A stretch of 64,000 nt of DNA from Clostridium sp. (GTDB taxonomy: Bacteria > Bacillota > Clostridia > Lachnospirales > Lachnospiraceae). The notes beneath the pieces were generated by a model. It was not told the DNA's origin and did no database searches. It worked only from the letters and a program-made list of their open reading frames with translations. A program made the translations under genes and the position numbers. Below are positions 1-64,000 of the stretch, piece by piece; position 1 is the stretch's first letter; each line of letters starts with the position of its first letter. The DNA lies in assembly GCA_023664775.1 (NCBI GenBank), contig JAMPEW010000006.1:1-64000 (forward strand), in the 5' to 3' direction.

Positions 1-51
1 TGTGACCCTCTGCTTGTAAGGCAGATGCTCTCCCAGCTGAGCTAAGATCCC
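1..51 (-). tRNA. tRNA-Val (anticodon TAC), 3' part cut by window edge
   Basis: Read on the minus strand, the sequence starts GGGATCTTAGCTCAG, with the D-arm consensus TAGCTCAG. It continues with the anticodon arm CTGCC-TTACAAG-CAGAG, whose loop carries TAC (valine). The T-arm and acceptor 3' end lie outside the window. A strong promoter lies about 23 bases upstream. Confidence 0.93.
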
Positions 52-73
52 ATTTAGTTTTGACACCTTTGCT

Positions 74-102
74 AGTATACTATCAGAACATGCAAATGTC
101 AA
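74..102 (-). promoter_or_regulatory. SigA-type promoter of the tRNA-Val gene
   Basis: On the minus strand the -35 TTGACA (97-102) and the -10 TATACT (74-79) are separated by exactly 17 bases and point toward the tRNA gene. Both hexamers are near consensus, as expected for a stable-RNA promoter. Confidence 0.8.
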
Positions 103-143
103 GTTGTTTTTTCAAAAATACGTGTTTCTTTTTTCAAAGAAGA

Positions 144-165
144 ATGGACCGGTGCACCGGTCCAT
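144..165 (-). terminator. Perfect 22-base palindrome, probable terminator after the acidic-tail membrane protein
   Basis: The two 11-base halves are ATGGACCGGTG and CACCGGTCCAT, so the block is a perfect palindrome that folds as a GC-rich hairpin. It lies 26 bases beyond the stop of the 192-440 gene. On the minus strand it is followed by the T-rich run ATTCTTCTTT, an imperfect U-tract. Rho-independent termination is the simplest reading; a protein-binding dyad is the alternative. Confidence 0.6.
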
Positions 166-191
166 CCCCTTTATACTGAAAACGATTCAGA

Positions 192-440
192 CTACTTGTC
201 CTCCTCGTCAGTTTTAACAGGCTCCTCGATTTCATCCTCGTCAAAGAAGCTGTCGTCAAAATCATCAAAGTCATCGAAATCATCAAGATAATCAGGAGTA
301 AGATACTTGTATACTGCAATACAAATTCCTACAATAATTGTAATAACACCTACAATAAGCGCTACAGACAAGAAAGCATTTTTAGCTTCTTTCACGCATT
401 CATCTTCCTGTACTACCGTAACTTCATCAATCTTCTTCAT
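192..440 (-). CDS. Small single-pass membrane protein with acidic Asp-Phe repeat tail
   Basis: 82 residues; family not recognised. A short charged N-terminus (about residues 1-22) is followed by one hydrophobic segment (about 23-45, FLSVALIVGVITIIVGICIA). The tail is extremely acidic, with DDF units in tandem (about 52-62) and more Asp/Glu to the end. The repeat is visible in the DNA as alternating tcatcaaa/tcatcgaaa blocks. An RBS-like AGAAAGGGCGG precedes the ATG. It is a lone gene followed by the palindromic hairpin at 144-165. The topology suggests a membrane anchor with a cytoplasmic polyanionic tail, but no function can be assigned. Confidence 0.7.
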   Translation of the reverse strand: MKKIDEVTVVQEDECVKEAKNAFLSVALIVGVITIIVGICIAVYKYLTPDYLDDFDDFDDFDDSFFDEDEIEEPVKTDEEDK

Positions 441-550
441 ATTCGTTACCGCCCTTTCTCTAATTATATAGTTTATGTCTTTAAGGGTAAAATAAAACCC
501 AGCTCATGTAAAGATTATATCATAACAAGAATGTTATTTCTACTGTTATA

Positions 551-2797
551 TTATATTTTTTTCATTTTTACCAAAGACATAAACATTCTCTTTTCGCCGA
601 CCCGCTCAAAGTCAACAATTATCTCCTTGTCATTTCCGGCAGGCGTTATTGATTTTACAACTCCCTTGCCAAACTTAATGTGCTTTACCGTATCTCCTGC
701 CGAGTAGTTGTCAGCATCAGTGCCGCCCATAGGAAAGGCTTTTCCAAAGCCCGGATTGGCAGATGGATTTCCTGCAAGCTTTGTATACGGATTATTTTTT
801 GAATAATCATTTTGCACCATTTTCGGTCTTCCGTAGCCGACATTTGAAAATATTTTCGGCTTGCTTACAAATGTATCATCGGAATCCAAATAATGCTTCG
901 GAATCTCCTTTATAAATCTTGAAACATCGTTCATACAGGTTACTCCCCGCATCATACGCTGGCTTGCGGCAGACATATACAGCTTTTCCATCGCCCTTGT
1001 GATACCCACATAGCAAAGCCTTCTTTCCTCCTCAAGCGCATCAGGGTCCTCAGAATCAATGGATAAACCACCAGGAAAAAGCCTGTCCTCCATGCCGACC
1101 ATAAATACATAAGGGAACTCCAAGCCCTTTGCACTATGCAGTGTCATAAGGGTAACCTTTTCGCTTTCATCCACAGCATCAGACTCCTCTGCATCAGACA
1201 CAAGCGCAATTTCCTCAAGCAGCTCCGTAAGCGTTCCACCCTCGTGCTGCTCCTCAAAAATAACAACCTTATTTTTCAGCTCGCCGATATTTTCTATCCT
1301 CGCCTTTGCCTCATCTGTGCCCTCTGCATTCAGCTCCATAACATAGCCGGTTTTCTCAAGCACCTCATCAAAAACTGCCTCCAAAAATCCCTCGCCGACC
1401 TTGTTTCTGATGCTCTCCATCATATCCGTAAACTTATTTATTTTATCCACAGAGCGGGACATACCCGGAATTTCCGCAACATCAAGCAGTGCGTCATAAA
1501 TGCTCATACCATTATTGTCAGCAAAGTCAGAAACCTTAGATACGGTTGTATCGCCAATTCCACGTCTTGGAACATTAATTATCCTTTTAAGTGCGTTTGC
1601 ATCACTTGGATTTGCAAGCACCTTAAGATACGATACAATGTCCCTTACTTCCTTCCTTGCATAAAAGTTTGTTCCCCCTACAAGCTTATATGGGATATTT
1701 TCATAAATTAATTTTTCCTCAAGTACACGTGACTGTGCATTTGTTCTGTAAAGGATTGCCATATTTCCGTAAGACACGCCATTACGCTTTGCTGATTTTA
1801 TTTTTGATACGGTACCTTCCGCTTCCCTGTATTCATCATTATATTTCGTGAAGGTTATTTTTTCTCCGTCCTCCTTATCCGTCCAAAGCGTTTTGTCCTT
1901 ACGTCCCTCATTGTTTGCGATAACCGCATTTGCCGTATTCAGGATATTTGCCGTGGAACGGTAATTTTGCTCCAGCTTTACGACCTTAGCGTCAGAATAT
2001 TCCTCCTCGAAATTAAGGATGTTGTATATGTTGGCCCCACGGAATTTATATATGCTCTGGTCATCATCGCCAACCACACATAAATTCCTGTATTTGGCTG
2101 CAAGCTGCTTTACAAGAATAAACTGCGTATGGTTTGTGTCCTGATACTCATCAACCATTATGTACTTAAATCTTTCCTGATATTCAGCTAGAACGTCAGG
2201 ATTTGTCTCAAATAAAAAAATGGTCTGGTAAATCAGATCATCGAAATCTAACGCATTATTTATTCTAAGACGTCTTTGATATTCTCTGTATATTTTTGCT
2301 ATCTGCTGATCTCTGAAGCTTGTAGCGTTTTCCTTTTCGTAATCGTCAGGTGAAACATAATTTTCCTTCGCCTTTGATATGGCAGTAAGCATAGCCTTCT
2401 CCGGATAAAGCTTAGGGTCAAGATTTAAGTATTTAATTGTCTCTTTCATGACAACCTTCTGCTCGTCCGTGTCATAAATGGAAAAATCATTTGTTCCTCC
2501 TATACATGCAATGTGCTTCCTGAGTATTCTGACACACATTGAATGAAATGTGCTTACCCATACTCCTTCAGCACCCTTTTTCACGATTCTGTCTACTCTC
2601 TCCCGCATCTCCTTTGCAGCTTTATTGGTAAATGTGATTGCCAATATATTATATGGGTTTACGTTACGTTCTTCCATAAGGTATGCGATTCTGTGAGTAA
2701 TAACGCGGGTCTTGCCGCTTCCGGCTCCCGCAAGAATAAGCAGAGGCCCGTCGGTATAGCAACAGGCCTCTGACTGCTTATCATTTAAACCGTTCAA
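551..2797 (-). CDS. pcrA: ATP-dependent DNA helicase PcrA (UvrD/Rep family, SF1A)
   Basis: 748 residues, the usual PcrA length. All SF1A motifs are visible: Q-motif region (GLNDKQSEA) at the N-terminus, Walker A GAGSGKT (residues 24-30), motif II DEYQDTN near 215, motif III GDDDQSIYKFRGA, motif IV LEQNYRST, motif V TLHSAKGLEFPYVF and motif VI LCYVGITRA. The last 50 residues (VKHIKFGKGVVKSI...) form the Tudor-like C-terminal domain of PcrA, which binds RNA polymerase. The 3'-5' helicase acts in repair, plasmid rolling-circle replication and clearing of RecA or RNAP. The start must be TTG at 2797 because the next Met lies after Walker A. That TTG directly follows, in the same frame, the stop codon of pspA, so translational coupling is likely. 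Confidence 0.95.
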   Translation of the reverse strand: MNGLNDKQSEACCYTDGPLLILAGAGSGKTRVITHRIAYLMEERNVNPYNILAITFTNKAAKEMRERVDRIVKKGAEGVWVSTFHSMCVRILRKHIACIGGTNDFSIYDTDEQKVVMKETIKYLNLDPKLYPEKAMLTAISKAKENYVSPDDYEKENATSFRDQQIAKIYREYQRRLRINNALDFDDLIYQTIFLFETNPDVLAEYQERFKYIMVDEYQDTNHTQFILVKQLAAKYRNLCVVGDDDQSIYKFRGANIYNILNFEEEYSDAKVVKLEQNYRSTANILNTANAVIANNEGRKDKTLWTDKEDGEKITFTKYNDEYREAEGTVSKIKSAKRNGVSYGNMAILYRTNAQSRVLEEKLIYENIPYKLVGGTNFYARKEVRDIVSYLKVLANPSDANALKRIINVPRRGIGDTTVSKVSDFADNNGMSIYDALLDVAEIPGMSRSVDKINKFTDMMESIRNKVGEGFLEAVFDEVLEKTGYVMELNAEGTDEAKARIENIGELKNKVVIFEEQHEGGTLTELLEEIALVSDAEESDAVDESEKVTLMTLHSAKGLEFPYVFMVGMEDRLFPGGLSIDSEDPDALEEERRLCYVGITRAMEKLYMSAASQRMMRGVTCMNDVSRFIKEIPKHYLDSDDTFVSKPKIFSNVGYGRPKMVQNDYSKNNPYTKLAGNPSANPGFGKAFPMGGTDADNYSAGDTVKHIKFGKGVVKSITPAGNDKEIIVDFERVGEKRMFMSLVKMKKI

Positions 2798-3481
2798 TTA
2801 TTTAAGTCCCATCTGAGCCTTAAGAGTCTCAAGCTCGCTCTGTATGGCTGTATCAGGAGCGGCGTCATACTTAGCTGCCAAAGCATCAACTCCACTGTCC
2901 TCTACTGATAAATTAAGCTCAGACATTGCATTTGCCTTATCAAGCATACTGTCTGCCTTTGCTTCCATTCTCTCAAATGCACTTATGCTTCCTGACGTGT
3001 CCCCAAGTGAGGAATTAAGCTTATTCAGTCTTTGCTGGGTTTTTGCAACCTTCATCTTTGATTTGATTGCATCTCTCCTTGTGTTAAGCTCATTGATGTC
3101 ATTTACAAGCTTATCATGCATCTGTCTCATCTTCATTGCATTTGCAGATGCCACATCATAGGTCTGCTGTAAGCTTGCCTGCTTAGCCGTAAGCTGTGCC
3201 TTCTGCTGAAGGAATTTTGTTGCATCCCCTTCATTGCCTGCAAGAAGCGCTTTCTCAGCATATGACTGCATCTTTGCAATCTCACTGTTACACTCCTCAA
3301 GCTCTCTCCTGCATCTTTGCTCGTCAGCCATAACCGCAGCAGTTTCCTCCTTGACGGAAGCAAGATCCTTTGTAAGATTTCTCATGGTTTGATCAATCAT
3401 CTTCTCCGGGTCCTCTGCCTTATCAAGAAGGGCATTGATGTTGGCTGCCATTATGTCCTTAAATCTGCTAATGATACCCAT
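2798..3481 (-). CDS. pspA: PspA/IM30 (LiaH-like) membrane-stress protein
   Basis: 227 residues, the typical PspA/IM30 size. The N-terminal amphipathic helix MGIISRFKDIMAANINALLDKAEDPEKM is characteristic and binds stressed membranes. The rest is a long alpha-helical coiled coil (about residues 25-190) rich in Ala, Gln, Lys and Glu. Family members are ESCRT-III-like proteins that assemble into rings or rods on damaged membranes. No PspBC or LiaFSR partner is next to it. The RBS AGGAGG lies 11 bases before the ATG, a slightly long spacing. A good promoter with a dyad over the -10 lies about 85 bases upstream. The stop TAA abuts the TTG of pcrA in the same frame. Confidence 0.92.
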   Translation of the reverse strand: MGIISRFKDIMAANINALLDKAEDPEKMIDQTMRNLTKDLASVKEETAAVMADEQRCRRELEECNSEIAKMQSYAEKALLAGNEGDATKFLQQKAQLTAKQASLQQTYDVASANAMKMRQMHDKLVNDINELNTRRDAIKSKMKVAKTQQRLNKLNSSLGDTSGSISAFERMEAKADSMLDKANAMSELNLSVEDSGVDALAAKYDAAPDTAIQSELETLKAQMGLK

Positions 3482-3565
3482 AAATTTGTTTACCTCCTAA
3501 TTATGTATATGTTTTGTGTTAAAATACATTCAATATATTAGCCCAATGTAATTTATCATAGGTCA

Positions 3566-3594
3566 ATTATACCCAATGACCCCTTTTTAATCAA
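3566..3594 (-). promoter_or_regulatory. SigA-type promoter of pspA-pcrA with dyad across the -10
   Basis: Minus strand: -35 TTGATT (3589-3594), 17-base spacer, -10 TATAAT (3566-3571). An inverted repeat with arms GGTCA and TGACC (3561-3581) brackets the -10, a position where a repressor or activator could act. The rest of 3482-3677 is AT-rich with no visible gene. Confidence 0.65.
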
Positions 3595-3677
3595 TATGAA
3601 AAAAATAAAGTTATATTTTATTTTACATAAAAATGTTGTTTTATTGTTTATTTTTTGCACGATAGAACGCTTCGGTA

Positions 3678-4382
3678 CTACTTGCTCTGCATACGTGCAA
3701 GCACTTCCTTATATGTTTCAATAAGGTCGCCTATATCCTGCCTGAATACATCCTTGTCATATTTCTTATTTGTATCAACATCCCAAAGGCGGCATGAATC
3801 AGGCGATATTTCGTCTGCAAGAAGTATCTCGCCGTCAGCAGTCTTACCAAACTCAATCTTAAAATCAACAAGCTTTAGGTTGAATTTCAGGAAAAACTCC
3901 TTGAGAAGCTCATTTATCTTGAGGGTTGTTTTCTTGATGTATGCATATTCCTCACGTGTACAAAGCTTGAGCGCCACTGCATGATCCTCATTAATAAGGG
4001 GATCGCCGTAATCATCATTTTTGTAGCTTATCTCAAATATAGGCTCATCAAGGACAATTCCCTCCGGTGCGCCAAGCCTCTTACAAAATGAACCTGTAGT
4101 AATATTTCTTATAATTACCTCAAGCGGGAATATTTCAACCTTCTTAACCCTGATATCCCTGTCATTTAACTTTTCAAGCATATGGGTTTTGATGCCCGCC
4201 TCCTCAAGCATATCAAATATGATACAGGAAATGGTATTGTTCAATACGCCCTTTCCTTCAAACTGGTCGTGCTTAACGCCGTTTCCTGCGGTGGCATCAT
4301 CCTTATAGTGAATCAGGTATTCATCTGCCTTGTCTGTTTCGTAAACCTGTTTTGCCTTTCCTTCATAAAGTAAATTAGCCAT
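3678..4382 (-). CDS. purC: Phosphoribosylaminoimidazole-succinocarboxamide synthase (SAICAR synthase)
   Basis: 234 residues, the normal bacterial PurC length. It ligates aspartate to CAIR with ATP, step 8 of purine synthesis in the cytosol. Hallmarks are the N-terminal glycine-containing LLYEGKAKQVYET, KDDATAGNG, the nucleotide/CAIR-binding VEIFPLEVIIRNITTGSFCKR, and the C-terminal LVDFKIEFGKTADGEILLADEISPDSCRLWD. The RBS AGGAG is 7 bases from the ATG. It follows purE by 14 bases, so purE-purC form an operon; the rest of the pur pathway is not in the window. Confidence 0.96.
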   Translation of the reverse strand: MANLLYEGKAKQVYETDKADEYLIHYKDDATAGNGVKHDQFEGKGVLNNTISCIIFDMLEEAGIKTHMLEKLNDRDIRVKKVEIFPLEVIIRNITTGSFCKRLGAPEGIVLDEPIFEISYKNDDYGDPLINEDHAVALKLCTREEYAYIKKTTLKINELLKEFFLKFNLKLVDFKIEFGKTADGEILLADEISPDSCRLWDVDTNKKYDKDVFRQDIGDLIETYKEVLARMQSK

Positions 4383-4396
4383 TTTTATACTCCTTT

Positions 4397-4885
4397 TTAA
4401 TTATATTTTGCCATTACTTCCTCATTTGCCTTCATCGCCGACTTCTCCATTTCTTTTCTGTCAGCAAAAAGCCTGTCCTTTAATTCCTGATTGCCATTTG
4501 CCATTATCTGAAGTGCAAGATGTGCTGCATTTTTGCTTCCGTTTATGGCAACCGTCGCAACAGGTATTCCTGGCGGCATCTGGACAATTGATAACAGTGC
4601 ATCCATGCCGTCAAGGACGGAGCCTGATATGGGAACGCCAATAACAGGTATTACCGTCTGTGACGCAACAACTCCGGGAAGCGCCGCCGCCATTCCCGCC
4701 GCCGCTATAATAACCTCCGTACCATTCTCATTTGCCTCACGGATAAATGCCGAAAGTCCCTCATGCGCCCTATGTGCAGAAAGGCATCTCACATCCACCG
4801 TAACGCCATAATCCTTCAATATCTGTATGGCAGGCTCAACCTTTGGCAAATCACTTGTCGAGCCCATGATTATCGCTGTTCTCAT
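4397..4885 (-). CDS. purE: N5-carboxyaminoimidazole ribonucleotide mutase PurE
   Basis: 162 residues. It isomerises N5-CAIR to CAIR, or directly carboxylates AIR in class II enzymes. It shows MGSTSDLPKVEPA at the N-terminus, the active-site SAHR, AAAGMAAALPGVVA and the substrate-binding loop PISGSVLDGMDALLSIVQMPPGIPVATVAING. An upstream in-frame ATG at 4900 overlaps the Shine-Dalgarno AGGAGA (4892-4897), so the ATG at 4885, seven bases after the SD, is taken as the start. The SAHR motif is followed by AHEGL rather than the common TPE/TPD, and GSKNAAH replaces GNAANAG; the class I versus II assignment is therefore open. It is cotranscribed with purC. Confidence 0.93.
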   Translation of the reverse strand: MRTAIIMGSTSDLPKVEPAIQILKDYGVTVDVRCLSAHRAHEGLSAFIREANENGTEVIIAAAGMAAALPGVVASQTVIPVIGVPISGSVLDGMDALLSIVQMPPGIPVATVAINGSKNAAHLALQIMANGNQELKDRLFADRKEMEKSAMKANEEVMAKYN

Positions 4886-4967
4886 ATAAAATCTCCTCAT
4901 CTATTGTAGCTTGTAATATAGCAGGCCTAAGGAATCCCTCCGGCTGTGCCAATACTCCATAGGTCAT

Positions 4968-4996
4968 ATTATATAATAGTTTGCAGGGTTTGAAAA
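4968..4996 (-). promoter_or_regulatory. SigA-type promoter of purE-purC
   Basis: Minus strand: -35 TTTTCA (4991-4996), 17-base spacer, -10 TATAAT (4968-4973). This leaves a leader of roughly 75 bases before purE. No purine riboswitch fold was recognised in that leader. Confidence 0.6.
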
Positions 4997-5000
4997 CCCT
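4985..5000 (-). terminator. Short hairpin after the aminopeptidase gene, overlapping the purE -35
   Basis: AGGGTTT-GA-AAACCCT gives a 7-bp stem with a 2-base loop, four bases past the stop of the M29 gene. There is no clear U-tract on the minus strand, so it may be a weak terminator or simply a dyad over the -35 of the purE promoter. Confidence 0.35.
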
Positions 5001-5003
5001 TAA

Positions 5004-7055
5004 TTATTGTTCAAACGGCTTATTCAACCCTTCTGTGCCCGCAAGTACAAATCTTCCATTTTCTATGATTGCAATTTTTTCTCCGTCAGGCTTAACCGCA
5101 TATATCCCTCCTATTTCCTCGTAAGGTATCGTTATGTCAGTATGACAATTAAAATATGCCTTTGCCCGTTCCTCATTCTCCTCACTTGTTCTAAGAAGGG
5201 AACACTCATTATCCTTTGCTATGATTTCCTTTCCGTCAGGATTGTAAAGCCTGTTTTCCTCACTGTAGCTATAGCATGTGTCTCCTACAGCAAAATGTGG
5301 TCCCATTTTCTCGGCAATGAGTATCGGAAGCTTATAAATGATATCGTATTTATGTGCCATAACGTATGCCGTCGTGTTTGTTCCGATTGCAAATTCACCG
5401 ATTGGCAGGGTGTCATGTCCAAACATCAGATTTTCCTTTATAAAGCTTTTATTTTCCTGCTCATTTGAAAAATTATCACAGGTATATGATGAAATTTTCC
5501 CATCCTTAAATTCTATTGTAAGATTTGTATATTTCAGCTCATTCAGGTAAACCTCGCTGACATTTAAAATTCCATCCGTTCCCGTTAAGCGAGGCGACGT
5601 AAACACTTCCCCCACAGGTATGTTTACATCTGCAAGACAGTTTTCAAACTTTGTTTCCTTTGCAGGCTCATTCAGCTTATGAAGCATAACCTTCATGTCA
5701 GTTTTATTGCTTCCCCTTCCCACAACATGCACATACTCCGCCTTGTCAAGTGCATCAATCATACACTGCTGCATGTCTCGGTACAAGTCATTGTCCAGCG
5801 TATTTACCTTTACAATCTCATCAAATAGTTCCTCAAAGTTATCGCCGATTTCAGGTATCGGATAAGCTATGATTGTAAAGCTGTACTTATCCCTCGGAAT
5901 GTATTTGTTTGTTATTTCTGCCGACCTTGCGGAAAATTCCACGGAAAGCTTTTGCTGTCTTTCATCAAGCTTTATGGCCGTTTCCTTATTCTCAGGTTGA
6001 AAGGGTGCCTCGCCAAAGGTTTCAATCACTGCAGGTCCTGCATATACATATGCCATTTCCTTATTTTTCTCATAGGCTTCCTCAATAACCTCAAGCTTCC
6101 TTTGTATAAATGCCTTATCATAAAATAACGCCTCATCCATTCTGTGATCGTAGTCATACTGCTTATTTGCAGGACTTCCCACAAATCCTGTGCGAAGGTT
6201 CAGCTTTCGGTTGATACGGCTTACTGCATACCTGAAAATGACAGGGCGAAGCCCATGCGCCCTAAACATTTCTATGGCATATTTTACCATTCGCTCCTGA
6301 CCGATTGAATATCTTATGTTAACTGACTTTTTAGGGCTTAAATCTATTCTCATAGTCTCAAACCCCTTTATAAAGCCGTTTACATAGGTTGCCGCCATTG
6401 CACGTACCTTATCCTCGGATAAGCTATTTAAATATTTTGCGGTATTTATTTCATTTTCACTTATATATTCTCCATAACTATACAAATATTTTAAGTCACT
6501 TAAATCACTGTCCATAATTATTCGGACTGCAAATGTATTTGAGCAGTCTATGCCCTCAATGGTTCGTCTCTCAACCAAAACATCTGCATAATCATACATA
6601 TAGTAATAAATCGCATTTTTAATTTCCTTTGGTTCGGGAAGCTTATCATTTGCTGAAAACATACAGTAAATTTCTATGAATAGTTCACATAGGGATACAA
6701 ATTCCTCCATTTTATTCTCATAGCAATAAGCGATACAGCCTCTTATTTCGGAATAAAGAAAGCAAAGCAGATTTCCATAAGCCTTTCCAAGCCTTTTTAC
6801 CGCATAATCGGGGTTGCCAAAGCTTTTCTCATAGTTTTCAGGAAGTATGTCCTCATAAAGCTTATGGTTAATCTCTCTAAGTCCTTCCTCATCAAGCAGA
6901 GGCCTGTCTATCTCATATACATCATAAATATAGAGAATAAACTCTGACACAAAATCAAAGTATTCCTTAAGTTCTGCACTTTCGTTCCACTTTTCATTTA
7001 AAATTTCTCCAAGCCTTTCAACTATAAGCTCCAATCTCTCCCAAATATCTTCCAT
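5004..7055 (-). CDS. M29-family metallo-aminopeptidase (AmpS-like) with long N-terminal extension
   Basis: 683 residues; typical M29 enzymes have about 370-415. The C-terminal half carries the family signature with all metal and catalytic residues in order: Glu in VGEVFTSPRLTGTDG, Glu in LPIGEFAIGTNT, His and Tyr in EKMGPHFAVGDTCYSY, and His/Asp in FNCHTDITIP. M29 peptidases are Co/Zn/Mn cytosolic aminopeptidases of broad specificity. The first ~250 residues are helix-rich, unlike the core enzyme, and of unknown role. An in-frame GTG exists at 7070, but AAAGGA sits 7 bases before the ATG at 7055, which is preferred. It is last in the run of minus-strand genes behind the pyr cluster and 12 bases after the HD gene stop at this start. 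Confidence 0.85.
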   Translation of the reverse strand: MEDIWERLELIVERLGEILNEKWNESAELKEYFDFVSEFILYIYDVYEIDRPLLDEEGLREINHKLYEDILPENYEKSFGNPDYAVKRLGKAYGNLLCFLYSEIRGCIAYCYENKMEEFVSLCELFIEIYCMFSANDKLPEPKEIKNAIYYYMYDYADVLVERRTIEGIDCSNTFAVRIIMDSDLSDLKYLYSYGEYISENEINTAKYLNSLSEDKVRAMAATYVNGFIKGFETMRIDLSPKKSVNIRYSIGQERMVKYAIEMFRAHGLRPVIFRYAVSRINRKLNLRTGFVGSPANKQYDYDHRMDEALFYDKAFIQRKLEVIEEAYEKNKEMAYVYAGPAVIETFGEAPFQPENKETAIKLDERQQKLSVEFSARSAEITNKYIPRDKYSFTIIAYPIPEIGDNFEELFDEIVKVNTLDNDLYRDMQQCMIDALDKAEYVHVVGRGSNKTDMKVMLHKLNEPAKETKFENCLADVNIPVGEVFTSPRLTGTDGILNVSEVYLNELKYTNLTIEFKDGKISSYTCDNFSNEQENKSFIKENLMFGHDTLPIGEFAIGTNTTAYVMAHKYDIIYKLPILIAEKMGPHFAVGDTCYSYSEENRLYNPDGKEIIAKDNECSLLRTSEENEERAKAYFNCHTDITIPYEEIGGIYAVKPDGEKIAIIENGRFVLAGTEGLNKPFEQ

Positions 7056-7082
7056 TTTTATTCCTTTCACAAACCATAAATT

Positions 7083-7673
7083 TCATTCATTCTTTAAATT
7101 TCCAAGCTCCGTATTCTTTTGAATAAGTCCCCTTGCATATTCCCACAATGCATCCGAGCCCTCTCCTATTTTTTCATTTCTTTTCATTACCTGACTTTTT
7201 TTAATTTCATGCTCCCTCCATGAAAGACCTTTCGATGCGTCATTTAACAAAAGAGGCTGCACATGGTCAAGGGTATCGGCAAATTTTGCCTCGGCAGTTT
7301 CTCTTGCCTCAAATTCCTCCCACAGCTCTCTCATATATTTTGCCTGGTCAGGAGGAAGAATATTAAATATTCTGTCTGCCGCCCTTTCTTCACGCTCACG
7401 TTTACTTTCATTTCCTGCACTGTCATAAGCGAAAGTGTCCCCTGCATCAATCTCCACCACATCATGTATAAGCACCATTGTAACAGTCTTAAGAACATCT
7501 ATTTTTTCATTTGCCTGCTCCGCTAAAAGAACTGCCATAATGGCAAGATGCCAGCTATGCTCGGCGTCATTTTCCTTCCTGCTGGCATCTGAAAGATAGG
7601 TCTGTCTGCCTATCTTTTTTATCTTATCCAATTCCAAAATAAATGCTAACTGCTTTTTTAACCGTTCATCCAC
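7083..7673 (-). CDS. HD-domain phosphohydrolase (YfbR/HDDC2-like 5'-deoxynucleotidase)
   Basis: 196 residues. The HD metal-binding pattern is present: His in RKENDAEHSWHLA, HD in LIHDVVEIDAGDTFAYD, and a late Asp in FADTLDHVQPLL. This architecture matches the HDDC2/YfbR group, which dephosphorylates deoxynucleoside 5'-monophosphates. A nucleotide role fits its place directly behind the pyrimidine genes, but that is inference. The start is GTG at 7673, with GGAGG (7681-7685) seven bases upstream; an ATG at 7694 would place the SD inside the gene. Confidence 0.82.
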   Translation of the reverse strand: MDERLKKQLAFILELDKIKKIGRQTYLSDASRKENDAEHSWHLAIMAVLLAEQANEKIDVLKTVTMVLIHDVVEIDAGDTFAYDSAGNESKREREERAADRIFNILPPDQAKYMRELWEEFEARETAEAKFADTLDHVQPLLLNDASKGLSWREHEIKKSQVMKRNEKIGEGSDALWEYARGLIQKNTELGNLKNE

Positions 7674-7703
7674 AACGCTTCCTCCATCAAACATTACCGC
7701 AGC

Positions 7704-8018
7704 CTATAATATGATTATTGCCAGCGGAATTACAAAGGAAATAATATTTAACAATATTGAAATCCTTTTCCCTCGCACGCCACCTTCCTCTGCCTTGTTG
7801 CCCCACATAGCAAAAATTTCACCCACAACAGATAAAATTATGGCTATAATGTAAAGCAGACCAAATATTTCCGGAGCATGTCCCCTTGTGGCAATTGAAC
7901 ATATAACGCCCGATAGTTCAATTAAAAGTGCAACTGACGCCATGATATAAGCAATAACTGTATCTACTGCGATTGATGTATCCGTAAAATAATATCTTCT
8001 TTTTTTGAATAAACCCAT
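7704..8018 (-). CDS. Small integral membrane protein, unknown function
   Basis: 104 residues with three hydrophobic segments: about 15-45 (VDTVIAYIMASVALLIELSGVIC), about 52-72 (IFGLLYIIAIILSVVGEIFAMWG) and about 85-104 (ISILLNIISFVIPLAIIIL). The N-terminus is basic (GLFKKRRYY). The start is the ATG at 8018, preceded by AGGG at good spacing. A further in-frame start at 8036 would overlap the end of pyrD. It lies 7 bases behind pyrD and is probably part of the same transcript. Family not recognised. Confidence 0.7.
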   Translation of the reverse strand: MGLFKKRRYYFTDTSIAVDTVIAYIMASVALLIELSGVICSIATRGHAPEIFGLLYIIAIILSVVGEIFAMWGNKAEEGGVRGKRISILLNIISFVIPLAIIIL

Positions 8019-8025
8019 AATATCC

Positions 8026-8928
8026 CTACTTAACACAACCTATAATCTCATTGATATCCTCAATATGATTCCTTATCATGTAGTCTTCCATTCCATTGAT
8101 AATATCTCTTACCACATAAGGGTTATTGAAATTTGCCGTTCCAACTGCTACGGCTGTTGCCCCTGCCATCATAAATTCAAGGGCATCCTCCGCACACATA
8201 CAGCCTCCCATTCCGATAATCGGAAGCTTAACGGCATTTGCCACCTGATATACCATACGGATTGCAATCGGCTTTATGGCAGGTCCCGAAACGCCTCCTG
8301 TCTTATTTGCAAGTGCAAAGGCACGCTTATTTATGTCTATTTTCATTCCCGTAATCGTATTGATAAGAGAAAGTGCATCAGCGCCTCCTGCCTCGGCAGC
8401 CCTTGCCATCTCTGTAATATCCGTTACATTTGGACTTAATTTCATAATAACAGGCTGCTTCGCTTTCGCCTTTACAGCCTTTGTTATGTCGAAAAGTGCA
8501 TCTTTATTTTGTCCAAAGGCAATGCCTCCCTCCTTGACATTTGGACAGGAAACATTTATCTCAAGCAGGTCAATGTCACACGCTCCAAGTCGTTCCACAA
8601 CCTCCACGTAATCACTGACGGTTTTTCCACATACATTTACAATGATTTTCGTGTCCTTTGTTTTAAGAAACGGTAAATCCCTTTCAATAAATGTATCAAT
8701 GCCGGGATTTTGCAGTCCGATTGCATTCATCATTCCACCGTAGGTTTCCGCAATACGAGGCGTCGGGTTGCCCTCCCACGGCACATTGGCAACACCCTTT
8801 GTCGTTACTGCACCAAGCATATTAAGGTCAACAAGCTCGTCATATTCCATTCCTGAGCCAAAGGTTCCCGATGCAACGGTTATTGGGTTTTTAAATTCTA
8901 CACCTGCAATTTTTATTTTCGTATTCAT
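8026..8928 (-). CDS. pyrD: Dihydroorotate dehydrogenase B (NAD+), catalytic subunit
   Basis: 300 residues. FMN enzyme oxidising dihydroorotate to orotate. Class 1B features are NPITVASGTFGSG, GGMMNAIGLQNPG, the catalytic Cys in LLEINVSCPNVKEGG (class 1 uses Cys, class 2 Ser), VIMKLSPNVTD and the phosphate-binding PIIGMGGCMCAEDALEFMMAGA. The class 1B enzyme works as a heterotetramer with PyrK, encoded directly upstream: the pyrK stop TAG abuts the pyrD ATG. The SD GGGAGG lies inside the end of pyrK, indicating translational coupling. Confidence 0.96.
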   Translation of the reverse strand: MNTKIKIAGVEFKNPITVASGTFGSGMEYDELVDLNMLGAVTTKGVANVPWEGNPTPRIAETYGGMMNAIGLQNPGIDTFIERDLPFLKTKDTKIIVNVCGKTVSDYVEVVERLGACDIDLLEINVSCPNVKEGGIAFGQNKDALFDITKAVKAKAKQPVIMKLSPNVTDITEMARAAEAGGADALSLINTITGMKIDINKRAFALANKTGGVSGPAIKPIAIRMVYQVANAVKLPIIGMGGCMCAEDALEFMMAGATAVAVGTANFNNPYVVRDIINGMEDYMIRNHIEDINEIIGCVK

Positions 8929-9693
8929 CTATAGCTCAACCTCCCTTGCATCAAAAACAGGACCATCCTTACACACTCTTTTGTTGTTTACCTTTGAATG
9001 GTCGTCTATATCCTTCGACTTACAAACACAGGCGAGACATGCACCGATACCACATGCCATATGCTCCTCCAAGGAAAGCTGCGCCTCTATGTCATTTGAA
9101 AGCGCATAAGCCTGAACTGCCTTAAGCATAGGCGTTGGTCCACAGGCATATATTACATCGCCTGTTATGCCATGCTCCCTTATGGCGTCCATAACCGTTC
9201 CCTTTACTCCTATCGTACCGCTTTCACTGGACACATATACACCTCCATAAGGCTTAAATTCATTGGAAAGAAATTCCTCGTCCTTATATCCAAGTACAAT
9301 GCTCTTTTCACAACCCAGTGCCTTTGCAAGTGAAAGCATAGGCGGTATGCCAATGCCTCCTCCTATTATTATTGCCTTTTTATCAGACAGTGAAAAGCCA
9401 TTCCCCAGTGGTCCCAATAAATCTATTTTATTTCCTGATTGCAGACCGGAAAATTCCTTCGTCCCTTTTCCTGCCACACGGTAAACAAGTCTGATTGTCC
9501 TTGCATCCTTATCCGCATCACAAATACTTATCGGTCTTGGAAGAAGCCTGCTGCCATCCTCCGAATACAAATCCACAAACTGTCCCGGCACAGCATTTTT
9601 TGCTATGCTGCCCGCATTTATAACCATTGAAAAAATATCAGTTGCAATGTTGTCCTGCCTTACAATTTCAGCCTTTATTTTTGCCTTTCCCAC
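8929..9693 (-). CDS. pyrK: Dihydroorotate dehydrogenase B electron-transfer subunit
   Basis: 254 residues. Ferredoxin-NADP reductase-like FAD/NAD module plus a C-terminal [2Fe-2S] cluster. Visible are the FAD-binding RLLPRPISI, the NAD-binding AIIIGGGIGIPPMLSLA, the YACGPTPMLKA motif, and the cluster cysteines in CGIGACLACVCKSK plus the later RVCKDGPVF. It passes electrons from the PyrD FMN to NAD+. The start is GTG at 9693, directly after the TAA of pyrF, with AGGAGG embedded in the last pyrF codons. Confidence 0.95.
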   Translation of the reverse strand: MGKAKIKAEIVRQDNIATDIFSMVINAGSIAKNAVPGQFVDLYSEDGSRLLPRPISICDADKDARTIRLVYRVAGKGTKEFSGLQSGNKIDLLGPLGNGFSLSDKKAIIIGGGIGIPPMLSLAKALGCEKSIVLGYKDEEFLSNEFKPYGGVYVSSESGTIGVKGTVMDAIREHGITGDVIYACGPTPMLKAVQAYALSNDIEAQLSLEEHMACGIGACLACVCKSKDIDDHSKVNNKRVCKDGPVFDAREVEL

Positions 9694-10620
9694 TTACACT
9701 CCTCCTTTTGCTCCATTTATATCTTCTATCATATCAATAACTGCCTGACGGCTTGCATCTGCATATGCAGCCTCACCAAATTTGGAATATTTTTCCTGCT
9801 TGTATGCCGCAATGATTCCTCTTGACGAATTTATGATTGCGCCAAGTCCGTCTGAATTAAAATAATGTACAAGGTCAGCAGCTTTTCCCCCCTGCGCTCC
9901 GTAACCCGGCACAAGTATATATGTGTCAGGCATAAGCTTTCTCAGGATTTTACCCTGCTCAGGGTAGGTTGCTCCCACGACGCATCCCACGTTGCTGTAC
10001 TTATCGCCCATACATGCTGCGCCCCACTCTATTACCTTTTCTGCAACAAGCTCATAGAGAGGCTTTCCGTCTATCAGCTTATCCTGAAACTCTCCTGATG
10101 ACGGGTTTGAGGTCTTAACAAGTACAAATATGCCTTTGCCGTGTTCCCTGCACACATCAACAAACGGCTTTACACCGTCCGTTCCAAGATACGGATTTAC
10201 TGTGACGAAATCCTCATCAAAGGGAGCATAGGATTTGCTTCCAACCTGTACCTTTCCCAAATGTCCCACAGCATAAGCCTCTGAGGTAGAGCCTATGTCT
10301 CCTCTTTTTATATCGCCTATTACCACAAGGTTTTTGCTCTTTGCATAGTCGCAGGTTTTCTTATATGCAATCAGTCCGTCTATTCCAAACTGCTCATACA
10401 TGGCAATCTGAGGCTTAACTGCGGGAATAAGGTCATAAACAGCATCTATGATTCCCTTGTTGTATGCCCATATCGCCTCGCCTGCACCGGCAAGCGTCTC
10501 GCCGTATTCATCAAACGCAGCCTTTTTTATATGCTCCGGTATATAATTCATCATTGGGTCAAGCCCAACAACGATTGGTGCATCCTTTTCTTCGATGTTT
10601 CTGATAAGCTTATTAATCAT
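9694..10620 (-). CDS. pyrF: Orotidine 5'-phosphate decarboxylase (long type-2 PyrF)
   Basis: 308 residues, the size of the type-2 OMP decarboxylase subfamily. It decarboxylates OMP to UMP, the last step of the pathway. Motifs are VVGLDPMMNYIP near the N-terminus, the catalytic Lys/Asp block VVIGDIKRGDIGSTSEAYA, VTVNPYLGTDGVKPF and GCVVGATYPEQ, followed by the phosphate-binding VPGYGAQGG and the C-terminal NSSRGI. An in-frame start 42 bases upstream exists, but AGGAG lies 7 bases before the ATG at 10620, which is used here. Confidence 0.95.
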   Translation of the reverse strand: MINKLIRNIEEKDAPIVVGLDPMMNYIPEHIKKAAFDEYGETLAGAGEAIWAYNKGIIDAVYDLIPAVKPQIAMYEQFGIDGLIAYKKTCDYAKSKNLVVIGDIKRGDIGSTSEAYAVGHLGKVQVGSKSYAPFDEDFVTVNPYLGTDGVKPFVDVCREHGKGIFVLVKTSNPSSGEFQDKLIDGKPLYELVAEKVIEWGAACMGDKYSNVGCVVGATYPEQGKILRKLMPDTYILVPGYGAQGGKAADLVHYFNSDGLGAIINSSRGIIAAYKQEKYSKFGEAAYADASRQAVIDMIEDINGAKGGV

Positions 10621-10715
10621 GTTTATACTCCTCGTATTTTTATTTATTGTTACTTGTTGCACTTAGACAAGCTTCGATTTGTCCTGTCTCCTGCTTTTGT
10701 AACTCCAACCCCTGT

Positions 10716-12011
10716 CTAGCCACTATACACAAGTGCTCCGTCACAAATGGTTGCCATTACCTTACCTTTCAATACCTTGCCATTGTAAGGCGTATTGTGT
10801 CCTTTCGATGCAAAGGCATTTCCATCAACCGTCCACTCAACATTCGGATTAAAAATAACAATGTCTGCCATTGCGCCCTCAGTAAGCCTGCCATACTCCT
10901 TGTCTATGCCGATAACCTTTGCAGGGTTATAGCTCATCTTTAACGCCATGTCCAAAATACCCATAAGTCCTGTATCAACCAAAGCCGTATAGGTAAGCGC
11001 CGCCGAGGTTTCAAGCCCCACAATTCCAAATGGCGCCTCATCAAAATATTTTGCCTTTTCCTCTGCAGAATGAGGCGCATGGTCTGTGGAAATGCAGTCC
11101 ATTGTTCCGTCCACAAGCCCTTCTATCAGTGCCTTAACATCACTTTCCGTTCTAAGCGGCGGATTCATTTTGTAGTTGCTGTCAGCCTCTGTTATGTCTG
11201 CATCCGTAAGGGTAAAATGATGTGGGCAAACCTCCGCAGTGACGTTCGCCCCGAGCCTTTTTGCCATTCTCATAAGCTCAACCGTACCTCTTGTGGAGCA
11301 GTGGCATATGTGAAGCCTTGTGCCTGTCTCCGCAGCAAGCAAAATGTCCCTTGCCATTATAACATCCTCAACGGAATTGGGTATGCCCTCCACGTTGTAC
11401 TTCTCTGAAGCAACGCCCTCGTTAAGCACGCCTCCTCCAACCAAATCCTTATCCTCACAGTGAGCCATAACAACAGCCCCAAGCCGGGCTGCCTTTTTCA
11501 TTGCTTCCCTGTAAAGCCTTATGTCCATAACGCTCTTTCCGTCCTCAGAAAATGCAACAGCTCCCATCTCATGCATTTTTTCCATGTCAACAAGCGCTTT
11601 TCCCTCCATGCCCTTCGTAATGGAAGAAAGCTGCTTAACATGTATCGGGGCTTCCTTTTTTGCCTTGTCCAAAACATACTGCAAGGTTTCCACAGTATCT
11701 ACGACAGGCTTGGTGTTCGGCATAGCACACACGGTTGTCACGCCTCCCCTTGCGGCTGCACGTGAGCCTGTTGCTATATCCTCCTTATAGGTAAGTCCCG
11801 GATCCCTAAAATGAACATGTAAATCTATAAACCCCGGCATGACATAACAATCTGATGCGTCAATGACCTCCTGTCCCTCTGCATCAATTTCCGCTTTTTC
11901 GCCCTTGCTCTTAACGTATATCTTCTTTATTCTTTTATCCTCAACAAGTATGTCTGCCTTCTCACATAGACCTGTCTCAGGGTCTACGGCATGTCCGTTG
12001 ATAATCAGCAT
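10716..12011 (-). CDS. pyrC: Dihydroorotase (class I)
   Basis: 431 residues. Zn amidohydrolase cyclising carbamoyl-aspartate. It shows the class I metal motif DLHVHFRDPG (about residue 60), TTVCAMPNTKPV, later His ligands (VVMAHCEDKDL and LHICHCSTRG) and the catalytic Asp in CISTDHAPHSAEEK. It is first of the four clustered pyr genes (C-F-K-D), with pyrF 95 bases downstream. pyrB/pyrI, pyrE and pyrA are not in this cluster. No PyrR-type anticipatory hairpin was recognised in the 45-base upstream gap. Confidence 0.95.
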   Translation of the reverse strand: MLIINGHAVDPETGLCEKADILVEDKRIKKIYVKSKGEKAEIDAEGQEVIDASDCYVMPGFIDLHVHFRDPGLTYKEDIATGSRAAARGGVTTVCAMPNTKPVVDTVETLQYVLDKAKKEAPIHVKQLSSITKGMEGKALVDMEKMHEMGAVAFSEDGKSVMDIRLYREAMKKAARLGAVVMAHCEDKDLVGGGVLNEGVASEKYNVEGIPNSVEDVIMARDILLAAETGTRLHICHCSTRGTVELMRMAKRLGANVTAEVCPHHFTLTDADITEADSNYKMNPPLRTESDVKALIEGLVDGTMDCISTDHAPHSAEEKAKYFDEAPFGIVGLETSAALTYTALVDTGLMGILDMALKMSYNPAKVIGIDKEYGRLTEGAMADIVIFNPNVEWTVDGNAFASKGHNTPYNGKVLKGKVMATICDGALVYSG

Positions 12012-12056
12012 ATAATAAACTCCATCCTTTCACTTACGCCTAGACATAACATATCA

Positions 12057-12593
12057 TTATCCTTTTATCGTCTCCATATATAGCATATAGGAAAGCACAA
12101 GCGCCTCCCTGCGAGAAGCGGGATCACTCTCCACCTTAAATGTTACAGTAACCTTATTTTCCGACACATGTAGCTCTTCAATGTCAAGATAGGTGTCAGA
12201 TATAATCTGTAAAATTTCATTTAAGCCAAGTCCCTTATCTGACATTCTATCCGCAAAAAGGCTTAAGGACAGCCTGCCGCCATCCTGAAAAACCTTCTTT
12301 GAGGCAGCGTCAAAGCTATCCATAAAATCCTCGTCCAGCTTTTTATTGTCAGCAAATTTTTCGTATTGGTATTTTCTGCTGATTTGAACAATCTTTTTAT
12401 TTATACTCAGATATTTTTTGTCATTTGAAAGACGTTTTGCAATTTCCCTTTCACGCTCAGGCTTGTAAACCATATCGCCTGTCTCAAGCTTAATATGTGC
12501 CACCTGTTCAGAACAATCAAGTCTTTGTGCAAAAAGTAATCTTATCTCATCATCTATACGGTTTATTTCATTTCTTACATTGCTTAAGTCCAT
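12057..12593 (-). CDS. Chorismate-mutase-like (AroQ fold) protein with a novel C-terminal region
   Basis: 178 residues. Residues 1-85 resemble the AroQ chorismate mutase helix bundle: LSNVRNEINRIDDEIRLLFAQRLDCSEQVAHIK, then VYKPEREREIAKRL. The pattern of Arg in helix 1 and Lys/Glu in helix 2 is largely kept. The C-terminal ~90 residues (GGRLSLSLFADRM... EELHVSENKVTVTFKVESDPASRREALVLSYMLYME) look alpha/beta and were not recognised; no prephenate dehydratase or dehydrogenase domain follows. It lies between the EAL gene (63-base gap) and pyrC (45-base gap), not with aromatic genes. It may be a repurposed AroQ fold; enzymatic activity is uncertain. Confidence 0.6.
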   Translation of the reverse strand: MDLSNVRNEINRIDDEIRLLFAQRLDCSEQVAHIKLETGDMVYKPEREREIAKRLSNDKKYLSINKKIVQISRKYQYEKFADNKKLDEDFMDSFDAASKKVFQDGGRLSLSLFADRMSDKGLGLNEILQIISDTYLDIEELHVSENKVTVTFKVESDPASRREALVLSYMLYMETIKG

Positions 12594-12656
12594 ACATTCT
12601 CCCGTCTGTGCAGCTTTCTAAAATTCCAGTTTCATTTAAGCCTAGTATCTTCTTGT

Positions 12657-14339
12657 CTAAGACGCCTTATTTTTCTCCTCATACAGCTTGTCAAACTCCT
12701 CAACCGGCATAGGCTTCGCATAGTAAAAGCCCTGTGCAATACGGCAGCCGCTCTCTACAAGGAAACGTGCCTGCTCAAGATTTTCAACTCCCTCTGCCAC
12801 GATATCAAGTCCAATTGATTTCGTCATCTGTATTGTATGCTCAACAATTACCTTACCTCTGTCTGAGCCTACAAAGTCCTGGAGAAATTCCCTGTCTATT
12901 TTTATTATATCAAACTGGGTATCCTTCAGGGTATTAAGGGATGAGTAGCCTGAACCGAAATCATCCATCAAAAGCTTATAGCCATGTTTTTTCAGTCCCA
13001 AAATAACCTCCGCAACGTCCTCGCCTTCAACAGTCTCGGTTATCTCTATCTCCAAAAGCTCTTTTGGTATGTCATATCCGTAAACAAGCGTTTCAAGCCT
13101 TTTTAAATACTCGTCATTTTTCATATTTGCCCTTGACATATTTACGGAAATAGGAACCGGCTCAATACCGTTATCGAGCCAGGAACGGATAACCTTGCAT
13201 GCTTCCTCACATATGTACATATCAAGCCTTGTTACAAAACCATTTTTCTCAAAAACGGGTATAAATTCCATAGGAGGTATGATACCCTCGTCAGGCTTTA
13301 TCCACCGCACCAATGCCTCAGCGCCTACGATTTTCTCGGTATCCATATCAAATTTCGGCTGTAGGTACATTACAAACTCATGGTTTTCCAGTGCTTTTTC
13401 CATGTTGTCCTCAACATGCTTGGCAGACAAAACCTTCTCGGTCATCTTTTCATCATGGAATATAACATACTCCATCGCATTTGCTTTTATGCTCTGTCGT
13501 GCAAGTGATGCCCTGTCGCCGTATTTCCTCAGATTTTCATTTTTATCCTTAACAAATGCAATTCCAAATACAAGCCTATATTCTATATTCTTGTACCCTA
13601 AAAGATTTGTGCGAAGAAACTCAACAAAATCAAGCAAATCCTGTTTCGTCTCATAGGCAGTCATAATCATAAATACATCTGCTGTAAGCCTTGCAAACAT
13701 CTGCTCACTTGTACAAAGGACCTTGAGTGACTCTATAAAAAAGTTAAGCAGCTCGTCTCCCACAGCCTCACCATACATTTCATTGATTGCCTTGAATTTT
13801 GCCACATCAAACTGTATCAGGGCATATTTACCCTCAGGATTTTTGCGCATAACCTCCCTTGCAACCTTCATGAACATGGCAGGATGCCTGTCATTTGTAA
13901 TCGTCTGGGAAAGCTGTAAGCGGTAAAGCTCCTCAGCAGTCATCTCATATATAATACACGTAACACGCACAATATATCCTTCTTCATCCTTAGTCATATA
14001 ACAGATCATATTATGATAAGAGTATATCTTATCCTTTCTTCTCATTCTGACAGAAACGGAAACACGGTTATCATTTATCTCCACAAAATCATCTGAAACC
14101 CTGGTACCGTTATAAATTTTTTTTGCAAAAACAGAAAGAGTCTCAAGATCCTCCTCCATAACAATGTCCATAAACAAATCTAAATTGTCTGAAAACGGCT
14201 TGTTTTTAAGTGTTTCCTCGTCAACATCAAGCTTACTTCTGTTACAGACGATTCTATTTCTATGTTCACTGTCACAGAGCATGATAAACATATCACCCAA
14301 TGATAAATCAACATTCAAAAGATCCTCTGAAAAAACCAT
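12657..14339 (-). CDS. EAL-domain cyclic-di-GMP phosphodiesterase with degenerate GGDEF domain
   Basis: 560 residues, no transmembrane segment. Residues ~1-140 are a probable sensory region of unrecognised type. A GGDEF-fold domain (about 160-290) keeps the FDVAKFKAINEMYG motif, but the signature loop reads RLTADVF, so cyclase activity is not expected. The EAL domain (about 310-550) is intact: GAEALVRW, Asn in ISVNMSR, LEIEITET, LLMDDFGSGYSSL, IIKIDREF, AEGVE and GFYYAKPM. The metal- and substrate-binding residues for c-di-GMP hydrolysis are therefore present. A clear promoter precedes it, and the SD GGAGG is 7 bases before the ATG. It may be cotranscribed with the chorismate-mutase-like and pyr genes because no terminator is seen between them. 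Confidence 0.88.
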   Translation of the reverse strand: MVFSEDLLNVDLSLGDMFIMLCDSEHRNRIVCNRSKLDVDEETLKNKPFSDNLDLFMDIVMEEDLETLSVFAKKIYNGTRVSDDFVEINDNRVSVSVRMRRKDKIYSYHNMICYMTKDEEGYIVRVTCIIYEMTAEELYRLQLSQTITNDRHPAMFMKVAREVMRKNPEGKYALIQFDVAKFKAINEMYGEAVGDELLNFFIESLKVLCTSEQMFARLTADVFMIMTAYETKQDLLDFVEFLRTNLLGYKNIEYRLVFGIAFVKDKNENLRKYGDRASLARQSIKANAMEYVIFHDEKMTEKVLSAKHVEDNMEKALENHEFVMYLQPKFDMDTEKIVGAEALVRWIKPDEGIIPPMEFIPVFEKNGFVTRLDMYICEEACKVIRSWLDNGIEPVPISVNMSRANMKNDEYLKRLETLVYGYDIPKELLEIEITETVEGEDVAEVILGLKKHGYKLLMDDFGSGYSSLNTLKDTQFDIIKIDREFLQDFVGSDRGKVIVEHTIQMTKSIGLDIVAEGVENLEQARFLVESGCRIAQGFYYAKPMPVEEFDKLYEEKNKAS

Positions 14340-14400
14340 CTATATGCCTCCTCCCGCCTCAAAATATAATAAAATCCGAAAATCCCCCTAATTATTTACA

Positions 14401-14429
14401 ATTTTAACATAACGCATCCGTTTTCACAA
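14401..14429 (-). promoter_or_regulatory. SigA-type promoter of the EAL gene
   Basis: Minus strand: -35 TTGTGA (14424-14429), 17-base spacer, -10 TAAAAT (14401-14406). The -35 lies just behind the end of nikO, with no terminator hairpin visible between them. Confidence 0.55.
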
Positions 14430-14434
14430 GGAAA

Positions 14435-15184
14435 TTATCTCCCCATAACACTTAATGGAAGCTCCAGCCCGCTGCCTTCCATAAGCTCCTTATCAAGCAG
14501 AATATCCCTGCTTTTTCCATCTCTTACAACACCGTTTCTTGAAAGCAGAATTGTCCTGTCACATGTATCAAGTATAAAATCCAAATCATGGGAGGCAATC
14601 AGCTTCGTCTTGTCCAATCTGACAAGTACATCGATAAGGTTTCTCCTGTTTTTGGGGTCAAGGGTAACGCTTGGCTCGTCAAACATGATAATGTCAGGAT
14701 TTAGGGCAAGTACACATGCTATGGAGGCAAGCTTTTTTTCTCCTCCCGAAAGCTGATATATGGATCTCTTTTTCAGGTGCTCGATTCCTGTTTCACAAAG
14801 TGCCTTTTTGACACAGGAATCGATTGCCTCCTTGTCCATTCCGTAATTTGAGGGTCCAAAAGCAACATTGTCCTCAACATGCGACAAAAACATCTGACTG
14901 TCTGCATCCTGAAAAACATAGCCTGCTTTTTTCCTTACCATAGGCAGATTTTTCTTTGTAACCTCAATGCCTGAAACACTGATATGTCCCTCATAGCCTG
15001 CTTCAAGCCCCACAATAAGCCGAAGCAGTGTTGATTTTCCCACTCCGTTTGCACCTACAATACCTACGCTTTCTCCATTTTTTATGGCGAAGCCCATATT
15101 TTTAAAAATATAATTATCCTTTACATAGCAAAAGGACATATTTTCAATTGTAATACTGTAATCACCCATTTTTCCACCTGACAT
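14435..15184 (-). CDS. nikO: ECF transporter ATPase, nickel type (NikO/LarO; CbiO-like)
   Basis: 249 residues. ABC ATPase with Walker A GANGVGKST (about 43-51), Q-loop FQDADSQMF, signature LSGGEKKLA, Walker B IIMFDEPSVTLDP and the switch His in LIASHDLDF. Family members power group-I ECF metal transporters. It lies three bases behind the T-component gene and next to larB/larC, so nickel is the likely substrate. A second ATG six codons in (15169) has its own SD (AGGTGG), so the start is uncertain by five residues. Confidence 0.88.
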   Translation of the reverse strand: MSGGKMGDYSITIENMSFCYVKDNYIFKNMGFAIKNGESVGIVGANGVGKSTLLRLIVGLEAGYEGHISVSGIEVTKKNLPMVRKKAGYVFQDADSQMFLSHVEDNVAFGPSNYGMDKEAIDSCVKKALCETGIEHLKKRSIYQLSGGEKKLASIACVLALNPDIIMFDEPSVTLDPKNRRNLIDVLVRLDKTKLIASHDLDFILDTCDRTILLSRNGVVRDGKSRDILLDKELMEGSGLELPLSVMGR

Positions 15185-15186
15185 TT

Positions 15187-15972
15187 TTATCCCACAAGCA
15201 AAGCTCCCACAAGCTCAAAAACAGGAAATATGCGAAATGCCGCAATAATACCCATCCAAACAAAAAGCCATATAAGCGAGCCAGCTCCAAGTCTATATTT
15301 TTTATGGTTTCCTGACAGTATGCGCCATTCATAACCAGCCATGTTCATGCTGTCATATACCCGTTTTGCCCTGTCAATGCTTCTAAGCATCAAATTACCT
15401 GCAAACTGCCCCCACGCCTTAGCATGTATTCCCTTCTGCCCCGGCGAAAGCACAAAATAGCTCTCGGAAAGCCTTTTTGTCTCCTTTATCAGTATGTTTA
15501 TATACCTATAAATAAGCATGATGACCGTGACAAGCAGCTCAGGTACATGCATTATTCTTAACGCCCCACAAATGTCATCTATAGCAGTTGTAACAATCAG
15601 CACATATACGGCAAAAACCGACATAACTCCCTTGCACCAAAAGCCTGCCGCAGCTATCATTCCAAGTCTTAAATCCCCTGAAAACAAAATATTTGCCCCG
15701 CCAAAAATAAAGAAGGCAAAAAGCACAGTCCTCATTCTTTTTAGACATTTGTATAAGGATATATCTGCCATTAAAAAACAGATAACCAAATAGACACTCA
15801 TGGATAAAATTCCCATAAGCATATTATTTTGAAAGGAAATGACAAAGCATACGAACCATATTGTTACAAACAGCTTAACAAGAGGGTGCATTTCATTCAG
15901 CCAGCCTCCTTTTGCCGCTTCCCTGTCAATGCTGCACATTTCCCCAAGCATATTATCAAATCTGTTCATCAT
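15187..15972 (-). CDS. nikQ: ECF transporter transmembrane T component, nickel type (NikQ/LarQ; CbiQ-like)
   Basis: 261 residues with about five to six hydrophobic segments (starting near MHPLVKLFVTIWFVCFVISF and ending near LIWLFVWMGIIAAF). It contains coupling-helix-like Ala-Arg-Gly-type regions (LSESYFVLSPGQKGIHAKAWGQFAGNLMLRSIDRAKRVYDSMNMAGYEW) that contact the ATPase in CbiQ/EcfT proteins. The start overlaps the 3' end of nikMN by 17 bases. Nickel specificity is inferred from the larBC neighbours. Confidence 0.87.
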   Translation of the reverse strand: MMNRFDNMLGEMCSIDREAAKGGWLNEMHPLVKLFVTIWFVCFVISFQNNMLMGILSMSVYLVICFLMADISLYKCLKRMRTVLFAFFIFGGANILFSGDLRLGMIAAAGFWCKGVMSVFAVYVLIVTTAIDDICGALRIMHVPELLVTVIMLIYRYINILIKETKRLSESYFVLSPGQKGIHAKAWGQFAGNLMLRSIDRAKRVYDSMNMAGYEWRILSGNHKKYRLGAGSLIWLFVWMGIIAAFRIFPVFELVGALLVG

Positions 15973-16966
15973 GATACCCGTTTCGTTTCCGTAATGCCTT
16001 TATAACGATACAGAATAAAACACAGACGCCTATAACGGCAATTCCCCCTGCAATGCCTGAAAATGACGTGCCGAAGGCACTGTCAGAGCCTGAAAATGCA
16101 TAGTCAGGAAGCACCGCCGCCTTATCCTGTAAATTAGAAAATGTATCATACACCTGTCCTTCACTGATAAGCTCCGTATCGCCTGTAACCTTTTCAACTG
16201 ACCATTCCAGTCCGTCAGGAAGCGAGGAGGCAAGAAGTGACAGCCCGCCTGCAATAAAAATCGCCGCCACTCCAAGTATTGTCATAACGGTTCTATAAGA
16301 CATCCGTTCCTTTTTGCCGTTTTCCTTAATGCCCCAAAGCAAATCCGGCTTTGTTTCATATACAAAGCATAAAATTGCTGCCGTTATGATACCCTCAACG
16401 GCACCTATGGCTAAATGTATCGGCTGCATAAAGGAAACAAACACCTTAAATGGCAGCGTTGTAACTCCCGATATAAGCGTTTCTAGTGTTACTGAAAATG
16501 CCCCAAGCTGAAGTGTTACAATACAGCCGATAATGGATGCTGCAGTGATTTTCTTTTTGGATGCGCCATTTTTCAATATGCTCCGCCAAATAACGCCTGC
16601 TCCTATAAAGCATCCATAAAAAGCCATATTCCATATATTTGCACCAAGCGCCATAATTCCACCGTCAGCAAACATAAGGCACTGAATGATAAGTATTCCC
16701 ATCATTGTAACAAAGCCCGCAGAGGGACCAAGCATTGCAGAAAGAAGCATGCCGCCGCATATATGTCCGCTTGAGCCTGTTCCCGGAATTGCAAAGTTAA
16801 TCATTTGGGCAGCAAAAACAAATGCCCCCATAATACCCATTTCCGGTACCTTAATCGGCTCCTCTGATTTTCTTATTGTATGTATGCTGTAGGCTGACGT
16901 GCCGGCAGTAAGACCATACATTACAGCTGCCACCCCCGTATTAATAAGTGCATCTGCCATGTGCAT
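15956..16966 (-). CDS. nikMN: ECF nickel transporter substrate-binding component, NikM-NikN fusion
   Basis: 336 residues. It begins exactly with Met-His-Met-Ala-Asp-Ala. In CbiM/NikM the His at position 2 and the free N-terminus bind the metal, which confirms the start. The NikM part (about 1-210) also has the conserved GTGSSGHICGGML. The C-terminal part (about 225-336) has two hydrophobic segments around a loop with SLPDGLEWSVEK, the PDGLE motif of the NikN accessory subunit. A single-chain NikMN with NikQ and NikO matches the LarMNQO nickel transporter of the lactate-racemase system. Confidence 0.88.
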   Translation of the reverse strand: MHMADALINTGVAAVMYGLTAGTSAYSIHTIRKSEEPIKVPEMGIMGAFVFAAQMINFAIPGTGSSGHICGGMLLSAMLGPSAGFVTMMGILIIQCLMFADGGIMALGANIWNMAFYGCFIGAGVIWRSILKNGASKKKITAASIIGCIVTLQLGAFSVTLETLISGVTTLPFKVFVSFMQPIHLAIGAVEGIITAAILCFVYETKPDLLWGIKENGKKERMSYRTVMTILGVAAIFIAGGLSLLASSLPDGLEWSVEKVTGDTELISEGQVYDTFSNLQDKAAVLPDYAFSGSDSAFGTSFSGIAGGIAVIGVCVLFCIVIKALRKRNGYHDEQI

Positions 16967-16987
16967 GATAAATTCCCCCCAATCCGA

Positions 16988-18310
16988 TTAATTATTTTTA
17001 TTAACACTGGCTTTAATATCCTGAAGGGCTATGTTCTTCTCCCCTGCAATACGCTTTAAATCCTCATATTCAGGCTTTATTTTTTTTGCCCCATACCCCT
17101 CTGATACCTTTACGTTCACATCACCATATTCGGTGTGAACAACCTCGCTGTGCCGTTCCATAATCATTCGTTTCTTTTCCGTATAGCGTATGCCTATAGT
17201 TGTTGTATGCTTAAATATAATTTCTGCAAGCTTTTCTCTATCTAGTGGTTTACATAACACTCCAAGCATAATGCCTGTCCTTCCCTTTTTTGCAGTGATT
17301 GGAATTGTGTAAACATCCTTTGCCCCGCTCTCCATAAGAAGCTCTGTAACGTATCCGATTTCCTCTCCTGTAATATCATCCAAATTACAGTTCATTTCCA
17401 CAATGATATCTTTATCATTATTATTTTTATTATTAGCTTTGTTTATTTCCTCTGCTTGAATACCGCCCTTCCCCAAGGCTGCGGACTCTCCCAATACAGC
17501 CCTTACAACATTGGCGGCAGCAAAATCCTTGCTTCCCGTGCCATAGCCTATATTGTCTATTTTCATAAACGGCATGCCGCAAAACTGGTTTACATAATTT
17601 CCAACAAGAGCTGCTCCCGTAGGAGTACAAAGCTCTCCCTCAATGCTTCCACTGTAGCATGGAATACCAGATAAAAGCAGTGCTGTAGCTGGTGCAGGAA
17701 CTGGCAATATTCCATGTGCGCATTTTACCTGTCCGTAACCTGTATTTATGGAGGACGCAGCAATTTCATCCACGTCAAGCATTTCAAAAAGCATGGCACA
17801 GCCTGTAATGTCTGCCATGGCATCCATCGTTCCCACCTCATGGAAGTGTATATCTGCAATCTCCGTTCCATGAACCCTGCTTTCCGCATCTGCGATCCGC
17901 TTATACACGTTTTTTACTTCACGCTTTACACTGTCTAAAACGCTTAAGTTGTTTATAATGTCAGTAATATCGGACATGGAAGCGTGATGATGCTCGTGCT
18001 TATTGTGGTGTTCATGCTCATCGTGGTGCTTGTGTTCATGCTCATCATGGTGCATGTGCTCGTGTTCATCGTGGTGTCCATGAATATCCTCACTCACCTC
18101 AGTTTTTCCGTTTATGCTTACCTCCACATGCTTTCCTACAATACCGCATTTTTTATCATCAACAATGTTTACGGTTACACCGGGTATGCCTGCATCATTA
18201 AGCGTCCTCAAAAACTCCTGCTGCTTGTTCTCATCAAGCAATGAGACAAGTGCACCCATAAGCATATCCCCTGCAACACCCATGCCAAAATCCAAATATA
18301 GTATTTTCAT
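16988..18310 (-). CDS. larC: LarC, nickel insertion enzyme for the nickel-pincer nucleotide cofactor
   Basis: 440 residues. LarC inserts nickel into pyridinium-3,5-bisthiocarboxylate mononucleotide in a CTP-dependent reaction. Conserved parts are MKILYLDFGMGVAGDMLMGAL, HFHEVGTMDAMADITG, PVPAPATALLL and GELCTPTGAAL, then the C-terminal domain from IIVEMNCNLDDITGEEIGY to KIKPEYEDL. Residues 77-109 hold 18 histidines in an 8-residue repeat (HEHxHHDE-like, 24-base DNA repeats near 18005-18075), a likely nickel store. A linker rich in Asn/Lys (about 275-295) joins the two domains. In some lactobacilli they are encoded as LarC1/LarC2 with a frameshift; here the frame is continuous. Confidence 0.93.
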   Translation of the reverse strand: MKILYLDFGMGVAGDMLMGALVSLLDENKQQEFLRTLNDAGIPGVTVNIVDDKKCGIVGKHVEVSINGKTEVSEDIHGHHDEHEHMHHDEHEHKHHDEHEHHNKHEHHHASMSDITDIINNLSVLDSVKREVKNVYKRIADAESRVHGTEIADIHFHEVGTMDAMADITGCAMLFEMLDVDEIAASSINTGYGQVKCAHGILPVPAPATALLLSGIPCYSGSIEGELCTPTGAALVGNYVNQFCGMPFMKIDNIGYGTGSKDFAAANVVRAVLGESAALGKGGIQAEEINKANNKNNNDKDIIVEMNCNLDDITGEEIGYVTELLMESGAKDVYTIPITAKKGRTGIMLGVLCKPLDREKLAEIIFKHTTTIGIRYTEKKRMIMERHSEVVHTEYGDVNVKVSEGYGAKKIKPEYEDLKRIAGEKNIALQDIKASVNKNN

Positions 18311-18423
18311 TTTTCTTCTCCTCGTTCAATTCTGGCAGTGCCTTTTTCCTTTGCAATGTTTTTTCATACATCACCTGACACTATTCCAATTCCAAGTTTA
18401 CTTTCAGCAAATGCCTTAACATA

Positions 18424-19209
18424 TCATACATGATTTATCATGCTTGCCTGATAGCCTGCACCAAATCCATTGTCAATATTGACAACGCTTACTCCGCTTG
18501 CACAGGAATTCAGCATGGAAAGAAGTGCAGAAAGTCCGCCAAAATTAGCACCATACCCCACACTCGTAGGCACAGCGATAACAGGACACGAAACAAGACC
18601 GCCTACAACACTTGCAAGCGCCCCCTCCATGCCTGCAATGGCAATGACAACGCTTGCACGCATAAGTGTATCAAGATGTGCAAAAAGCCTATGTATGCCC
18701 GCAACACCAACATCATAGATACGCTCAACCTTATTTCCAAGCGCTTCTGCCGTGAGAGCCGCCTCCTCTGCAACAGGCATATCGCTTGTACCTCCCGTTA
18801 CAACGGCAATGGTTCCATGTCCCGACGGTGTTGGAAAATCGCCAATTACACAAGTACCGGAAAGCTTTTCATAAAAGGCATGCAATGCTTCATCGCCCGA
18901 TACGCACGCAGTAAGCTTATCCTTTAAATATAAATATGCCTCCCTGCTTATCCTTGTAATAAGCACTGTTTTCTGTCCCGCCTCAATCAGCTTTTCTACA
19001 ATGACCAAAAGCTGCTCCTTTGTCTTTCCTGCTCCATATATAACCTCTGCCGCCCCTTGTCTTATCCTTCTATGGGTATCAAGCTTTGCAAAATCCAAAT
19101 CAACATAAGGCTCCATTTTAAGCTTCAGCATGATTTCTTCCATGGAAAGCCCGCCGTCCTTAAAGCGCATAAGCATTTCTTCAATTGTGTTTTCACTGTA
19201 GTTTTCCAT
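18424..19209 (-). CDS. larB: LarB, nicotinate-adenine-dinucleotide carboxylase/hydrolase for the nickel-pincer cofactor
   Basis: 261 residues. LarB carboxylates C5 of the NaAD pyridinium ring and releases AMP, the first step of nickel-pincer nucleotide synthesis. The C-terminal ~130 residues are PurE-like (VVTGGTSDMPVAEEAALTAEALG, GMEGALASVVGGLVSCPVIAVPTSVGYG). The N-terminal region holds the LarB-type LDTHRRIRQGAAEVIYGAGKTKEQ. The SD AGAGGT is 6 bases from the ATG. It is first in an operon with larC (113-base gap), nikMN, nikQ and nikO. LarE (sulfur donor) and the apo-enzyme LarA are absent from the window. Confidence 0.93.
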   Translation of the reverse strand: MENYSENTIEEMLMRFKDGGLSMEEIMLKLKMEPYVDLDFAKLDTHRRIRQGAAEVIYGAGKTKEQLLVIVEKLIEAGQKTVLITRISREAYLYLKDKLTACVSGDEALHAFYEKLSGTCVIGDFPTPSGHGTIAVVTGGTSDMPVAEEAALTAEALGNKVERIYDVGVAGIHRLFAHLDTLMRASVVIAIAGMEGALASVVGGLVSCPVIAVPTSVGYGANFGGLSALLSMLNSCASGVSVVNIDNGFGAGYQASMINHV

Positions 19210-19243
19210 GTTATACCTCTATTCAAAAAATCCCTTACATGTC

Positions 19244-19272
19244 ATTATACTTGCAAAGACAAGTACTTGCAA
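19244..19272 (-). promoter_or_regulatory. SigA-type promoter of the lar-nik operon with repeated TTGCAAG half-sites
   Basis: Minus strand: -35 TTGCAA (19267-19272), 17-base spacer, -10 TATAAT (19244-19249). TTGCAAG occurs twice, once at the -35 and once just upstream of the -10. CAAGTACTTG is a perfect 10-base palindrome beginning inside the -35. This is consistent with a repressor site for metal- or lactate-responsive control, but the regulator is unknown. Confidence 0.65.
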
Positions 19273-19312
19273 TCATTTTTAAAACACATCGACAGCGTAC
19301 CTTGTTAAATTT

Positions 19313-22309
19313 TTATACATCCTTCCCAGCATGATATGCCTCACACTCCTTGATGTGCTCCTCATACAGTGCATGATGCCCGAATATTCGAAGTGCCTGC
19401 CGATAACACGCAATCGCCTTTTCGTACTCCTGCATACATCTGTAAATCTCTCCCTTTTCGCACCACATTTCATGGTACCCTGCAAAACAGCTTATCCGAT
19501 CCCGTTTTGTCTCAATTGCCTTACTGACAGCAGCCAATGCTTCCTCATACTTCCCTGTGGCACGATAAAACTCCGCCAGCTTCGCATTTTTAAAATGTAT
19601 GTTCCTGTCGTCAATGCCCTCAAGCTGAACGGCAGCAAGCTCCATATAATGTTGGTATTTCGGCTTCGTTATATCATCCATCCTACCAGCGGCAAACAGA
19701 TACAACGCACTGATGAAAACATCATTTTCCTTGTCAAGCTCCAATGCCTTCTCATACATTTTCATCGCTTCCTCGTACATTCCATGTTCTGAGTATACCA
19801 TACCCATGCATCTGTATATGTGGCAGTCTGTTTTATCATTCTCAACCGCCATCTCAAAAATCCTATAGGCGTCCTCAATATACCCTTCATTCCCGTAAAA
19901 ACAGCAGAGATCTCCGATACAGGACTGCACAAGCGATGCATTTTTGCTGCGCTGCTCCTCCGATATACTGTATTTTCTGTCCTTATCGCCACTGAAGGAA
20001 ATGCCGCCCATATATTTTTGGGCAAGGTCTGCATAACCCAGCTCACAGATACATTTTTTTATAAGCCTTGCGCAGTCCTGCAAATGATTCATTCTGACAA
20101 GAAGCTCCGCATGATTCAACACATAGGAAAGAGAATCATCATCGAAGCCAAATTCCTCCTCACAGGCTTCATACACCTGTTTTGCACCCACATAATCCCC
20201 CATACAGGACAAATTTGCCGCTTTTCTGCAATACGCGCGTTTTTTATATCCCATATTCTTTGTCAGCCCGATAATTTTATCATGCAGGGAAACAGCCTCG
20301 TCAAACCGTTCAGTAAAATAGTACGCTGACGCAATACTGTTTAACACCCACAAATTTTCAGGAGCCTCCTTCAAAGCCTCCCCATAATAATATAATGCCT
20401 TCTCATACTCCTCCATATCACTAAAATTGGCGCCAATCAGCGTATAAAGGGAAAACCAATCGTCCTCCTCCAAATCCGTCTCGTCCGTTCCCCTTTTACT
20501 GCACAGTGGAAGCAGTAATTCATTGGACGCAGCGTAATCCTCCTCATGCGCCAGCAGCCTTGCACGGGAAATATCAATCAAATCACTATTCCCCTTCAAG
20601 TCGTCAAATCGTGCAATCACAGTTTTCATATCATCATAATAATCAAATTCCCAATAAATTCCAAGCTCGATGGCATACGGCGCTGAAGCGTACGGATAAA
20701 GCCCCATCGCATGCTCACATGCATCTATGGCACGACTGTATTCCCCAAGCCTGTCACAGCTTTTTGCCATATACATATATGCATCATAATCTTCCTTTTG
20801 TGCAAGCAGCGTCTCACACGCCAAAATACAGGCATCATAATTTGCACATAAATACTCCAAACGGCACATTGCCTCCTGTGCATATGTATAAAAGTCAGAT
20901 TCATCGGACAGCGCCTCCTCCAAATATTTTCTTGCATCATCATACTGCTTTGTCCTGATATAACAGTCCGCAATAAAATAATTCACCCGATCATACCGCA
21001 GCTTTTCTTTTATTTCCTTTGCATTACCACCCTGTGCTATCGCTACGTCTACATCATCCTTCCACACAAAAAATTGCGCCAATGCTTTCTCGTACTCCCC
21101 TATATATAAGTAATTTCGTCCAAGCAAATCCTGATATTCGCATTTTTTATCATCAGTCGGCGCAAAGGACTCCAATACATTTATCGCTTCAGGAAATACG
21201 TTATTTCTGTAATAACACCATGCCAACTGAAATTTCAGTTCATTATCCTCCGGTTTTTCTGCAAGCTCCTCCTTCAGTTTTTTTATAAGCGCCTCATTCG
21301 CCCTTACCATGCGGTTATATGTTGTTGCATCATAGCCGTTATGCACCAAAAGCTCCACAAAAATGGCTTTGGACTTTTCATACTCCCCGATGGCATAATA
21401 ATAATCACCCAATCTCACATTTGCGTCATAGTTATCCGTCTCCTGCTCCTGTGCCATTTTATAATACCTGCCTGCATCATCATACGCCGACCTTGCAAAT
21501 GCAAAATCACCACAGGCAAGCATAATACAAGTCTCATTCTTATATGCTTCAAGCAATGCCTCCGCCTGTTCCTGCATTTCGGAAAGCCTTACGGCATACC
21601 GTTCTGCCCGCTCAGCCTGACTATCCACACTCTCGTTTATCTTGTGAAACTCATGGCGAAGCTTGCTAATCTCAAAATACGGGTGGTAAATTCCGATTTT
21701 TTCCACGGCATCAATATACTGCTTTTCTTCTTCAGTATCTGCCCTTCTCAGCGCCATATCAAGCCGATAATACATGCGGATAAATTCATCTACATCATCG
21801 GTAACAGTATCAAAAAGCCCATAGTTAATAATGTCCTTGTATTTTGCATTACTTAATATATGCTCAATAAATCCTTCAGGATAAGCTTCTAACAGCTCAC
21901 CTTTTATTTCATCTATATGAAAGGTTTTCACGATGAGCTGATACACTGTATGCGGAACATAGCTATGCTCCATCAAGAAGGAGAGAAACCTATGCATCGA
22001 CGCATCGGAAGTATCTAACGCAACAAACGCATCCCTGTCAAATATCCTTCTCCACTCCTCCACATCAATTCTTCTCTTGAAATCGGCATAGAGCTTTGCC
22101 ATGTCATAAACCAAACCCTTTTCCTCTGGCTGTTCCTTTGCGGGTTCTTCCTCCGTTTCCCGTAAAGCTTCCTCATATGCGTTTCTAAGCTCCATAAAAT
22201 TTTCGGCGTCATCCTCAGGATTCACATGAACCAGCCTGCTTCTGTACGCTTCCTTTATAATTTCCTTATCCTTTGTCTTATCAATTCCGAGAATTTTCCA
22301 CTTATCCAT
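19313..22309 (-). CDS. Very large J-domain-like TPR protein (DjlB/DjlC-like co-chaperone candidate)
   Basis: 998 residues. The N-terminal ~60 residues have J-domain layout: MDKWKILGIDKTKDKEIIKEAYRSRL then ENFMELRNAYEEAL. The HPD loop reads Asn-Pro-Glu-Asp, lacking the His and Asp needed to stimulate Hsp70 ATPase in classical J proteins. From about residue 230 to the end there are many TPR-like helical pairs (for example DNYDANVRLGDYYYAIGEYEKSKAIF and YRCMGMVYSEHGMYEEAMKMYEKAL). The last ~280 residues are clearly paralogous to the TPR gene coupled to hscC at 63-64 kb. The start is ATG 22309 with GGAGG 5 bases upstream, rather than the TTG at 22321. No signal peptide, so cytosolic. It is probably monocistronic; a TATAAT lies near 22400 on the minus strand without a good -35. 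Confidence 0.82.
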   Translation of the reverse strand: MDKWKILGIDKTKDKEIIKEAYRSRLVHVNPEDDAENFMELRNAYEEALRETEEEPAKEQPEEKGLVYDMAKLYADFKRRIDVEEWRRIFDRDAFVALDTSDASMHRFLSFLMEHSYVPHTVYQLIVKTFHIDEIKGELLEAYPEGFIEHILSNAKYKDIINYGLFDTVTDDVDEFIRMYYRLDMALRRADTEEEKQYIDAVEKIGIYHPYFEISKLRHEFHKINESVDSQAERAERYAVRLSEMQEQAEALLEAYKNETCIMLACGDFAFARSAYDDAGRYYKMAQEQETDNYDANVRLGDYYYAIGEYEKSKAIFVELLVHNGYDATTYNRMVRANEALIKKLKEELAEKPEDNELKFQLAWCYYRNNVFPEAINVLESFAPTDDKKCEYQDLLGRNYLYIGEYEKALAQFFVWKDDVDVAIAQGGNAKEIKEKLRYDRVNYFIADCYIRTKQYDDARKYLEEALSDESDFYTYAQEAMCRLEYLCANYDACILACETLLAQKEDYDAYMYMAKSCDRLGEYSRAIDACEHAMGLYPYASAPYAIELGIYWEFDYYDDMKTVIARFDDLKGNSDLIDISRARLLAHEEDYAASNELLLPLCSKRGTDETDLEEDDWFSLYTLIGANFSDMEEYEKALYYYGEALKEAPENLWVLNSIASAYYFTERFDEAVSLHDKIIGLTKNMGYKKRAYCRKAANLSCMGDYVGAKQVYEACEEEFGFDDDSLSYVLNHAELLVRMNHLQDCARLIKKCICELGYADLAQKYMGGISFSGDKDRKYSISEEQRSKNASLVQSCIGDLCCFYGNEGYIEDAYRIFEMAVENDKTDCHIYRCMGMVYSEHGMYEEAMKMYEKALELDKENDVFISALYLFAAGRMDDITKPKYQHYMELAAVQLEGIDDRNIHFKNAKLAEFYRATGKYEEALAAVSKAIETKRDRISCFAGYHEMWCEKGEIYRCMQEYEKAIACYRQALRIFGHHALYEEHIKECEAYHAGKDV

Positions 22310-22502
22310 TGCTTCCTCCAAATTTTACAATGCTGTTTATAGCAGCCAAAGCACCAGGCATGATGCCCTATGACTAATTTTCTTCATAGAGAAATTATAC
22401 TGTATTCAGGCATAAAGTTCCATAAAAATATAGGGAAAATCTAAGAAATGACACAAGGGCTAATTTGCCTGACAATGTATCTTGATGACAATAATAAAAT
22501 TT

Positions 22503-22536
22503 GGGCTGCCGCAGTAAGGATTTAAGCGACAGCCCC
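22503..22536 (-). terminator. Terminator hairpin of the iscS-iscU transcript (GGGCTGYCGC family)
   Basis: On the minus strand GGGCTGTCGC and GCGGCAGCCC pair over 10 bp (one G-U) around a 13-base loop, followed by AAATTTTATT. It lies about 30 bases past the iscU stop. The arms match the dispersed palindromic family also seen at 25.0, 37.9 and 56.6 kb. The rest of 22310-22566 shows no gene. Confidence 0.7.
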
Positions 22537-22566
22537 TTCAAATACCAATTATAACCAGTGAAAGAT

Positions 22567-23031
22567 TTAGGCTTCCTCTCCCATTGCATAAAATTCTTCC
22601 GTCTCGTCAATGTCCTTTACGGGAGGCTTTAAGCCTTCTATCTTAATATTATTTTTCTCAGCATAATCCCAAAGTGCGGCATGTATTGCCTCCTCCGCAA
22701 GCAGGGAGCAGTGAACCTTTACAGGCGGAAGTCCTCCTAATGCCTCCATAACCGCCTTGTTTGTAACCTCAAGCGCCTCCTGTATGGTCTTGCCCTTTAC
22801 AAGCTCAGTTGCCATGCTGCTTGTGGCAACAGCGGCGCCACAGCCAAAGGTTTTAAACTTCGCCTCGGTTATTATGCCGTTTTCATCCACGTCAATATAC
22901 ATTCTCATAATGTCTCCACATTTTGCATTTCCCACTGTGCCTACACCGCTTGGGTTTTCTATTTCTCCAACATTTCTTGGATTTGTAAAATGATCCATGA
23001 CCTTTTCGCTATATTCAGTAACCTGACTCAT
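22567..23031 (-). CDS. iscU: Iron-sulfur cluster assembly scaffold IscU/NifU
   Basis: 154 residues. The scaffold on which IscS-derived sulfur and iron form [2Fe-2S] clusters. Three conserved cysteines sit in NAKCGDIMRMY, KTFGCGAAVATSS and VHCSLLAEEAI, with the Asp next to the first Cys. The last ~25 residues (GLKPPVKDIDETEEFYAMGEEA) are an acidic extension common in clostridial NifU-like scaffolds. It follows iscS by 16 bases with SD GGAGG; the pair is a minimal ISC system without hscBA or ferredoxin genes nearby. Confidence 0.95.
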   Translation of the reverse strand: MSQVTEYSEKVMDHFTNPRNVGEIENPSGVGTVGNAKCGDIMRMYIDVDENGIITEAKFKTFGCGAAVATSSMATELVKGKTIQEALEVTNKAVMEALGGLPPVKVHCSLLAEEAIHAALWDYAEKNNIKIEGLKPPVKDIDETEEFYAMGEEA

Positions 23032-23047
23032 CTTTTCGTACCTCCGC

Positions 23048-24232
23048 TTAATTCTTATTTGACCTTACAAAATCTTCATATAAAGGCGACATGCTTCTAA
23101 GTCTCTCCACTATTTCCTTAAGCCTGTCAACAACAAAATCCATTTCTTCCTTTGTGTTTTCATCTGAAAGGGTAAGTCTCAACGACCCGTGGGCTATCTC
23201 ATGCGGCAGTCCGATTGCAAGAAGCACATGTGACGGATCCAGCGAGCCTGACGTACATGCCGAGCCGCTTGACCCACAAATTCCGTTTCGGTCAAGCATA
23301 ATCAGCAGCGACTCTCCCTCAATAAACTGAAAGCTGAAGTTTGCGTTGTTTGAAAGTCTTTCATTTCTATGTCCGTTTACCTTAGTGTAAGGTATCTCAT
23401 TTTCCACCCTGCTTATAAGATAATCCCGAAGCTTTGTCTCATAAGCCATACGCTCCTTCATTTTTCTTTCTGCAAGCTCTGTAGCCTTTGCAAAGCCTAT
23501 GATACCAGGGGTATTGTGCGTACCTGCCCGCCTATTTTTTTCCTGTGCGCCGCCATGAATCAGCGGGGTTATTTTTACATTTTTTCTAATGTACATAATG
23601 CCAATTCCCTTTGGCCCATTGATTTTATGTCCACTTGCGGAAAGCATGTCAATGTTCATTTCATTAACATTGATAGGCACATGACCGTATGCCTGTACTG
23701 CATCCGTGTGGAAAAGCACGCCATGTCTTTTTGCCAATTCTCCTATTTCCTTAATTGGCTCTATTGTACCTATTTCATTGTTTGCAAACATAATGGATAT
23801 CAGTATTGTCTCAGGCTTTATCGCAGCCTCAAGCTCATCCAGCTTAACAACTCCGTTTTCGTCTACGTCAACATATGTTATTTCATATCCATTTTTTTCG
23901 AGAAATTCACAGGTGTGTAAAACCGCATGGTGCTCTATCTTCGACGTAATGATATGGTTTCCCTTTGATTTATTTGCCAAAGCAACACCCTTAAGCGCCC
24001 AATTATCAGACTCGCTTCCGCCGCCTGTAAAATATATTTCCCCAGACTCTGCACCTATGAAATCTGCAACTGTCTTTCGTGCCTTATCAACCTCATTATT
24101 TATCTTGCCTGCAAATGTGTATACACTGGCAGGATTTCCGTAGCTCTCCTCAAAATACGGATGCATAGCCTCATATACTTCCTTATCCACCTTTGTTGTA
24201 GCGGCATTATCCAAATATATAAATTCTTTCAT
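23048..24232 (-). CDS. iscS: Cysteine desulfurase IscS/NifS
   Basis: 394 residues. PLP enzyme that moves sulfur from cysteine to the scaffold. It shows IYLDNAATTKVDKEVYEAM, the PLP-Lys region LSASGHKINGPKGIGIMYIRK, HGGAQEKNRRAGTHNTPGIIGF and the active-site Cys loop GICGSSGSACTSGSLDPSHVLLAIG. A 30-residue upstream in-frame extension reaches through the promoter region and is rejected: ATG 24232 has AGGAGG 8 bases upstream. It is first gene of iscS-iscU, with a near-consensus promoter. Confidence 0.96.
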   Translation of the reverse strand: MKEFIYLDNAATTKVDKEVYEAMHPYFEESYGNPASVYTFAGKINNEVDKARKTVADFIGAESGEIYFTGGGSESDNWALKGVALANKSKGNHIITSKIEHHAVLHTCEFLEKNGYEITYVDVDENGVVKLDELEAAIKPETILISIMFANNEIGTIEPIKEIGELAKRHGVLFHTDAVQAYGHVPINVNEMNIDMLSASGHKINGPKGIGIMYIRKNVKITPLIHGGAQEKNRRAGTHNTPGIIGFAKATELAERKMKERMAYETKLRDYLISRVENEIPYTKVNGHRNERLSNNANFSFQFIEGESLLIMLDRNGICGSSGSACTSGSLDPSHVLLAIGLPHEIAHGSLRLTLSDENTKEEMDFVVDRLKEIVERLRSMSPLYEDFVRSNKN

Positions 24233-24260
24233 CCATGTTTCCTCCTGTACAACAATATAG

Positions 24261-24309
24261 TATACCAATCTAACAATTGTAGTATAAGCCACGCATTTCC
24301 TTATGTCAA
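24261..24309 (-). promoter_or_regulatory. Promoter of iscS-iscU with possible Rrf2-type (IscR-like) operator
   Basis: Minus strand: -35 TTGACA (24304-24309), exactly 17 bases, -10 TATACT (24281-24286). An inverted repeat TATAC-N16-GTATA (24261-24286) runs from the -10 downstream, where a repressor would block transcription. Rrf2-family regulators such as IscR commonly control such operons; the link is inference. Confidence 0.7.
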
Positions 24310-24356
24310 CGAATATAGGCAATTACAAATTGATAGAATTTCTCAAAAAGAAGGCT

Positions 24357-24893
24357 CTAATAATTTTCTGCCTTAATTTCAAAATATCCCTGCGAATGTT
24401 TACATACAGGACAAATACCGGGAGCCTCCAGTCCCACTACAATATGTCCACAATTTCTGCACTCCCAAATCTTAACCTCACTTCTTGCAAACACCTGTGC
24501 CATTTCAATGTTGTTTATAAGGGCACGATAGCGTTCCTCATGATGCTTTTCAATTGCCGCCACCATCCTGAACATATGCGCAAGCTCCTTAAAGCCTTCC
24601 TCCTCCGCAGTCTTTGCAAAGCCGTCATACATATCTGTCCACTCATAATTTTCCCCCTCAGCAGCAGACTCAAGGTTTGCCTTTGTATCGCTTATTCCGT
24701 CAAGCTCCTTAAACCATAGCTTGGCATGCTCCCTCTCATTTTCTGCCGTTTCAAGGAATATTTCAGCCATTTGCTCATAGCCTTCCTTTTGTGCCACCGC
24801 GGCAAAATAAGTATATTTACATCTTGCCTGTGACTCCCCCGCAAATGCAGCCTTTAAATTCTCATACGTTTTCGTTCCATCATATTTACCCAT
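24357..24893 (-). CDS. rbr: Rubrerythrin
   Basis: 178 residues, close to the usual ~190. Peroxide-reducing di-iron protein of anaerobes. The four-helix di-iron domain has Glu in [16 protein letters not shown] and [10 protein letters not shown] (E-x-x-H motifs). The C-terminal rubredoxin domain binds one Fe via CRNCG and CPVCKH. The SD AGGAGG precedes the ATG by about nine bases. It stands alone between the iscS promoter region and the palindromic element at 24965-25069, and fits oxidative-stress protection of the neighbouring Fe-S assembly genes. Confidence 0.96.
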
Positions 24894-24964
24894 AAAAAAG
24901 TTCCTCCTTTAATGTTATTACTTCCCAGTAAATATTCCCATTAAAAAAAGAACATATACAAAAA

Positions 24965-25069
24965 GAGGCTTTCGCAGTAAGAATATTTATATCATAATAA
25001 CAAAAATGCTTTCGCTCGCCTTCAAACATTTTTATATAATGAAATAAATACGCTTCGTGCGGCAGCCTC
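24965..25069. repeat. MITE-like imperfect palindrome, copy A (105 bases)
   Basis: The arms begin GAGGCTTTCGCAGTAAG on the left and, read from the other strand, GAGGCTGCCGCACGAAG on the right. They remain alignable for about 43 bases each, including TATTTATATCATAATA-like sequence. The centre contains GCTTTCGCTCG and CTTCAAAC, both shared with the larger copy at 56534-56693. On the minus strand the outer end runs into TTTTTG, so it can also terminate the coiled-coil gene upstream. A 61-codon reading frame across it is considered spurious. Confidence 0.7.
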
Positions 25070-25084
25070 AAAAAATCAATATGA

Positions 25085-25366
25085 CTACGCTGTATGTACT
25101 GTTTTGTCCGCTTTATGCATATCTAATATTACATGCACCCTTTCCACTTCATCAAGAATCATACTATCCATGGTTTTTAGTTCCTTGACTGATTTGTTCA
25201 GCTTGTTATTTAGCTTCCTGTAATCTCTCTTTAGTCCACGGACATCCTCCTTTAAGCCACTCACATCCTCCTTCAGTACACGGACATCCTCTTTTAAGCC
25301 GCTTATATCGTTTTCCATAGATCCAAATTTTACCAAAAGCAAATCCAGTTTTTCACTATCTGTCAT
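25085..25366 (-). CDS. Small coiled-coil protein with tandem LKEDV repeats
   Basis: 93 residues; function not recognised. Residues ~15-45 contain four tandem seven-residue units of type LKEDVxG (the last reads LKRDYRK), a near-perfect heptad coiled coil resembling hypothetical proteins common in Clostridia. The remaining part is also helical (NNKLNKSVKELKTMDSMILDEVERVHVIL). An upstream in-frame start (25399) overlaps the SD; AGGAGG with 9-base spacing supports ATG 25366. It has its own consensus promoter and ends at the palindromic element, so it is monocistronic. Confidence 0.75.
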   Translation of the reverse strand: MTDSEKLDLLLVKFGSMENDISGLKEDVRVLKEDVSGLKEDVRGLKRDYRKLNNKLNKSVKELKTMDSMILDEVERVHVILDMHKADKTVHTA

Positions 25367-25462
25367 AATATCCCCTCCTCTTGTCTGAATATCCCCCATG
25401 TCATAATTGTATTAATAGTTTAACTGTATCATCACATCGCTCAATCCGAACGTGTTGTATCT

Positions 25463-25491
25463 ACTATAATGTATTTAGCAGCATATGTCAA
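25463..25491 (-). promoter_or_regulatory. Near-consensus SigA promoter of the coiled-coil gene
   Basis: Minus strand: -35 TTGACA (25486-25491), 17-base spacer, -10 TATAGT (25463-25468). It sits between the end of the antiporter operon and the coiled-coil gene, with a leader of about 90 bases. Confidence 0.75.
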
Positions 25492-25560
25492 TAAGTATAA
25501 AAAAATATTCTGTCCAAACTGCCACATTAAAAATATTGACATCATAAACCGGCAACCCCT

Positions 25561-27453
25561 TTATCCAAGCATGGCAAACAGCAAATATATTATGGTGGCA
25601 AGAAATGCCGTTGCAAACATGATAAGCCCAAAGGAAACGGACCTTGCAAGCAAATTCCCCGTCGCCATAAATTCATGAAGCTTGATATGCTTTTTACGCG
25701 GCTTTTGAGTAATGCTGTTATCCTTTAGTATTGTTTTCCTGATTAAGTACACAGGACCCTCTATGCACCAATCACATATCCGCATAAAAAATGTACATAT
25801 AGCCGGCAGTATTCCAAAGAGTATCGGCTTATAAAGCATTTTCTCAAGCGAAAACCATGCAGGAATAATTCTTTTCCTTACATTTCCGGCAATTGCAACA
25901 TAAAGGATCACTCCAATCGCAAGCGATATTCCTGCCCCTTTCAAATTGTCCCATGAAAAATATGCAAAGTCCTTAAGCGATGCAGCCCCAAAAAATGACA
26001 TTCCCTCATTTCCAAGCTTTTCAAGCGTAGCATAAGGTGCAGCACCGCATACAACCACAAACGCTGTCAAAAGTCCAAGCATGATATATACGAATACTGA
26101 CAGCTTGCCAGCCGCTTTATTTCCATCTGCTTTCTCATCATCCGGTTTTAGTTCATTATCAGCTTTTACAGCTTCCACTACAATCTCTGCATCCCTGTCA
26201 TCCTGCTTCGGTTTACACCAAAAAACAGGAATATATATCTTAAGCATATAGGCAAACGTACAGCCTCCACCAATCAAAAACAGTATCTCAAGCGTTCTCA
26301 CAAAGGAGGCTGAGCCTTGTGCCATTCCTGAATTAATAAGCGTAAGATATTCTAAAATCCCCTCATGTATCAATGTCTTGCTCACATATCCCGACAAGAA
26401 AGGAACGCCTGATATGCCGAGAACTGCTATCGTAAACACAATTTTCAAAAAAATTTTATTGCAGCCCCAGCCCTTAATCTTGTTAATGTCAAGGTTTCTT
26501 CCACATTCCATTGAAATAATACCTATAATAATAAAGAATATCATCTTATATACGGAATGATTTATCATATGGAGAAATACGCCTTCCGGTGCAAGCGCAT
26601 TGCAATCCACACCTGACACGGAACCTCCAAGTATACAAAAAACCCCTAATGCCACAATGATATACCCAATCTGTGACATGGAGGAATAAGCAATCACCTT
26701 TTTTGCATCAACAGAAAGCATAGCCCAAAGACCGCCCACAAGCATCGTTATAATACCTAAAACAAGTATCATCATTCCCCACTCGTATAAGCCTCTCATA
26801 ATGCCTGCACAAACTACAATCATGCCGATAATACCGGTTTTTGAAAGCACGGCTGAAAGAAGTGCCGCAGCAGGCGCAGGCGCCGCAGTATAGGATGGCG
26901 CAAGCCACGTATGAAGCGGAAACATGCCAGCCTTTGCCGCATAACCGAATATGATAAGGACACACGGCACAAAAAGCTTAAATTTTTCATCATGGCTCAT
27001 TGTCATTCCAAGCTTAGAAAGTTCATCATAATAAAGAGTTCCTGTATGCCTTGCCAAAAGCAGTATTCCCGTCAGTGTTGCAAGTCCCCCCAGCACAGCA
27101 TATGTAAGGTAAGAGGCAGCAGCCCGCATATCCTTTGCAGTGCCGAAATGCGCAACCCACGGATATGAGCTAAGAGACATAACCTCAAAAAAGATAAACG
27201 CAGAAAGCATATCATTGCTCAAAACCATGCCAAGAGCAGCTACAAGCACAAGCATGCTAAAAAATACAAAGCCTGACGCCCCGCCGTCCTCCTTGCCGGT
27301 TATCTCATCGGTATAGCCCTTCTTAAAATAATCCTTGGAAAATTCCATTGCAATAATCCACATTATAATTGTGAGTGAGCAAAATATTATTCTGAAGCCG
27401 TCAAGCTTAAAGGAAATTCCCATTCCGAAAAGTCCATCTATAACCAATTCCAT
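25561..27453 (-). CDS. NuoL/M/N-like antiporter subunit 4 of the Mrp/Mbh-type operon (630 residues)
   Basis: Proton-antiporter family membrane protein with about 14-16 hydrophobic segments. Conserved charged residues typical of the ion path are seen: Glu in FIFFEVMSLSSYPW (TM5), Lys in GYAAKAGMFPLHTWL (TM7), Lys in AVLSKTGIIG (TM8), Lys in SVYKMIFFI and Lys in SGYVSKTLIHEG (TM12). A charged cytoplasmic insert (about residues 425-455) and a C-terminal extension of ~130 residues distinguish it from the three shorter paralogues. It is the last gene of the operon, 11 bases behind the 489-residue paralogue, with SD AGGAGG. It probably acts in Na+(or K+)/H+ exchange within the complex. Confidence 0.86.
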   Translation of the reverse strand: MELVIDGLFGMGISFKLDGFRIIFCSLTIIMWIIAMEFSKDYFKKGYTDEITGKEDGGASGFVFFSMLVLVAALGMVLSNDMLSAFIFFEVMSLSSYPWVAHFGTAKDMRAAASYLTYAVLGGLATLTGILLLARHTGTLYYDELSKLGMTMSHDEKFKLFVPCVLIIFGYAAKAGMFPLHTWLAPSYTAAPAPAAALLSAVLSKTGIIGMIVVCAGIMRGLYEWGMMILVLGIITMLVGGLWAMLSVDAKKVIAYSSMSQIGYIIVALGVFCILGGSVSGVDCNALAPEGVFLHMINHSVYKMIFFIIIGIISMECGRNLDINKIKGWGCNKIFLKIVFTIAVLGISGVPFLSGYVSKTLIHEGILEYLTLINSGMAQGSASFVRTLEILFLIGGGCTFAYMLKIYIPVFWCKPKQDDRDAEIVVEAVKADNELKPDDEKADGNKAAGKLSVFVYIMLGLLTAFVVVCGAAPYATLEKLGNEGMSFFGAASLKDFAYFSWDNLKGAGISLAIGVILYVAIAGNVRKRIIPAWFSLEKMLYKPILFGILPAICTFFMRICDWCIEGPVYLIRKTILKDNSITQKPRKKHIKLHEFMATGNLLARSVSFGLIMFATAFLATIIYLLFAMLG

Positions 27454-27464
27454 TCAGATACCTC

Positions 27465-28934
27465 CTATAATCCCTGCGCCATCTGCTGTAAAAAGTCTGT
27501 AATCGGCTCCGCAAAAAAGCTCAAAGCCACGACCACAGCAGTGATTACCGCAAAAGGAAGCTTCATTCGAATGCCTGTGCGTTTTACATTGTCAAATGTA
27601 TCAGGCACTCCCGCTTTTTCATCGTAAACAAACGCCCGTATGGCAATTGACAAAACATACATTGCCGTAAGCAGTCCCGATATAAGCAAAATTACTGCGC
27701 CTGCATATGCAAAGCCTCCCTCTAAAACAGCAGCCTTTATCAGGCTCCATTTACTGATAAAGCCGAACAGTGGCGGCACTCCCGTTATTGCTAGGGCGCA
27801 TATTGTAAAGCATACCATGGTAAACGGCATGGCTCGACCTATTCCTGCCATTTCATAAACATACTGCTTTCCCGACTTTACCATGATTGCTCCTACACAG
27901 GCAAACAGCACTATTTTTATAAAGGCATGGGCTATCATGTGGGTCATGCCTCCCACAAGACCCTGCTCACTCATAAGGGTAAATCCAAACACGATGTAGG
28001 ACAGATTACTCACGGTTGAATAGGCAAGCCTCCTCTTAATATGCTGCTCCTTAAATGCCATGCAGGAGCCGAACAGTATCGTTATTAATGAAGCTGACAT
28101 AACAAGATACTGCACCCACGTTCCCTTTAAAATTTCAGTTCCATAGCTGAAATAAGTAATTCTTCCAATGGCAAATGCACCTGATTTAACAACTGCAACC
28201 GCATGAAGAAGTGCCGTTACCGGGGTCGGTGCGACAGATGCCTTTGGAAGCCATCCGTGGAACGGAAATACTGCCGCCTTAACCCCAAAGCCAAAGAAGG
28301 CAAAGGCATACCAAACCCTCATAAGCTGCTCCTTGTCCTTCGGCAGATTATCAAGCACACCGCCCCACATAAATGACGAGGTTTCCCCATAGTTCAGTAT
28401 AAACATAAGGCTTATAAATCCAAAGCTTGCCCCTGCTATGGAATAAACCATGTACCTTCTCGCCGCCCTGATAGACTCCTTGTTCATCTCATGCATTACA
28501 AGCGGCAGGGTGACAAGCGTAAGCATCTCATAAAATAGATACATCGTCTCTATATTTCCTGCAAACGCAATGCCGATTGTAATTCCATATGTCATTGTAT
28601 AAAAGGCAAAAAAGGAATTTTTACGCGATTCCTCCTCCATGTATTCAAAGGCATAAAGGCTTGCAAAAGGCCACAGAAAGGATACGATACCCGCAAACAC
28701 GGCAGCCATTTTATCAATATGAAATTCTATCGTCAATTCATTTGTAAGACGGAACAATATATAGGTCCCCTCAGGCGGTGCAAAAAGAAGCAGGAAAACA
28801 ACGATTGTATTTATCATAACACCTGTCTCAATATATATGTTTCTCCTTCTGTCGCTGTCAAACTGAAATACAAAAGCCAAAAGACCTACAAGCATCGGAA
28901 ACAGCACCGGAAAATAAATTAATATGTCTGGCAT
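27465..28934 (-). CDS. NuoL/M/N-like antiporter subunit 3 (MrpD-like, 489 residues)
   Basis: Standard length for MrpD/NuoM-type subunits, with about 14 hydrophobic segments. Key residues are Glu in YLFYEMLTLVTLPLV (TM5), Lys in FGFGVKAAVFPFHGWLPKASVAPTPVTALLHAVAVVKSG (TM7/TM8), His in HMIAHAFIKIVLF and Lys in FGFISKWSLIKAA (TM12). The gene sits 12 bases behind subunit 2 with SD AAGGTGGTGG. These features match proton-translocating paralogues found in Mrp antiporters, Mbh hydrogenases and complex I. Confidence 0.88.
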   Translation of the reverse strand: MPDILIYFPVLFPMLVGLLAFVFQFDSDRRRNIYIETGVMINTIVVFLLLFAPPEGTYILFRLTNELTIEFHIDKMAAVFAGIVSFLWPFASLYAFEYMEEESRKNSFFAFYTMTYGITIGIAFAGNIETMYLFYEMLTLVTLPLVMHEMNKESIRAARRYMVYSIAGASFGFISLMFILNYGETSSFMWGGVLDNLPKDKEQLMRVWYAFAFFGFGVKAAVFPFHGWLPKASVAPTPVTALLHAVAVVKSGAFAIGRITYFSYGTEILKGTWVQYLVMSASLITILFGSCMAFKEQHIKRRLAYSTVSNLSYIVFGFTLMSEQGLVGGMTHMIAHAFIKIVLFACVGAIMVKSGKQYVYEMAGIGRAMPFTMVCFTICALAITGVPPLFGFISKWSLIKAAVLEGGFAYAGAVILLISGLLTAMYVLSIAIRAFVYDEKAGVPDTFDNVKRTGIRMKLPFAVITAVVVALSFFAEPITDFLQQMAQGL

Positions 28935-28946
28935 AATCCCACCACC

Positions 28947-30257
28947 TTACATAAGAGCTGTCGCAAAAGAGGCAAGCTCATCAAAAATCAAATCAGGGTA
29001 AACAGCTAAAATCAGTATCAATATAACAAGCACAATCAAAGGAGCAGTCATGGAAGCCGCCGGCTCACATTTAGTCTGCGCATGCTCCTCATATTGCCGT
29101 TTCCCAAAATATCCCTTTATAAAAACAGGAAACAGATATCCTGCTGTCAAAAGGGCGCTTATCATAATCACGATCATTCCTGCAAAAGCAAGCTGTGATA
29201 CGGCACCTGAAAATTCAAGTGCGCCGCTTGATATATACCACTTGCTTAAGAATGTTCCCGCAGGCGGAATACCCACAAGAGTTATGCCTGCAATTGTGTA
29301 ACAGCAAAACGTAACCGGCATATATTTTCCCAAACCGTCAAACTCATCCACAAGCTTTTTCCCTGTCTGATGGATGATATTTCCTGCCACAAGGAAAAGC
29401 ACTATCTTGACCATTGCGTGCATAATAACATGAATGAGCGATCCCATAACCCCAGCCTCATTTAAAAGCGATAACCCAAACATGATATAATTCATTTGGC
29501 TGACCGTAGAGTAAGCCAGCCTTTTCTTAAATATCTTTTCCCGGTATGCAAGCATGCTTCCCAACAGTATTGATACAATGGCAAGTGCCATCCATGCCGT
29601 CTGCACCCATGTATTCATAATAAAGCCTGACCCAAAAACATAAAAAACAGTTCTGATAACCGCAAATACCCCACATTTTACGACAACTCCTGACAGCAGT
29701 GCTGAGCCCGGTGCAGGTGCGACAGGATGTGCCTCAGGAAGCCATGCATGATACGGCAGGATTGCCGCCTTGACGCCAAAGCCAATTATCATAAGAAACG
29801 CACATGCCAAAAACAGCGTCTTATTTCCATTCAAAAAATCGATTCCAAGAGAGCCACCTTTTACAAACGGAATGTCCGCCCCTTTATTTGCATAGAGGGC
29901 AAAAACACCAAAAAGCGCCGTAAATGCTCCTGCTATGGAGAAATAAAGTATTCTGAAGCCGCCCTTTTCCGATGCCTTATTTCTGTCGTGAAAAACAAGC
30001 ATCGCCGTGGAAAGGGATATTAATTCAAAGCTTATGTACATTGTAATAAGATTATCCGCAAAAAACTGGGACAGCATTGACAAATAGCTGATACAATAAA
30101 ATACATAATATATTTTTTTATGGTTATCCTTCTTAAAATATCCTGCATGATATATGCCGATAAGCACATACATTACAGTGGCAAGAATTGCAAATATAAC
30201 ACCAAGCTCATCCATGCGGTATCTGATTATGAACTCACTGTTAAGCCTTACTTCCAT
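28947..30257 (-). CDS. NuoL/M/N-like antiporter subunit 2 (MrpD-like, 436 residues)
   Basis: Slightly short for the family (usual ~480-500), with about 12 hydrophobic segments. It keeps Glu in MYISFELISLSTAMLVF, Lys in GFGVKAAILPYHAWLPEAHPVAPAPGSALLSGVVVKCG, His and Lys in HVIMHAMVKIVLFLVAGN, and Lys in GTFLSKWYISSGALE. The N-terminus starts directly with RLNSEFIIRYRMDELGVIF, missing the first one or two helices present in its paralogues. SD AAGGAG; it begins 76 bases after the end of subunit 1, the largest gap in the operon. Confidence 0.86.
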   Translation of the reverse strand: MEVRLNSEFIIRYRMDELGVIFAILATVMYVLIGIYHAGYFKKDNHKKIYYVFYCISYLSMLSQFFADNLITMYISFELISLSTAMLVFHDRNKASEKGGFRILYFSIAGAFTALFGVFALYANKGADIPFVKGGSLGIDFLNGNKTLFLACAFLMIIGFGVKAAILPYHAWLPEAHPVAPAPGSALLSGVVVKCGVFAVIRTVFYVFGSGFIMNTWVQTAWMALAIVSILLGSMLAYREKIFKKRLAYSTVSQMNYIMFGLSLLNEAGVMGSLIHVIMHAMVKIVLFLVAGNIIHQTGKKLVDEFDGLGKYMPVTFCCYTIAGITLVGIPPAGTFLSKWYISSGALEFSGAVSQLAFAGMIVIMISALLTAGYLFPVFIKGYFGKRQYEEHAQTKCEPAASMTAPLIVLVILILILAVYPDLIFDELASFATALM

Positions 30258-30333
30258 AACTTTTTCTCTCCTTTATTTGAACATAAGTCCTTCCAAGCTT
30301 TCGCTTTTTACAAAGGGACTGGCGCTGTATATA

Positions 30334-31827
30334 TTAATCAAACATGCCAATTCCTTCAAATATAAAATCAATGATAGGCTGCGCATGCGTTCCGAGAAAT
30401 ACATTTAAAGCAACAAAAATAATACATGCAGCTATAAATAACGGATCTGCCTTATATATAACCGCCTTATCCTCATCCTTGACAGGTCTGTAAATTGATA
30501 TAATTGCCCTCATAAAATAAACAGCATTTAAAAGCGTACTAAAGGCAAGCGCAAGCATAACAATTACAAGCTTTACGGTAGAGGCATTAATTGCAGCATC
30601 CGCAAAGCAAACCTTCGAGATAAATCCCGCAAGCATCGGAATACCTATCATGGAGCAGGCGCCAACAGTAAACGTGGCTCCCGCTATCGGATTTTTTATT
30701 GCAGAGCCGCTCAAATCCCGAAATTCCTTACTGTCATTTGAAACATAGGAAAGTCCGTCAGCAGCTATAAACATCATTGATTTTGCAGATGAATGTGCAA
30801 ATATATGGAATACCGCCGCCATCATTCCAAGCTCGGTTCCAAGTCCCATGCCCATGTAAATATAACCAATCTGCGCCACTGAGGAATAGGCAATCATCCG
30901 TCTTACATCCGTCTGCGCAATTGCCCTTGCGGAGCCTGCAATCATGCCGATTACGCCAAAGGCAAAAAAAACATTTCCTATTTTTGATGACACGATGATA
31001 TCCATGCCGATTACCCTGTACATAATCTTTATGAGCAGAAAAATGTACCCCTTTGATATAAGTGATGAAAGCAGGGCAGATGATGTGGCAGTTGAATATC
31101 CATATGCGTCAGGAAGCCATGCGTGAAATGGAAAAAGCGCACTTTTTATTGCAATTCCCACACACAAAAGTCCTACCGTAATCGTAAGTGGAAGCTCATA
31201 CTCGCCAATTGCCACATTAGCAGCGATAGCTTCTTTTATATTGGACATGAGAAGATGTCCTGTCAGGTCATAAAGCATGGAAAGTCCAAGCAGGATAAGA
31301 CCTGAACCGATAAGACTCATAATCATATACTTCATGGCAGACACAAGACAATGTCCATTATCCCTGCTCATAATAAGGGCGCATGCGGAAATTGTCATAA
31401 TCTCTATAAAAACATACCCCGTAAAAAGGTCGTTTGTATAAATCATTGCAAGAAGCGCCGCAAGAAGCAGGTCAACCATAATATAATAAAGATTTCTTTT
31501 CTTAGGCGCAACATCTATAAATACGCGCTTCATTCCTCCAAGGACAGATGCAAACATAACGATGGAAAATATTGTCGCCGTAAGTGCCTCAAGTATGCCT
31601 ACCCTGATTTCATTTCCCCATGGCGCCGGAAAATGACCCATATAATATGTATAGGACTGGTCAAGCCCTGCCACGTAAAAAAATGTAATGGCTGACATAA
31701 CCGAAACTGCACCTATGACGCAGAGAGAAAACACTCTTGCTGCCCTGTCGCTCATAATTGATATGATTACCGCCGATACCATGGAAAGTATGATACAGAA
31801 AAACGGCAAATTTCTAAGGAAGTCCAT
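30334..31827 (-). CDS. NuoL/M/N-like antiporter subunit 1 (MrpD-like, 497 residues)
   Basis: About 14 hydrophobic segments. It shows Glu in GYVFIEIMTISACALIM, Lys in AIKSALFPFHAWLPDAYGYSTATSSALLSSLISKGYIFLLIK, His in HIFAHSSAKSMMF and Lys in AGFISKVCFADAA. Thirteen residues could be added upstream (to 31866), but AGGGAGG precedes ATG 31827 and the shorter start leaves one base after the mrpC stop. It follows the mrpC gene, the order usual for mrpC-mrpD in Mrp operons. Confidence 0.88.
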   Translation of the reverse strand: MDFLRNLPFFCIILSMVSAVIISIMSDRAARVFSLCVIGAVSVMSAITFFYVAGLDQSYTYYMGHFPAPWGNEIRVGILEALTATIFSIVMFASVLGGMKRVFIDVAPKKRNLYYIMVDLLLAALLAMIYTNDLFTGYVFIEIMTISACALIMSRDNGHCLVSAMKYMIMSLIGSGLILLGLSMLYDLTGHLLMSNIKEAIAANVAIGEYELPLTITVGLLCVGIAIKSALFPFHAWLPDAYGYSTATSSALLSSLISKGYIFLLIKIMYRVIGMDIIVSSKIGNVFFAFGVIGMIAGSARAIAQTDVRRMIAYSSVAQIGYIYMGMGLGTELGMMAAVFHIFAHSSAKSMMFIAADGLSYVSNDSKEFRDLSGSAIKNPIAGATFTVGACSMIGIPMLAGFISKVCFADAAINASTVKLVIVMLALAFSTLLNAVYFMRAIISIYRPVKDEDKAVIYKADPLFIAACIIFVALNVFLGTHAQPIIDFIFEGIGMFD

Positions 31828-31828
31828 G

Positions 31829-32215
31829 CTATATGCCTCCCTTCCTTGATATAATGGCAATCTCATCTATATCAAGCGTGTGGTACCTTCTATAAAGCTT
31901 TACCGTAAGGGCAAGCATAATGGCAGTAACGCTTACGGACACAACGATACCCGTAAGAACAAGCCCCGCAGGAATAGGATTTATGTATGCCTCCATATCC
32001 CTTACGCCATCCACGACGATAGGCGCCTTCCTGCTTTCAATATACCCCTTTGATGCAAGAAAGAGATATACCGCATTATCCATAAGATTAAAGCCGATTA
32101 TTTTCTTTATGAGATTTTTATTGAGCAGGAGGGTCGTAAAGCCGATTCCAAATATGACTACCGCCGCCGTCTCATAATAGTTCGTCATAAGATGACTCAA
32201 AAGCTCCTTAAGCAT
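31829..32215 (-). CDS. mrpC: Mrp antiporter subunit C (NuoK-like)
   Basis: 128 residues with three hydrophobic segments. The NuoK/MnhC pattern is visible: AAVVIFGIGFTTLLLNKNLIKKIIGFNLMDNAVYLFLASKG, then IPAGLVLTGIVVSVSVTAIMLALTVKLYRRY. It pairs structurally with the adjacent MrpD-type subunit. It lies 3 bases behind the mrpB-like gene. Confidence 0.92.
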   Translation of the reverse strand: MLKELLSHLMTNYYETAAVVIFGIGFTTLLLNKNLIKKIIGFNLMDNAVYLFLASKGYIESRKAPIVVDGVRDMEAYINPIPAGLVLTGIVVSVSVTAIMLALTVKLYRRYHTLDIDEIAIISRKGGI

Positions 32216-32218
32216 ATC

Positions 32219-33175
32219 CTATATCCTCCCTCTCTTAAATAGTGCATAAAATCCATACATGGTACACGCAACAACAAGACCCACGCATATATTCAGATAC
32301 AATATAAGCCCACTGCTAAGTATTGCTCCCGGCGTACCGAGCGGTATCATGCTCCCTATATGATTTGCTCCCGTAAAAAAGGAATAGCTCTTTGCAAGAC
32401 CATAAAAAAGAAGCGCTCCGAAGGTTATTCTCCTGAAGGTTTTATAGGAAAACAGCCGTTCCATTTTCTCAAAGCCATATGCATTTGCAAAAAGGATCAG
32501 TCCCGCTCCCATAATCGCACCACCGGAAAAGCCCCCGCCTGGGGACAAATGTCCGTTTAAAACGACATAAATTCCAAACACCAAAATAACCGGCACAAGA
32601 AATTTTGCCACCTTCTCAAGTATAATATCTCTCCTGAAATCAACCACGTCCTCATCTGCAAGAGGCTCCCCGCCGTCATTTCTAAGCAAAATAAGCACGC
32701 AGCAGCAGGCAATAAACAAAACATTTGACTCGCCAAATGTATCAAATGCCCTGTAATCAAGTATCATGCCGGCAACTATGTTTACTGCGCCCGTTTCATC
32801 TAAGCCGTCCTCTATATATCTTTCTGAAACCTCATTGTTTACAGGATTATCCTTATCTCCAAATGTAGGCAGTGAGGAAACCGTAAAAAGCAGGACGCAT
32901 ATAATGATAATTGCAACAACAACCGAAATGATATTATACGCCTTGTTCAGCCGCCCCACGAATTTTCTGCTTCTGAACGCCTGATAAAGCTCCCGCCTTT
33001 TGATATCATTTGCATCGGTAAATTCAGAAAAAAATTCATTCGACTGAACAACCTTATCATTTTTTTCCTGTTTTTTTCTTGGATGAACCTCGTCAGGAAT
33101 TTCCAAGTCTCCGGTCATAAAATCAGAGAATTTTTGACTGAAGCTATCCTTATAATTCTCCTTTAGCTTACTCAT
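32219..33175 (-). CDS. mrpB: Mrp subunit B fused to an MbhE-like (MrpA C-terminal) domain
   Basis: 318 residues, much longer than stand-alone MrpB (~140). A charged cytoplasmic N-terminus (about 1-75) precedes a first membrane helix (about 82-102) and an MbhE-like stretch, DETGAVNIVAGMILDYRAFDTFGESNVLFIA, which in MrpA belongs to its C-terminal domain. The MnhB domain follows (about 190-315) with its signature NGHLSPGGGFSGGAIMGAGLILFANAYG. The upstream gene overlaps by 8 bases. This arrangement suggests that MrpA has been split, its C-terminal domains now residing in this and the next gene. Confidence 0.86.
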   Translation of the reverse strand: MSKLKENYKDSFSQKFSDFMTGDLEIPDEVHPRKKQEKNDKVVQSNEFFSEFTDANDIKRRELYQAFRSRKFVGRLNKAYNIISVVVAIIIICVLLFTVSSLPTFGDKDNPVNNEVSERYIEDGLDETGAVNIVAGMILDYRAFDTFGESNVLFIACCCVLILLRNDGGEPLADEDVVDFRRDIILEKVAKFLVPVILVFGIYVVLNGHLSPGGGFSGGAIMGAGLILFANAYGFEKMERLFSYKTFRRITFGALLFYGLAKSYSFFTGANHIGSMIPLGTPGAILSSGLILYLNICVGLVVACTMYGFYALFKRGRI

Positions 33176-33479
33176 GACCTTTTTCCTCTCCTTTTGCTAT
33201 ATTATTTTCCACATTATCATCATGTTCCTCATCCTCAATATACACGTTTAACGCATCTATCTTCCTAAGAACAAGGAAAAATAAAATACTCGTCACGCCT
33301 GCACCGACTGCCGCCTCCGTTATGGCAAGATCAGGCGACTCCAAAAGAAACCATATGATACACATAACAAGGGAAAAGGACATAAAAATAACAACTGAAT
33401 TAATAAGCTTTTTTGATGTACATGCAGCTATGGCGCACACAATTAAAAGCACAAGCAGCACAATATGAAATACAGTCAT
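33168..33479 (-). CDS. MbhD-like (DUF4040) subunit
   Basis: 103 residues, three hydrophobic segments. SLVMCIIWFLLESPDLAITEAAVGAGVTSILFFLVLRKID is characteristic of MbhD/DUF4040, equivalent to part of the MrpA C-terminus and related to NuoJ. The Glu/Asp in ESPDLAITEAAVG are the conserved acidic residues. An acidic tail (EDEEHDD) closes it. It overlaps both neighbours (1 base with mrpG, 8 bases with mrpB), indicating tight translational coupling. Confidence 0.88.
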   Translation of the reverse strand: MTVFHIVLLVLLIVCAIAACTSKKLINSVVIFMSFSLVMCIIWFLLESPDLAITEAAVGAGVTSILFFLVLRKIDALNVYIEDEEHDDNVENNIAKGEEKGHE

Positions 33480-33817
33480 TATTTTTTCACCTCACATTCA
33501 TCCTTAAAATTTTCATTTGTCTCTATCTCCATCTTCGAAACAAGATGTGCCGATACAGGCGATGCAAACATAAATACGATAAGCACAATCAAAAGCTTTA
33601 ATGTCGTATAGCTAAAGCCTGCTATAATCATAATTCCGATAAGCACCATATCAAGTCCTAAGGTGTCCCCGATTGCCGAGCAGTGCATTCTGTTCAGCAC
33701 ATACTTAAATCTGTATACTCCGATTATGGCAAGAATTTCGGCAAGCATGCCGCACACAATAAATAATGCCGCTATAATAAATCTAATCCACTGTAATACT
33801 TCCATAAGCTGCTCCAT
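33479..33817 (-). CDS. mrpG: Mrp antiporter subunit G
   Basis: 112 residues, three hydrophobic segments. The MnhG signature is IGVYRFKYVLNRMHCSAIGDTLGLDMVLIGIMI. The charged C-terminal tail is cytoplasmic. Its stop overlaps the start of the MbhD-like gene by one base. An accessory subunit needed for Mrp complex assembly in known systems. Confidence 0.9.
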   Translation of the reverse strand: MEQLMEVLQWIRFIIAALFIVCGMLAEILAIIGVYRFKYVLNRMHCSAIGDTLGLDMVLIGIMIIAGFSYTTLKLLIVLIVFMFASPVSAHLVSKMEIETNENFKDECEVKK

Positions 33818-33832
33818 CTCTTTTCCTTAATT

Positions 33833-34267
33833 TTATCCTTCCATGCCGCCCTTAGAGCGCATTCTTTTTTTAGACCTTTTGGGCGTATTTCTTCTTTTGT
33901 ATCTGTTTCTTCTTGTCATGATTTTCCTATTGTCATCCTCAATTTTTGCCTTTGCACCCGGAATTGCCTCAAGGGTTTTTATGTCAATCCTTCTGTATTT
34001 ATTGGTATAAACCCTGTAAAGCACAACTACAGCAACAAAGCTTATGGCGGCATATATAATACAGATATCCGCAAGATACCCCTCGCCAATCCATTGGGAA
34101 AGAATTGCAATTATCATGATAACGACCGTCCCTGCCATATTTGAACATACAATTCTGTCCGTAAGCCTCGGCCCCCTGATTGCCCTGATTAAAATAAACA
34201 ATATGCAAAGTGCCAAAATACTCATGGACACCACATACAAAACCATATAAGCCTTATCCAGCATCAC
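33833..34267 (-). CDS. mrpF: Mrp antiporter subunit F with basic tail
   Basis: 144 residues; usual MrpF is about 90. The family core (about 5-90) shows FILIRAIRGPRLTDRIVCSNMAGTVVIMIIAIL and YLADICIIYAAISFVAVVVLYRVY, with the conserved Asp in the second helix region. The added ~45-residue tail is strongly basic (RRNRYKRRNTPKRSKKRMRSKGG), possibly nucleic-acid- or lipid-head-group-facing. It overlaps mrpE by 4 bases (ATGA-type). Confidence 0.88.
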   Translation of the reverse strand: MMLDKAYMVLYVVSMSILALCILFILIRAIRGPRLTDRIVCSNMAGTVVIMIIAILSQWIGEGYLADICIIYAAISFVAVVVLYRVYTNKYRRIDIKTLEAIPGAKAKIEDDNRKIMTRRNRYKRRNTPKRSKKRMRSKGGMEG

Positions 34268-34746
34268 ACGTTTTCCCCCTCACACTTTATCTTCTCAATT
34301 TTTGTGAGAAGCCTTACAAATACCGAATTTTCCATACCCTCTGCAAGCTCCTTGTCAAAGCAGTGCACCAGATAGGTATCTTCATTTACATCAACCGTTA
34401 TTGTACCCGGTGTCAGTGTAATTGAATTTGCAAGCATGACCTTACAGCTCTCATCCGTAAGCGTCGTTTTAAAACTTACAAGCTCAGGCTCATTTTCATA
34501 TTTATCAAGTACAATAAAGCGCAGCATGGTAATATTTGCCTTCACAATCTCCCAAATGAGCACAAAGAAATATGCGGAAATAAGGGGCAGCAGCCTGTAA
34601 AATTTCATTTCTTTTTTTATGCTGTAATCCATGCATTTGCATAAAAAAACAAATATGACCACAGTAATTACAATTCCGAAAATTACAATTTCAAGGGTAA
34701 TATTTGCATTAAAAACAATCCATGCCAAAAATAAAAGCGCTAACAT
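34264..34746 (-). CDS. mrpE: Mrp antiporter subunit E
   Basis: 160 residues, the normal MrpE length. Two N-terminal membrane helices (about 2-35) and a third near 50-70 are followed by the soluble MnhE part VSFKTTLTDESCKVMLANSITLTPGTITVDVNEDTYLVHCFDKELAEGM, the family hallmark. First gene of the ten-gene operon; SD AGGAG, 8 bases from the ATG. Confidence 0.92.
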   Translation of the reverse strand: MLALLFLAWIVFNANITLEIVIFGIVITVVIFVFLCKCMDYSIKKEMKFYRLLPLISAYFFVLIWEIVKANITMLRFIVLDKYENEPELVSFKTTLTDESCKVMLANSITLTPGTITVDVNEDTYLVHCFDKELAEGMENSVFVRLLTKIEKIKCEGENV

Positions 34747-34807
34747 CTTATCACTCCTGTTTCAACATAAAAATAACGAGATAAATCCCGCCCCAAAAAC
34801 TACCATC

Positions 34808-34836
34808 AATATATACCTATTAAATTCAAAATGCAA
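34808..34836 (-). promoter_or_regulatory. Probable promoter of the antiporter operon
   Basis: Minus strand: -35 TTGCAT (34831-34836), 17-base spacer, -10 TATATT (34808-34813), about 60 bases before mrpE. It lies in the divergent region shared with spoVAA. No convincing SigG promoter for spoVA was recognised in 34747-34902, though one is expected. Confidence 0.5.
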
Positions 34837-34902
34837 CTAAAAATTTTAGAATAATATGGACAAATGCAAGAAATAATAAAAAATAAAAAAGGAAGAACAG
34901 CA

Positions 34903-35541
34903 ATGGAAAATAAAACTCTGTATTTTTCCCTGGAGCAAAGTACATTGGTTCCTTCAAGAAAGGTACATGTAGGTGATATAGCATCAATATTTTGCTCTGA
35001 TATGGATATCAGCCATGCTGCTGAGAAAACGCTTATCACGACGCTGACAAACACGGAGCAGGATCAGATTGTTATAACGGCAATGAAAATTGTTGAGCTT
35101 ATTTCCCTTCAATATAAGGATTTAAGCATCGTCAGCATAGGCTGTCCTGAAACAATCGTATACTACCGTAATCTTAAACCGGTATCGAAGTTTAAGGGAA
35201 AATTAAAAAGCGCACTTATGATACTGCTTGCCTTTTTTGGGACTGCCTACTCAATCATGTCCTATAACGGTGACGTTGATGCCGTAAAGCTCTTAAACGA
35301 CCTATACATTTTGTTTACCGGTGACAGAAACGGAAACACCCTAGGGCAAATACTTGGAATTGTTGCATATTCCCTGGGACTTTGTGCCGGCATGATTATT
35401 TTCTTTAATCATGGCATTAACAAGAAAAAAACGGACGACCCGACTCCCCTTCAGGTACAGATGCGTCTATACGAGCAGGATGTTAATACCTGTATTATCG
35501 TTGACAGCACAAGGGATAACAAAACCTTAGATGTTAATTAA
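34903..35541 (+). CDS. spoVAA: Stage V sporulation protein AA
   Basis: 212 residues. First protein of the SpoVA channel complex that moves dipicolinic acid into the forespore. The N-terminal soluble part (ENKTLYFSLEQSTLVPSRKVHVGDIASIFCSD) is characteristic, followed by two membrane segments (LKSALMILLAFFGTAYSIMSYNGDV and ILGIVAYSLGLCAGMIIFF). ATG 34903 with AAAGGAAG at 8-base spacing is preferred over the ATG 39 bases upstream. spoVAB starts inside its last codons. Confidence 0.88.
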   Translation: MENKTLYFSLEQSTLVPSRKVHVGDIASIFCSDMDISHAAEKTLITTLTNTEQDQIVITAMKIVELISLQYKDLSIVSIGCPETIVYYRNLKPVSKFKGKLKSALMILLAFFGTAYSIMSYNGDVDAVKLLNDLYILFTGDRNGNTLGQILGIVAYSLGLCAGMIIFFNHGINKKKTDDPTPLQVQMRLYEQDVNTCIIVDSTRDNKTLDVN

Positions 35542-35944
35542 AAACTCTGCCTACGTTTTATTCTGCCTGGTTGCAGGGGGAGCTATCTCGGCAGGATATG
35601 TAGCATTTATAACCTTGCTTGGTGTTTTTGACAAATTATCGGAAAAGCTCAAGGCAGTAAAATACAGCTATGTCATAGAAACATTAATCATCATCGGGGT
35701 AACCATCGGCAATTTTGTATACCTGCTCCAGCTTAAATTACCCTTCGGACTTACAGGTTATGTATTTTTTGAGCTTATGGGCGGTATATTTACAGGCTGT
35801 CTTGCAGGCGCACTTGCAGAAACCATAAATATTTTTCCAATACTTTCAAGGAGATTTTCAATCAGGAAAAATCTTCACTATGCACTTATTGCAGCAGCCT
35901 TGGGAAAGGCGGCAGGTTCCCTAATCCAGCTTCTGCTGCTTTAA
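35531..35944 (+). CDS. spoVAB: Stage V sporulation protein AB
   Basis: 137 residues, four hydrophobic segments. SpoVAB family features include VAGGAISAGYVAFITLLGVFDKL and the LKLPFGLTGYVFFELMGGIFTGCLAGALAE block. It overlaps spoVAA by 11 bases and ends where the spoVAC leader begins. Membrane component of the DPA uptake apparatus at the inner forespore membrane. Confidence 0.88.
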   Translation: MLIKNSAYVLFCLVAGGAISAGYVAFITLLGVFDKLSEKLKAVKYSYVIETLIIIGVTIGNFVYLLQLKLPFGLTGYVFFELMGGIFTGCLAGALAETINIFPILSRRFSIRKNLHYALIAAALGKAAGSLIQLLLL

Positions 35945-35962
35945 ATGAAAAAGGAGGTAACT

Positions 35963-36424
35963 ATGAAGGTAAAACAAAACGACGAGGAATACAACAAATA
36001 TGTTGATGCCGTAACTCCGAAGCACAACCCGTTTAAAAACTGCTTCAATGCTTTTTGGATAGGCGGACTTATCTGTGTCATCGGACAGGCAATCAATAAT
36101 TTCATGATGTCATATTTTGAATTTAACAAGGATGACGCAGGAAGCTACACATCACTTATCTTAGTTTTATTAAGCGTGCTTCTGACAAGCTTTAACCTTT
36201 ACAAAAAAATTGCCAAATACGGAGGGGCAGGAGCCCTTGTTCCAATTACCGGCTTTGCCAACTCTGTAGCCTCACCGACAATTGAGTATAAAAAGGAGGG
36301 GGAGGTTTTTGGAAAGGGCGTCAAGGTATTTACCATTGCCGGTCCCGTAATCCTGTTCGGAATTGTAACAAGCTTTATACTCGGTTTTATTTACTGGGTG
36401 GTAAAGCTGATAGGCTTAGTATAG
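35963..36424 (+). CDS. spoVAC: Stage V sporulation protein AC
   Basis: 153 residues. Core SpoVA channel component; the B. subtilis homologue behaves as a mechanosensitive channel for DPA release. YNKYVDAVTPKHNPFKNCFNAFWIGGLICVIGQ is the family signature, followed by GGAGALVPITGFANSVASPTIEYKKEGEVFGKGVKVFTIAGPVILFG, closely similar to SpoVAE. The ATG at 35945 overlaps the SD AGGAGG, so ATG 35963 is the start. Confidence 0.95.
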   Translation: MKVKQNDEEYNKYVDAVTPKHNPFKNCFNAFWIGGLICVIGQAINNFMMSYFEFNKDDAGSYTSLILVLLSVLLTSFNLYKKIAKYGGAGALVPITGFANSVASPTIEYKKEGEVFGKGVKVFTIAGPVILFGIVTSFILGFIYWVVKLIGLV

Positions 36425-36436
36425 GAGGAAATGTAT

Positions 36437-37468
36437 ATGAATAATCAGTCAGTGGGAAAACAAAGCATAAAATTTGAAAATCCTCCCGTCATCATCAGTC
36501 AGGCGTCAGTTGTCGGAGAAATGGAGGGGCAGGGACCTCTCGGCTCATATTTTGACCAAATTGAAACCGACCCTTCCTTCGGACAGGAGTCATGGGAGCT
36601 TGGAGAGTCTGAAATGGTAAGACGGGCAGTATCTACAGCCATAACAAAATCAGGGCTGGAACAAAGTAAAATAAAATATATTTTCGGCGGCGACCTCTTG
36701 GGACAGCTTATCGGTACAACCTTCGGGCTGAAGGATTTTAATATACCGCTTTTCGGTCTTTACGGTGCATGCTCCACATGTGGAGAATCACTTTCGCTTG
36801 CCGCAATGACGGTAGCGGCAGGCTATGCAGAAAACGTCCTTGCCGTTACAAGCAGTCATTACGGTGGTGCTGAAAAGCAGTTCCGTTTTCCGCTTGAATA
36901 CGGAAATCAGCGTCCCTTGAGCGCTACATGGACTGTCACGGGAAGCGGCGCATTTATTGTAAGCCAGACAAATGGGGAACAGCCCATGCTCCAATATCCG
37001 CGCATAACCGCAATCACGACAGGAAAGGTAGTGGATTACGGCGTGCGGGACAGCCTTAATATGGGGGCATGCATGGCACCTGCGGCGGCGGACGTTATCT
37101 ATCAATGCTTCGAGGACTTAAACATGAAGGAAACCCAGTTTGATAAAATCATAACCGGCGATTTAGGTAAGGTTGGAAGTGAAATTTTAATTAAGCTTCT
37201 AAAGGATAACGGTCATGACATCAGCAAACAGCATATGGACTGCGGTGTTAATATATACAACAATGAACAGCAGGATACACACAGCGGAGGAAGCGGCTGC
37301 GGCTGTTCTGCCGTGACGCTTGCAGGCTACATTATTCACAACCTCAAGCAGCATATGTGGAAAAAGGTTCTTTTTGTTCCTACCGGAGCGCTTTTATCAA
37401 CGGTAAGCTACAACGAGGGACAGACAATCCCCGGAATCGCTCATGCACTTGTGATTGAACAGCAATAA
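36437..37468 (+). CDS. spoVAD: Stage V sporulation protein AD
   Basis: 343 residues. Thiolase-fold, DPA-binding soluble SpoVA protein. Motifs are SIKFENPPVIISQASVVGEMEGQGPLGSYFD, GGDLLGQLIGTTFGL, the pseudo-active-site GLYGACSTCGESLSLAA, TGSGAFIVS and HSGGSGCGCSAVTLAGYI. ATG 36437 lies 8 bases after AGGAGG (36423-36428); an ATG at 36431 is too close to that SD. Downstream spoVAE is 28 bases away. Confidence 0.96.
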   Translation: MNNQSVGKQSIKFENPPVIISQASVVGEMEGQGPLGSYFDQIETDPSFGQESWELGESEMVRRAVSTAITKSGLEQSKIKYIFGGDLLGQLIGTTFGLKDFNIPLFGLYGACSTCGESLSLAAMTVAAGYAENVLAVTSSHYGGAEKQFRFPLEYGNQRPLSATWTVTGSGAFIVSQTNGEQPMLQYPRITAITTGKVVDYGVRDSLNMGACMAPAAADVIYQCFEDLNMKETQFDKIITGDLGKVGSEILIKLLKDNGHDISKQHMDCGVNIYNNEQQDTHSGGSGCGCSAVTLAGYIIHNLKQHMWKKVLFVPTGALLSTVSYNEGQTIPGIAHALVIEQQ

Positions 37469-37496
37469 AAAATAAAAAAATTATCAGGAGAATACT

Positions 37497-37856
37497 ATGG
37501 ATTATATAAAAGCATTTATCATTGGCGGCATTATATGTATCTTGGCACAAATATTAATGGACACGACAAAGCTTATGCCCGGTCGGGTCATGGTTATCCT
37601 TGTATGTACAGGCGCAATCTTAGGCTCCGTCGGAATTTATAAGCCATTTCTTGAGTTTGCAGGAGCCGGTGCCTCCGTACCACTTACAGGCTTTGGCTAT
37701 AACCTTTGGAAGGGAATAAAGGAAGCAGTTGATACAGATGGATTTATAGGATTATTCCGGGGCGGATTTACAATGGCTGCGGTTGGAACCTCAGCGGCGC
37801 TTATCCTGTCCTACTTTGCATCTCTTATATTCCAACCTAAAATGCCGAAAAATTAA
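37497..37856 (+). CDS. spoVAE: Stage V sporulation protein AE (SpoVAEb type)
   Basis: 119 residues, four hydrophobic segments. It shows the family block KAFIIGGIICILAQILMDTTKLMPGRVMVILVCTGAILG and then FAGAGASVPLTGFGYNLWKGIKEAVDTDGFIGLFRGGFTMAAVG. Channel-forming partner of SpoVAC. It closes the spoVA operon; a strong hairpin terminator follows at 37937-37966. spoVAF and spoVAEa are not present. Confidence 0.95.
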   Translation: MDYIKAFIIGGIICILAQILMDTTKLMPGRVMVILVCTGAILGSVGIYKPFLEFAGAGASVPLTGFGYNLWKGIKEAVDTDGFIGLFRGGFTMAAVGTSAALILSYFASLIFQPKMPKN

Positions 37857-37912
37857 CTTATTATCTGCATATGTTAATTATAAGCAAACAAGCATATGCT
37901 TTTAATATAGAT

Positions 37913-37934
37913 ATTGTATGTTTAAACATACAAT
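37913..37934. repeat. Perfect 22-base palindrome next to the spoVA terminator
   Basis: The arms ATTGTATGTTT and AAACATACAAT meet at the centre TTTAAA, giving a 22-base perfect palindrome that ends three bases before the hairpin at 37937. AT-rich, with the two stop codons of convergent genes on either side. It may extend the terminator structure or be a protein-binding dyad. Confidence 0.7.
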
Positions 37935-37936
37935 AA

Positions 37937-37966
37937 GGGGCTGACGCAGGCATATGCGGCAGCCCC
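37937..37966. terminator. Bidirectional terminator between spoVAE and the PBP gene
   Basis: Arms GGGGCTGACGCA and TGCGGCAGCCCC pair over 12 bp with one mismatch around a 6-base loop. The plus strand continues TTTTCATTATT, a U-rich tail, terminating spoVA. The minus-strand side has a weaker tail for the convergent PBP gene. The arms belong to the GGGCTGCCGCA family seen elsewhere in the window. Confidence 0.82.
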
Positions 37967-37980
37967 TTTTCATTATTATA

Positions 37981-40869
37981 TTATTGTGCAGGTGGTGCTT
38001 CCGTTGGCGGTGCTTCTGTCGGCGGAGCCTCCGTTGGCGGTGTAGCCGTAGTCGGCGCTTCCGTTGGTGGCGGCGCAACTGTTGTAGCAGGAGGCGGTGT
38101 CGTACCCCCGTCGATTTTTCTAAAGGTTGCTGAAATTGTTGCATCTGCCTCAATGTTTTCAAATTTATAAGTGCCTACAGCGCCCTGACTCACCCCATTG
38201 ACAAGAACATCCTGAATAACATATCCGTTGTATGGTGTTATATAGTAGACAACTGTTGTTCCCTTATCAACTGAGGCTGAGGCGGATATGGTGCCACCCT
38301 CGCCTGCCTGAGAGGTTATCATAACCTGTTCTGCCTGCTCAGGGTGCAGATCACATATTTCCTCCGTATATTTGTAATCATCATGACCATCTCCCACATA
38401 TTCCTTTGTGCCGTCATCCTTTACCCTGACAACAAACTCAACTACCTCAGGACAGGTGTTTGTTGCTATTTTCTTTGACTCCTTACATAGCTTTACAGGC
38501 TCATGTCCCGGACAGGTTCCTCCTCTAAAAGTTCCTGTTGCGCAATAGTCAGTAAATGTAGGACATGTTTCAAGTGGAATTTGTCCTGTTATCTGACAGA
38601 GGGTTATCGTGCTTATGCCGTCCGGTCTTTCCATGATAACCCTTGAGGTATCCTGCCCCTCAAGCTCTGCAATCCTATCCATAACGTCACGCCACATACA
38701 CTTTGGTGCATTCGTACCGTATCTGGCAAGATCCACATTTGAATCACAGCCCATCCAAACCGCACCTGTATAATACGGTGTCATACCACAAAACCAAAGG
38801 TCGTAGTTGCTTGATGTTGTACCGGTCTTACCCGAACAGGCAACTCCTGACCGAAGATGCGCCATACTTCCCGTTCCTGCCGTAAGGGTGGTTCTCATTG
38901 CCTCAAGAAGGAGCCACGCCGTCGTAGGCTTCATAACCGTATGGGAGGTCGGTGTTGTATTATCTATAATCACATTTCCGTCGTGATCCAAAACCTTAGA
39001 ATAAAATACAGGCTTATTATAAACGCCTCCATTGGCAATTGTGGCATATGCCGCAGTTATCTCAAGGTTTGTGATTCCATAGGTAAGTCCGCCAAGTGCT
39101 ACGGACTGCGTTGCATCAGTATATACGGTGCCGTCCGAACCGGTTTCACCTCCAGCAAGGGTTGTAAAGCCATAATCAAGCAGATATTGGTACGCAACAT
39201 CCGGCGTCACTGCCGTAATTGCCTTAACCGCACAAATATTCGCAGACTGCTCAATCGCCTCTCTCAATGAAAAATATCCTCTATATGAAAATCCCCACCA
39301 GTTTTTAACCTGTATGCCATTGTCATAGAAAAATTCCTCATCAAGGAACGGAGAGGCAAGAGAGCCTCCATAGGAATCTATATAAGGCGTATATGCTGCA
39401 AGTATTTTAAAGGTGGAGCCTGCCTGACGCTCTGCCATGGTTGCCCTGTTAAATGCCCTGTCAACCTTTTTTTCTCCACGTCCACTGAATATTGCTTTCA
39501 CATAGCCGTTATGCTGGTCTATAATCGTCATCGTAAACTGAGGCTGTGGGTCAACCTGATAGGACTCTGCAAAAAACGTGCCGCCTGTTTCCTCAAGCAT
39601 TGCCTCCTTATATGCATCTGCAGCAGCCCTTGCGGATGTTTCATCAGGGTATATTTCATTATACTTCGGATTGCCTGTCTGTTCCCTGTAATATGAGAGC
39701 AGATTTTCTATGCTGAAATTCATAGGCTCATTGTTTTCGTCCGTCAGGGTAAGCTCATATTTTAATGCAACACTTGTTCCCTCATAATAATAGTCCGTCT
39801 TATTCAGCTCCTCGTCAAGGATTGCCTGAATATCGTCGTCCTGAACAGAGTATATGGTATAGCCTCCCGTAAATACCTCAATAGACGCCTGTGCTTTTGT
39901 AAATCCATATAACTCCATAAGATCATTCTCAAATGCATCAATAAGGGCATCCGTGTAATAGGAATTAGCAGAATAGCTTTCCTTCTGAATACGGTCAATC
40001 TCCGCTATTCTTGTATATACGTCGTCAGCCATGGCTGTATCGTATTGCTCCTGCGTGATATATTCAAGCTCAAGCATCTTATCAAGCACATCCTCACGTC
40101 TGTGGGCATTTGCCTCCGGAAAAATCGTAGGATCATAGCCATATGGATTTTTTGTTATTCCCGCAATAACTGCTATTTCAGATATGGTAAGATCCTTTAT
40201 ATCCTTGTCAAAATACGCTTCCGCAGCAGCCTGAATGCCGTGAACACCGCTGCCTAAGTATATTGTATTCAGGTAATATTCAAGTATCGCTTCCTTGTCA
40301 TACTTTTTTTCCAGCTCAAGGGCAAGGTACTGCTCCTGAACCTTTCTCTCTACCTTATCAAGGAAAGAGGTTTCATCCATACCTACATTAAACACATGGT
40401 TTTTGATAAGCTGCTGTGTTATTGTACTTGCTCCCTGGTCAAAATCTCCCGTAGTAATTCCATGTATTCCTGCACGGAATATACCTCTCACGTCAATTCC
40501 ATTATGCGTCCAAAAACGCTGATCCTCTATTGCCACAAAAGCATTCACCCAATCCTCCGGTATATCCTCATAATAAACATATACCCTGTTGGAATCTATG
40601 GTTGCAATCTCATTTTTAACATTTCCATCTTGGTCACATATAACTGTCCGAAAGCCCTTTGGTACAATATTGATATCATTCACATCCGGTGCCCCATCCA
40701 AAATGCCCTTCATCATTCCAAATGCAGCGCCTGCTCCCGCAACAATAACAGCTATAAATGAAACTAATATTAACTTAAAAAAATTGACTAAAATTTTCCG
40801 TCTGGTCCGTTGTGCCTTGGAGACCAGTTTTCTCTGCTTCTTCTCAGTCTCCTGTATTGAAAAGCCCAT
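37981..40869 (-). CDS. Class A penicillin-binding protein 1A (transglycosylase/transpeptidase)
   Basis: 962 residues. It has a cytoplasmic basic N-terminus, a membrane anchor (about 30-52) and a GT51 domain (about 70-260) with catalytic Glu in VAIEDQRFWTHNG and GASTITQQLIKNH. A long linker leads to the transpeptidase domain (about 430-760) with SxxK in AGSTFKIL, SxN in QSANICAVKA and KTGT in SGKTGTTSSNYDLWF. A third region (about 855-920) resembles the GGTI..SATF bacterial surface repeat. The last ~40 residues are a Pro/Thr-rich tail of PPTEA repeats. It synthesises and cross-links peptidoglycan outside the membrane. Monocistronic, with SD AGGAGG. Confidence 0.95.
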   Translation of the reverse strand: MGFSIQETEKKQRKLVSKAQRTRRKILVNFFKLILVSFIAVIVAGAGAAFGMMKGILDGAPDVNDINIVPKGFRTVICDQDGNVKNEIATIDSNRVYVYYEDIPEDWVNAFVAIEDQRFWTHNGIDVRGIFRAGIHGITTGDFDQGASTITQQLIKNHVFNVGMDETSFLDKVERKVQEQYLALELEKKYDKEAILEYYLNTIYLGSGVHGIQAAAEAYFDKDIKDLTISEIAVIAGITKNPYGYDPTIFPEANAHRREDVLDKMLELEYITQEQYDTAMADDVYTRIAEIDRIQKESYSANSYYTDALIDAFENDLMELYGFTKAQASIEVFTGGYTIYSVQDDDIQAILDEELNKTDYYYEGTSVALKYELTLTDENNEPMNFSIENLLSYYREQTGNPKYNEIYPDETSARAAADAYKEAMLEETGGTFFAESYQVDPQPQFTMTIIDQHNGYVKAIFSGRGEKKVDRAFNRATMAERQAGSTFKILAAYTPYIDSYGGSLASPFLDEEFFYDNGIQVKNWWGFSYRGYFSLREAIEQSANICAVKAITAVTPDVAYQYLLDYGFTTLAGGETGSDGTVYTDATQSVALGGLTYGITNLEITAAYATIANGGVYNKPVFYSKVLDHDGNVIIDNTTPTSHTVMKPTTAWLLLEAMRTTLTAGTGSMAHLRSGVACSGKTGTTSSNYDLWFCGMTPYYTGAVWMGCDSNVDLARYGTNAPKCMWRDVMDRIAELEGQDTSRVIMERPDGISTITLCQITGQIPLETCPTFTDYCATGTFRGGTCPGHEPVKLCKESKKIATNTCPEVVEFVVRVKDDGTKEYVGDGHDDYKYTEEICDLHPEQAEQVMITSQAGEGGTISASASVDKGTTVVYYITPYNGYVIQDVLVNGVSQGAVGTYKFENIEADATISATFRKIDGGTTPPPATTVAPPPTEAPTTATPPTEAPPTEAPPTEAPPAQ

Positions 40870-40912
40870 GGAGCCACCTCCTTATTACTGTATGTACACT
40901 CAATTATTCATA

Positions 40913-40941
40913 AGTATATCAAAAAAAAACTACAAATACAA
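40913..40941 (-). promoter_or_regulatory. Promoter of the PBP gene
   Basis: Minus strand: -35 TTGTAT (40936-40941), 17-base spacer containing a run of nine T, -10 TATACT (40913-40918). A tandem 23-base duplication lies directly upstream of the -35. Confidence 0.6.
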
Positions 40942-40945
40942 GTAC

Positions 40946-40991
40946 CGTAAAATTCTAACATAAAACCACGTAAAATTCTAACATAAAACCA
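40946..40991. repeat. Exact tandem duplication of a 23-base unit
   Basis: Two adjacent identical 23-base copies (40946-40968 and 40969-40991), each starting CGTAAAATTCTAAC and ending ATAAAACCA. They lie just upstream of the PBP promoter -35, where they may form a duplicated operator or UP-element. Confidence 0.85.
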
Positions 40992-41031
40992 TGTTCAAAA
41001 TGTGACTTACATGTAATTTTTGACTTATATT

Positions 41032-41700
41032 TTAAATGTTATTCCATTTTAAAAACTCTGCAGCAATATTTGCGATAAGCTCGTCCATTTCCTCCAGTAC
41101 AAAAACCATAAGCGGTCCATCTGCCTTCTTCCTCCTCATAACCCTGTCTATTTCATTCCTTACCCGTTCCATGCTAAAGCCGTCATTTTCTATGATTGCC
41201 TGACAATCCTTCAGCTTAAGCGTTCTTAGTCCATACCGTTCAATATAACGGCTGTTCATTCTCGTATAATCCCCGTAATACATTTCCTCAGAAAAAAAGA
41301 GCTTCCTTGGATAAATCCTTCCGTTGTCAATCAGCTTTACCTGTGTTACCTCATCATACAAAAAAGCAGGCTCAAGCTTGTCATTAAAGAAACGAAAATG
41401 CTTCGTCCAATACAGCTCCAAAAATTTCAAATCAAAAATAAGGTGATGGTAATATCCCCTCACAAAAGGTTCATTTATTCTATCACCGTGCTTTTCAAGA
41501 AATACATTCATATCCGGTTTTCTTACGAACTGCGCAAACGCCCGATCACTCCAAAAGTGGCTCTGCTTTTTATTGTTTCCTGCCACAATATCCGGTGCAA
41601 CGCTTCCAACAATATAATCGTTTATATAGGTTTCATCCCGAATGCCGCACAACCTCAAATATTCCTTGGCGGCCGCCATGTGAATTATAAAGCCCGGCAT
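41032..41700 (-). CDS. Zinc-dependent phospholipase-C-like hydrolase
   Basis: 222 residues. The N-terminus MPGFIIHMAAAKEYL, followed by NDYIVGSVAPDIVAG, SHFWSD and FVRGYYHHLIFDLKF, fits the zinc-dependent PLC/S1-P1 nuclease-like family found as hypothetical proteins in Firmicutes. His 7, Asp in APDIV, His in SHFW and the HH-x3-D cluster are plausible metal ligands. There is no signal peptide, so a cytosolic role is likely; the substrate is unknown. The start overlaps the upstream flavodoxin-like gene by 16 bases. Confidence 0.65.
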   Translation of the reverse strand: MPGFIIHMAAAKEYLRLCGIRDETYINDYIVGSVAPDIVAGNNKKQSHFWSDRAFAQFVRKPDMNVFLEKHGDRINEPFVRGYYHHLIFDLKFLELYWTKHFRFFNDKLEPAFLYDEVTQVKLIDNGRIYPRKLFFSEEMYYGDYTRMNSRYIERYGLRTLKLKDCQAIIENDGFSMERVRNEIDRVMRRKKADGPLMVFVLEEMDELIANIAAEFLKWNNI

Positions 41701-42365
41701 AATCTCACTCCCGCAAGCATATCTTCATCAAGATATACATTATTTAACTTTTTTCGTACCGTATCCGCACCGGTCTTTTCTGCTTTTACCATATCAGAAG
41801 CAATATCCTGCCGTACCTTTTTATCCTCCGGGCGTCCACTAATCCTTTCAAGGCTTTTAATATTGTACATAAGCAGACCTGACAGTATTTTTTCTATGGA
41901 CATTTCCACTGCCTCCTGCCTCCTTAATTTCATTTCAGTATAATCTATGCTTCTCGGAATATCTATGCACCTTACATATATATCCTTGTCCGTTCCAAGC
42001 TTATTTTTCATAAATTGCTTTCTGAGCGTATTTAAGTTCAAAAGCCTTATATCTATATTTTTGTCAGAACATTCTGACAGTGTTTCCCCCACGACGGAAA
42101 TATACACATAGGTTTTGCTGCTGACTCTTAAGTTTTGCAAAAAGGAATACACTGCAAGGGAAAGTCCCCACCTATATGCAGGAACCACAAGCCCTACGCT
42201 GTCACAGGAAAGCATTTCGCCTTCATATTCCGTATATTTTTTTACCACGCAGTCAGAAAGTCCTTTTTGTAAATGCAGTGCAATGACTCTGCCAGCGTCC
42301 ATTTTTCTGATATGCTCTGACCTGTAATCTGTATCGGTATCACATACATAAAACACAAGATTCAT
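41685..42365 (-). CDS. Flavodoxin-fold-like protein without FMN loop
   Basis: 226 residues. The middle of the N-terminal half (SCDSVGLVVPAYRWGLSLAVYSFLQNLRVSSKTYVYISVVG) resembles the second part of the flavodoxin domain in EFR1-type ferrodoxins (GLVFPVYFWGLP...). The phosphate-binding TGNT-type loop expected near residue 10 is absent (CDTDTDYRSEH instead), and no ferredoxin cysteines follow. The C-terminal ~100 residues are charged and helical. It may be a non-FMN-binding derivative. It lies 3 bases behind TetR and is coupled to the PLC-like gene. Confidence 0.5.
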   Translation of the reverse strand: MNLVFYVCDTDTDYRSEHIRKMDAGRVIALHLQKGLSDCVVKKYTEYEGEMLSCDSVGLVVPAYRWGLSLAVYSFLQNLRVSSKTYVYISVVGETLSECSDKNIDIRLLNLNTLRKQFMKNKLGTDKDIYVRCIDIPRSIDYTEMKLRRQEAVEMSIEKILSGLLMYNIKSLERISGRPEDKKVRQDIASDMVKAEKTGADTVRKKLNNVYLDEDMLAGVRLCRAL

Positions 42366-42368
42366 ACA

Positions 42369-42995
42369 CTACCCCCTGACTAAAGAATCAAAAAACATTC
42401 TAAAGGAATAGCGTAAATATTCTTCCTTCGTCATATTTAACCTACTGTGTATATAGTCCTTTTTTCTTCCTGCAACCTGTATAATTCCACTTATGGCAGA
42501 CCACACATATAATACGGTCGGTTCAGGCTCAATATCCTTTCTCAGGGCATTGCCCTTTATTCCCTTTTCTATCAGCTCCATTATGAGAAGCCTAAGCTCC
42601 TTTCCCATATCGTGCTTTATCATGCCCTGCCCCTTTTTTTGGTTATTGAGACGGACATCTCCCGTAAGCCCCGCAAAGTATCTTGGATATTTTTCCTCAA
42701 AGGCCACAAGACATTCGCACAGCCTGTAATAGCTTTTCTCAAAGTCCTGTTCTTCGTCTATTTCCTGCCTAATTTCAGCACTAAGCTCCTCAAGATACTC
42801 AGACACAATAGAATTAAAAATATCCTCTTTGCTCTTGAAATAAACATATATAGTTGATTTGCTGTAATCAGCGTGCCTTGCAATATCATCCATGGTGGTC
42901 TTATCAATGCCGTTGATATCAAACAATTCCTTTGCCGCAGTAAGAATATTGTCACGATTAAATTGTTCCAAGGCTTCTTTTTTTCTTGCGCCCAT
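42369..42995 (-). CDS. TetR/AcrR-family transcriptional regulator
   Basis: 208 residues. The N-terminal HTH (about 12-60) reads NILTAAKELFDINGIDKTTMDDIARHADYSKSTIYVYFKSKEDIFNSIVSEY, a textbook TetR domain. The C-terminal ligand domain is not identifiable by eye (RLCECLVAFEEKYPRYFAGL... YVWSAISGIIQVAGRKKDYI resembles AcrR-like fatty-acid/efflux regulators). SD GAGGTA. It heads a three-gene operon with the flavodoxin-like and PLC-like genes and probably controls it. Confidence 0.92.
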   Translation of the reverse strand: MGARKKEALEQFNRDNILTAAKELFDINGIDKTTMDDIARHADYSKSTIYVYFKSKEDIFNSIVSEYLEELSAEIRQEIDEEQDFEKSYYRLCECLVAFEEKYPRYFAGLTGDVRLNNQKKGQGMIKHDMGKELRLLIMELIEKGIKGNALRKDIEPEPTVLYVWSAISGIIQVAGRKKDYIHSRLNMTKEEYLRYSFRMFFDSLVRG

Positions 42996-43363
42996 AAAAA
43001 TACCTCAAATTAAACTGATAGTGTCACTTTATCTTTATAGGAAATCCCTTCCATATCCATACAAACAAAAATCTATATAAACATACTAAAAGTACAATTT
43101 ATATAACAAAAGTACAATAAATAAATTTTAGTTCAATTTTCAAATTTATAGTATATTTACTATACTTATAATCTAAAAAAAAATTAAAAGTGTTATAATA
43201 ATACAATTAGTTTTTATATTATATTCTATGTATTATTTTCATATTCTTTGTTCAAAATACAAAATTGTAATATAATTTATATACTTTTATATTATTTTTC
43301 AAACTTAATTGTTTTTTATTGTACTATCAGTTCGATTTTTTGTCAACAGTATTGTTAAATTTT
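42996..43363. other. AT-rich spacer between sigF and the TetR operon
   Basis: 368 bases, strongly AT-rich, with no reading frame worth calling. AACTGATAGT (43013-43022) and its inverse ACTATCAGTT (43323-43332) sit near the two ends. AAAAGTACAAT-type repeats occur near 43087-43120. The promoter of the TetR operon must lie at the left side, but no clear hexamer pair was found. No terminator hairpin for the sigF operon was recognised. Confidence 0.5.
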
Positions 43364-44089
43364 TTATACATTTAGGGTTTCTCTCATCTTCTCCAAAAGC
43401 TTTTTTTCCAGTCTGCTTACCTGTACCTGACTGATTCCCAGCTCCCTTGCAACCTCACTTTGGGTTTTGTCCTGAAAATATCTCATGTTTATAAGCTTCC
43501 TCTGCTTACTGTCCAGCTCGCTCATTGCCTGCTCTATCATTAAGTGGTTTATCATTCCCTCCGCTGCAATTTCCGCCCCTGCATCATCTGCAACCTGATC
43601 TACAATGTACATCTCCTTTCCATCATGCCCGTATACGGTCTGATACAGCGACTCTATCTCCCTGTTTGCCTCCGTTGCCATGACAATATCTTCAATCTCA
43701 AGCTGCGTTTCCCTTGAAAGCTCCTCCAAGGTTGCCTCCCTGCCCAGCTTATTTGAAAGCTTTTCCCTTGCCATTGAAAGCTTATAGCCGTTCTGCTTTA
43801 AAATTCTCGATACCTTTATCATTCCGTTGTCCCTTAAAAATCTTTTTATTTCCCCGGAAATAAGCGGTACGGCATAGGTGGAAAATTTTACCTGATACTC
43901 CATTGAAAATCTGTCTATTGCTTTTAGCATCCCGATACAGCCTATCTGATATATTTCCTCCAAATCATAGCCCCGCCCCATATATCTTCTCGCTATGCTC
44001 CATATTAGTCCGGCATTGTCCGAAACTATCTTTTCCTTAGCAGCCTTATCACCTTTTCTTGCCAGTTCAAATAGTTTCATTTCATTCAT
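43364..44089 (-). CDS. sigF: Forespore sigma factor SigF
   Basis: 241 residues. Sporulation sigma factor, first forespore-specific regulator. Sigma-70 region 2 (ARRYMGRGYDLEEIYQIGCIGMLKAIDRFSMEYQVKFSTYAVPLISGEIKRFLRD), region 3 (REATLEELSRETQLEIEDIVMATEA) and region 4 HTH (QSEVARELGISQVQVSRLEKKLLEKM) are all visible. It follows spoIIAB by 4 bases with no obvious SD, so translational coupling to spoIIAB is likely. The operon order spoIIAA-spoIIAB-sigF is conserved in endospore formers. Confidence 0.96.
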   Translation of the reverse strand: MNEMKLFELARKGDKAAKEKIVSDNAGLIWSIARRYMGRGYDLEEIYQIGCIGMLKAIDRFSMEYQVKFSTYAVPLISGEIKRFLRDNGMIKVSRILKQNGYKLSMAREKLSNKLGREATLEELSRETQLEIEDIVMATEANREIESLYQTVYGHDGKEMYIVDQVADDAGAEIAAEGMINHLMIEQAMSELDSKQRKLINMRYFQDKTQSEVARELGISQVQVSRLEKKLLEKMRETLNV

Positions 44090-44093
44090 TTAT

Positions 44094-44537
44094 TTAATCA
44101 AACTGATGCTTCGACACACCAATCTCCTTCCACATTTTTACTATGGTGCCCACCCCGTATTCCGATTCGACGGTAAGACCATCCATAAATGCCTCCATAA
44201 AGGAAAATCCCATGCCTGACCTGTCCTCCTGAGGTTTGCTTGTATACAACGGCTCCATCGCTTTTTTTATATCCTCTATGCCCTTTCCGTTATCCTTTAC
44301 CTCTATGTACACCATACGTCCGTCAACCCTCGTCCGTATGCTTATCGTTCCGCTGGATTTTTCATACCCATGTATAATGGAATTTGTCACTGCCTCCGAA
44401 ACAGCCGTTTTTATGTCCGACACCTCCTCCAATGTGGGATTTGTTCTTGTTATAAATGCGGCGACAACCATTCTTGCAAAGCTTTCATTTTGAGCCTCCC
44501 CTGAAAATTCAACCATCATTTCGCTTGTGTTATTCAT
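44094..44537 (-). CDS. spoIIAB: Anti-sigma F factor SpoIIAB (serine kinase)
   Basis: 147 residues. GHKL-fold ATPase/kinase that holds SigF and phosphorylates SpoIIAA. It shows the N-box DIKTAVSEAVTNSIIHGYE, the G1-box VKDNGKGIEDIKKAMEPLYTSKPQEDRSGMGFSFMEAFMDGLTVES, and ESEYGVGTIVKMWK at the end. It overlaps spoIIAA by 8 bases, as in Bacillus. Confidence 0.96.
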   Translation of the reverse strand: MNNTSEMMVEFSGEAQNESFARMVVAAFITRTNPTLEEVSDIKTAVSEAVTNSIIHGYEKSSGTISIRTRVDGRMVYIEVKDNGKGIEDIKKAMEPLYTSKPQEDRSGMGFSFMEAFMDGLTVESEYGVGTIVKMWKEIGVSKHQFD

Positions 44538-44883
44538 AGTAACCTCCCTTTAACATTTCCTTAATTATCTCCTCCTTAGAGCTTTTCTTTTTTACGATCC
44601 TGTATATGCCTGACATTGTGAGAACCTTATCTATATTTGCATTTATGTTTATTACATAGACCTGTCCACCCGCATCATGAACCTTTCGGTATCTTCCCGT
44701 TATCAGCCCTATTCCTGAGCTGTCCATAAAGGTTGTCTTGTCAAAGTCAAATATAAGATGCTTTATATCCCCATCCTTAAAGCAGCTCTCCGTCTTTCTC
44801 TTAATCCTGTCCGCCGCAAAGTGGTCAAGCTCCTGCGGCAGGTAGTAAATCATTACACCATTACTTACCTCAAATGCTTCCAT
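44530..44883 (-). CDS. spoIIAA: Anti-anti-sigma factor SpoIIAA
   Basis: 117 residues. STAS-domain phosphoprotein whose unphosphorylated form releases SigF from SpoIIAB. The phosphorylated Ser lies in TTFMDSSGIGLITGRYR. The upstream ATG at 44898 overlaps GGAGAG; ATG 44883, seven bases after it, gives the usual length and is preferred. Expected to be SigH/Spo0A-controlled; only a partial SigH-like -35 was found upstream. Confidence 0.94.
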   Translation of the reverse strand: MEAFEVSNGVMIYYLPQELDHFAADRIKRKTESCFKDGDIKHLIFDFDKTTFMDSSGIGLITGRYRKVHDAGGQVYVININANIDKVLTMSGIYRIVKKKSSKEEIIKEMLKGGYYE

Positions 44884-44928
44884 TTCATATCTCTCCATTT
44901 CATTTTTTTACCGTGGTTTTGGCAGCTA

Positions 44929-45029
44929 AAAAAGGACTATCCCTATGGTTAGCCGTATAGAAACATTAAAACCCTGTCGTTTTACTTTTCCTGTGTTCTT
45001 TACAGCCTGCCATAAGGACAGTCCTTTTT
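44929..45029. terminator. Long inverted repeat (29-base arms) between spoIIAA and the zinc-ribbon TPR gene
   Basis: Arms 44929-44957 and 45001-45029 both begin AAAAAGGACT and match at 23 of 29 positions, several mismatches being G-U compatible in RNA; the loop is 43 bases. On the minus strand it starts 12 bases after the TPR gene stop and ends in TTTTTT, so termination is plausible. The loop carries ACAGGAAAA, matching the SigH -35 consensus. Confidence 0.7.
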
Positions 45030-45041
45030 ATTTTTGTATAT

Positions 45042-46181
45042 TTACTCGTTATCTATCATATTTTGTATATCGTCAGCCGACATACCGGTTTTCACGGTTG
45101 AATAATCCGGCATCGAATCATTCGCCATGGTTACGTCATTTTCCAGATTTTCAATCCTGACATTCAGCTCTGCAATCTGATCGTTTAAAGCCATAATTGT
45201 GGCATTTTTAACAGCCAGCTCCTCACTGTAGTATTTAATTTCATCCCTGTTTTCATTTCTTATTTTTTTCCTTTGTGCAGGGACTACTACAAAGAACAGA
45301 ATAAGTATACCCAGCACAAGCCCTACTATTACATATGTACCTGAATATTTTGCAAAGCTTACCTCGCCGTACTCTCCAGTCTTAACGGTTTTGTCAATGT
45401 TATTTTTCTTAAATTCCTTAAATACATTTGTTTTATCCTCAGGCGGCGCCTCAAGATTACCGTTTTGTGTAACGGAAAGCTCCTCCACATAAACGTCGTC
45501 CAAAAGTCCGTCGTTTTCTATGGACTGCTCACGCATCATAATAATATTTTCATCTGTGTGTCCCATTTCATGCAGATACCGTATTGCCTGCGGATTCGCC
45601 TTGTCTATTTTTAACACACGCCTTAAGGTGGTGCCTGCCTTTTCATAGTTTTCTACCTTAAGATACAAAAGCGCAAGCAGAAGATACCCCTTTACAAAAT
45701 GAGGGTTTTCACCGAGAACGCTCTTTAGCTGCATAATTGCAAGGTCATAGTCCGCCGTGTTTGCATATCCAAGCGCCATATTATATTTTTTTGCAATTTG
45801 GTCAATAAACTCAAGTCTTCCCGGATCCTTCTTAAGCTCCTTCAAATACTTGGACGCAATATTATTACTCGGCTCATAATTGACGCTCATCACAAAATGG
45901 CTTATGGCTTCAACGACTTCGCCCATCTCGTAGTAAATCAGCCCCAAAAGATTTCTTGTCATAATGTTCTTTTTGTTATATCTAAGAGACATATTAAGTG
46001 ACTCAATGGCTCCCGACAAATCCCTGGCAATCGCTTTATCATATCCTATGTTGTAATGGTAGTCTGACGTATTAAATGCTTTCCATGTGACATTTACATG
46101 CATATTACAGCCACTGCAATATCCATTTTTCAAAATTCTTTTGCCACAGCTTGGACAAACGAAGGGTTTTGAATCAGCCAT
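45042..46181 (-). CDS. Zinc-ribbon, TPR and coiled-coil membrane protein
   Basis: 379 residues. The N-terminal zinc ribbon (FVCPSCGKRILKNGYCSGC, about 8-25) is followed by five or so TPR units (about 40-210, e.g. LSGAIESLNMSLRYNKKNIMTRNLLGLIYYEMG). An acidic linker and a single membrane helix follow (about 280-305, YSGTYVIVGLVLGILILFFVVVP), then a coiled coil (about 310-355) and a short Ser/Asp tail. Topology suggests TPRs inside and the coiled coil outside. Such proteins are common in Lachnospiraceae with unknown role. Last gene of the addB operon, two bases after the small protein gene. Confidence 0.75.
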   Translation of the reverse strand: MADSKPFVCPSCGKRILKNGYCSGCNMHVNVTWKAFNTSDYHYNIGYDKAIARDLSGAIESLNMSLRYNKKNIMTRNLLGLIYYEMGEVVEAISHFVMSVNYEPSNNIASKYLKELKKDPGRLEFIDQIAKKYNMALGYANTADYDLAIMQLKSVLGENPHFVKGYLLLALLYLKVENYEKAGTTLRRVLKIDKANPQAIRYLHEMGHTDENIIMMREQSIENDGLLDDVYVEELSVTQNGNLEAPPEDKTNVFKEFKKNNIDKTVKTGEYGEVSFAKYSGTYVIVGLVLGILILFFVVVPAQRKKIRNENRDEIKYYSEELAVKNATIMALNDQIAELNVRIENLENDVTMANDSMPDYSTVKTGMSADDIQNMIDNE

Positions 46182-46183
46182 AA

Positions 46184-46366
46184 TTAAAACCTCGTTCTTC
46201 CCGGCATTTGAACATATGCTGCCGATGTTGTGCTTCTAAGATCCGTTGTCATCTGCGTCACAATGTCGCTGATATCCTTCAGGTCATTGCTGTATATAGC
46301 TTCCTCCGCCTGACTAACCTCAGGTATCGGCTTAAACCGCTTTAGTTCTTCCTCGAAATTTATCAT
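46184..46366 (-). CDS. Small conserved-looking acidic protein
   Basis: 60 residues (MINFEEELKRFKPIPEVSQ...), not recognised. The ATG overlaps the folC stop (ATGA), and an AGGAGG SD lies within the last folC codons, so it is very likely translated. It has no membrane segment; the acidic N-half contrasts with a basic end (QMPGRTRF). It lies two bases upstream of the zinc-ribbon TPR gene, suggesting they act together. Confidence 0.7.
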   Translation of the reverse strand: MINFEEELKRFKPIPEVSQAEEAIYSNDLKDISDIVTQMTTDLRSTTSAAYVQMPGRTRF

Positions 46367-47706
46367 TGAATGTTCCTCCTATTATTGAACTCCTTTATAT
46401 CTCCCACAAGATATAAGGAGCCGACACAATAAAGCATTGTATCTTCACGCATGGCTTCGCAAAAGGCTTCCTGAAATGACGTCTTGATATCCCTGTCACT
46501 GCTGATGCATACGCTTTTATCCTTCAGGTTTCTGTCAAATATCTTACCGATTATCTCTGTCTGTAAGCCTCTCTCATTAGAAGCTTGTGTTATGTAAACC
46601 TTTTTCAGATTCAGATTATTGCAAATATAGTTTATAATATTTTCATAATCCTTATCATCACTTGACCCATAAAGCAGCATGATAGGCTTCTCCTGATTGG
46701 TAAGCCTTACTGTTTCCACAAATCTTTTTATTGCATCAAGATTGTGGGCGCCGTCAAGTATAACCCTCTCATGGATACGCTCCATTCTTCCTGCCCAAAA
46801 AAAATCCTGCAATGATTTTTTTATGGCTGTCCGGTCCATAACCTTTTTTTCTAACTCAGTATTTTTAAATAACGTATGGCATGCTTCTATTGCTGTTACC
46901 GCATTGTCAACCTGATATACGGCACATGTGTTTATCTTCAGGTTGTCATAACTATAATACCTACCTGAAACCGAAAAATCAATGGTTTTATCTGTTATTT
47001 CATTTATTATATATTTTGTTTTTGCGACATTAATTGCATCTGCGCCAAGTGTATCTGCAATCCCACAAATAATTTTATCAGCCTGCTCATCACCCGTATT
47101 ATATACGACAGGCACATTTTTTTTAATAATTCCCGCCTTTTCGTAAGCAATTTTTTCTATTGTACCGCCTAAATATTTTGTGTGGTCAAGTCCAATTGAG
47201 GTTATGATGCTTATCTCAGGCATAAGGACATTTGTCGCATCAAGCCGACCTCCCAAGCCGGTCTCATAAATTACAAAATCAAGGTCTTTTTTTGCAAAAT
47301 ACACTGCTGCCATTGCAAATATAAATTCAAAAAAAGAAATATGTGGATTTCCGTCTGCCACAAGCATGTCATTCTTTTCCTTTACCTCATGAAAAGCCGC
47401 AAGAAATGCATCATCATCTATCATCATTTCCCTGCCTGCAAAGGCAGTAACAATTCTCTCATTTACCCTTACAAGATGCGGCGAGGTAAATATCCCTACG
47501 TTCATGCCTGCCGATACGAGTATGTTTTTTACAAGCTGTGCCGTTGAGCCCTTTCCATTTGTGCCTGCAATATGGATGCAGCGATGTGCCTTATGGGGCA
47601 TATGAAGCATGGCAAGCACCTGCATCAGATTTTCATTCCCCGTTTTTCCCCTGTCCGAAAATCGTGGAATATTAAAAATATAGTTTACCGCTTCCTCATA
47701 ATTCAT
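46363..47706 (-). CDS. folC: Bifunctional folylpolyglutamate synthase/dihydrofolate synthase
   Basis: 447 residues. Adds glutamate to folates. The P-loop HIAGTNGKGSTAQLVKNIL (about 40), FTSPHLVRVNERI, YETGLGGRLDATNV, SIGLDHTKYLGGTIEKIAYEKAGIIK and DGAHNLDAIKRF are diagnostic of the Mur-ligase-like FolC family. It starts 2 bases after queF. The stop overlaps the next small gene. Confidence 0.95.
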   Translation of the reverse strand: MNYEEAVNYIFNIPRFSDRGKTGNENLMQVLAMLHMPHKAHRCIHIAGTNGKGSTAQLVKNILVSAGMNVGIFTSPHLVRVNERIVTAFAGREMMIDDDAFLAAFHEVKEKNDMLVADGNPHISFFEFIFAMAAVYFAKKDLDFVIYETGLGGRLDATNVLMPEISIITSIGLDHTKYLGGTIEKIAYEKAGIIKKNVPVVYNTGDEQADKIICGIADTLGADAINVAKTKYIINEITDKTIDFSVSGRYYSYDNLKINTCAVYQVDNAVTAIEACHTLFKNTELEKKVMDRTAIKKSLQDFFWAGRMERIHERVILDGAHNLDAIKRFVETVRLTNQEKPIMLLYGSSDDKDYENIINYICNNLNLKKVYITQASNERGLQTEIIGKIFDRNLKDKSVCISSDRDIKTSFQEAFCEAMREDTMLYCVGSLYLVGDIKEFNNRRNIQ

Positions 47707-47708
47707 AC

Positions 47709-48203
47709 TTATCTGTTGTCCACCTTTTCCGGATACATGTCATGATTTACAAGCCTGTCCCAGGCAGCCGCTTCCCATTTGGTTTCAGGTCTTCCATAGT
47801 TACAGTACGGATCTATGGAAATTCCTCCCCTTGGCAGAAATTTACCCCACACCTCAATATATTTTGGGTTCATAAGCTTTATCAGATCCTTCATAATGAT
47901 ATTGACACAATCCTCATGAAAATCGCCATGATTTCGGAAGCTGAATAAATACAGCTTCAGCGACTTGCTTTCCACCATAAGCTCATCCGGCACATAGGAT
48001 ATATAAATTGTGGCAAAGTCGGGCTGTCCCGTTATTGGGCAGAGACTTGTAAATTCAGGACAGTTAAATTTTACAAAGTAATCATTTTCACGATGCTTGT
48101 TGACAAATGTCTCCAGCACCTCCGGGCTGTAATCCGATTTATATTCCACATTTCTATTTCCTAAAAGACTTAGTTTATTTGTTTCATTCTCTCTTTGTGA
48201 CAT
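47709..48203 (-). CDS. queF: NADPH-dependent 7-cyano-7-deazaguanine reductase (preQ0 reductase)
   Basis: 164 residues, YkvM/short QueF type. Reduces preQ0 to preQ1 in queuosine synthesis. The catalytic Cys and substrate region are in [24 protein letters not shown]; the QueF motif with Glu is [21 protein letters not shown]. The start is ATG 48203 with AAAGGAG upstream; an earlier ATG at 48224 lies in the addA tail. No queC/D/E genes are nearby, so preQ0 comes from genes elsewhere. Confidence 0.95.
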
Positions 48204-48216
48204 TTTGTTTCTCCTT

Positions 48217-51200
48217 TCAGACATCCTCCATAACCTCTATCGTCTTATCAAGGTAAAAGGAATATATAAGCTTCTCCTTTACCTTAAGTCCCGTAAGACG
48301 GGTTAATGTCAGGGCATAATATGTAAGCTGCGCATGATAACGTCCGATAAGCTCCGTCTCGTCTGCCCTGTCGGTTTTGTAATCCATAAGCACGATTTTG
48401 TCATCCTCATAAAAAAATGCATCTATAATACCCTGAACTATTACTATATCATCACTGTCAATATTTTTGTATATTTCTTTTACGGGAATGCCTATGGAAA
48501 ACTGCTGTTCCTTCTTAAGCCTGCCACATTTAGCAGCCGCTATCATCCTCTGACCCAAATCAGATTTAAGCATGCTGTTTATTTTTGCTTCATCTACGGC
48601 GTTTTTCTCCTCCTCCGTGAACATCTTAGCCTCCACAAGCCTCTGCATGGAATTTTGTATGTCCTTCATATAATCCCCTGCTCCGAGGGAAGCAAAATCC
48701 AAAAGCTCCATAAATTTATGTACAATGGTTCCCCGTTCGGCACCCGTAAGATTTTTTTCCGGACCCGCAGTATATTCTCCCTGCTTACATATTTCCTCTT
48801 TGTCGCTTTCCTTCTGACCTGCCGCAACAGGGTATTCCTCCACGTCGTAGCGTTCCCCGTCAAACGCCTTCATCTTCTTTATTTCCGATATTGGCATTTT
48901 ACTCTTTATTTTCGTTAAAGCCTCATATGGATAAACATAGTCAAAGCTTTCCTTAAATTTTTTGTAGGCTTCATTTTCACCGTACAGCATGGCATTCTCA
49001 ACAAATTCCTCCATGCCGATTCCCCGGTCTGTCTCCTCCTTTACCTTCCTTGCCAAAAGCTGCTCCGGACTTACAAGCTTTGTCTCAATTATCGCCTTTG
49101 TAAGTCCTTTTTTCAAATAATAGTCATATCTTTTCATGGAGGCTGTTATCCAGTTTAAAAAACCCTTTCCCGAATTTCTTATACTGTAAGGCAAAAGCAT
49201 TTTTTCATATCCAATGTCAAGCCCTTCCATGATGTCCTCGTAATCCTTGATATAGCCTGTAAGGATAAGCTTTTCCTTTGCCCTTGTCATGGCAACATAA
49301 AGGATTCTCTGCTCCTCGGCAAAGGACTCCTGTTTTGCAAGCAGGATGACCGCCTCCCGCATAACGGAATTTTTCCTATATCTTTTTTCCATGTCAATCA
49401 GCTTTGAGGAAATGTAATAATCCGAGTGAAGCTGTATATTGCGGCGCACGTCATTTGTATTGAACTGCCTCCCCAGTCCGCTCACAAACACAACGGGGTA
49501 CTCAAGTCCCTTGCTCCTGTGCATAGTCATAATCCGGACAATATTCTCGTCCTCACCCTGTTTCCCTGCCTCGCCAAAATCCACCTCATTAATCTTAAGC
49601 TTATCCACGTATCTGAGGAAATTGAACAGTCCCTTATACACTCCATTTTCAAATCTTCTCGCCTTGTCCACGAGCATGTCAAGATTGCTTTTCCTCCTTT
49701 TTCCTGCCGGCATTGCCGCGGCATAGTGATAATAGCCCGTAATATTATAAACCTTAAGTATAAGCTGTGAAATTGACAGCGTAGTCTTTTCCTCCTTAAG
49801 CATATCCACCATTGCAAAAAATGTGTTCAGCTTGTCTGCTGTGCCATCAGACACAGTTTCCGCATAATAAAGGCATTTATCATATAAAATCGTTTTCCCG
49901 CCAAGATTTTTTTCTGCATAAGAGCATATGCGCGCCAGCTCATTTTCATTCAGCCCTGCAATCGGAGAAAGCAATGCGGCTGAAAGCGGAATATCCTGTC
50001 TTGAATTATCAATGACAGCCAAAAGGGACATAACAACCCTGATTTCAGTTGCCTCAAAGTACCCTTGCGGGTCATCAATATATGCAGGAATCCCCTGTGC
50101 AGTAAGGGTGTTGTAAATGATGTCGCCATAGCCCGATACACTTCTCAATAGTATAACGATGTCACCATAACATGCGTTTCTGTATTTGGATATTTTTTCA
50201 TCATAAACGCAAAGAGGCTGATTGGAATTTACCAGCTCGTTGATTCGGTTTGCAATCATCACCGCCTCCAATTCCTGCTTGCTTTCCTCCTGTATCTCAT
50301 CGTCATCGTCGGTCCGTTCCTTATCAGTGACACAGACAAGCACAAGCTCCGTTGAACGGCTTATGTTCAAACCTCCTGCATCCTCAAACTGTCTTGCAGG
50401 CACAAGTGCCACAGCTTCCGTATAGTCAATTCCTCCCATATCAGCGCCCATAAGCTGATAAAAGAAATAATTTACCGCATCAAGAACAACTGCCCTTGAA
50501 CGGAAGTTATTTTTAAGCTCAAGCTTTACCCTGCCCGCATCATTATCCGCCTCATACTTGGGAAATGTATTATATTTCCCGATAAAAAGATCAGGTCTTG
50601 CCATACGGAATTTGTATATGCTCTGCTTTACGTCCCCAACCATAAACAGATTATTTTCTCCCCGTGCTATCCCCGAAACGGCAGTTAAAATATACTCCTG
50701 AAGGTAATTGCTGTCCTGATACTCGTCAATATATATTTCCCTGTACTTTTCGCCTATCTCCCTGCCAATTTCCGTAGGAATGACAGTTTCCGTCTCCCTG
50801 CCGGCATCGTCCTTATCTTTTTTGATGCCTTCACACACAAGCCTATATGCCATGTGCTCAACATCGGCAAACTCCACAATATGCCTTTGCTTTTTTTCCT
50901 CCATATAGCGAAGCGAAAAAGCTTCTACAATGTCAATCAGGGGCAGCAGATACTCTCCCATGCTGTTAAGCTGTATCAAAATTTCCTCACATGGGGTTTT
51001 GCAAATATCAAGCTGCTTTATCAGCTTCTTATAATCTCCCCTAATTTTTGCAAATCTGCTTACAAGCGCCTCGTCAAACTCATCTCCCTTACAGCTTTTC
51101 AGACGCTGCCATGAAATATTTTTTACTGCATTGCCAAGCTCCTCATAGCTTTTTACATCTGCAAGCTCCTCTAAAAGCTCTATGTCAGATTTGCTTACCA

Positions 51201-51951
51201 CGGCATTTTTGTATGGTCCACGGGCGGCATTTGTAAGTGTTTCCGCCTCCTTTGCCATAAAAAGCGCCTCATTTATAACCTTTTTTGCATACCCAAAAAG
51301 CTCCTTCATCCACAAGGTATGTTCCAAGGCTTCCTTCTCTTTTATTTCAAGGGTAGTTCTCGATTCCTCCAGCCATTTTTCAGGCATTGGATAGCTCGAT
51401 GCAAGGGTATGTATTTTTAAAATCAGCTCCCGAAGCCCGCTGTCATCCCTGTCCCCTCCGAATATACTGACAAGCCTGCAAAAACAGGTCCGCTCCATTT
51501 CATCCTCGCAATTATATTTTTCCTCAAATAAATCCTCCAGCACGTCAGCCTTCAAAAGCTCCGTTTCTCCCCTGTCTCCTATGTTAAAGTCGGCATCAAT
51601 GTCCAAAACGCTGAAGTATTCCTTTACGATTCTTAAACAAAAGCTGTCTATTGTTGTTATGTCCGCCCTGTTTATGAGAACTGTCTGCCTCATAAGATGC
51701 TCATTGTCAGGTGTTTTTTCAAGCTCGCTCCACAGCCTGTCGGATATTTTATCCCGCATTTGTGCTGCCGCTGCCTTAGTAAACGTCACCACAAGAAACT
51801 CGTCTATGTCTACGGGATTTTCCTTATCAAGCACTCTGTTTATTATTCTTTCGACCAGCACGGCAGTCTTTCCGGAGCCTGCCGCCGCAGATACGAGAAT
51901 ACTTTTCCCCCTTATGTCTATTGCATTTTGCTGTTCCCTAGTCCAAGGCAT
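48217..51951 (-). CDS. addA: ATP-dependent helicase/nuclease subunit A (AddA)
   Basis: 1244 residues, the usual AddA size. UvrD-like SF1 helicase with Walker [17 protein letters not shown] (about residue 20), [59 protein letters not shown] and [16 protein letters not shown]. The C-terminal RecB-type nuclease is intact: [28 protein letters not shown]. With AddB it processes double-strand ends to Chi. The ATG at 51951 (SD GGAGGTGAGG) overlaps the end of addB by 14 bases; a longer frame reaching 52068 lies inside addB and is rejected. Confidence 0.96.
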
Positions 51952-54900
51952 CTTCCTCACCTCCAAGCCCCTCAAGAATTTTTTTGTACACCAAATCCCG
52001 CTCCTTATCCTTATATTTCTTATATCTGTAATGATTGCCGCCATACTTATCATCAAAGCGGCAAACATCCTGATACGGGCAGTAAGTACATGCCGTTTTA
52101 TCCCCTGCCTGCATTGGAGCTTTCTCTATCATTCCCTCAAGCATAACATTTGCAAGCGCCCTCGTTTTTTTCATTGCAAAATCCGAAACATTTTTGATAT
52201 ATTCCGGATTGTCGGAAATGCCTTTCAAAGCAAGCTTCTTATCCCTTGCCGCCTTAATATCCTCGTCGCTGTCAGATGCCACGTCCACAAACGGATCCTG
52301 CATTTGAAAATAATACATGCCCTCAGGAATAACCTCAGCAGTTTCGCCGTTCCTCTTATTCTGCTCTCTTACAAGGTCAAGCATGACATTCATATAAACG
52401 GAAAGCTGAAGCTGTAAGCCCTCGTACAGCTCGCTTATTTTAAAATCATGGTTTCCCGATTTGTAATCTATAATCCTTAATTTTATGCTATTTTCCTCGC
52501 TGCTGTAATAAACATCCCCCCTGTCAACAATTCCCGTAAGGGTAATGGTTTCTTCAAGCTGTTCTTTAAACCTGTACTCAAAATATTCGGGCTTTAACCT
52601 GTCGCTTACGGTTATGTCACATAAAGCAGCGGCGGTTCTTTTCCCTATCCTCTTTAACGTATCCTTAAAATAGAGCAGCTTTCCGTCAGCAGCATCAAAT
52701 TCCTTGTCAAAAACCTCCTCAACAAAGCCCTCAACAAGTCTGTCTCTTTCAGTATCGCTGACCGTTTCCCATGCGTTGCCAAGATTATCGTGTACATGTC
52801 TGTAAAGCTTTTCCATTGCGGCATGAAGCAGCGTTCCGATATTCCTGTCGTCTAGGACATTCATTTCCCGCTCCTTAAGTCCAAGCACATACTTGAGGAA
52901 ATATCCGTAGGAGCAGCTTGCGTACTGCTCAAGCCTTGATACGGAAAGGGATGTAAGCTTTAGCTTTATAAGCTCATGTACATCATCTGCAAGCCGCTCT
53001 GGCAGATTATGGTAAAGAAGCCCTGCCCTTACTTGTTCCAAAAGCTTTTTTTCGCCACTGTCATAGTAAAGCCTGTACAAGCCGTAAAGCTGGTAAAGCC
53101 TTTCATCATTTCCCGCCATAAGCGTTTTAAGTCCATCTATTAAAATATCAACACCCGTCGCCTTTGTTCCCGAAAAATCTATCGTCTTTCCCCCATCCGC
53201 AGCTTCCAGCAGTGGAAATATATTACATACCCTGTTTATAATATATGACGGTCTCATTTCCTCATTTTCACTGTTTGCAGTTATATACGATATGTATAGC
53301 CTGTCACTTGGCTTTGTCATATTGACGTAAAGATAAAATTGCTCAATATATGCATTTTGCTTTTCCGTATCAGCAAGCTCAAAGCCGAAGCGGGAAAGCT
53401 TTTCCTTATCCCTGTCGCTTATAATTTGTGCAGCGGCAGGCCTTGCACATAAAATGCCGTCATTTGCATCAAGAATAAACAGTACCTTTATGCCGTCAAG
53501 CCTTGTTCTTGTTATATCTCCTATTGTAATCATATCAAGGCACGTCGGTATGATGCCAAGAGACAAATCCTTAAGCCCAAGCAGAAACAGCTCCTCAAAA
53601 TCACGGATATCGATTATGTCATTCCCCATAATCTGTTCCATCTTGTCAAGAAGCTCACATATTTTCGCATAAAGCATTCCATAAAGCTTTGACATTTCAA
53701 CATTGTCATCCTGAAGGAATTTTTCAGCCTCCATGGCAAGCCTGTTTTCATAGTCAAGGATTTCCATAAACTCCAATATAATAGATGTAAATTTTTTTAC
53801 TGACGCAGTTTTAATCAGCCTGCCGTTTTCCATGATAAATGGCGTTGCAATTTCAATGATATACTCTCTTGCAAAGTCTGTTTCATCCTTCCACTTCCTG
53901 TTCCACATCCATAAGCCCTTTATTCCATGCGCAAGGACATAATTTTCCAGTATTTCCACGTCACAGCAGCTTAATTTTGATACAACGCCTGATTTTATGA
54001 AGGCAAATATGGCGTCATAGGAAAAATTTTCCCTGACAGCTTTAAGTATATGACATATGGCATCAATATATGGATTATTTTTTACGGGCCTGCTGTAATC
54101 CAAAAAGAAAGGAATGTCATACAACGGCATAATCTGTTTTACAATTTCCTCAGTTTCCTCAAAATTGGCAGTAATTATGGCAAAATCCTTATATCTGTAG
54201 CCCTCCCGCATGACAAGTCCCCTTATCACATCTGCCACGCCTGCTATTTCGCTCCTCAAGTTTACATAACTCGAAATATGAATATTGTCAGGCTGCGCTT
54301 CATATTTTTTATAAGGGTATCTAAACAAATTTCTTTCAAGATGGCAAAGCTCCTCATTTTTGCCAAAACCGCTTCCCTCTATCAATATATCATCACACAG
54401 CTCTACCCCATGGCTTATGGCTTTCTCCTTGAGTTTTGTCATGGTTTTTCTTGTGAGATAAAACAGCTCATGCTCCTTCACCATTTTTTTATCATAAAAG
54501 GCTTTATCTATCGTAAAAACGCCGTATACCTTCCTTGCATTGTACAAAAGCTTTTCAATTACCCTGTACTGTATCGGCGTAAAGCCCGTAAAGCCGTCCA
54601 TGACGATAATACTATTTTTTATAAGCATGGATCCGTCGATACAATCTGCCAAAAGCTCTGTGATTTCCTCAGCAACGATGTACTGCTTGCCAAGCTTATT
54701 TAAAAAGGCATCAAAAATAACGGACATGTCAGCTATTTTTTTTCCAAGGAGCGTATCCTCCTCATTGTTTTCTTTCAGGGCTTCCGCTATCGCCCCAATT
54801 TTGCCATGTCCCAAATCATACTGATAAAGCTCCGACATTAGAGATTTTACTTCATCAATAAAGCCGGGCTTATCCAAGGAGCTTCCATATATTTTAAGCT

Positions 54901-55213
54901 TATCCTTTACGCTTCCTGCTACCTGCCGTATCAGCATGCTTTTTCCAAAGTCCTCAAGCACCTTGGCAGTCTTAACTCCCTGCTCATCGAAAACACGGTA
55001 GGCAAGCCTGTTAAAGCCGATGACATCTATATTCATTGCACCGCCTACAGGATTGAGCATCACCATTTTCCTCTGCAAAAGCATGGAATACTGCTCAGGA
55101 ACAAGAAGTATGTAATTCGTATCAGGATTTGCCATTGCTTCGTTTATTATTTTATTGTAAATATAGTGGGATTTGCCTGCGCCTGAGGCGCCCAATATAA
55201 GCTGTAGGGACAT
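51938..55213 (-). CDS. addB: ATP-dependent helicase/nuclease subunit B (AddB)
   Basis: 1091 residues. Starts with the AddB Walker A LQLILGASGAGKSHYIYNKI. The nuclease domain has GIVDRGDVYY and LRIIDYKSGNHDFK. The Fe-S cluster cysteines are one in ASCSYGYFLKYVLGL and three in CTYCPYQDVC about 40 residues from the C-terminus. Chi-recognising subunit of the AddAB exonuclease. SD AAAGGAGG before ATG 55213. First gene of addB-addA-queF-folC. Confidence 0.95.
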   Translation of the reverse strand: MSLQLILGASGAGKSHYIYNKIINEAMANPDTNYILLVPEQYSMLLQRKMVMLNPVGGAMNIDVIGFNRLAYRVFDEQGVKTAKVLEDFGKSMLIRQVAGSVKDKLKIYGSSLDKPGFIDEVKSLMSELYQYDLGHGKIGAIAEALKENNEEDTLLGKKIADMSVIFDAFLNKLGKQYIVAEEITELLADCIDGSMLIKNSIIVMDGFTGFTPIQYRVIEKLLYNARKVYGVFTIDKAFYDKKMVKEHELFYLTRKTMTKLKEKAISHGVELCDDILIEGSGFGKNEELCHLERNLFRYPYKKYEAQPDNIHISSYVNLRSEIAGVADVIRGLVMREGYRYKDFAIITANFEETEEIVKQIMPLYDIPFFLDYSRPVKNNPYIDAICHILKAVRENFSYDAIFAFIKSGVVSKLSCCDVEILENYVLAHGIKGLWMWNRKWKDETDFAREYIIEIATPFIMENGRLIKTASVKKFTSIILEFMEILDYENRLAMEAEKFLQDDNVEMSKLYGMLYAKICELLDKMEQIMGNDIIDIRDFEELFLLGLKDLSLGIIPTCLDMITIGDITRTRLDGIKVLFILDANDGILCARPAAAQIISDRDKEKLSRFGFELADTEKQNAYIEQFYLYVNMTKPSDRLYISYITANSENEEMRPSYIINRVCNIFPLLEAADGGKTIDFSGTKATGVDILIDGLKTLMAGNDERLYQLYGLYRLYYDSGEKKLLEQVRAGLLYHNLPERLADDVHELIKLKLTSLSVSRLEQYASCSYGYFLKYVLGLKEREMNVLDDRNIGTLLHAAMEKLYRHVHDNLGNAWETVSDTERDRLVEGFVEEVFDKEFDAADGKLLYFKDTLKRIGKRTAAALCDITVSDRLKPEYFEYRFKEQLEETITLTGIVDRGDVYYSSEENSIKLRIIDYKSGNHDFKISELYEGLQLQLSVYMNVMLDLVREQNKRNGETAEVIPEGMYYFQMQDPFVDVASDSDEDIKAARDKKLALKGISDNPEYIKNVSDFAMKKTRALANVMLEGMIEKAPMQAGDKTACTYCPYQDVCRFDDKYGGNHYRYKKYKDKERDLVYKKILEGLGGEEDALD

Positions 55214-55230
55214 TTTTACCTCCTTTTTTC

Positions 55231-55259
55231 TTGCCATAACAAGGTATAGATTGTATAAT
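55231..55259 (+). promoter_or_regulatory. SigA-type promoter of the PRTase-like gene
   Basis: Plus strand: -35 TTGCCA (55231-55236), 17-base spacer, -10 TATAAT (55254-55259), about 30 bases before the ATG at 55292, which has SD AAGGGGG. It lies in the short divergent spacer to addB. Confidence 0.65.
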
Positions 55260-55291
55260 AGCCTTAACTATCAAAGTGTAAGGGGGATACT

Positions 55292-55939
55292 ATGGAAAAT
55301 AATACTAATAGTCTAAATATTTATTCGCAATACAATAATCTGATTGCATTGCACGTTACACCGGGGCATTTTGTTACCTCGTCCTCTCATATCAATTACT
55401 ACATTGACATGACTTCTCTTAAAACAAGAAGAAATGAGGCAAAGGCGGCTGCAAAGGCGCTTGTACAGGAATATGTTACCAGCACCATCATTGACACAAT
55501 CGTCTGTCTTGACGGAACTGACATTATAGGCGCTTATCTTGCCGATGAGCTTACAAGTGCAGGCATCATGTCCGCAAACATAAACAATACAGTTTATATT
55601 ATTACGCCTGAGCAAAACTCAGTGGGACAGCTTATTTTTAGGGAAAATTATATGTCCATGATCAGGGACAAAAATATTCTCGTGCTTTTGGCAACTGCCA
55701 CAACAGGAAAAACCGTCCGTACCGCACTTGAGTGTATCGAGTATTACGGTGGAAAAATTGCAGGCGTTTCCTCTATATTCTCTGCTGCCTCGGAGATACA
55801 TGGTCAGAAAATCAACACAATTTTCACAAGTGCCGACATACCTGACTACGCAACCTATCGTGCATCCGAATGTCCTCTCTGCCAGGGAAACCAAACAATC
55901 AATGCGATAGTCAACAGTTTTGGGTATGCCAAATTTTAA
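55292..55939 (+). CDS. Phosphoribosyltransferase-fold protein with degenerate PRPP motif
   Basis: 215 residues. The layout is type I PRTase, PyrE-like: TIIDTIVCLDGTDIIGAYLADELTSAG, a flexible middle, then DKNILVLLATATTGKTVRTALECIEYYGGKIAGVSSIFSA. The PRPP loop keeps TTGKT, but the acidic pair that normally precedes it is replaced by Ala-Thr, so catalysis is doubtful. A pair of Cys near the end (ECPLC) could bind metal. It could be an orotate PRTase relative used for regulation; pyrE itself is absent from the pyr cluster. A shared promoter could serve it and the next gene 115 bases downstream. Confidence 0.6.
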   Translation: MENNTNSLNIYSQYNNLIALHVTPGHFVTSSSHINYYIDMTSLKTRRNEAKAAAKALVQEYVTSTIIDTIVCLDGTDIIGAYLADELTSAGIMSANINNTVYIITPEQNSVGQLIFRENYMSMIRDKNILVLLATATTGKTVRTALECIEYYGGKIAGVSSIFSAASEIHGQKINTIFTSADIPDYATYRASECPLCQGNQTINAIVNSFGYAKF

Positions 55940-56054
55940 ATTTCATTATTAGCATAAATACTCCTCATTAAGAATATATTTTATACAAAAGGTAACAGTC
56001 CTCAAAGGCATCCTTCAAAAGCTGCTTTGAGGGCATATAATGGGGAGTTTTATT

Positions 56055-56501
56055 ATGTCTTCAAACACAAAAATAGTTGTCCTAAAGTCAAAGGAGCTTA
56101 TTTACACCGGCATATTTATCATACTTGGGGTGCTCTTGGTGTTGCTTTTGTTTTATATGTTTTCTCCAAATGATAAGCAAAAAGCTGAAACAGATAACAC
56201 CGAAGCCGTAACTACATATGCTCCCGGCATTTACACATCTTCTATTAACCTTGGCGGAGCCTCACTTCAGGTTTCTGTGACAGTTGACAAGGACTCTGCA
56301 TCCCATGTATCGATAGAGAATCTTGACGAAACCGTAACTGCCATGTACCCGCTTATCACACCTTCACTGGATGAGATTAACTCACAAATAAACAGCGTCA
56401 GCTCTCTTGATGATATTACATACTCCGGCGACACCCAATATACCACCATTATACTAATGGAGGCTGTTAAGCAGGCACTGGAGCAGGCGGAAGTGCAGTA
56501 G
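56055..56501 (+). CDS. Membrane-anchored extracytoplasmic protein, FMN-binding-domain-like
   Basis: 148 residues. One N-terminal helix (about 14-40, LIYTGIFIILGVLLVLLLFYMF) is followed by a soluble part outside: YAPGIYTSSINLGGASLQVSVTVDKDSASHVSIENLDETVTAMYPLITPSLDEINSQI...DDITYSGDTQYTTIILMEAVKQAL. The order of YxG..V.VTVD..I..V and a terminal STTS-like segment resembles FMN-binding domain proteins, but no clear FMN-attachment Thr motif is seen. Start ATG 56055 with GGGGAG 7 bases upstream. Confidence 0.6.
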   Translation: MSSNTKIVVLKSKELIYTGIFIILGVLLVLLLFYMFSPNDKQKAETDNTEAVTTYAPGIYTSSINLGGASLQVSVTVDKDSASHVSIENLDETVTAMYPLITPSLDEINSQINSVSSLDDITYSGDTQYTTIILMEAVKQALEQAEVQ

Positions 56502-56533
56502 GCTGCATTATATTGATTACTCTTTGTAGTCAC

Positions 56534-56693
56534 GGGCTTGCCCCCACTAAGAATTTTATATCATAATGACGAAAACACGCTTTCGCTCGTCTCCGACGTA
56601 ACGGTACCTAAGGTGCTAAAGTACAGCACCTAAGTACCGACGTCTTCAAACGGTTTTCTTATTATGATATAAAATTCTTAGTGCGGCAAGCCC
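56534..56693. repeat. MITE-like near-perfect palindrome, copy B (160 bases)
   Basis: Outer arms: GGGCTTGCCCCCACTAAGAA... on the left and, read from the opposite strand, GGGCTTGCCGCACTAAGAA... on the right. They match for about 33 of 34 bases through TTTTATATCATAAT. Inside lie GCTTTCGCTCG and CTTCAAAC, shared with the copy at 24965-25069. The centre is a second inverted repeat, CGGTACCTAAGGTGCT versus AGCACCTAAGTACCG. No coding capacity. It fills most of the 296-base gap 56502-56797. Confidence 0.8.
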
Positions 56694-56797
56694 TGTCTTA
56701 CGCTTAATGCCTATTTCTGAAATTCTTTTTCTGTTTTTTCATATATAGTGAACGTCAAACATAATATTTTTCTTTGCACGTAATGTTTTATCCTTTC

Positions 56798-57487
56798 TTA
56801 CGCTTTCTTTGTTATAACGCCTCCGGTTTTGTATATGCTGTCTGACGGTACATATCCTCTTACAGGGGACAGTGGATATATGTTTGTGTTTTTTCCGATT
56901 ACGCTTCCCGGATTTAAGACGCTGTTGCAGCCAACCTCAACGTGGTCGCCAAGCATGGCTCCGAATTTTTTAAGTTCTGTATTTATGTCAAAGTCTCCAT
57001 CTGAATTTTTACCCTTTACATGTACATGTGTTTTGTCGCTTTTTACGTTTGAGGTTATTGAGCCTGCGCCCATATGGGATTTGTACCCCAGTATGGAATC
57101 CCCAACATAATTGTAGTGCGGAACCTGCACATTATCAAAAATAATTACGTTTTTAAGCTCCGTGGAATTACCGACAACGCAGCCAGCCCCCACAAGCGCA
57201 TTTCCTCTTATAAATGCACACTGCCTTACCTCCGTGTCTGCACCAATAATTGTTGGACCTGCAATATATGCCGAAGCAAATACCTTTGCAGTTTTGTGTA
57301 TCCATACCTGTGGCGAAGCCTCATCATATTCGTTTTTGTCAAGACGGCTTCCAAGTTCAAGAATATAGTCCTTTATGTTCGGTAACGCCTCCCACGGATA
57401 AGCAAGCTTCTCCAAGTATTCCTTTGCCATCGTATGTTCAAGGCTGTACATGCTTTTTATTGCCAGCTCCGAAATCATGCCATTCAT
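56798..57487 (-). CDS. Left-handed beta-helix (hexapeptide) acyl/nucleotidyltransferase-like protein
   Basis: 229 residues. After a helical N-terminus (about 1-65), hexapeptide repeats run to the end: VWIHKTAKVFASAYIAGPTIIGADTEVRQCAFIRGNALVGAGCVVGNSTELKNVIIFDNVQVPHYNYVGDSILG, then GAGSITSNVKSDKTHVHVKG and VEVGCNSVLNPGSVIGKNTNIYPLSPVRGYVP. This matches the C-terminal half of GlmU/sugar nucleotidyltransferases without the N-terminal pyrophosphorylase domain. SD GGAGG. It may be an acyltransferase or a sugar-nucleotide binding protein. Confidence 0.82.
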   Translation of the reverse strand: MNGMISELAIKSMYSLEHTMAKEYLEKLAYPWEALPNIKDYILELGSRLDKNEYDEASPQVWIHKTAKVFASAYIAGPTIIGADTEVRQCAFIRGNALVGAGCVVGNSTELKNVIIFDNVQVPHYNYVGDSILGYKSHMGAGSITSNVKSDKTHVHVKGKNSDGDFDINTELKKFGAMLGDHVEVGCNSVLNPGSVIGKNTNIYPLSPVRGYVPSDSIYKTGGVITKKA

Positions 57488-57619
57488 TTTATTTATTCCT
57501 CCACTTCATTTCCTTTATAGCCATGTGCAAAGCTCTTTCGCAATAATAGGCTTTGCTCTGTATCATTTAACACCCATAGCATTTATTTCAACCTGCATAC
57601 TAATTAATATTATGTAAAC

Positions 57620-59662
57620 TTATCTTTTTGCTTTTTCTTCCTTTTTCTTCCGTGGCTTAGCACTTTTTTTCTCAGCATAATAAGGCTTTGTCATATCAAA
57701 TATCGTTGTTATTTTGTACTGATTGTCAAGCTGCTTTACAAGCTCCGTATTTTTTATGACAAAGCTATTCATTTTTTCCGTGTATTCTTCCTTTGATATG
57801 GTTCCCTCCGCAACGCCTGTAAGTCCCTTTTCCCAGCTTGCTGTCATCTCTGCCCGAAGAAGGTTGTTGATGGAATAATATACAACATCATAGATAATCT
57901 CGCCGAGAAATGTAGGCGTTACGATCTGCGTTTTTTTATTGAGGGCTATGTATTTGTTTGTAACGAGCTTCGTAATGATGCTGTCACGGGTTGCGCTTGT
58001 TCCTATGCCGCTTCCCTTTATCTGACTTCTAAGCTCCTCATCCTCAATCAGTTGTCCTGCATTTTCCATTGCAAGTATAAGCGTTCCCGAGGAATATCGT
58101 TTCGGTGGGGTCGTCTCCCCCTCCTTAATGTTACATTCCTTTACCAAAAGCTGCTGTCCCTTTTTCAGTCCGTTCAACATATCCATCACGGCAGGCGTAA
58201 GCTTTTCCTCGTTTTCCTTTTTACCCGTCCCCGCTATCTGAAGATACCCGGGTGATACAAGCCTTTTGAAATTAGAAAAGAAATGCTCAGGCTTCTTATC
58301 CTTGTCATCTGTTATGGCTCTTGTTAATACAAGCGCTATTTTTTCATATGCTGCAGCAGGATAAAATATGCTTAAAAACCGTCTTGCTATGATATCATAA
58401 ACCTTTTTTGCAGTTTCCGAAACACTGTTTAATGCTCCGAGCCCCTGCCCTGTCGGTATGATTGCATAATGGTCGGTAATCTGCTTGTCGTTTACATATT
58501 TTGATTTTGCGATACCCTTATATCCGCCCTGATTCATAATATTGTCGGCAAAGGCAGAAAGTGGAGCGTATTTCCTAAGTCCACCGATATTTTTGTGTAT
58601 TTCCTTGGAAACGGCAGTGGAAAGCACTCTTGCATCCGTTCTCGGATATGTGACAAGCTTTTTCTCATAAAGCTCCTGCACAATATTTAATGTATCTGTC
58701 GGACTTATTTTAAACATGGCAGAGCAGTCGTTTTGCAGCTCTGCTAAGTTATAAAGCATAGGCGGTGCCTTTTTTTCCGTCTTTTTTTCAACCTTTTCTA
58801 CTGTGAGGCATAGGGGAGGATTTTTCATAAGCAGTGCAATCAGCTCCCTTGCAGACTCCTCCTTTTTAAAACCATTTTCCTTGTAAAGCAGCGGCGACTT
58901 ATCATAGGTACTTCCCTCCACTGCCTTCCACTCTGCCTCAAATCCGTCAAGCTGTGCCACAACCCTGTAAAACGGCGTAGGAACAAACTCCCTGATTTCC
59001 CTTTCACGCTTTACAATCATACCCAACACACACGTCATGACACGCCCCACGGCAATCACGCATTTTTCAAGCTTTAAATAATTTTTTACCGTATAACTGT
59101 ACTTTAATGTAAGGGCTCTTGAAAAGTTAATCCCCATAAGGTAATCCTCCTTCGCCCTTAAATATGCCGAGTCACTTAAGCTGTCATATTCCGAAAGCTC
59201 CTTTGCTTCACGTATTCCCCTTAATATTTCCTCCTCTGTCTGTGAGTCAATCCAAACCCTCTTTTTTGTTTTGTCATCACCCACATTTGCCATTTGATCC
59301 ACAAGCCTGTATATATATTCTCCCTCACGTCCTGAGTCTGTACAAACGTAGATACATGCCACATCCTCACGGTTCAGCAATCTTTTCACAACATTAAACT
59401 GATTGCTTGCGGCAGGGATTATCTCATACTGAAATATATCGGGAACAAATGGAATCGTATCCATGCTCCACCTTTTTAATTCAGGGTTATATGCATCAGG
59501 ATAGCTCATCGTAACTAAATGTCCCACACACCATGTCACGATAGAATCCTCCGTCTCTATAAAGCCTGTTTTTGCTCCTGCACTATCAGCGCCCTTTACT
59601 CCCAATGCCTTGGCAAATTCCCTTGCCACACTGGGCTTCTCGGCTATATATAAATTCTTCAA
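57620..59662 (-). CDS. topB: DNA topoisomerase III
   Basis: 680 residues. Type IA topoisomerase: TOPRIM domain (NLYIAEKPSVAREFAKALG; CTDSGREGEYIYRLV), then the catalytic Tyr region EKKLVTYPRTDARVLS and LRSQIKGSGIGTSATRDSIITKL. No C-terminal zinc fingers; ends in a Lys-rich tail (SAKPRKKKEEKAKR). It decatenates replication intermediates. The start is TTG at 59662 with GGAGG 7 bases upstream. Single gene. Confidence 0.95.
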   Translation of the reverse strand: MKNLYIAEKPSVAREFAKALGVKGADSAGAKTGFIETEDSIVTWCVGHLVTMSYPDAYNPELKRWSMDTIPFVPDIFQYEIIPAASNQFNVVKRLLNREDVACIYVCTDSGREGEYIYRLVDQMANVGDDKTKKRVWIDSQTEEEILRGIREAKELSEYDSLSDSAYLRAKEDYLMGINFSRALTLKYSYTVKNYLKLEKCVIAVGRVMTCVLGMIVKREREIREFVPTPFYRVVAQLDGFEAEWKAVEGSTYDKSPLLYKENGFKKEESARELIALLMKNPPLCLTVEKVEKKTEKKAPPMLYNLAELQNDCSAMFKISPTDTLNIVQELYEKKLVTYPRTDARVLSTAVSKEIHKNIGGLRKYAPLSAFADNIMNQGGYKGIAKSKYVNDKQITDHYAIIPTGQGLGALNSVSETAKKVYDIIARRFLSIFYPAAAYEKIALVLTRAITDDKDKKPEHFFSNFKRLVSPGYLQIAGTGKKENEEKLTPAVMDMLNGLKKGQQLLVKECNIKEGETTPPKRYSSGTLILAMENAGQLIEDEELRSQIKGSGIGTSATRDSIITKLVTNKYIALNKKTQIVTPTFLGEIIYDVVYYSINNLLRAEMTASWEKGLTGVAEGTISKEEYTEKMNSFVIKNTELVKQLDNQYKITTIFDMTKPYYAEKKSAKPRKKKEEKAKR

Positions 59663-59731
59663 ATTATTTCCTCCAAAATCAGGTCATGCAAGCTACCATG
59701 GGCTGCACCATTTACTTTTTGCAGCATACAG

Positions 59732-59743
59732 CATTACGTAATG
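59732..59743. promoter_or_regulatory. Palindrome CATTACGTAATG in the topB / membrane-protein divergent region
   Basis: A perfect 12-base palindrome. On the minus strand it lies between a TTGTAC-like -35 and TATGCT-like -10, a possible topB promoter. The rest of 59663-59883 shows TATAAT at 59822-59827 on the plus strand, without a good -35. Confidence 0.35.
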
Positions 59744-59883
59744 TGTACAACAAAAAACATTATACCAACATTAAGGGAAAAAAACAATTGAAATAACATA
59801 GGAAAATAACATGCTTTATGATATAATTGTTGAAGCAGCATATTTTGTTCATGGTGGAAAGATTTTGTTTTGGGAGGTTTTTC

Positions 59884-60813
59884 ATGGAGTCTAAGGCTAT
59901 TCGCGCAATTCGGTATTTATCTCTTGTTTCTTCAATTGCAAGTATATTTATGGCATATGTAGGTGCATGTATTGTAAACAATTTTTTTCTTACGTTTTTA
60001 TATAAATATTTTACAGCTTCTGCTTTAGGAATTTTTAGAACTTTAATCATGCTCATTTTTATTCTTCAGGCAATTTTAGGATTTATCCTTTTACATAAAA
60101 ACAAGCTTCTCTTACGCTCACATGGTCAAAGCCAAGCACCACAAGCCATAAATCCATACAGATTTTTAAAGGCTGACAATATTATAAAAGCTTGTACATC
60201 AGGTGTTCTTTTGATATTGGCTGGTCTTATTTTGTGCACTGGTATTATTTTTTCTCTGGACGTGATACTTCTTTTATTGCCAATTGCTGTGATGCTTATA
60301 TTATCCATAAGCAGTCTTACTATAATGAAAAGAAGCCGTACAGAAAATTTTGGAAATACTGCTGAAAATAATATTATTTCAATCAGATGGCTATCCCTTG
60401 TGTCAACAATTATCAGCCTTGCTTTGACAATTCTATATTTATATCTTGCAATTTCTTGTTTTATCTCCGGAAATTTTTGGGTTTATTTTCTTTTGGGCTT
60501 ATTTTCCTTTTGCGTCTTTGTTATTTTCTGTGCGCAGACAATTTTAAGCTTTAGCTTTTTTAATAAAAACAAGCTTCTCTTACGCTCGCATAGTCAAATT
60601 CAAGCACCACAAGACATAAATCCATACAGATTTTTAAAGGCTGACAATATTTTAAAAACCGTTATATCAATTATTTTTTTCATCTTTTACTTTATTGTGC
60701 TTTTTATGCTATTGAGATTTACCGCAGGCGGGTTAATGCTTGTACTGTTCCCGCATGTTATCATACTGTCGCTGTCCATAAAATGCCTTAGCATGATGAA
60801 ACCGGCTGCATAG
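59884..60813 (+). CDS. Internally duplicated membrane protein
   Basis: 309 residues in two homologous halves of ~155, each with about four membrane helices. Each carries the motif NKLLLRSH-x-Q-x-QAPQ-x-INPYRFLKADNI. The repeat is also present at DNA level (82 of 87 bases identical, 468 bases apart), so the duplication is recent or kept homogeneous. SD GGGAGG before ATG 59884; an in-frame ATG at 59827 lies over the probable -10. Family not recognised. Convergent with the DUF308 gene. Confidence 0.75.
   Translation: MESKAIRAIRYLSLVSSIASIFMAYVGACIVNNFFLTFLYKYFTASALGIFRTLIMLIFILQAILGFILLHKNKLLLRSHGQSQAPQAINPYRFLKADNIIKACTSGVLLILAGLILCTGIIFSLDVILLLLPIAVMLILSISSLTIMKRSRTENFGNTAENNIISIRWLSLVSTIISLALTILYLYLAISCFISGNFWVYFLLGLFSFCVFVIFCAQTILSFSFFNKNKLLLRSHSQIQAPQDINPYRFLKADNILKTVISIIFFIFYFIVLFMLLRFTAGGLMLVLFPHVIILSLSIKCLSMMKPAA
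60097..60183 (+). repeat. Direct repeat unit 1 of the duplicated membrane protein
   Basis: 87 bases, 82 identical to 60565-60651. It encodes the NKLLLRSH...INPYRFLKADNI motif. Confidence 0.9.
60565..60651 (+). repeat. Direct repeat unit 2 of the duplicated membrane protein
   Basis: 87 bases, same reading frame as unit 1. The 468-base offset is exactly 156 codons; differences are five substitutions only. Confidence 0.9.
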
Positions 60814-60814
60814 C

Positions 60815-61465
60815 CTATGCGTCATTGAGACGCATAATTTGAATCGCCAGTGCTATATGCTCCATCCCAAGTATTCGCATATGTGGATAAAGCTTCGTTA
60901 CAGGGTCAATCAAAAGCAACAGTGCAAGCGTAATTTGCAGAATTGTCTGCAGCATATCTGCAACCCATTTTTTCTTGTGGGTAAGATTATAAATGGTAAC
61001 ATTCAGGCTTTCCGTCCCCTCAATTAAACCAAATATGCCCCATATAACCCCAATTAAACCATCAGCCCGGTTTCCATGTACAATAATGGAAATACCGATT
61101 ACAATCAAAAGAATGCCCGCAGAGGAAAGCTTTGTGTCCAGCCTTTTATATTCCTTGGTTATTATGGCACAAAAAAGGGAGCTGACACCGATTGCAATCA
61201 TAAGGCTTCCCATCGTATATGGCAGAACCTTATAAATAAAATCAACAAAAAACAGGCACAAAAAACCAACAATCAATAATATGCCAACAATAATATATCC
61301 AATTCTTTTACTTAAAGGCGTACCAAATACATGCCGACTGTAAAATTTCCATGTGGACATATCCGTTTCCAGCTCCTGCACTGCCTGTCCCTGATAAAAC
61401 GGAGCATACCCCAAATCGGAAGGGGAATCCGTATACAGCTTTTCATTCTTTTCTTTCCCTGCCAT
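60815..61465 (-). CDS. DUF308 (HdeD-like) membrane protein
   Basis: 216 residues. Soluble N-terminus (~1-50), then about six membrane helices in the DUF308 pattern: GYIIVGILLIVGFLCLFF, YTMGSLMIAIGVSSLFCAII, AGILLIVIGISIIVHG, GLIGVIWGIFGLIEG, a KKKW-flanked loop and ILQITLALLLLIDP. The ATG at 61465 has GGAGAG 5 bases upstream; the GTG at 61471 overlaps it. Function unknown. The stop is one base from the stop of the convergent gene. Confidence 0.82.
   Translation of the reverse strand: MAGKEKNEKLYTDSPSDLGYAPFYQGQAVQELETDMSTWKFYSRHVFGTPLSKRIGYIIVGILLIVGFLCLFFVDFIYKVLPYTMGSLMIAIGVSSLFCAIITKEYKRLDTKLSSAGILLIVIGISIIVHGNRADGLIGVIWGIFGLIEGTESLNVTIYNLTHKKKWVADMLQTILQITLALLLLIDPVTKLYPHMRILGMEHIALAIQIMRLNDA
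60817..60835. terminator. Small hairpin at the convergent gene ends
   Basis: ATGCGTC-ATTGA-GACGCAT, a perfect 7-bp stem overlapping the last codons of the minus-strand gene. No strong U-tract on either side (AATTTG follows on the plus strand). A weak shared terminator is possible. Confidence 0.4.
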
Positions 61466-61553
61466 CAACACTCTCCAAAAAATGCTTATCCCTTATTATG
61501 TGCGCAAACCGGCTGCATATGCATAAGAAACATATTTTTGTGAAGCATATACC

Positions 61554-63248
61554 CTATATGATATCTTCCTCAATGCTATCTAAAAATTCTTTAAATTCTT
61601 TTCTTGCGCTTTCAATCTTAAGCTTGTCCTGTTTGTCAAGAATTTCCTCAAAGGCATTCATCTGCAATTCAATAATGTGCCTTGTATCTCCCGTTGCCTC
61701 CTCATACATGCGGTCACCACGCAAAAGCAGCAGCTTATTTTCCTCCTGCTCTCTCGGATGTATCTTTAAGGACGCTAAGGATTCAAGCCTTGCAGCGATT
61801 TCCTCGTCGCTCATATCCGTATCTTCATTTTTTATGACGACACGCTTTGATATTTTTGTTGATAATACCTTAACCTCAACCTCCAAAATAGCGTTCACGT
61901 CATAGGTATAGGTCACGTCAACTGCCTCTTTCCCTGCCGGGCCAATTGGCACAGGCACCTCTAACTCGCCTAAATATACGTTGTTTCTTGCATACCTGCT
62001 CTCTCCCTGAAGGATTTTGACAAGTATGTGGCTTTGATTGTCAGAAGCTGTATAAAGACGTTCTGTCCTGCTCACAGGTATTACCGTATTTCTTTCTATG
62101 ATAGGCAGATAATGACCGTTTTCCTTGTAGCCGCCGCTTCTTGTGACAACAATGTCCGTTCCAAGGGTAAACGGACATACATCCGTAAGAATTATCTCCT
62201 TTACTGCCTCGTCCCGCTCCTTCATGGCTGCCTGTGTCGCTGCACCCACAGCAACAACCTCGTCAGGATTTATGCTTGTGTTGGGAAGCCTGCCGAAAAG
62301 ACGGCTTACAAACCTTCTGACAATGGATAACTTTGTGGCGCCTCCTACCAATATAACCTCCTCAATATCAGCAAGCTTTATCTGAGCGTCCTTAAGACTT
62401 CTCTCTATCGGTTTTTTTATCTTGCCAAGCAAAAGCTGGCAGGACTTTTCATAGTCGTCTATGTTTATCTCGTACTCATATTTTTCCTCGCCTATCCTGC
62501 ATTTAAACACGGAGGTTCTGCTTTCCTCAAAGCCAAGCTTACATAGCTCTGCCTGCTTTCTTATATGGGCAAGTGTTTTTGCATCAAGCTCATCCTGGTC
62601 TATTTCCTTTTCCCTGAAAAACATCTGCTCAAGAACCTCTGTAAAGTCCTCTCCTCCAAGATAGTTGTCGCCTGCAACTGCACGAACCTCCATAATATTT
62701 TGATACAGCTCAAGTATTGATACGTCAAATGTACCGCCGCCCAAATCAAAAACAAGGAATTTGGTATCTGCATTTTTCTTGTTTAAGCCATAGGCAATCG
62801 CAGCAGCAGTCGGCTCACTGACAATACGCTCAACTACAAAGCCTGCCATTTCTCCTGCCTTCTTTGTAGCCTTTCTCTGTGCATCATTAAAATAGGCTGG
62901 AACGCTGATAACAGCCTCTGTTACCTCATGTCCAAAAAACGCCTCCGCATCCTCCTTCAGGGATTTTATAACAAGGCTTGATAATTCTTCTGCCGTAAAT
63001 TCCCTTTCGCCAAGCATGAACTTTTTGCCTGTTCCCATGCTTCTCTTAAAGACAGAGGCAGTCTGAGACGGGTTTGTCATACCTCGCTCCCTTGCGGTCT
63101 TTCCTACATAAACCACACCTTCGTCATCCACGCTTACGACAGAAGGCGTAAGCATTTCTCCCAGCTTATTCGGTATAACCTTAGCCTCATCCTTATCAAA
63201 ATATGCAATTAAACTGTTTGTTGTTCCAAGGTCGATTCCTACTATCAT
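61554..63248 (-). CDS. hscC: Hsp70-family chaperone, HscC type
   Basis: 564 residues, the length of HscC (DnaK is ~610-640). The ATPase domain is intact: [61 protein letters not shown] and [17 protein letters not shown]. The substrate-binding domain (about 365-500) shows [14 protein letters not shown] and [34 protein letters not shown] reduced helical lid ends without the EEVD-like DnaK tail. The ATG overlaps the upstream TPR gene stop by 4 bases (ATGA). E. coli HscC is likewise linked to J-domain proteins (DjlB/DjlC). Confidence 0.9.
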
Positions 63249-64000
63249 TTATTCTCAATCCTTTTTAGTTTTTCTTCTATGACAGCATTATGTCCAAATA
63301 TGCTTAACGCTTTTTTGTAACACATTTTTGCCATTTCATAGTCCTTCATCTGTTCATAAACAAGTGCCTTTTCATACCATAGCTCATGACATTCGCCATA
63401 GAAACAGCCCTCACATCTCAGGTGCTTCAAGCCCTCATCTGCTATGGCTACAGCCTGTTTTGCTTTTTTTGTAACCCTGTAAAGCCTCGCCATTTTAACA
63501 TAGTCCAAAGGCGTGTGCATTTTCTCCTTTGGAATTGTGGCACGTTCAAGGTAAACTCTTATGTCCGGCTTGAATAATGTTTTTTTGCTTAAAATAGTTT
63601 CTATCAAACTACTATAATAATTTGCTTTATTGTTGATGTCAAGCTTTACAGCCTTCTCAAAATGCTTCCGCGCATCCTCCATGAGACCATGATCCTTAAA
63701 AACATCTCCCATGCTTACATATGCCCTCTTATCATCTCCCTGCTTGCTTATGGCAAGCTTAAAGCTTTCATGCGCCTTGTCTATATAGCCCTCCAAGCCA
63801 TATACATAGCAGAGCTGTCTTATGCACATCTGTATGTCCTCATCGTATGGCAGCTCATCGATGCATTTCCTAAGCACCTTAACGGAATCCTCCATTCTTC
63901 CCATTCGGAGTAAAAGCTCCGAATAGTCGTACATGACATCGGCATTTAATCCAAATATTTCAAGGTATTCCTGATATACTGCTTCGCTTTCCTCAAAATG
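63245..64000 (-). CDS. TPR co-chaperone-like protein, cut by right window edge
   Basis: The frame is open to the edge; 251 C-terminal residues are visible. TPR-like repeats throughout ([75 protein letters not shown]). It aligns over its visible length with the C-terminus of the J-like TPR protein at 19313-22309, including the ending pattern W-EK...Y..AL-IFGH-A--EE. Its N-terminus, which might bear a J domain, is outside the window. It overlaps hscC by 4 bases, so the two products are made in step. Confidence 0.85.

Follow-up and report, generated by a model that had tools for sequence, protein, structure and literature searches.

J-like TPR proteins as predicted co-chaperones of an HscC-type Hsp70 in a Lachnospiraceae genome

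The window, the 64,000-nucleotide stretch of Clostridium sp. DNA (contig JAMPEW010000006.1) analyzed here, holds all of one and part of another gene for two long proteins, A and B, each with a J-like N-terminus followed by a TPR-rich region. The gene for B overlaps that of an HscC-type Hsp70, whereas A stands alone, about 40 kb from hscC. From these comparisons we consider it likely that A and B are two J co-chaperones of a specialized HscC, with B acting in cis and A in trans, a J hairpin with the motif NPE docking on the Hsp70, and a TPR array doing the recruiting. HscC is the least understood bacterial Hsp70 of those covered by one review (PMC8215388).

Results

Proteins A and B are full-length paralogues

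The earlier note on this DNA paired the C-terminal ~280 residues of A with the TPR protein at the right edge of the window, and this paralogy was borne out: the C-terminus of A matched the partial protein 63245-63934 with 128 bits (E 5e-38, 33% identity, 260 columns), while the runner-up alignment in the same comparison scored 23 bits. The pairing proved real but too narrow. Reading past the right edge, as had been proposed, gave a complete B of 1033 aa that starts at contig position 66346 and has its own J-like domain with the motif NPE. BLASTP aligned A and B from end to end (33% identity, 1045-1070 columns, 538-580 bits), and this alignment at ~33% identity makes them paralogues over their whole length (Table 1).

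The start codon of A, ATG, is preceded by GGAGG, a good ribosome-binding site. Pfam found six individually significant TPR_2 stretches in A and seven in B, which does not confirm the "15 or more TPRs" proposed previously, and the size of A, which had been called unusual, is the norm for TPR arrays of the J-TPR family. The peak 19-residue hydropathy was 1.0 in A and 0.9 in B, compared with 2.4 in DjlB and 2.0 in DjlC; by this profile, both A and B lack a strongly hydrophobic segment or C-terminal membrane anchor. A phage origin was also considered and was rejected, since only two unannotated records matched, with 34% over about half of the query.

Table 1. Features of the window discussed in the text
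Feature	Positions	Strand	Remarks
J-TPR protein A, 998 aa	19313..22309	minus	ORF 22309..19313; solitary paralogue
Domain order of A			DjlB/DjlC-like J domain ~1-50 (NPE), shared middle domain to ~170-190, TPR-rich region to C-terminus
J-like domain of A	22172..22300	minus	Pfam DnaJ
iscU/A gap	22310..22566	minus	by eye: inverted repeat GGGCTGTCGC...GCGGCAGCCC, then T-rich run; TATAAT box nearer A
rubrerythrin, iscS, iscU, A, larB, larC	16988-24893		order held in two closest relatives
DUF308-like membrane protein gene	60815-61471		3' of hscC; Pfam 24.4 bits, cut-off 25
HscC-type Hsp70, 564 aa	61554..63248	minus	4-nt overlap with B (63245-63248)
J-TPR protein B, C-terminal part in window	63245..64000	minus	gene extends upstream to contig position 66346

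The N-termini of A and B are akin to DjlB and DjlC

In a set of seven sequences, blastp matched A to E. coli DjlB with an E value of 8e-14. A profile built from 44 J-TPR N-termini aligned with DjlB/DjlC at a probability of 99.5% in hhalign (E 2e-23, 165 columns), and when a J profile of 27 rows was compared with the PDB, DnaJ J-domain structures were the top matches. The alignment with DjlB/DjlC and the retrieval of DnaJ structures together argue that A and B share ancestry with the known HscC partners. Judged by these profiles, the N-terminal ~170 residues are homologous to DjlB/DjlC, with a soluble TPR array in the place of the membrane anchor. The prediction of a J-like domain thus held for both proteins, including the second one, on which the idea had been made to depend, but the motif is NPE and not HPD.

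The 16 clade II partners of the family sample (described below) fall into two groups. Eleven of them (335-615 aa) retain a 19-residue hydropathy of at least 1.9, like DjlB/C, and the remaining five (668-1547 aa) have no such hydrophobic segment. The 1547-aa J-like protein (L086:2011-6654) lies beside a clade II HscC and has a DUF1963 domain at its C-terminus. Apart from A and B, the window's assembly, which is without the dnaK region, yielded one J domain, in a 210-aa HPD protein. The protein at L015:4610-5242 (C38), an HPD J-domain protein of 210 aa, has a Cys-rich C-terminus, and a 202-aa HPD J protein was seen near hscC in L048.

The Hsp70 beside B is HscC-like

The window Hsp70 is 40% identical to E. 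coli HscC over 556 residues, and its length is inside the HscC range of 550-580 aa. The deletion in the NBD that corresponds to DnaK 76-101 is present, and its gap aligns with that of E. coli HscC; this feature is weakly diagnostic, since aligned Firmicute DnaK has it as well. The GrpE signature loop is deleted in the alignment. A hand count on the alignment gave an L1,2 insertion of 9 residues in SBD-beta and a helix B deletion of 11 residues; the hallmarks of HscC, according to a review, are an insertion of 4-8 and a deletion of 9 residues (PMC8215388). A FastTree was built from 37 Hsp70s of clade I, 18 of clade II, and a set of references, and was printed without support values; in it, E. 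coli HscC clustered with clade I, and DnaK and HscA fell outside. The clade labels are our own and stand for ~53-100% (clade I) and ~35-47% (clade II) identity to the window HscC in the family sample. This comparison shows that the window Hsp70 is HscC-like by all sequence hallmarks tested. The tails of the HscC proteins are acidic; binding of the TPRs to an EEVD-like Hsp70 tail, as in a TPR clamp, was discarded because these tails have no common terminal motif.

Long J-TPR proteins and clade I HscC occur in the same genomes

A and HscC were used as queries against a 200-genome sample of the family that includes the window's genome, with a minimum completeness of 90. A was matched (E <= 1e-3) in 47 of the 200 genomes, in 35 at 4e-20 or better and in 12 no better than 1.8e-7. 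Because scoring was limited to four candidates in each genome, weak relatives may be missed. An Hsp70 at least 53% identical to the window HscC was found in 35 of the 200, the next best being 47% identical. With thresholds that we placed in these visible score gaps, the genomes holding a long J-TPR protein and those holding a clade I HscC are the same 35. The co-occurrence suggested in the earlier note was thereby found, and, together with the J-like N-terminus of B, it supports the proposed Hsp70/J-TPR system at two distant loci.

The four-base overlap of the second TPR gene with hscC, reported previously, was also confirmed. In the fetched loci, each of the 35 genomes has an hscC preceded on its own strand by a J gene, and the two are directly adjacent in 32, with at most 156 nt between them. 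In G001, G037, and G165, the distance is 2.1-3.5 kb, and the J frame is interrupted in G165. An exact 4-nt overlap was present in 28 of 84 distinct J-before-Hsp70 pairs. Clade II loci mostly show the opposite order, with the Hsp70 first and then the J gene. L079, a clade I locus with an additional hscC of G111, and L084, of clade II, lacked a J gene in the stretches fetched. In-frame stops were noted in the J-TPR genes of G165 (L072) and G615 (G615:C52) and in the hscC of G614 (G614:C40).

The HPD histidine is replaced by asparagine

At the position of the HPD motif, both A and B read NPE and do not match the HPE of DjlB/DjlC. Conservation of the motif was assessed in 44 J-TPR rows from the family sample, which had been picked by likeness to A or by an adjoining HscC and not by motif. 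Asparagine fills the first position in 41 of the 44, with H in two others and R in one; the third position has E in 42 rows, with one D and one V. In L077, a single J-TPR protein with the motif RPD is flanked by two HscC-like Hsp70s of different clades.

An NPE-bearing pattern was also compared with 84,980 species genomes and gave 489 stretches, of which 477 were relatives. The best 80 were retained, and among these are named strains of Eubacterium ruminantium, Tissierella, Clostridium saudiense, and Eisenbergiella. Because this named set was retrieved with NPE in the pattern, its NPE counts are uninformative on the frequency of the motif, and its value is limited to the Hsp70 residues. Alignment A4, biased in the same way in most of its rows, was not used for motif conservation.

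The Hsp70 contacts of canonical J domains are L391 in the linker for His33, P419 for Pro34, and both R167 and Q378 for Asp35 (PMC8215388). Changing the motif to QPD or HPN abolishes activity and ATPase stimulation (PMC13254874, PMC8215388), and HPE, known from DjlB/DjlC, seems to be the sole tolerated replacement according to a 2026 review (PMC13254874). It could be argued from these data that A and B are pseudo-J scaffolds, with a catalytically dead NPE loop, that bind HscC as tethers or inhibitors while the TPR array does the real work; such a role is discussed for Pam16-type J-like proteins (PMC13254874). The loss of activity upon the change of H to Q in the reviewed systems (PMC8215388, PMC13254874) and the clade-wide loss of the histidine are what this explanation has in its favor. 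However, all 44 rows retain the motif proline, and in 43 of 44 the third residue is acidic. This is the pattern expected of a loop that still contacts R167 of HscC, a residue found without exception in the aligned Hsp70s. Moreover, a further DjlB/C-type J protein was not found in the window's incomplete genome. Pam16 and other pseudo-JDPs likewise have a changed HPD in a J-like domain (PMC13254874); here, the changed motif itself shows strong conservation, and J gene and Hsp70 gene are coupled. We regard the scaffold explanation as rather unlikely and favor A and B as working J co-chaperones of HscC.

Serine 170 of the Hsp70 may be permissive for NPE

DnaK N170 is counted among the residues that interact with DnaJ (PMC4022485, PMC4816425). 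Among the 37 clade I Hsp70s, 36 have Ser at residue 170 and one has Ala. Asn is found there in all 18 clade II Hsp70s, in HscC and HscA of E. coli, and in all 13 DnaK sequences. Motif and residue were compared in 54 distinct J/Hsp70 pairs chosen without regard to the motif (48 from the family sample and 6 from a search of the phylum with the J profile). These comprise 29 NPE/Ser, 1 NPV/Ser, 1 NPE/Ala, 1 NPE/Asn, and 4 HPE/Ser pairs and 18 others with Asn; the J gene of L077 touches two Hsp70 genes and was counted with the nearer, clade II one. The 50 named pairs, from which two short Hsp70s and five duplicates had been dropped, comprise 48 NPE/Ser and 2 NPE/Asn.

A strict compensation between Asn in the J motif and Ser170 in the Hsp70 is ruled out by the HPE/Ser and NPE/Asn pairs in these two sets and by an HPE outgroup that has Ser170 on the Hsp70 tree. 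Five changes are needed on that tree for each trait. Since Ser170 is common to the HPE outgroup, it seems to be older than NPE, and at most it may be permissive for NPE. In two Clostridium relatives (L173 and L181), a shorter, 714-aa J protein with NPE adjoins an HscC with Asn170.

A belongs to a clade of solitary J-TPR proteins

In 7 of the 35 genomes, eight loci in all have a J-TPR gene but no Hsp70 gene in the stretch fetched. A FastTree of 119 J-TPR proteins places A within a clade, with support of 1.0, of 15 rows without an Hsp70 in the fetched flanks; two of these rows are one record, leaving 14 distinct, and several of the flanks are short. Other solitary copies sit elsewhere in the trees. 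On another tree, of the quick kind, six changes are required to explain the solitary label, a number not exceeded in 45 of 500 shuffles. In the window's genus, A was matched in 36 of 37 genomes, many of which have both an A-like and a B-like protein; G151 and G613 are among the members that show B only. HscC was present, at 59-84% identity, in 16 of 16 genomes reached via loci without a neighboring Hsp70, 12 of them of A type; in G602 it is in two pieces, and one non-A locus (L135) ends too early to be called solitary. A-type genes are under purifying selection, with dN/dS values of ~0.06, 0.15, 0.09, and 0.09 in four pairs; as three of the four have a dS above 1, these values are approximate.

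The neighbors of A are conserved no further than its closest kin. Those in the window were named by reading their sequences (rubrerythrin, iscS, iscU, and larC) or by an AIRC match in Pfam (larB). This position raises the question of whether A is outside the HscC system, as a paralogue captured by another process such as Fe-S assembly beside iscS-iscU. The order iscS, iscU, A, larB, larC is indeed held in the two nearest relatives. Against this, iscS-iscU lies beside A only in the window among the 14 A-type loci with nearest neighbors listed, all 12 A-type genomes tested have HscC, and the J sequence of A is still 53% identical to that of B. The repeat and the TATAAT box seen by eye between iscU and A resemble a terminator and a promoter and suggest that A is transcribed separately. 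A scan of positions 22200-22700 gave 4 promoter-like sites against 1.6 expected and did not report a terminator. Capture of A by another process such as Fe-S assembly is thus improbable, and with synteny confined to the two closest relatives, we rejected an Fe-S role for A; A as a second partner of HscC remains our reading.

Discussion

That A and B are generic TPR proteins whose likeness to J domains is accidental is extremely improbable and already disfavored: although their Pfam DnaJ matches are weak, at 19.6-28.6 bits around a cut-off of 27.8 (A scored 28.6 bits in a genome scan and 23.8 bits, under the cut-off, in hmmscan), the accepted J proteins DjlB and DjlC score no better (19.3 and 21.1 bits), and the profile comparisons give both homology to DjlB/DjlC and DnaJ structures.

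In the mechanism that we propose, B would be made from the same operon as HscC, and A, as a stand-alone paralogue, would act on the same HscC in trans. The DjlB/DjlC-type hairpin of both would contact HscC through the NPE loop and stimulate its ATPase, the glutamate meeting R167 of HscC as that of HPE presumably does in DjlB/C. The long TPR array may select, recruit, and hold clients or partner proteins and so do the targeting that the membrane anchor does in E. coli DjlB/DjlC; A and B might then divide this labor. The link of A to HscC would follow from its paralogy to B and its co-occurrence with HscC, the two lines of evidence that bear on it. Four observations count against the mechanism: the change of the HPD histidine to asparagine, the unconserved neighbors of A, the absence of A from genus members that keep B (such as G151 and G613), and the two HscC-like loci (L079 and L084) whose fetched stretch has no J gene. 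A bolder form of the proposal strikes us as evenly poised between true and false. It holds that asparagine has taken the place of the "invariant" HPD histidine throughout a large bacterial J-protein clade, that the members of this clade are still fully active on a dedicated HscC, and that the J-docking site of this HscC was the first to change (N170 to Ser), which would make an insulated Hsp70/J pair.

The closest known system is E. coli HscC with DjlB/DjlC. Both share the hallmarks of HscC, homology of the J domain and the following ~120 residues, a J gene that adjoins hscC, and two paralogous J partners per HscC (PMC8215388). A and B differ in having NPE instead of HPE, no membrane anchor, and a TPR-rich region of ~700 residues; furthermore, B is upstream of and overlaps hscC, and one partner, A, is solitary. 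DnaK-DnaJ has in common a J hairpin, predicted for A and B, with a proline and an acidic residue and the invariant R167, but here NPE stands for HPD, N170 of the Hsp70 has become Ser, and the GrpE loop of the window Hsp70 is deleted. HscA-HscB, which serves Fe-S assembly, is likewise a dedicated Hsp70/J pair, and A adjoins iscS-iscU; however, the window Hsp70 is HscC-type by features and tree, and the neighborhood of A is unconserved. Human DNAJC7 also combines TPRs with a J domain, but its J domain is near the C-terminus, whereas that of A and B is N-terminal, carries NPE, and precedes a far longer TPR region (PMC13254874).

HscC and DjlB/DjlC are already known; a soluble TPR-array partner, a conserved NPE, and a solitary second partner were not met in the literature surveyed. 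This covered titles and abstract openings on HscC/DjlB/DjlC, HPD variants, and J-TPR architectures, from which an NPE J family was absent. The titles listed for HscC together with Lachnospiraceae concern no chaperones.

These data suggest that partners of HscC come in two forms, membrane-anchored and soluble with a TPR array, and point to organisms with two such J partners for a single HscC. The conserved NPE stands against HPE as the only tolerated change (PMC13254874), and the family makes it testable in vitro whether a J protein works without the supposedly essential histidine. Whether deviations from HPD are accidental or selected has been called enigmatic (PMC13254874); if NPE is active, this would be answered for one family. 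An HscC/J pair that ignores DnaK/DnaJ would be useful as an insulated chaperone module.

Some further genes deserve mention. In G000, the window's own assembly, no canonical DnaK or GrpE was found, while two close relatives carry DnaK; its dnaK cluster probably fell in an assembly gap. The DUF308-like gene after hscC is also present in the relative G630. The window has no Hsp20-family gene after hscC. Directly 3' of hscC (2-216 nt), ten loci, 8 of them distinct, hold a member of one small gene family. The member at L044:11123-11515 is an Hsp20/alpha-crystallin protein by Pfam, and those of the other nine loci were grouped with it by blastp; an Hsp20/alpha-crystallin gene in this position points to protein quality control.
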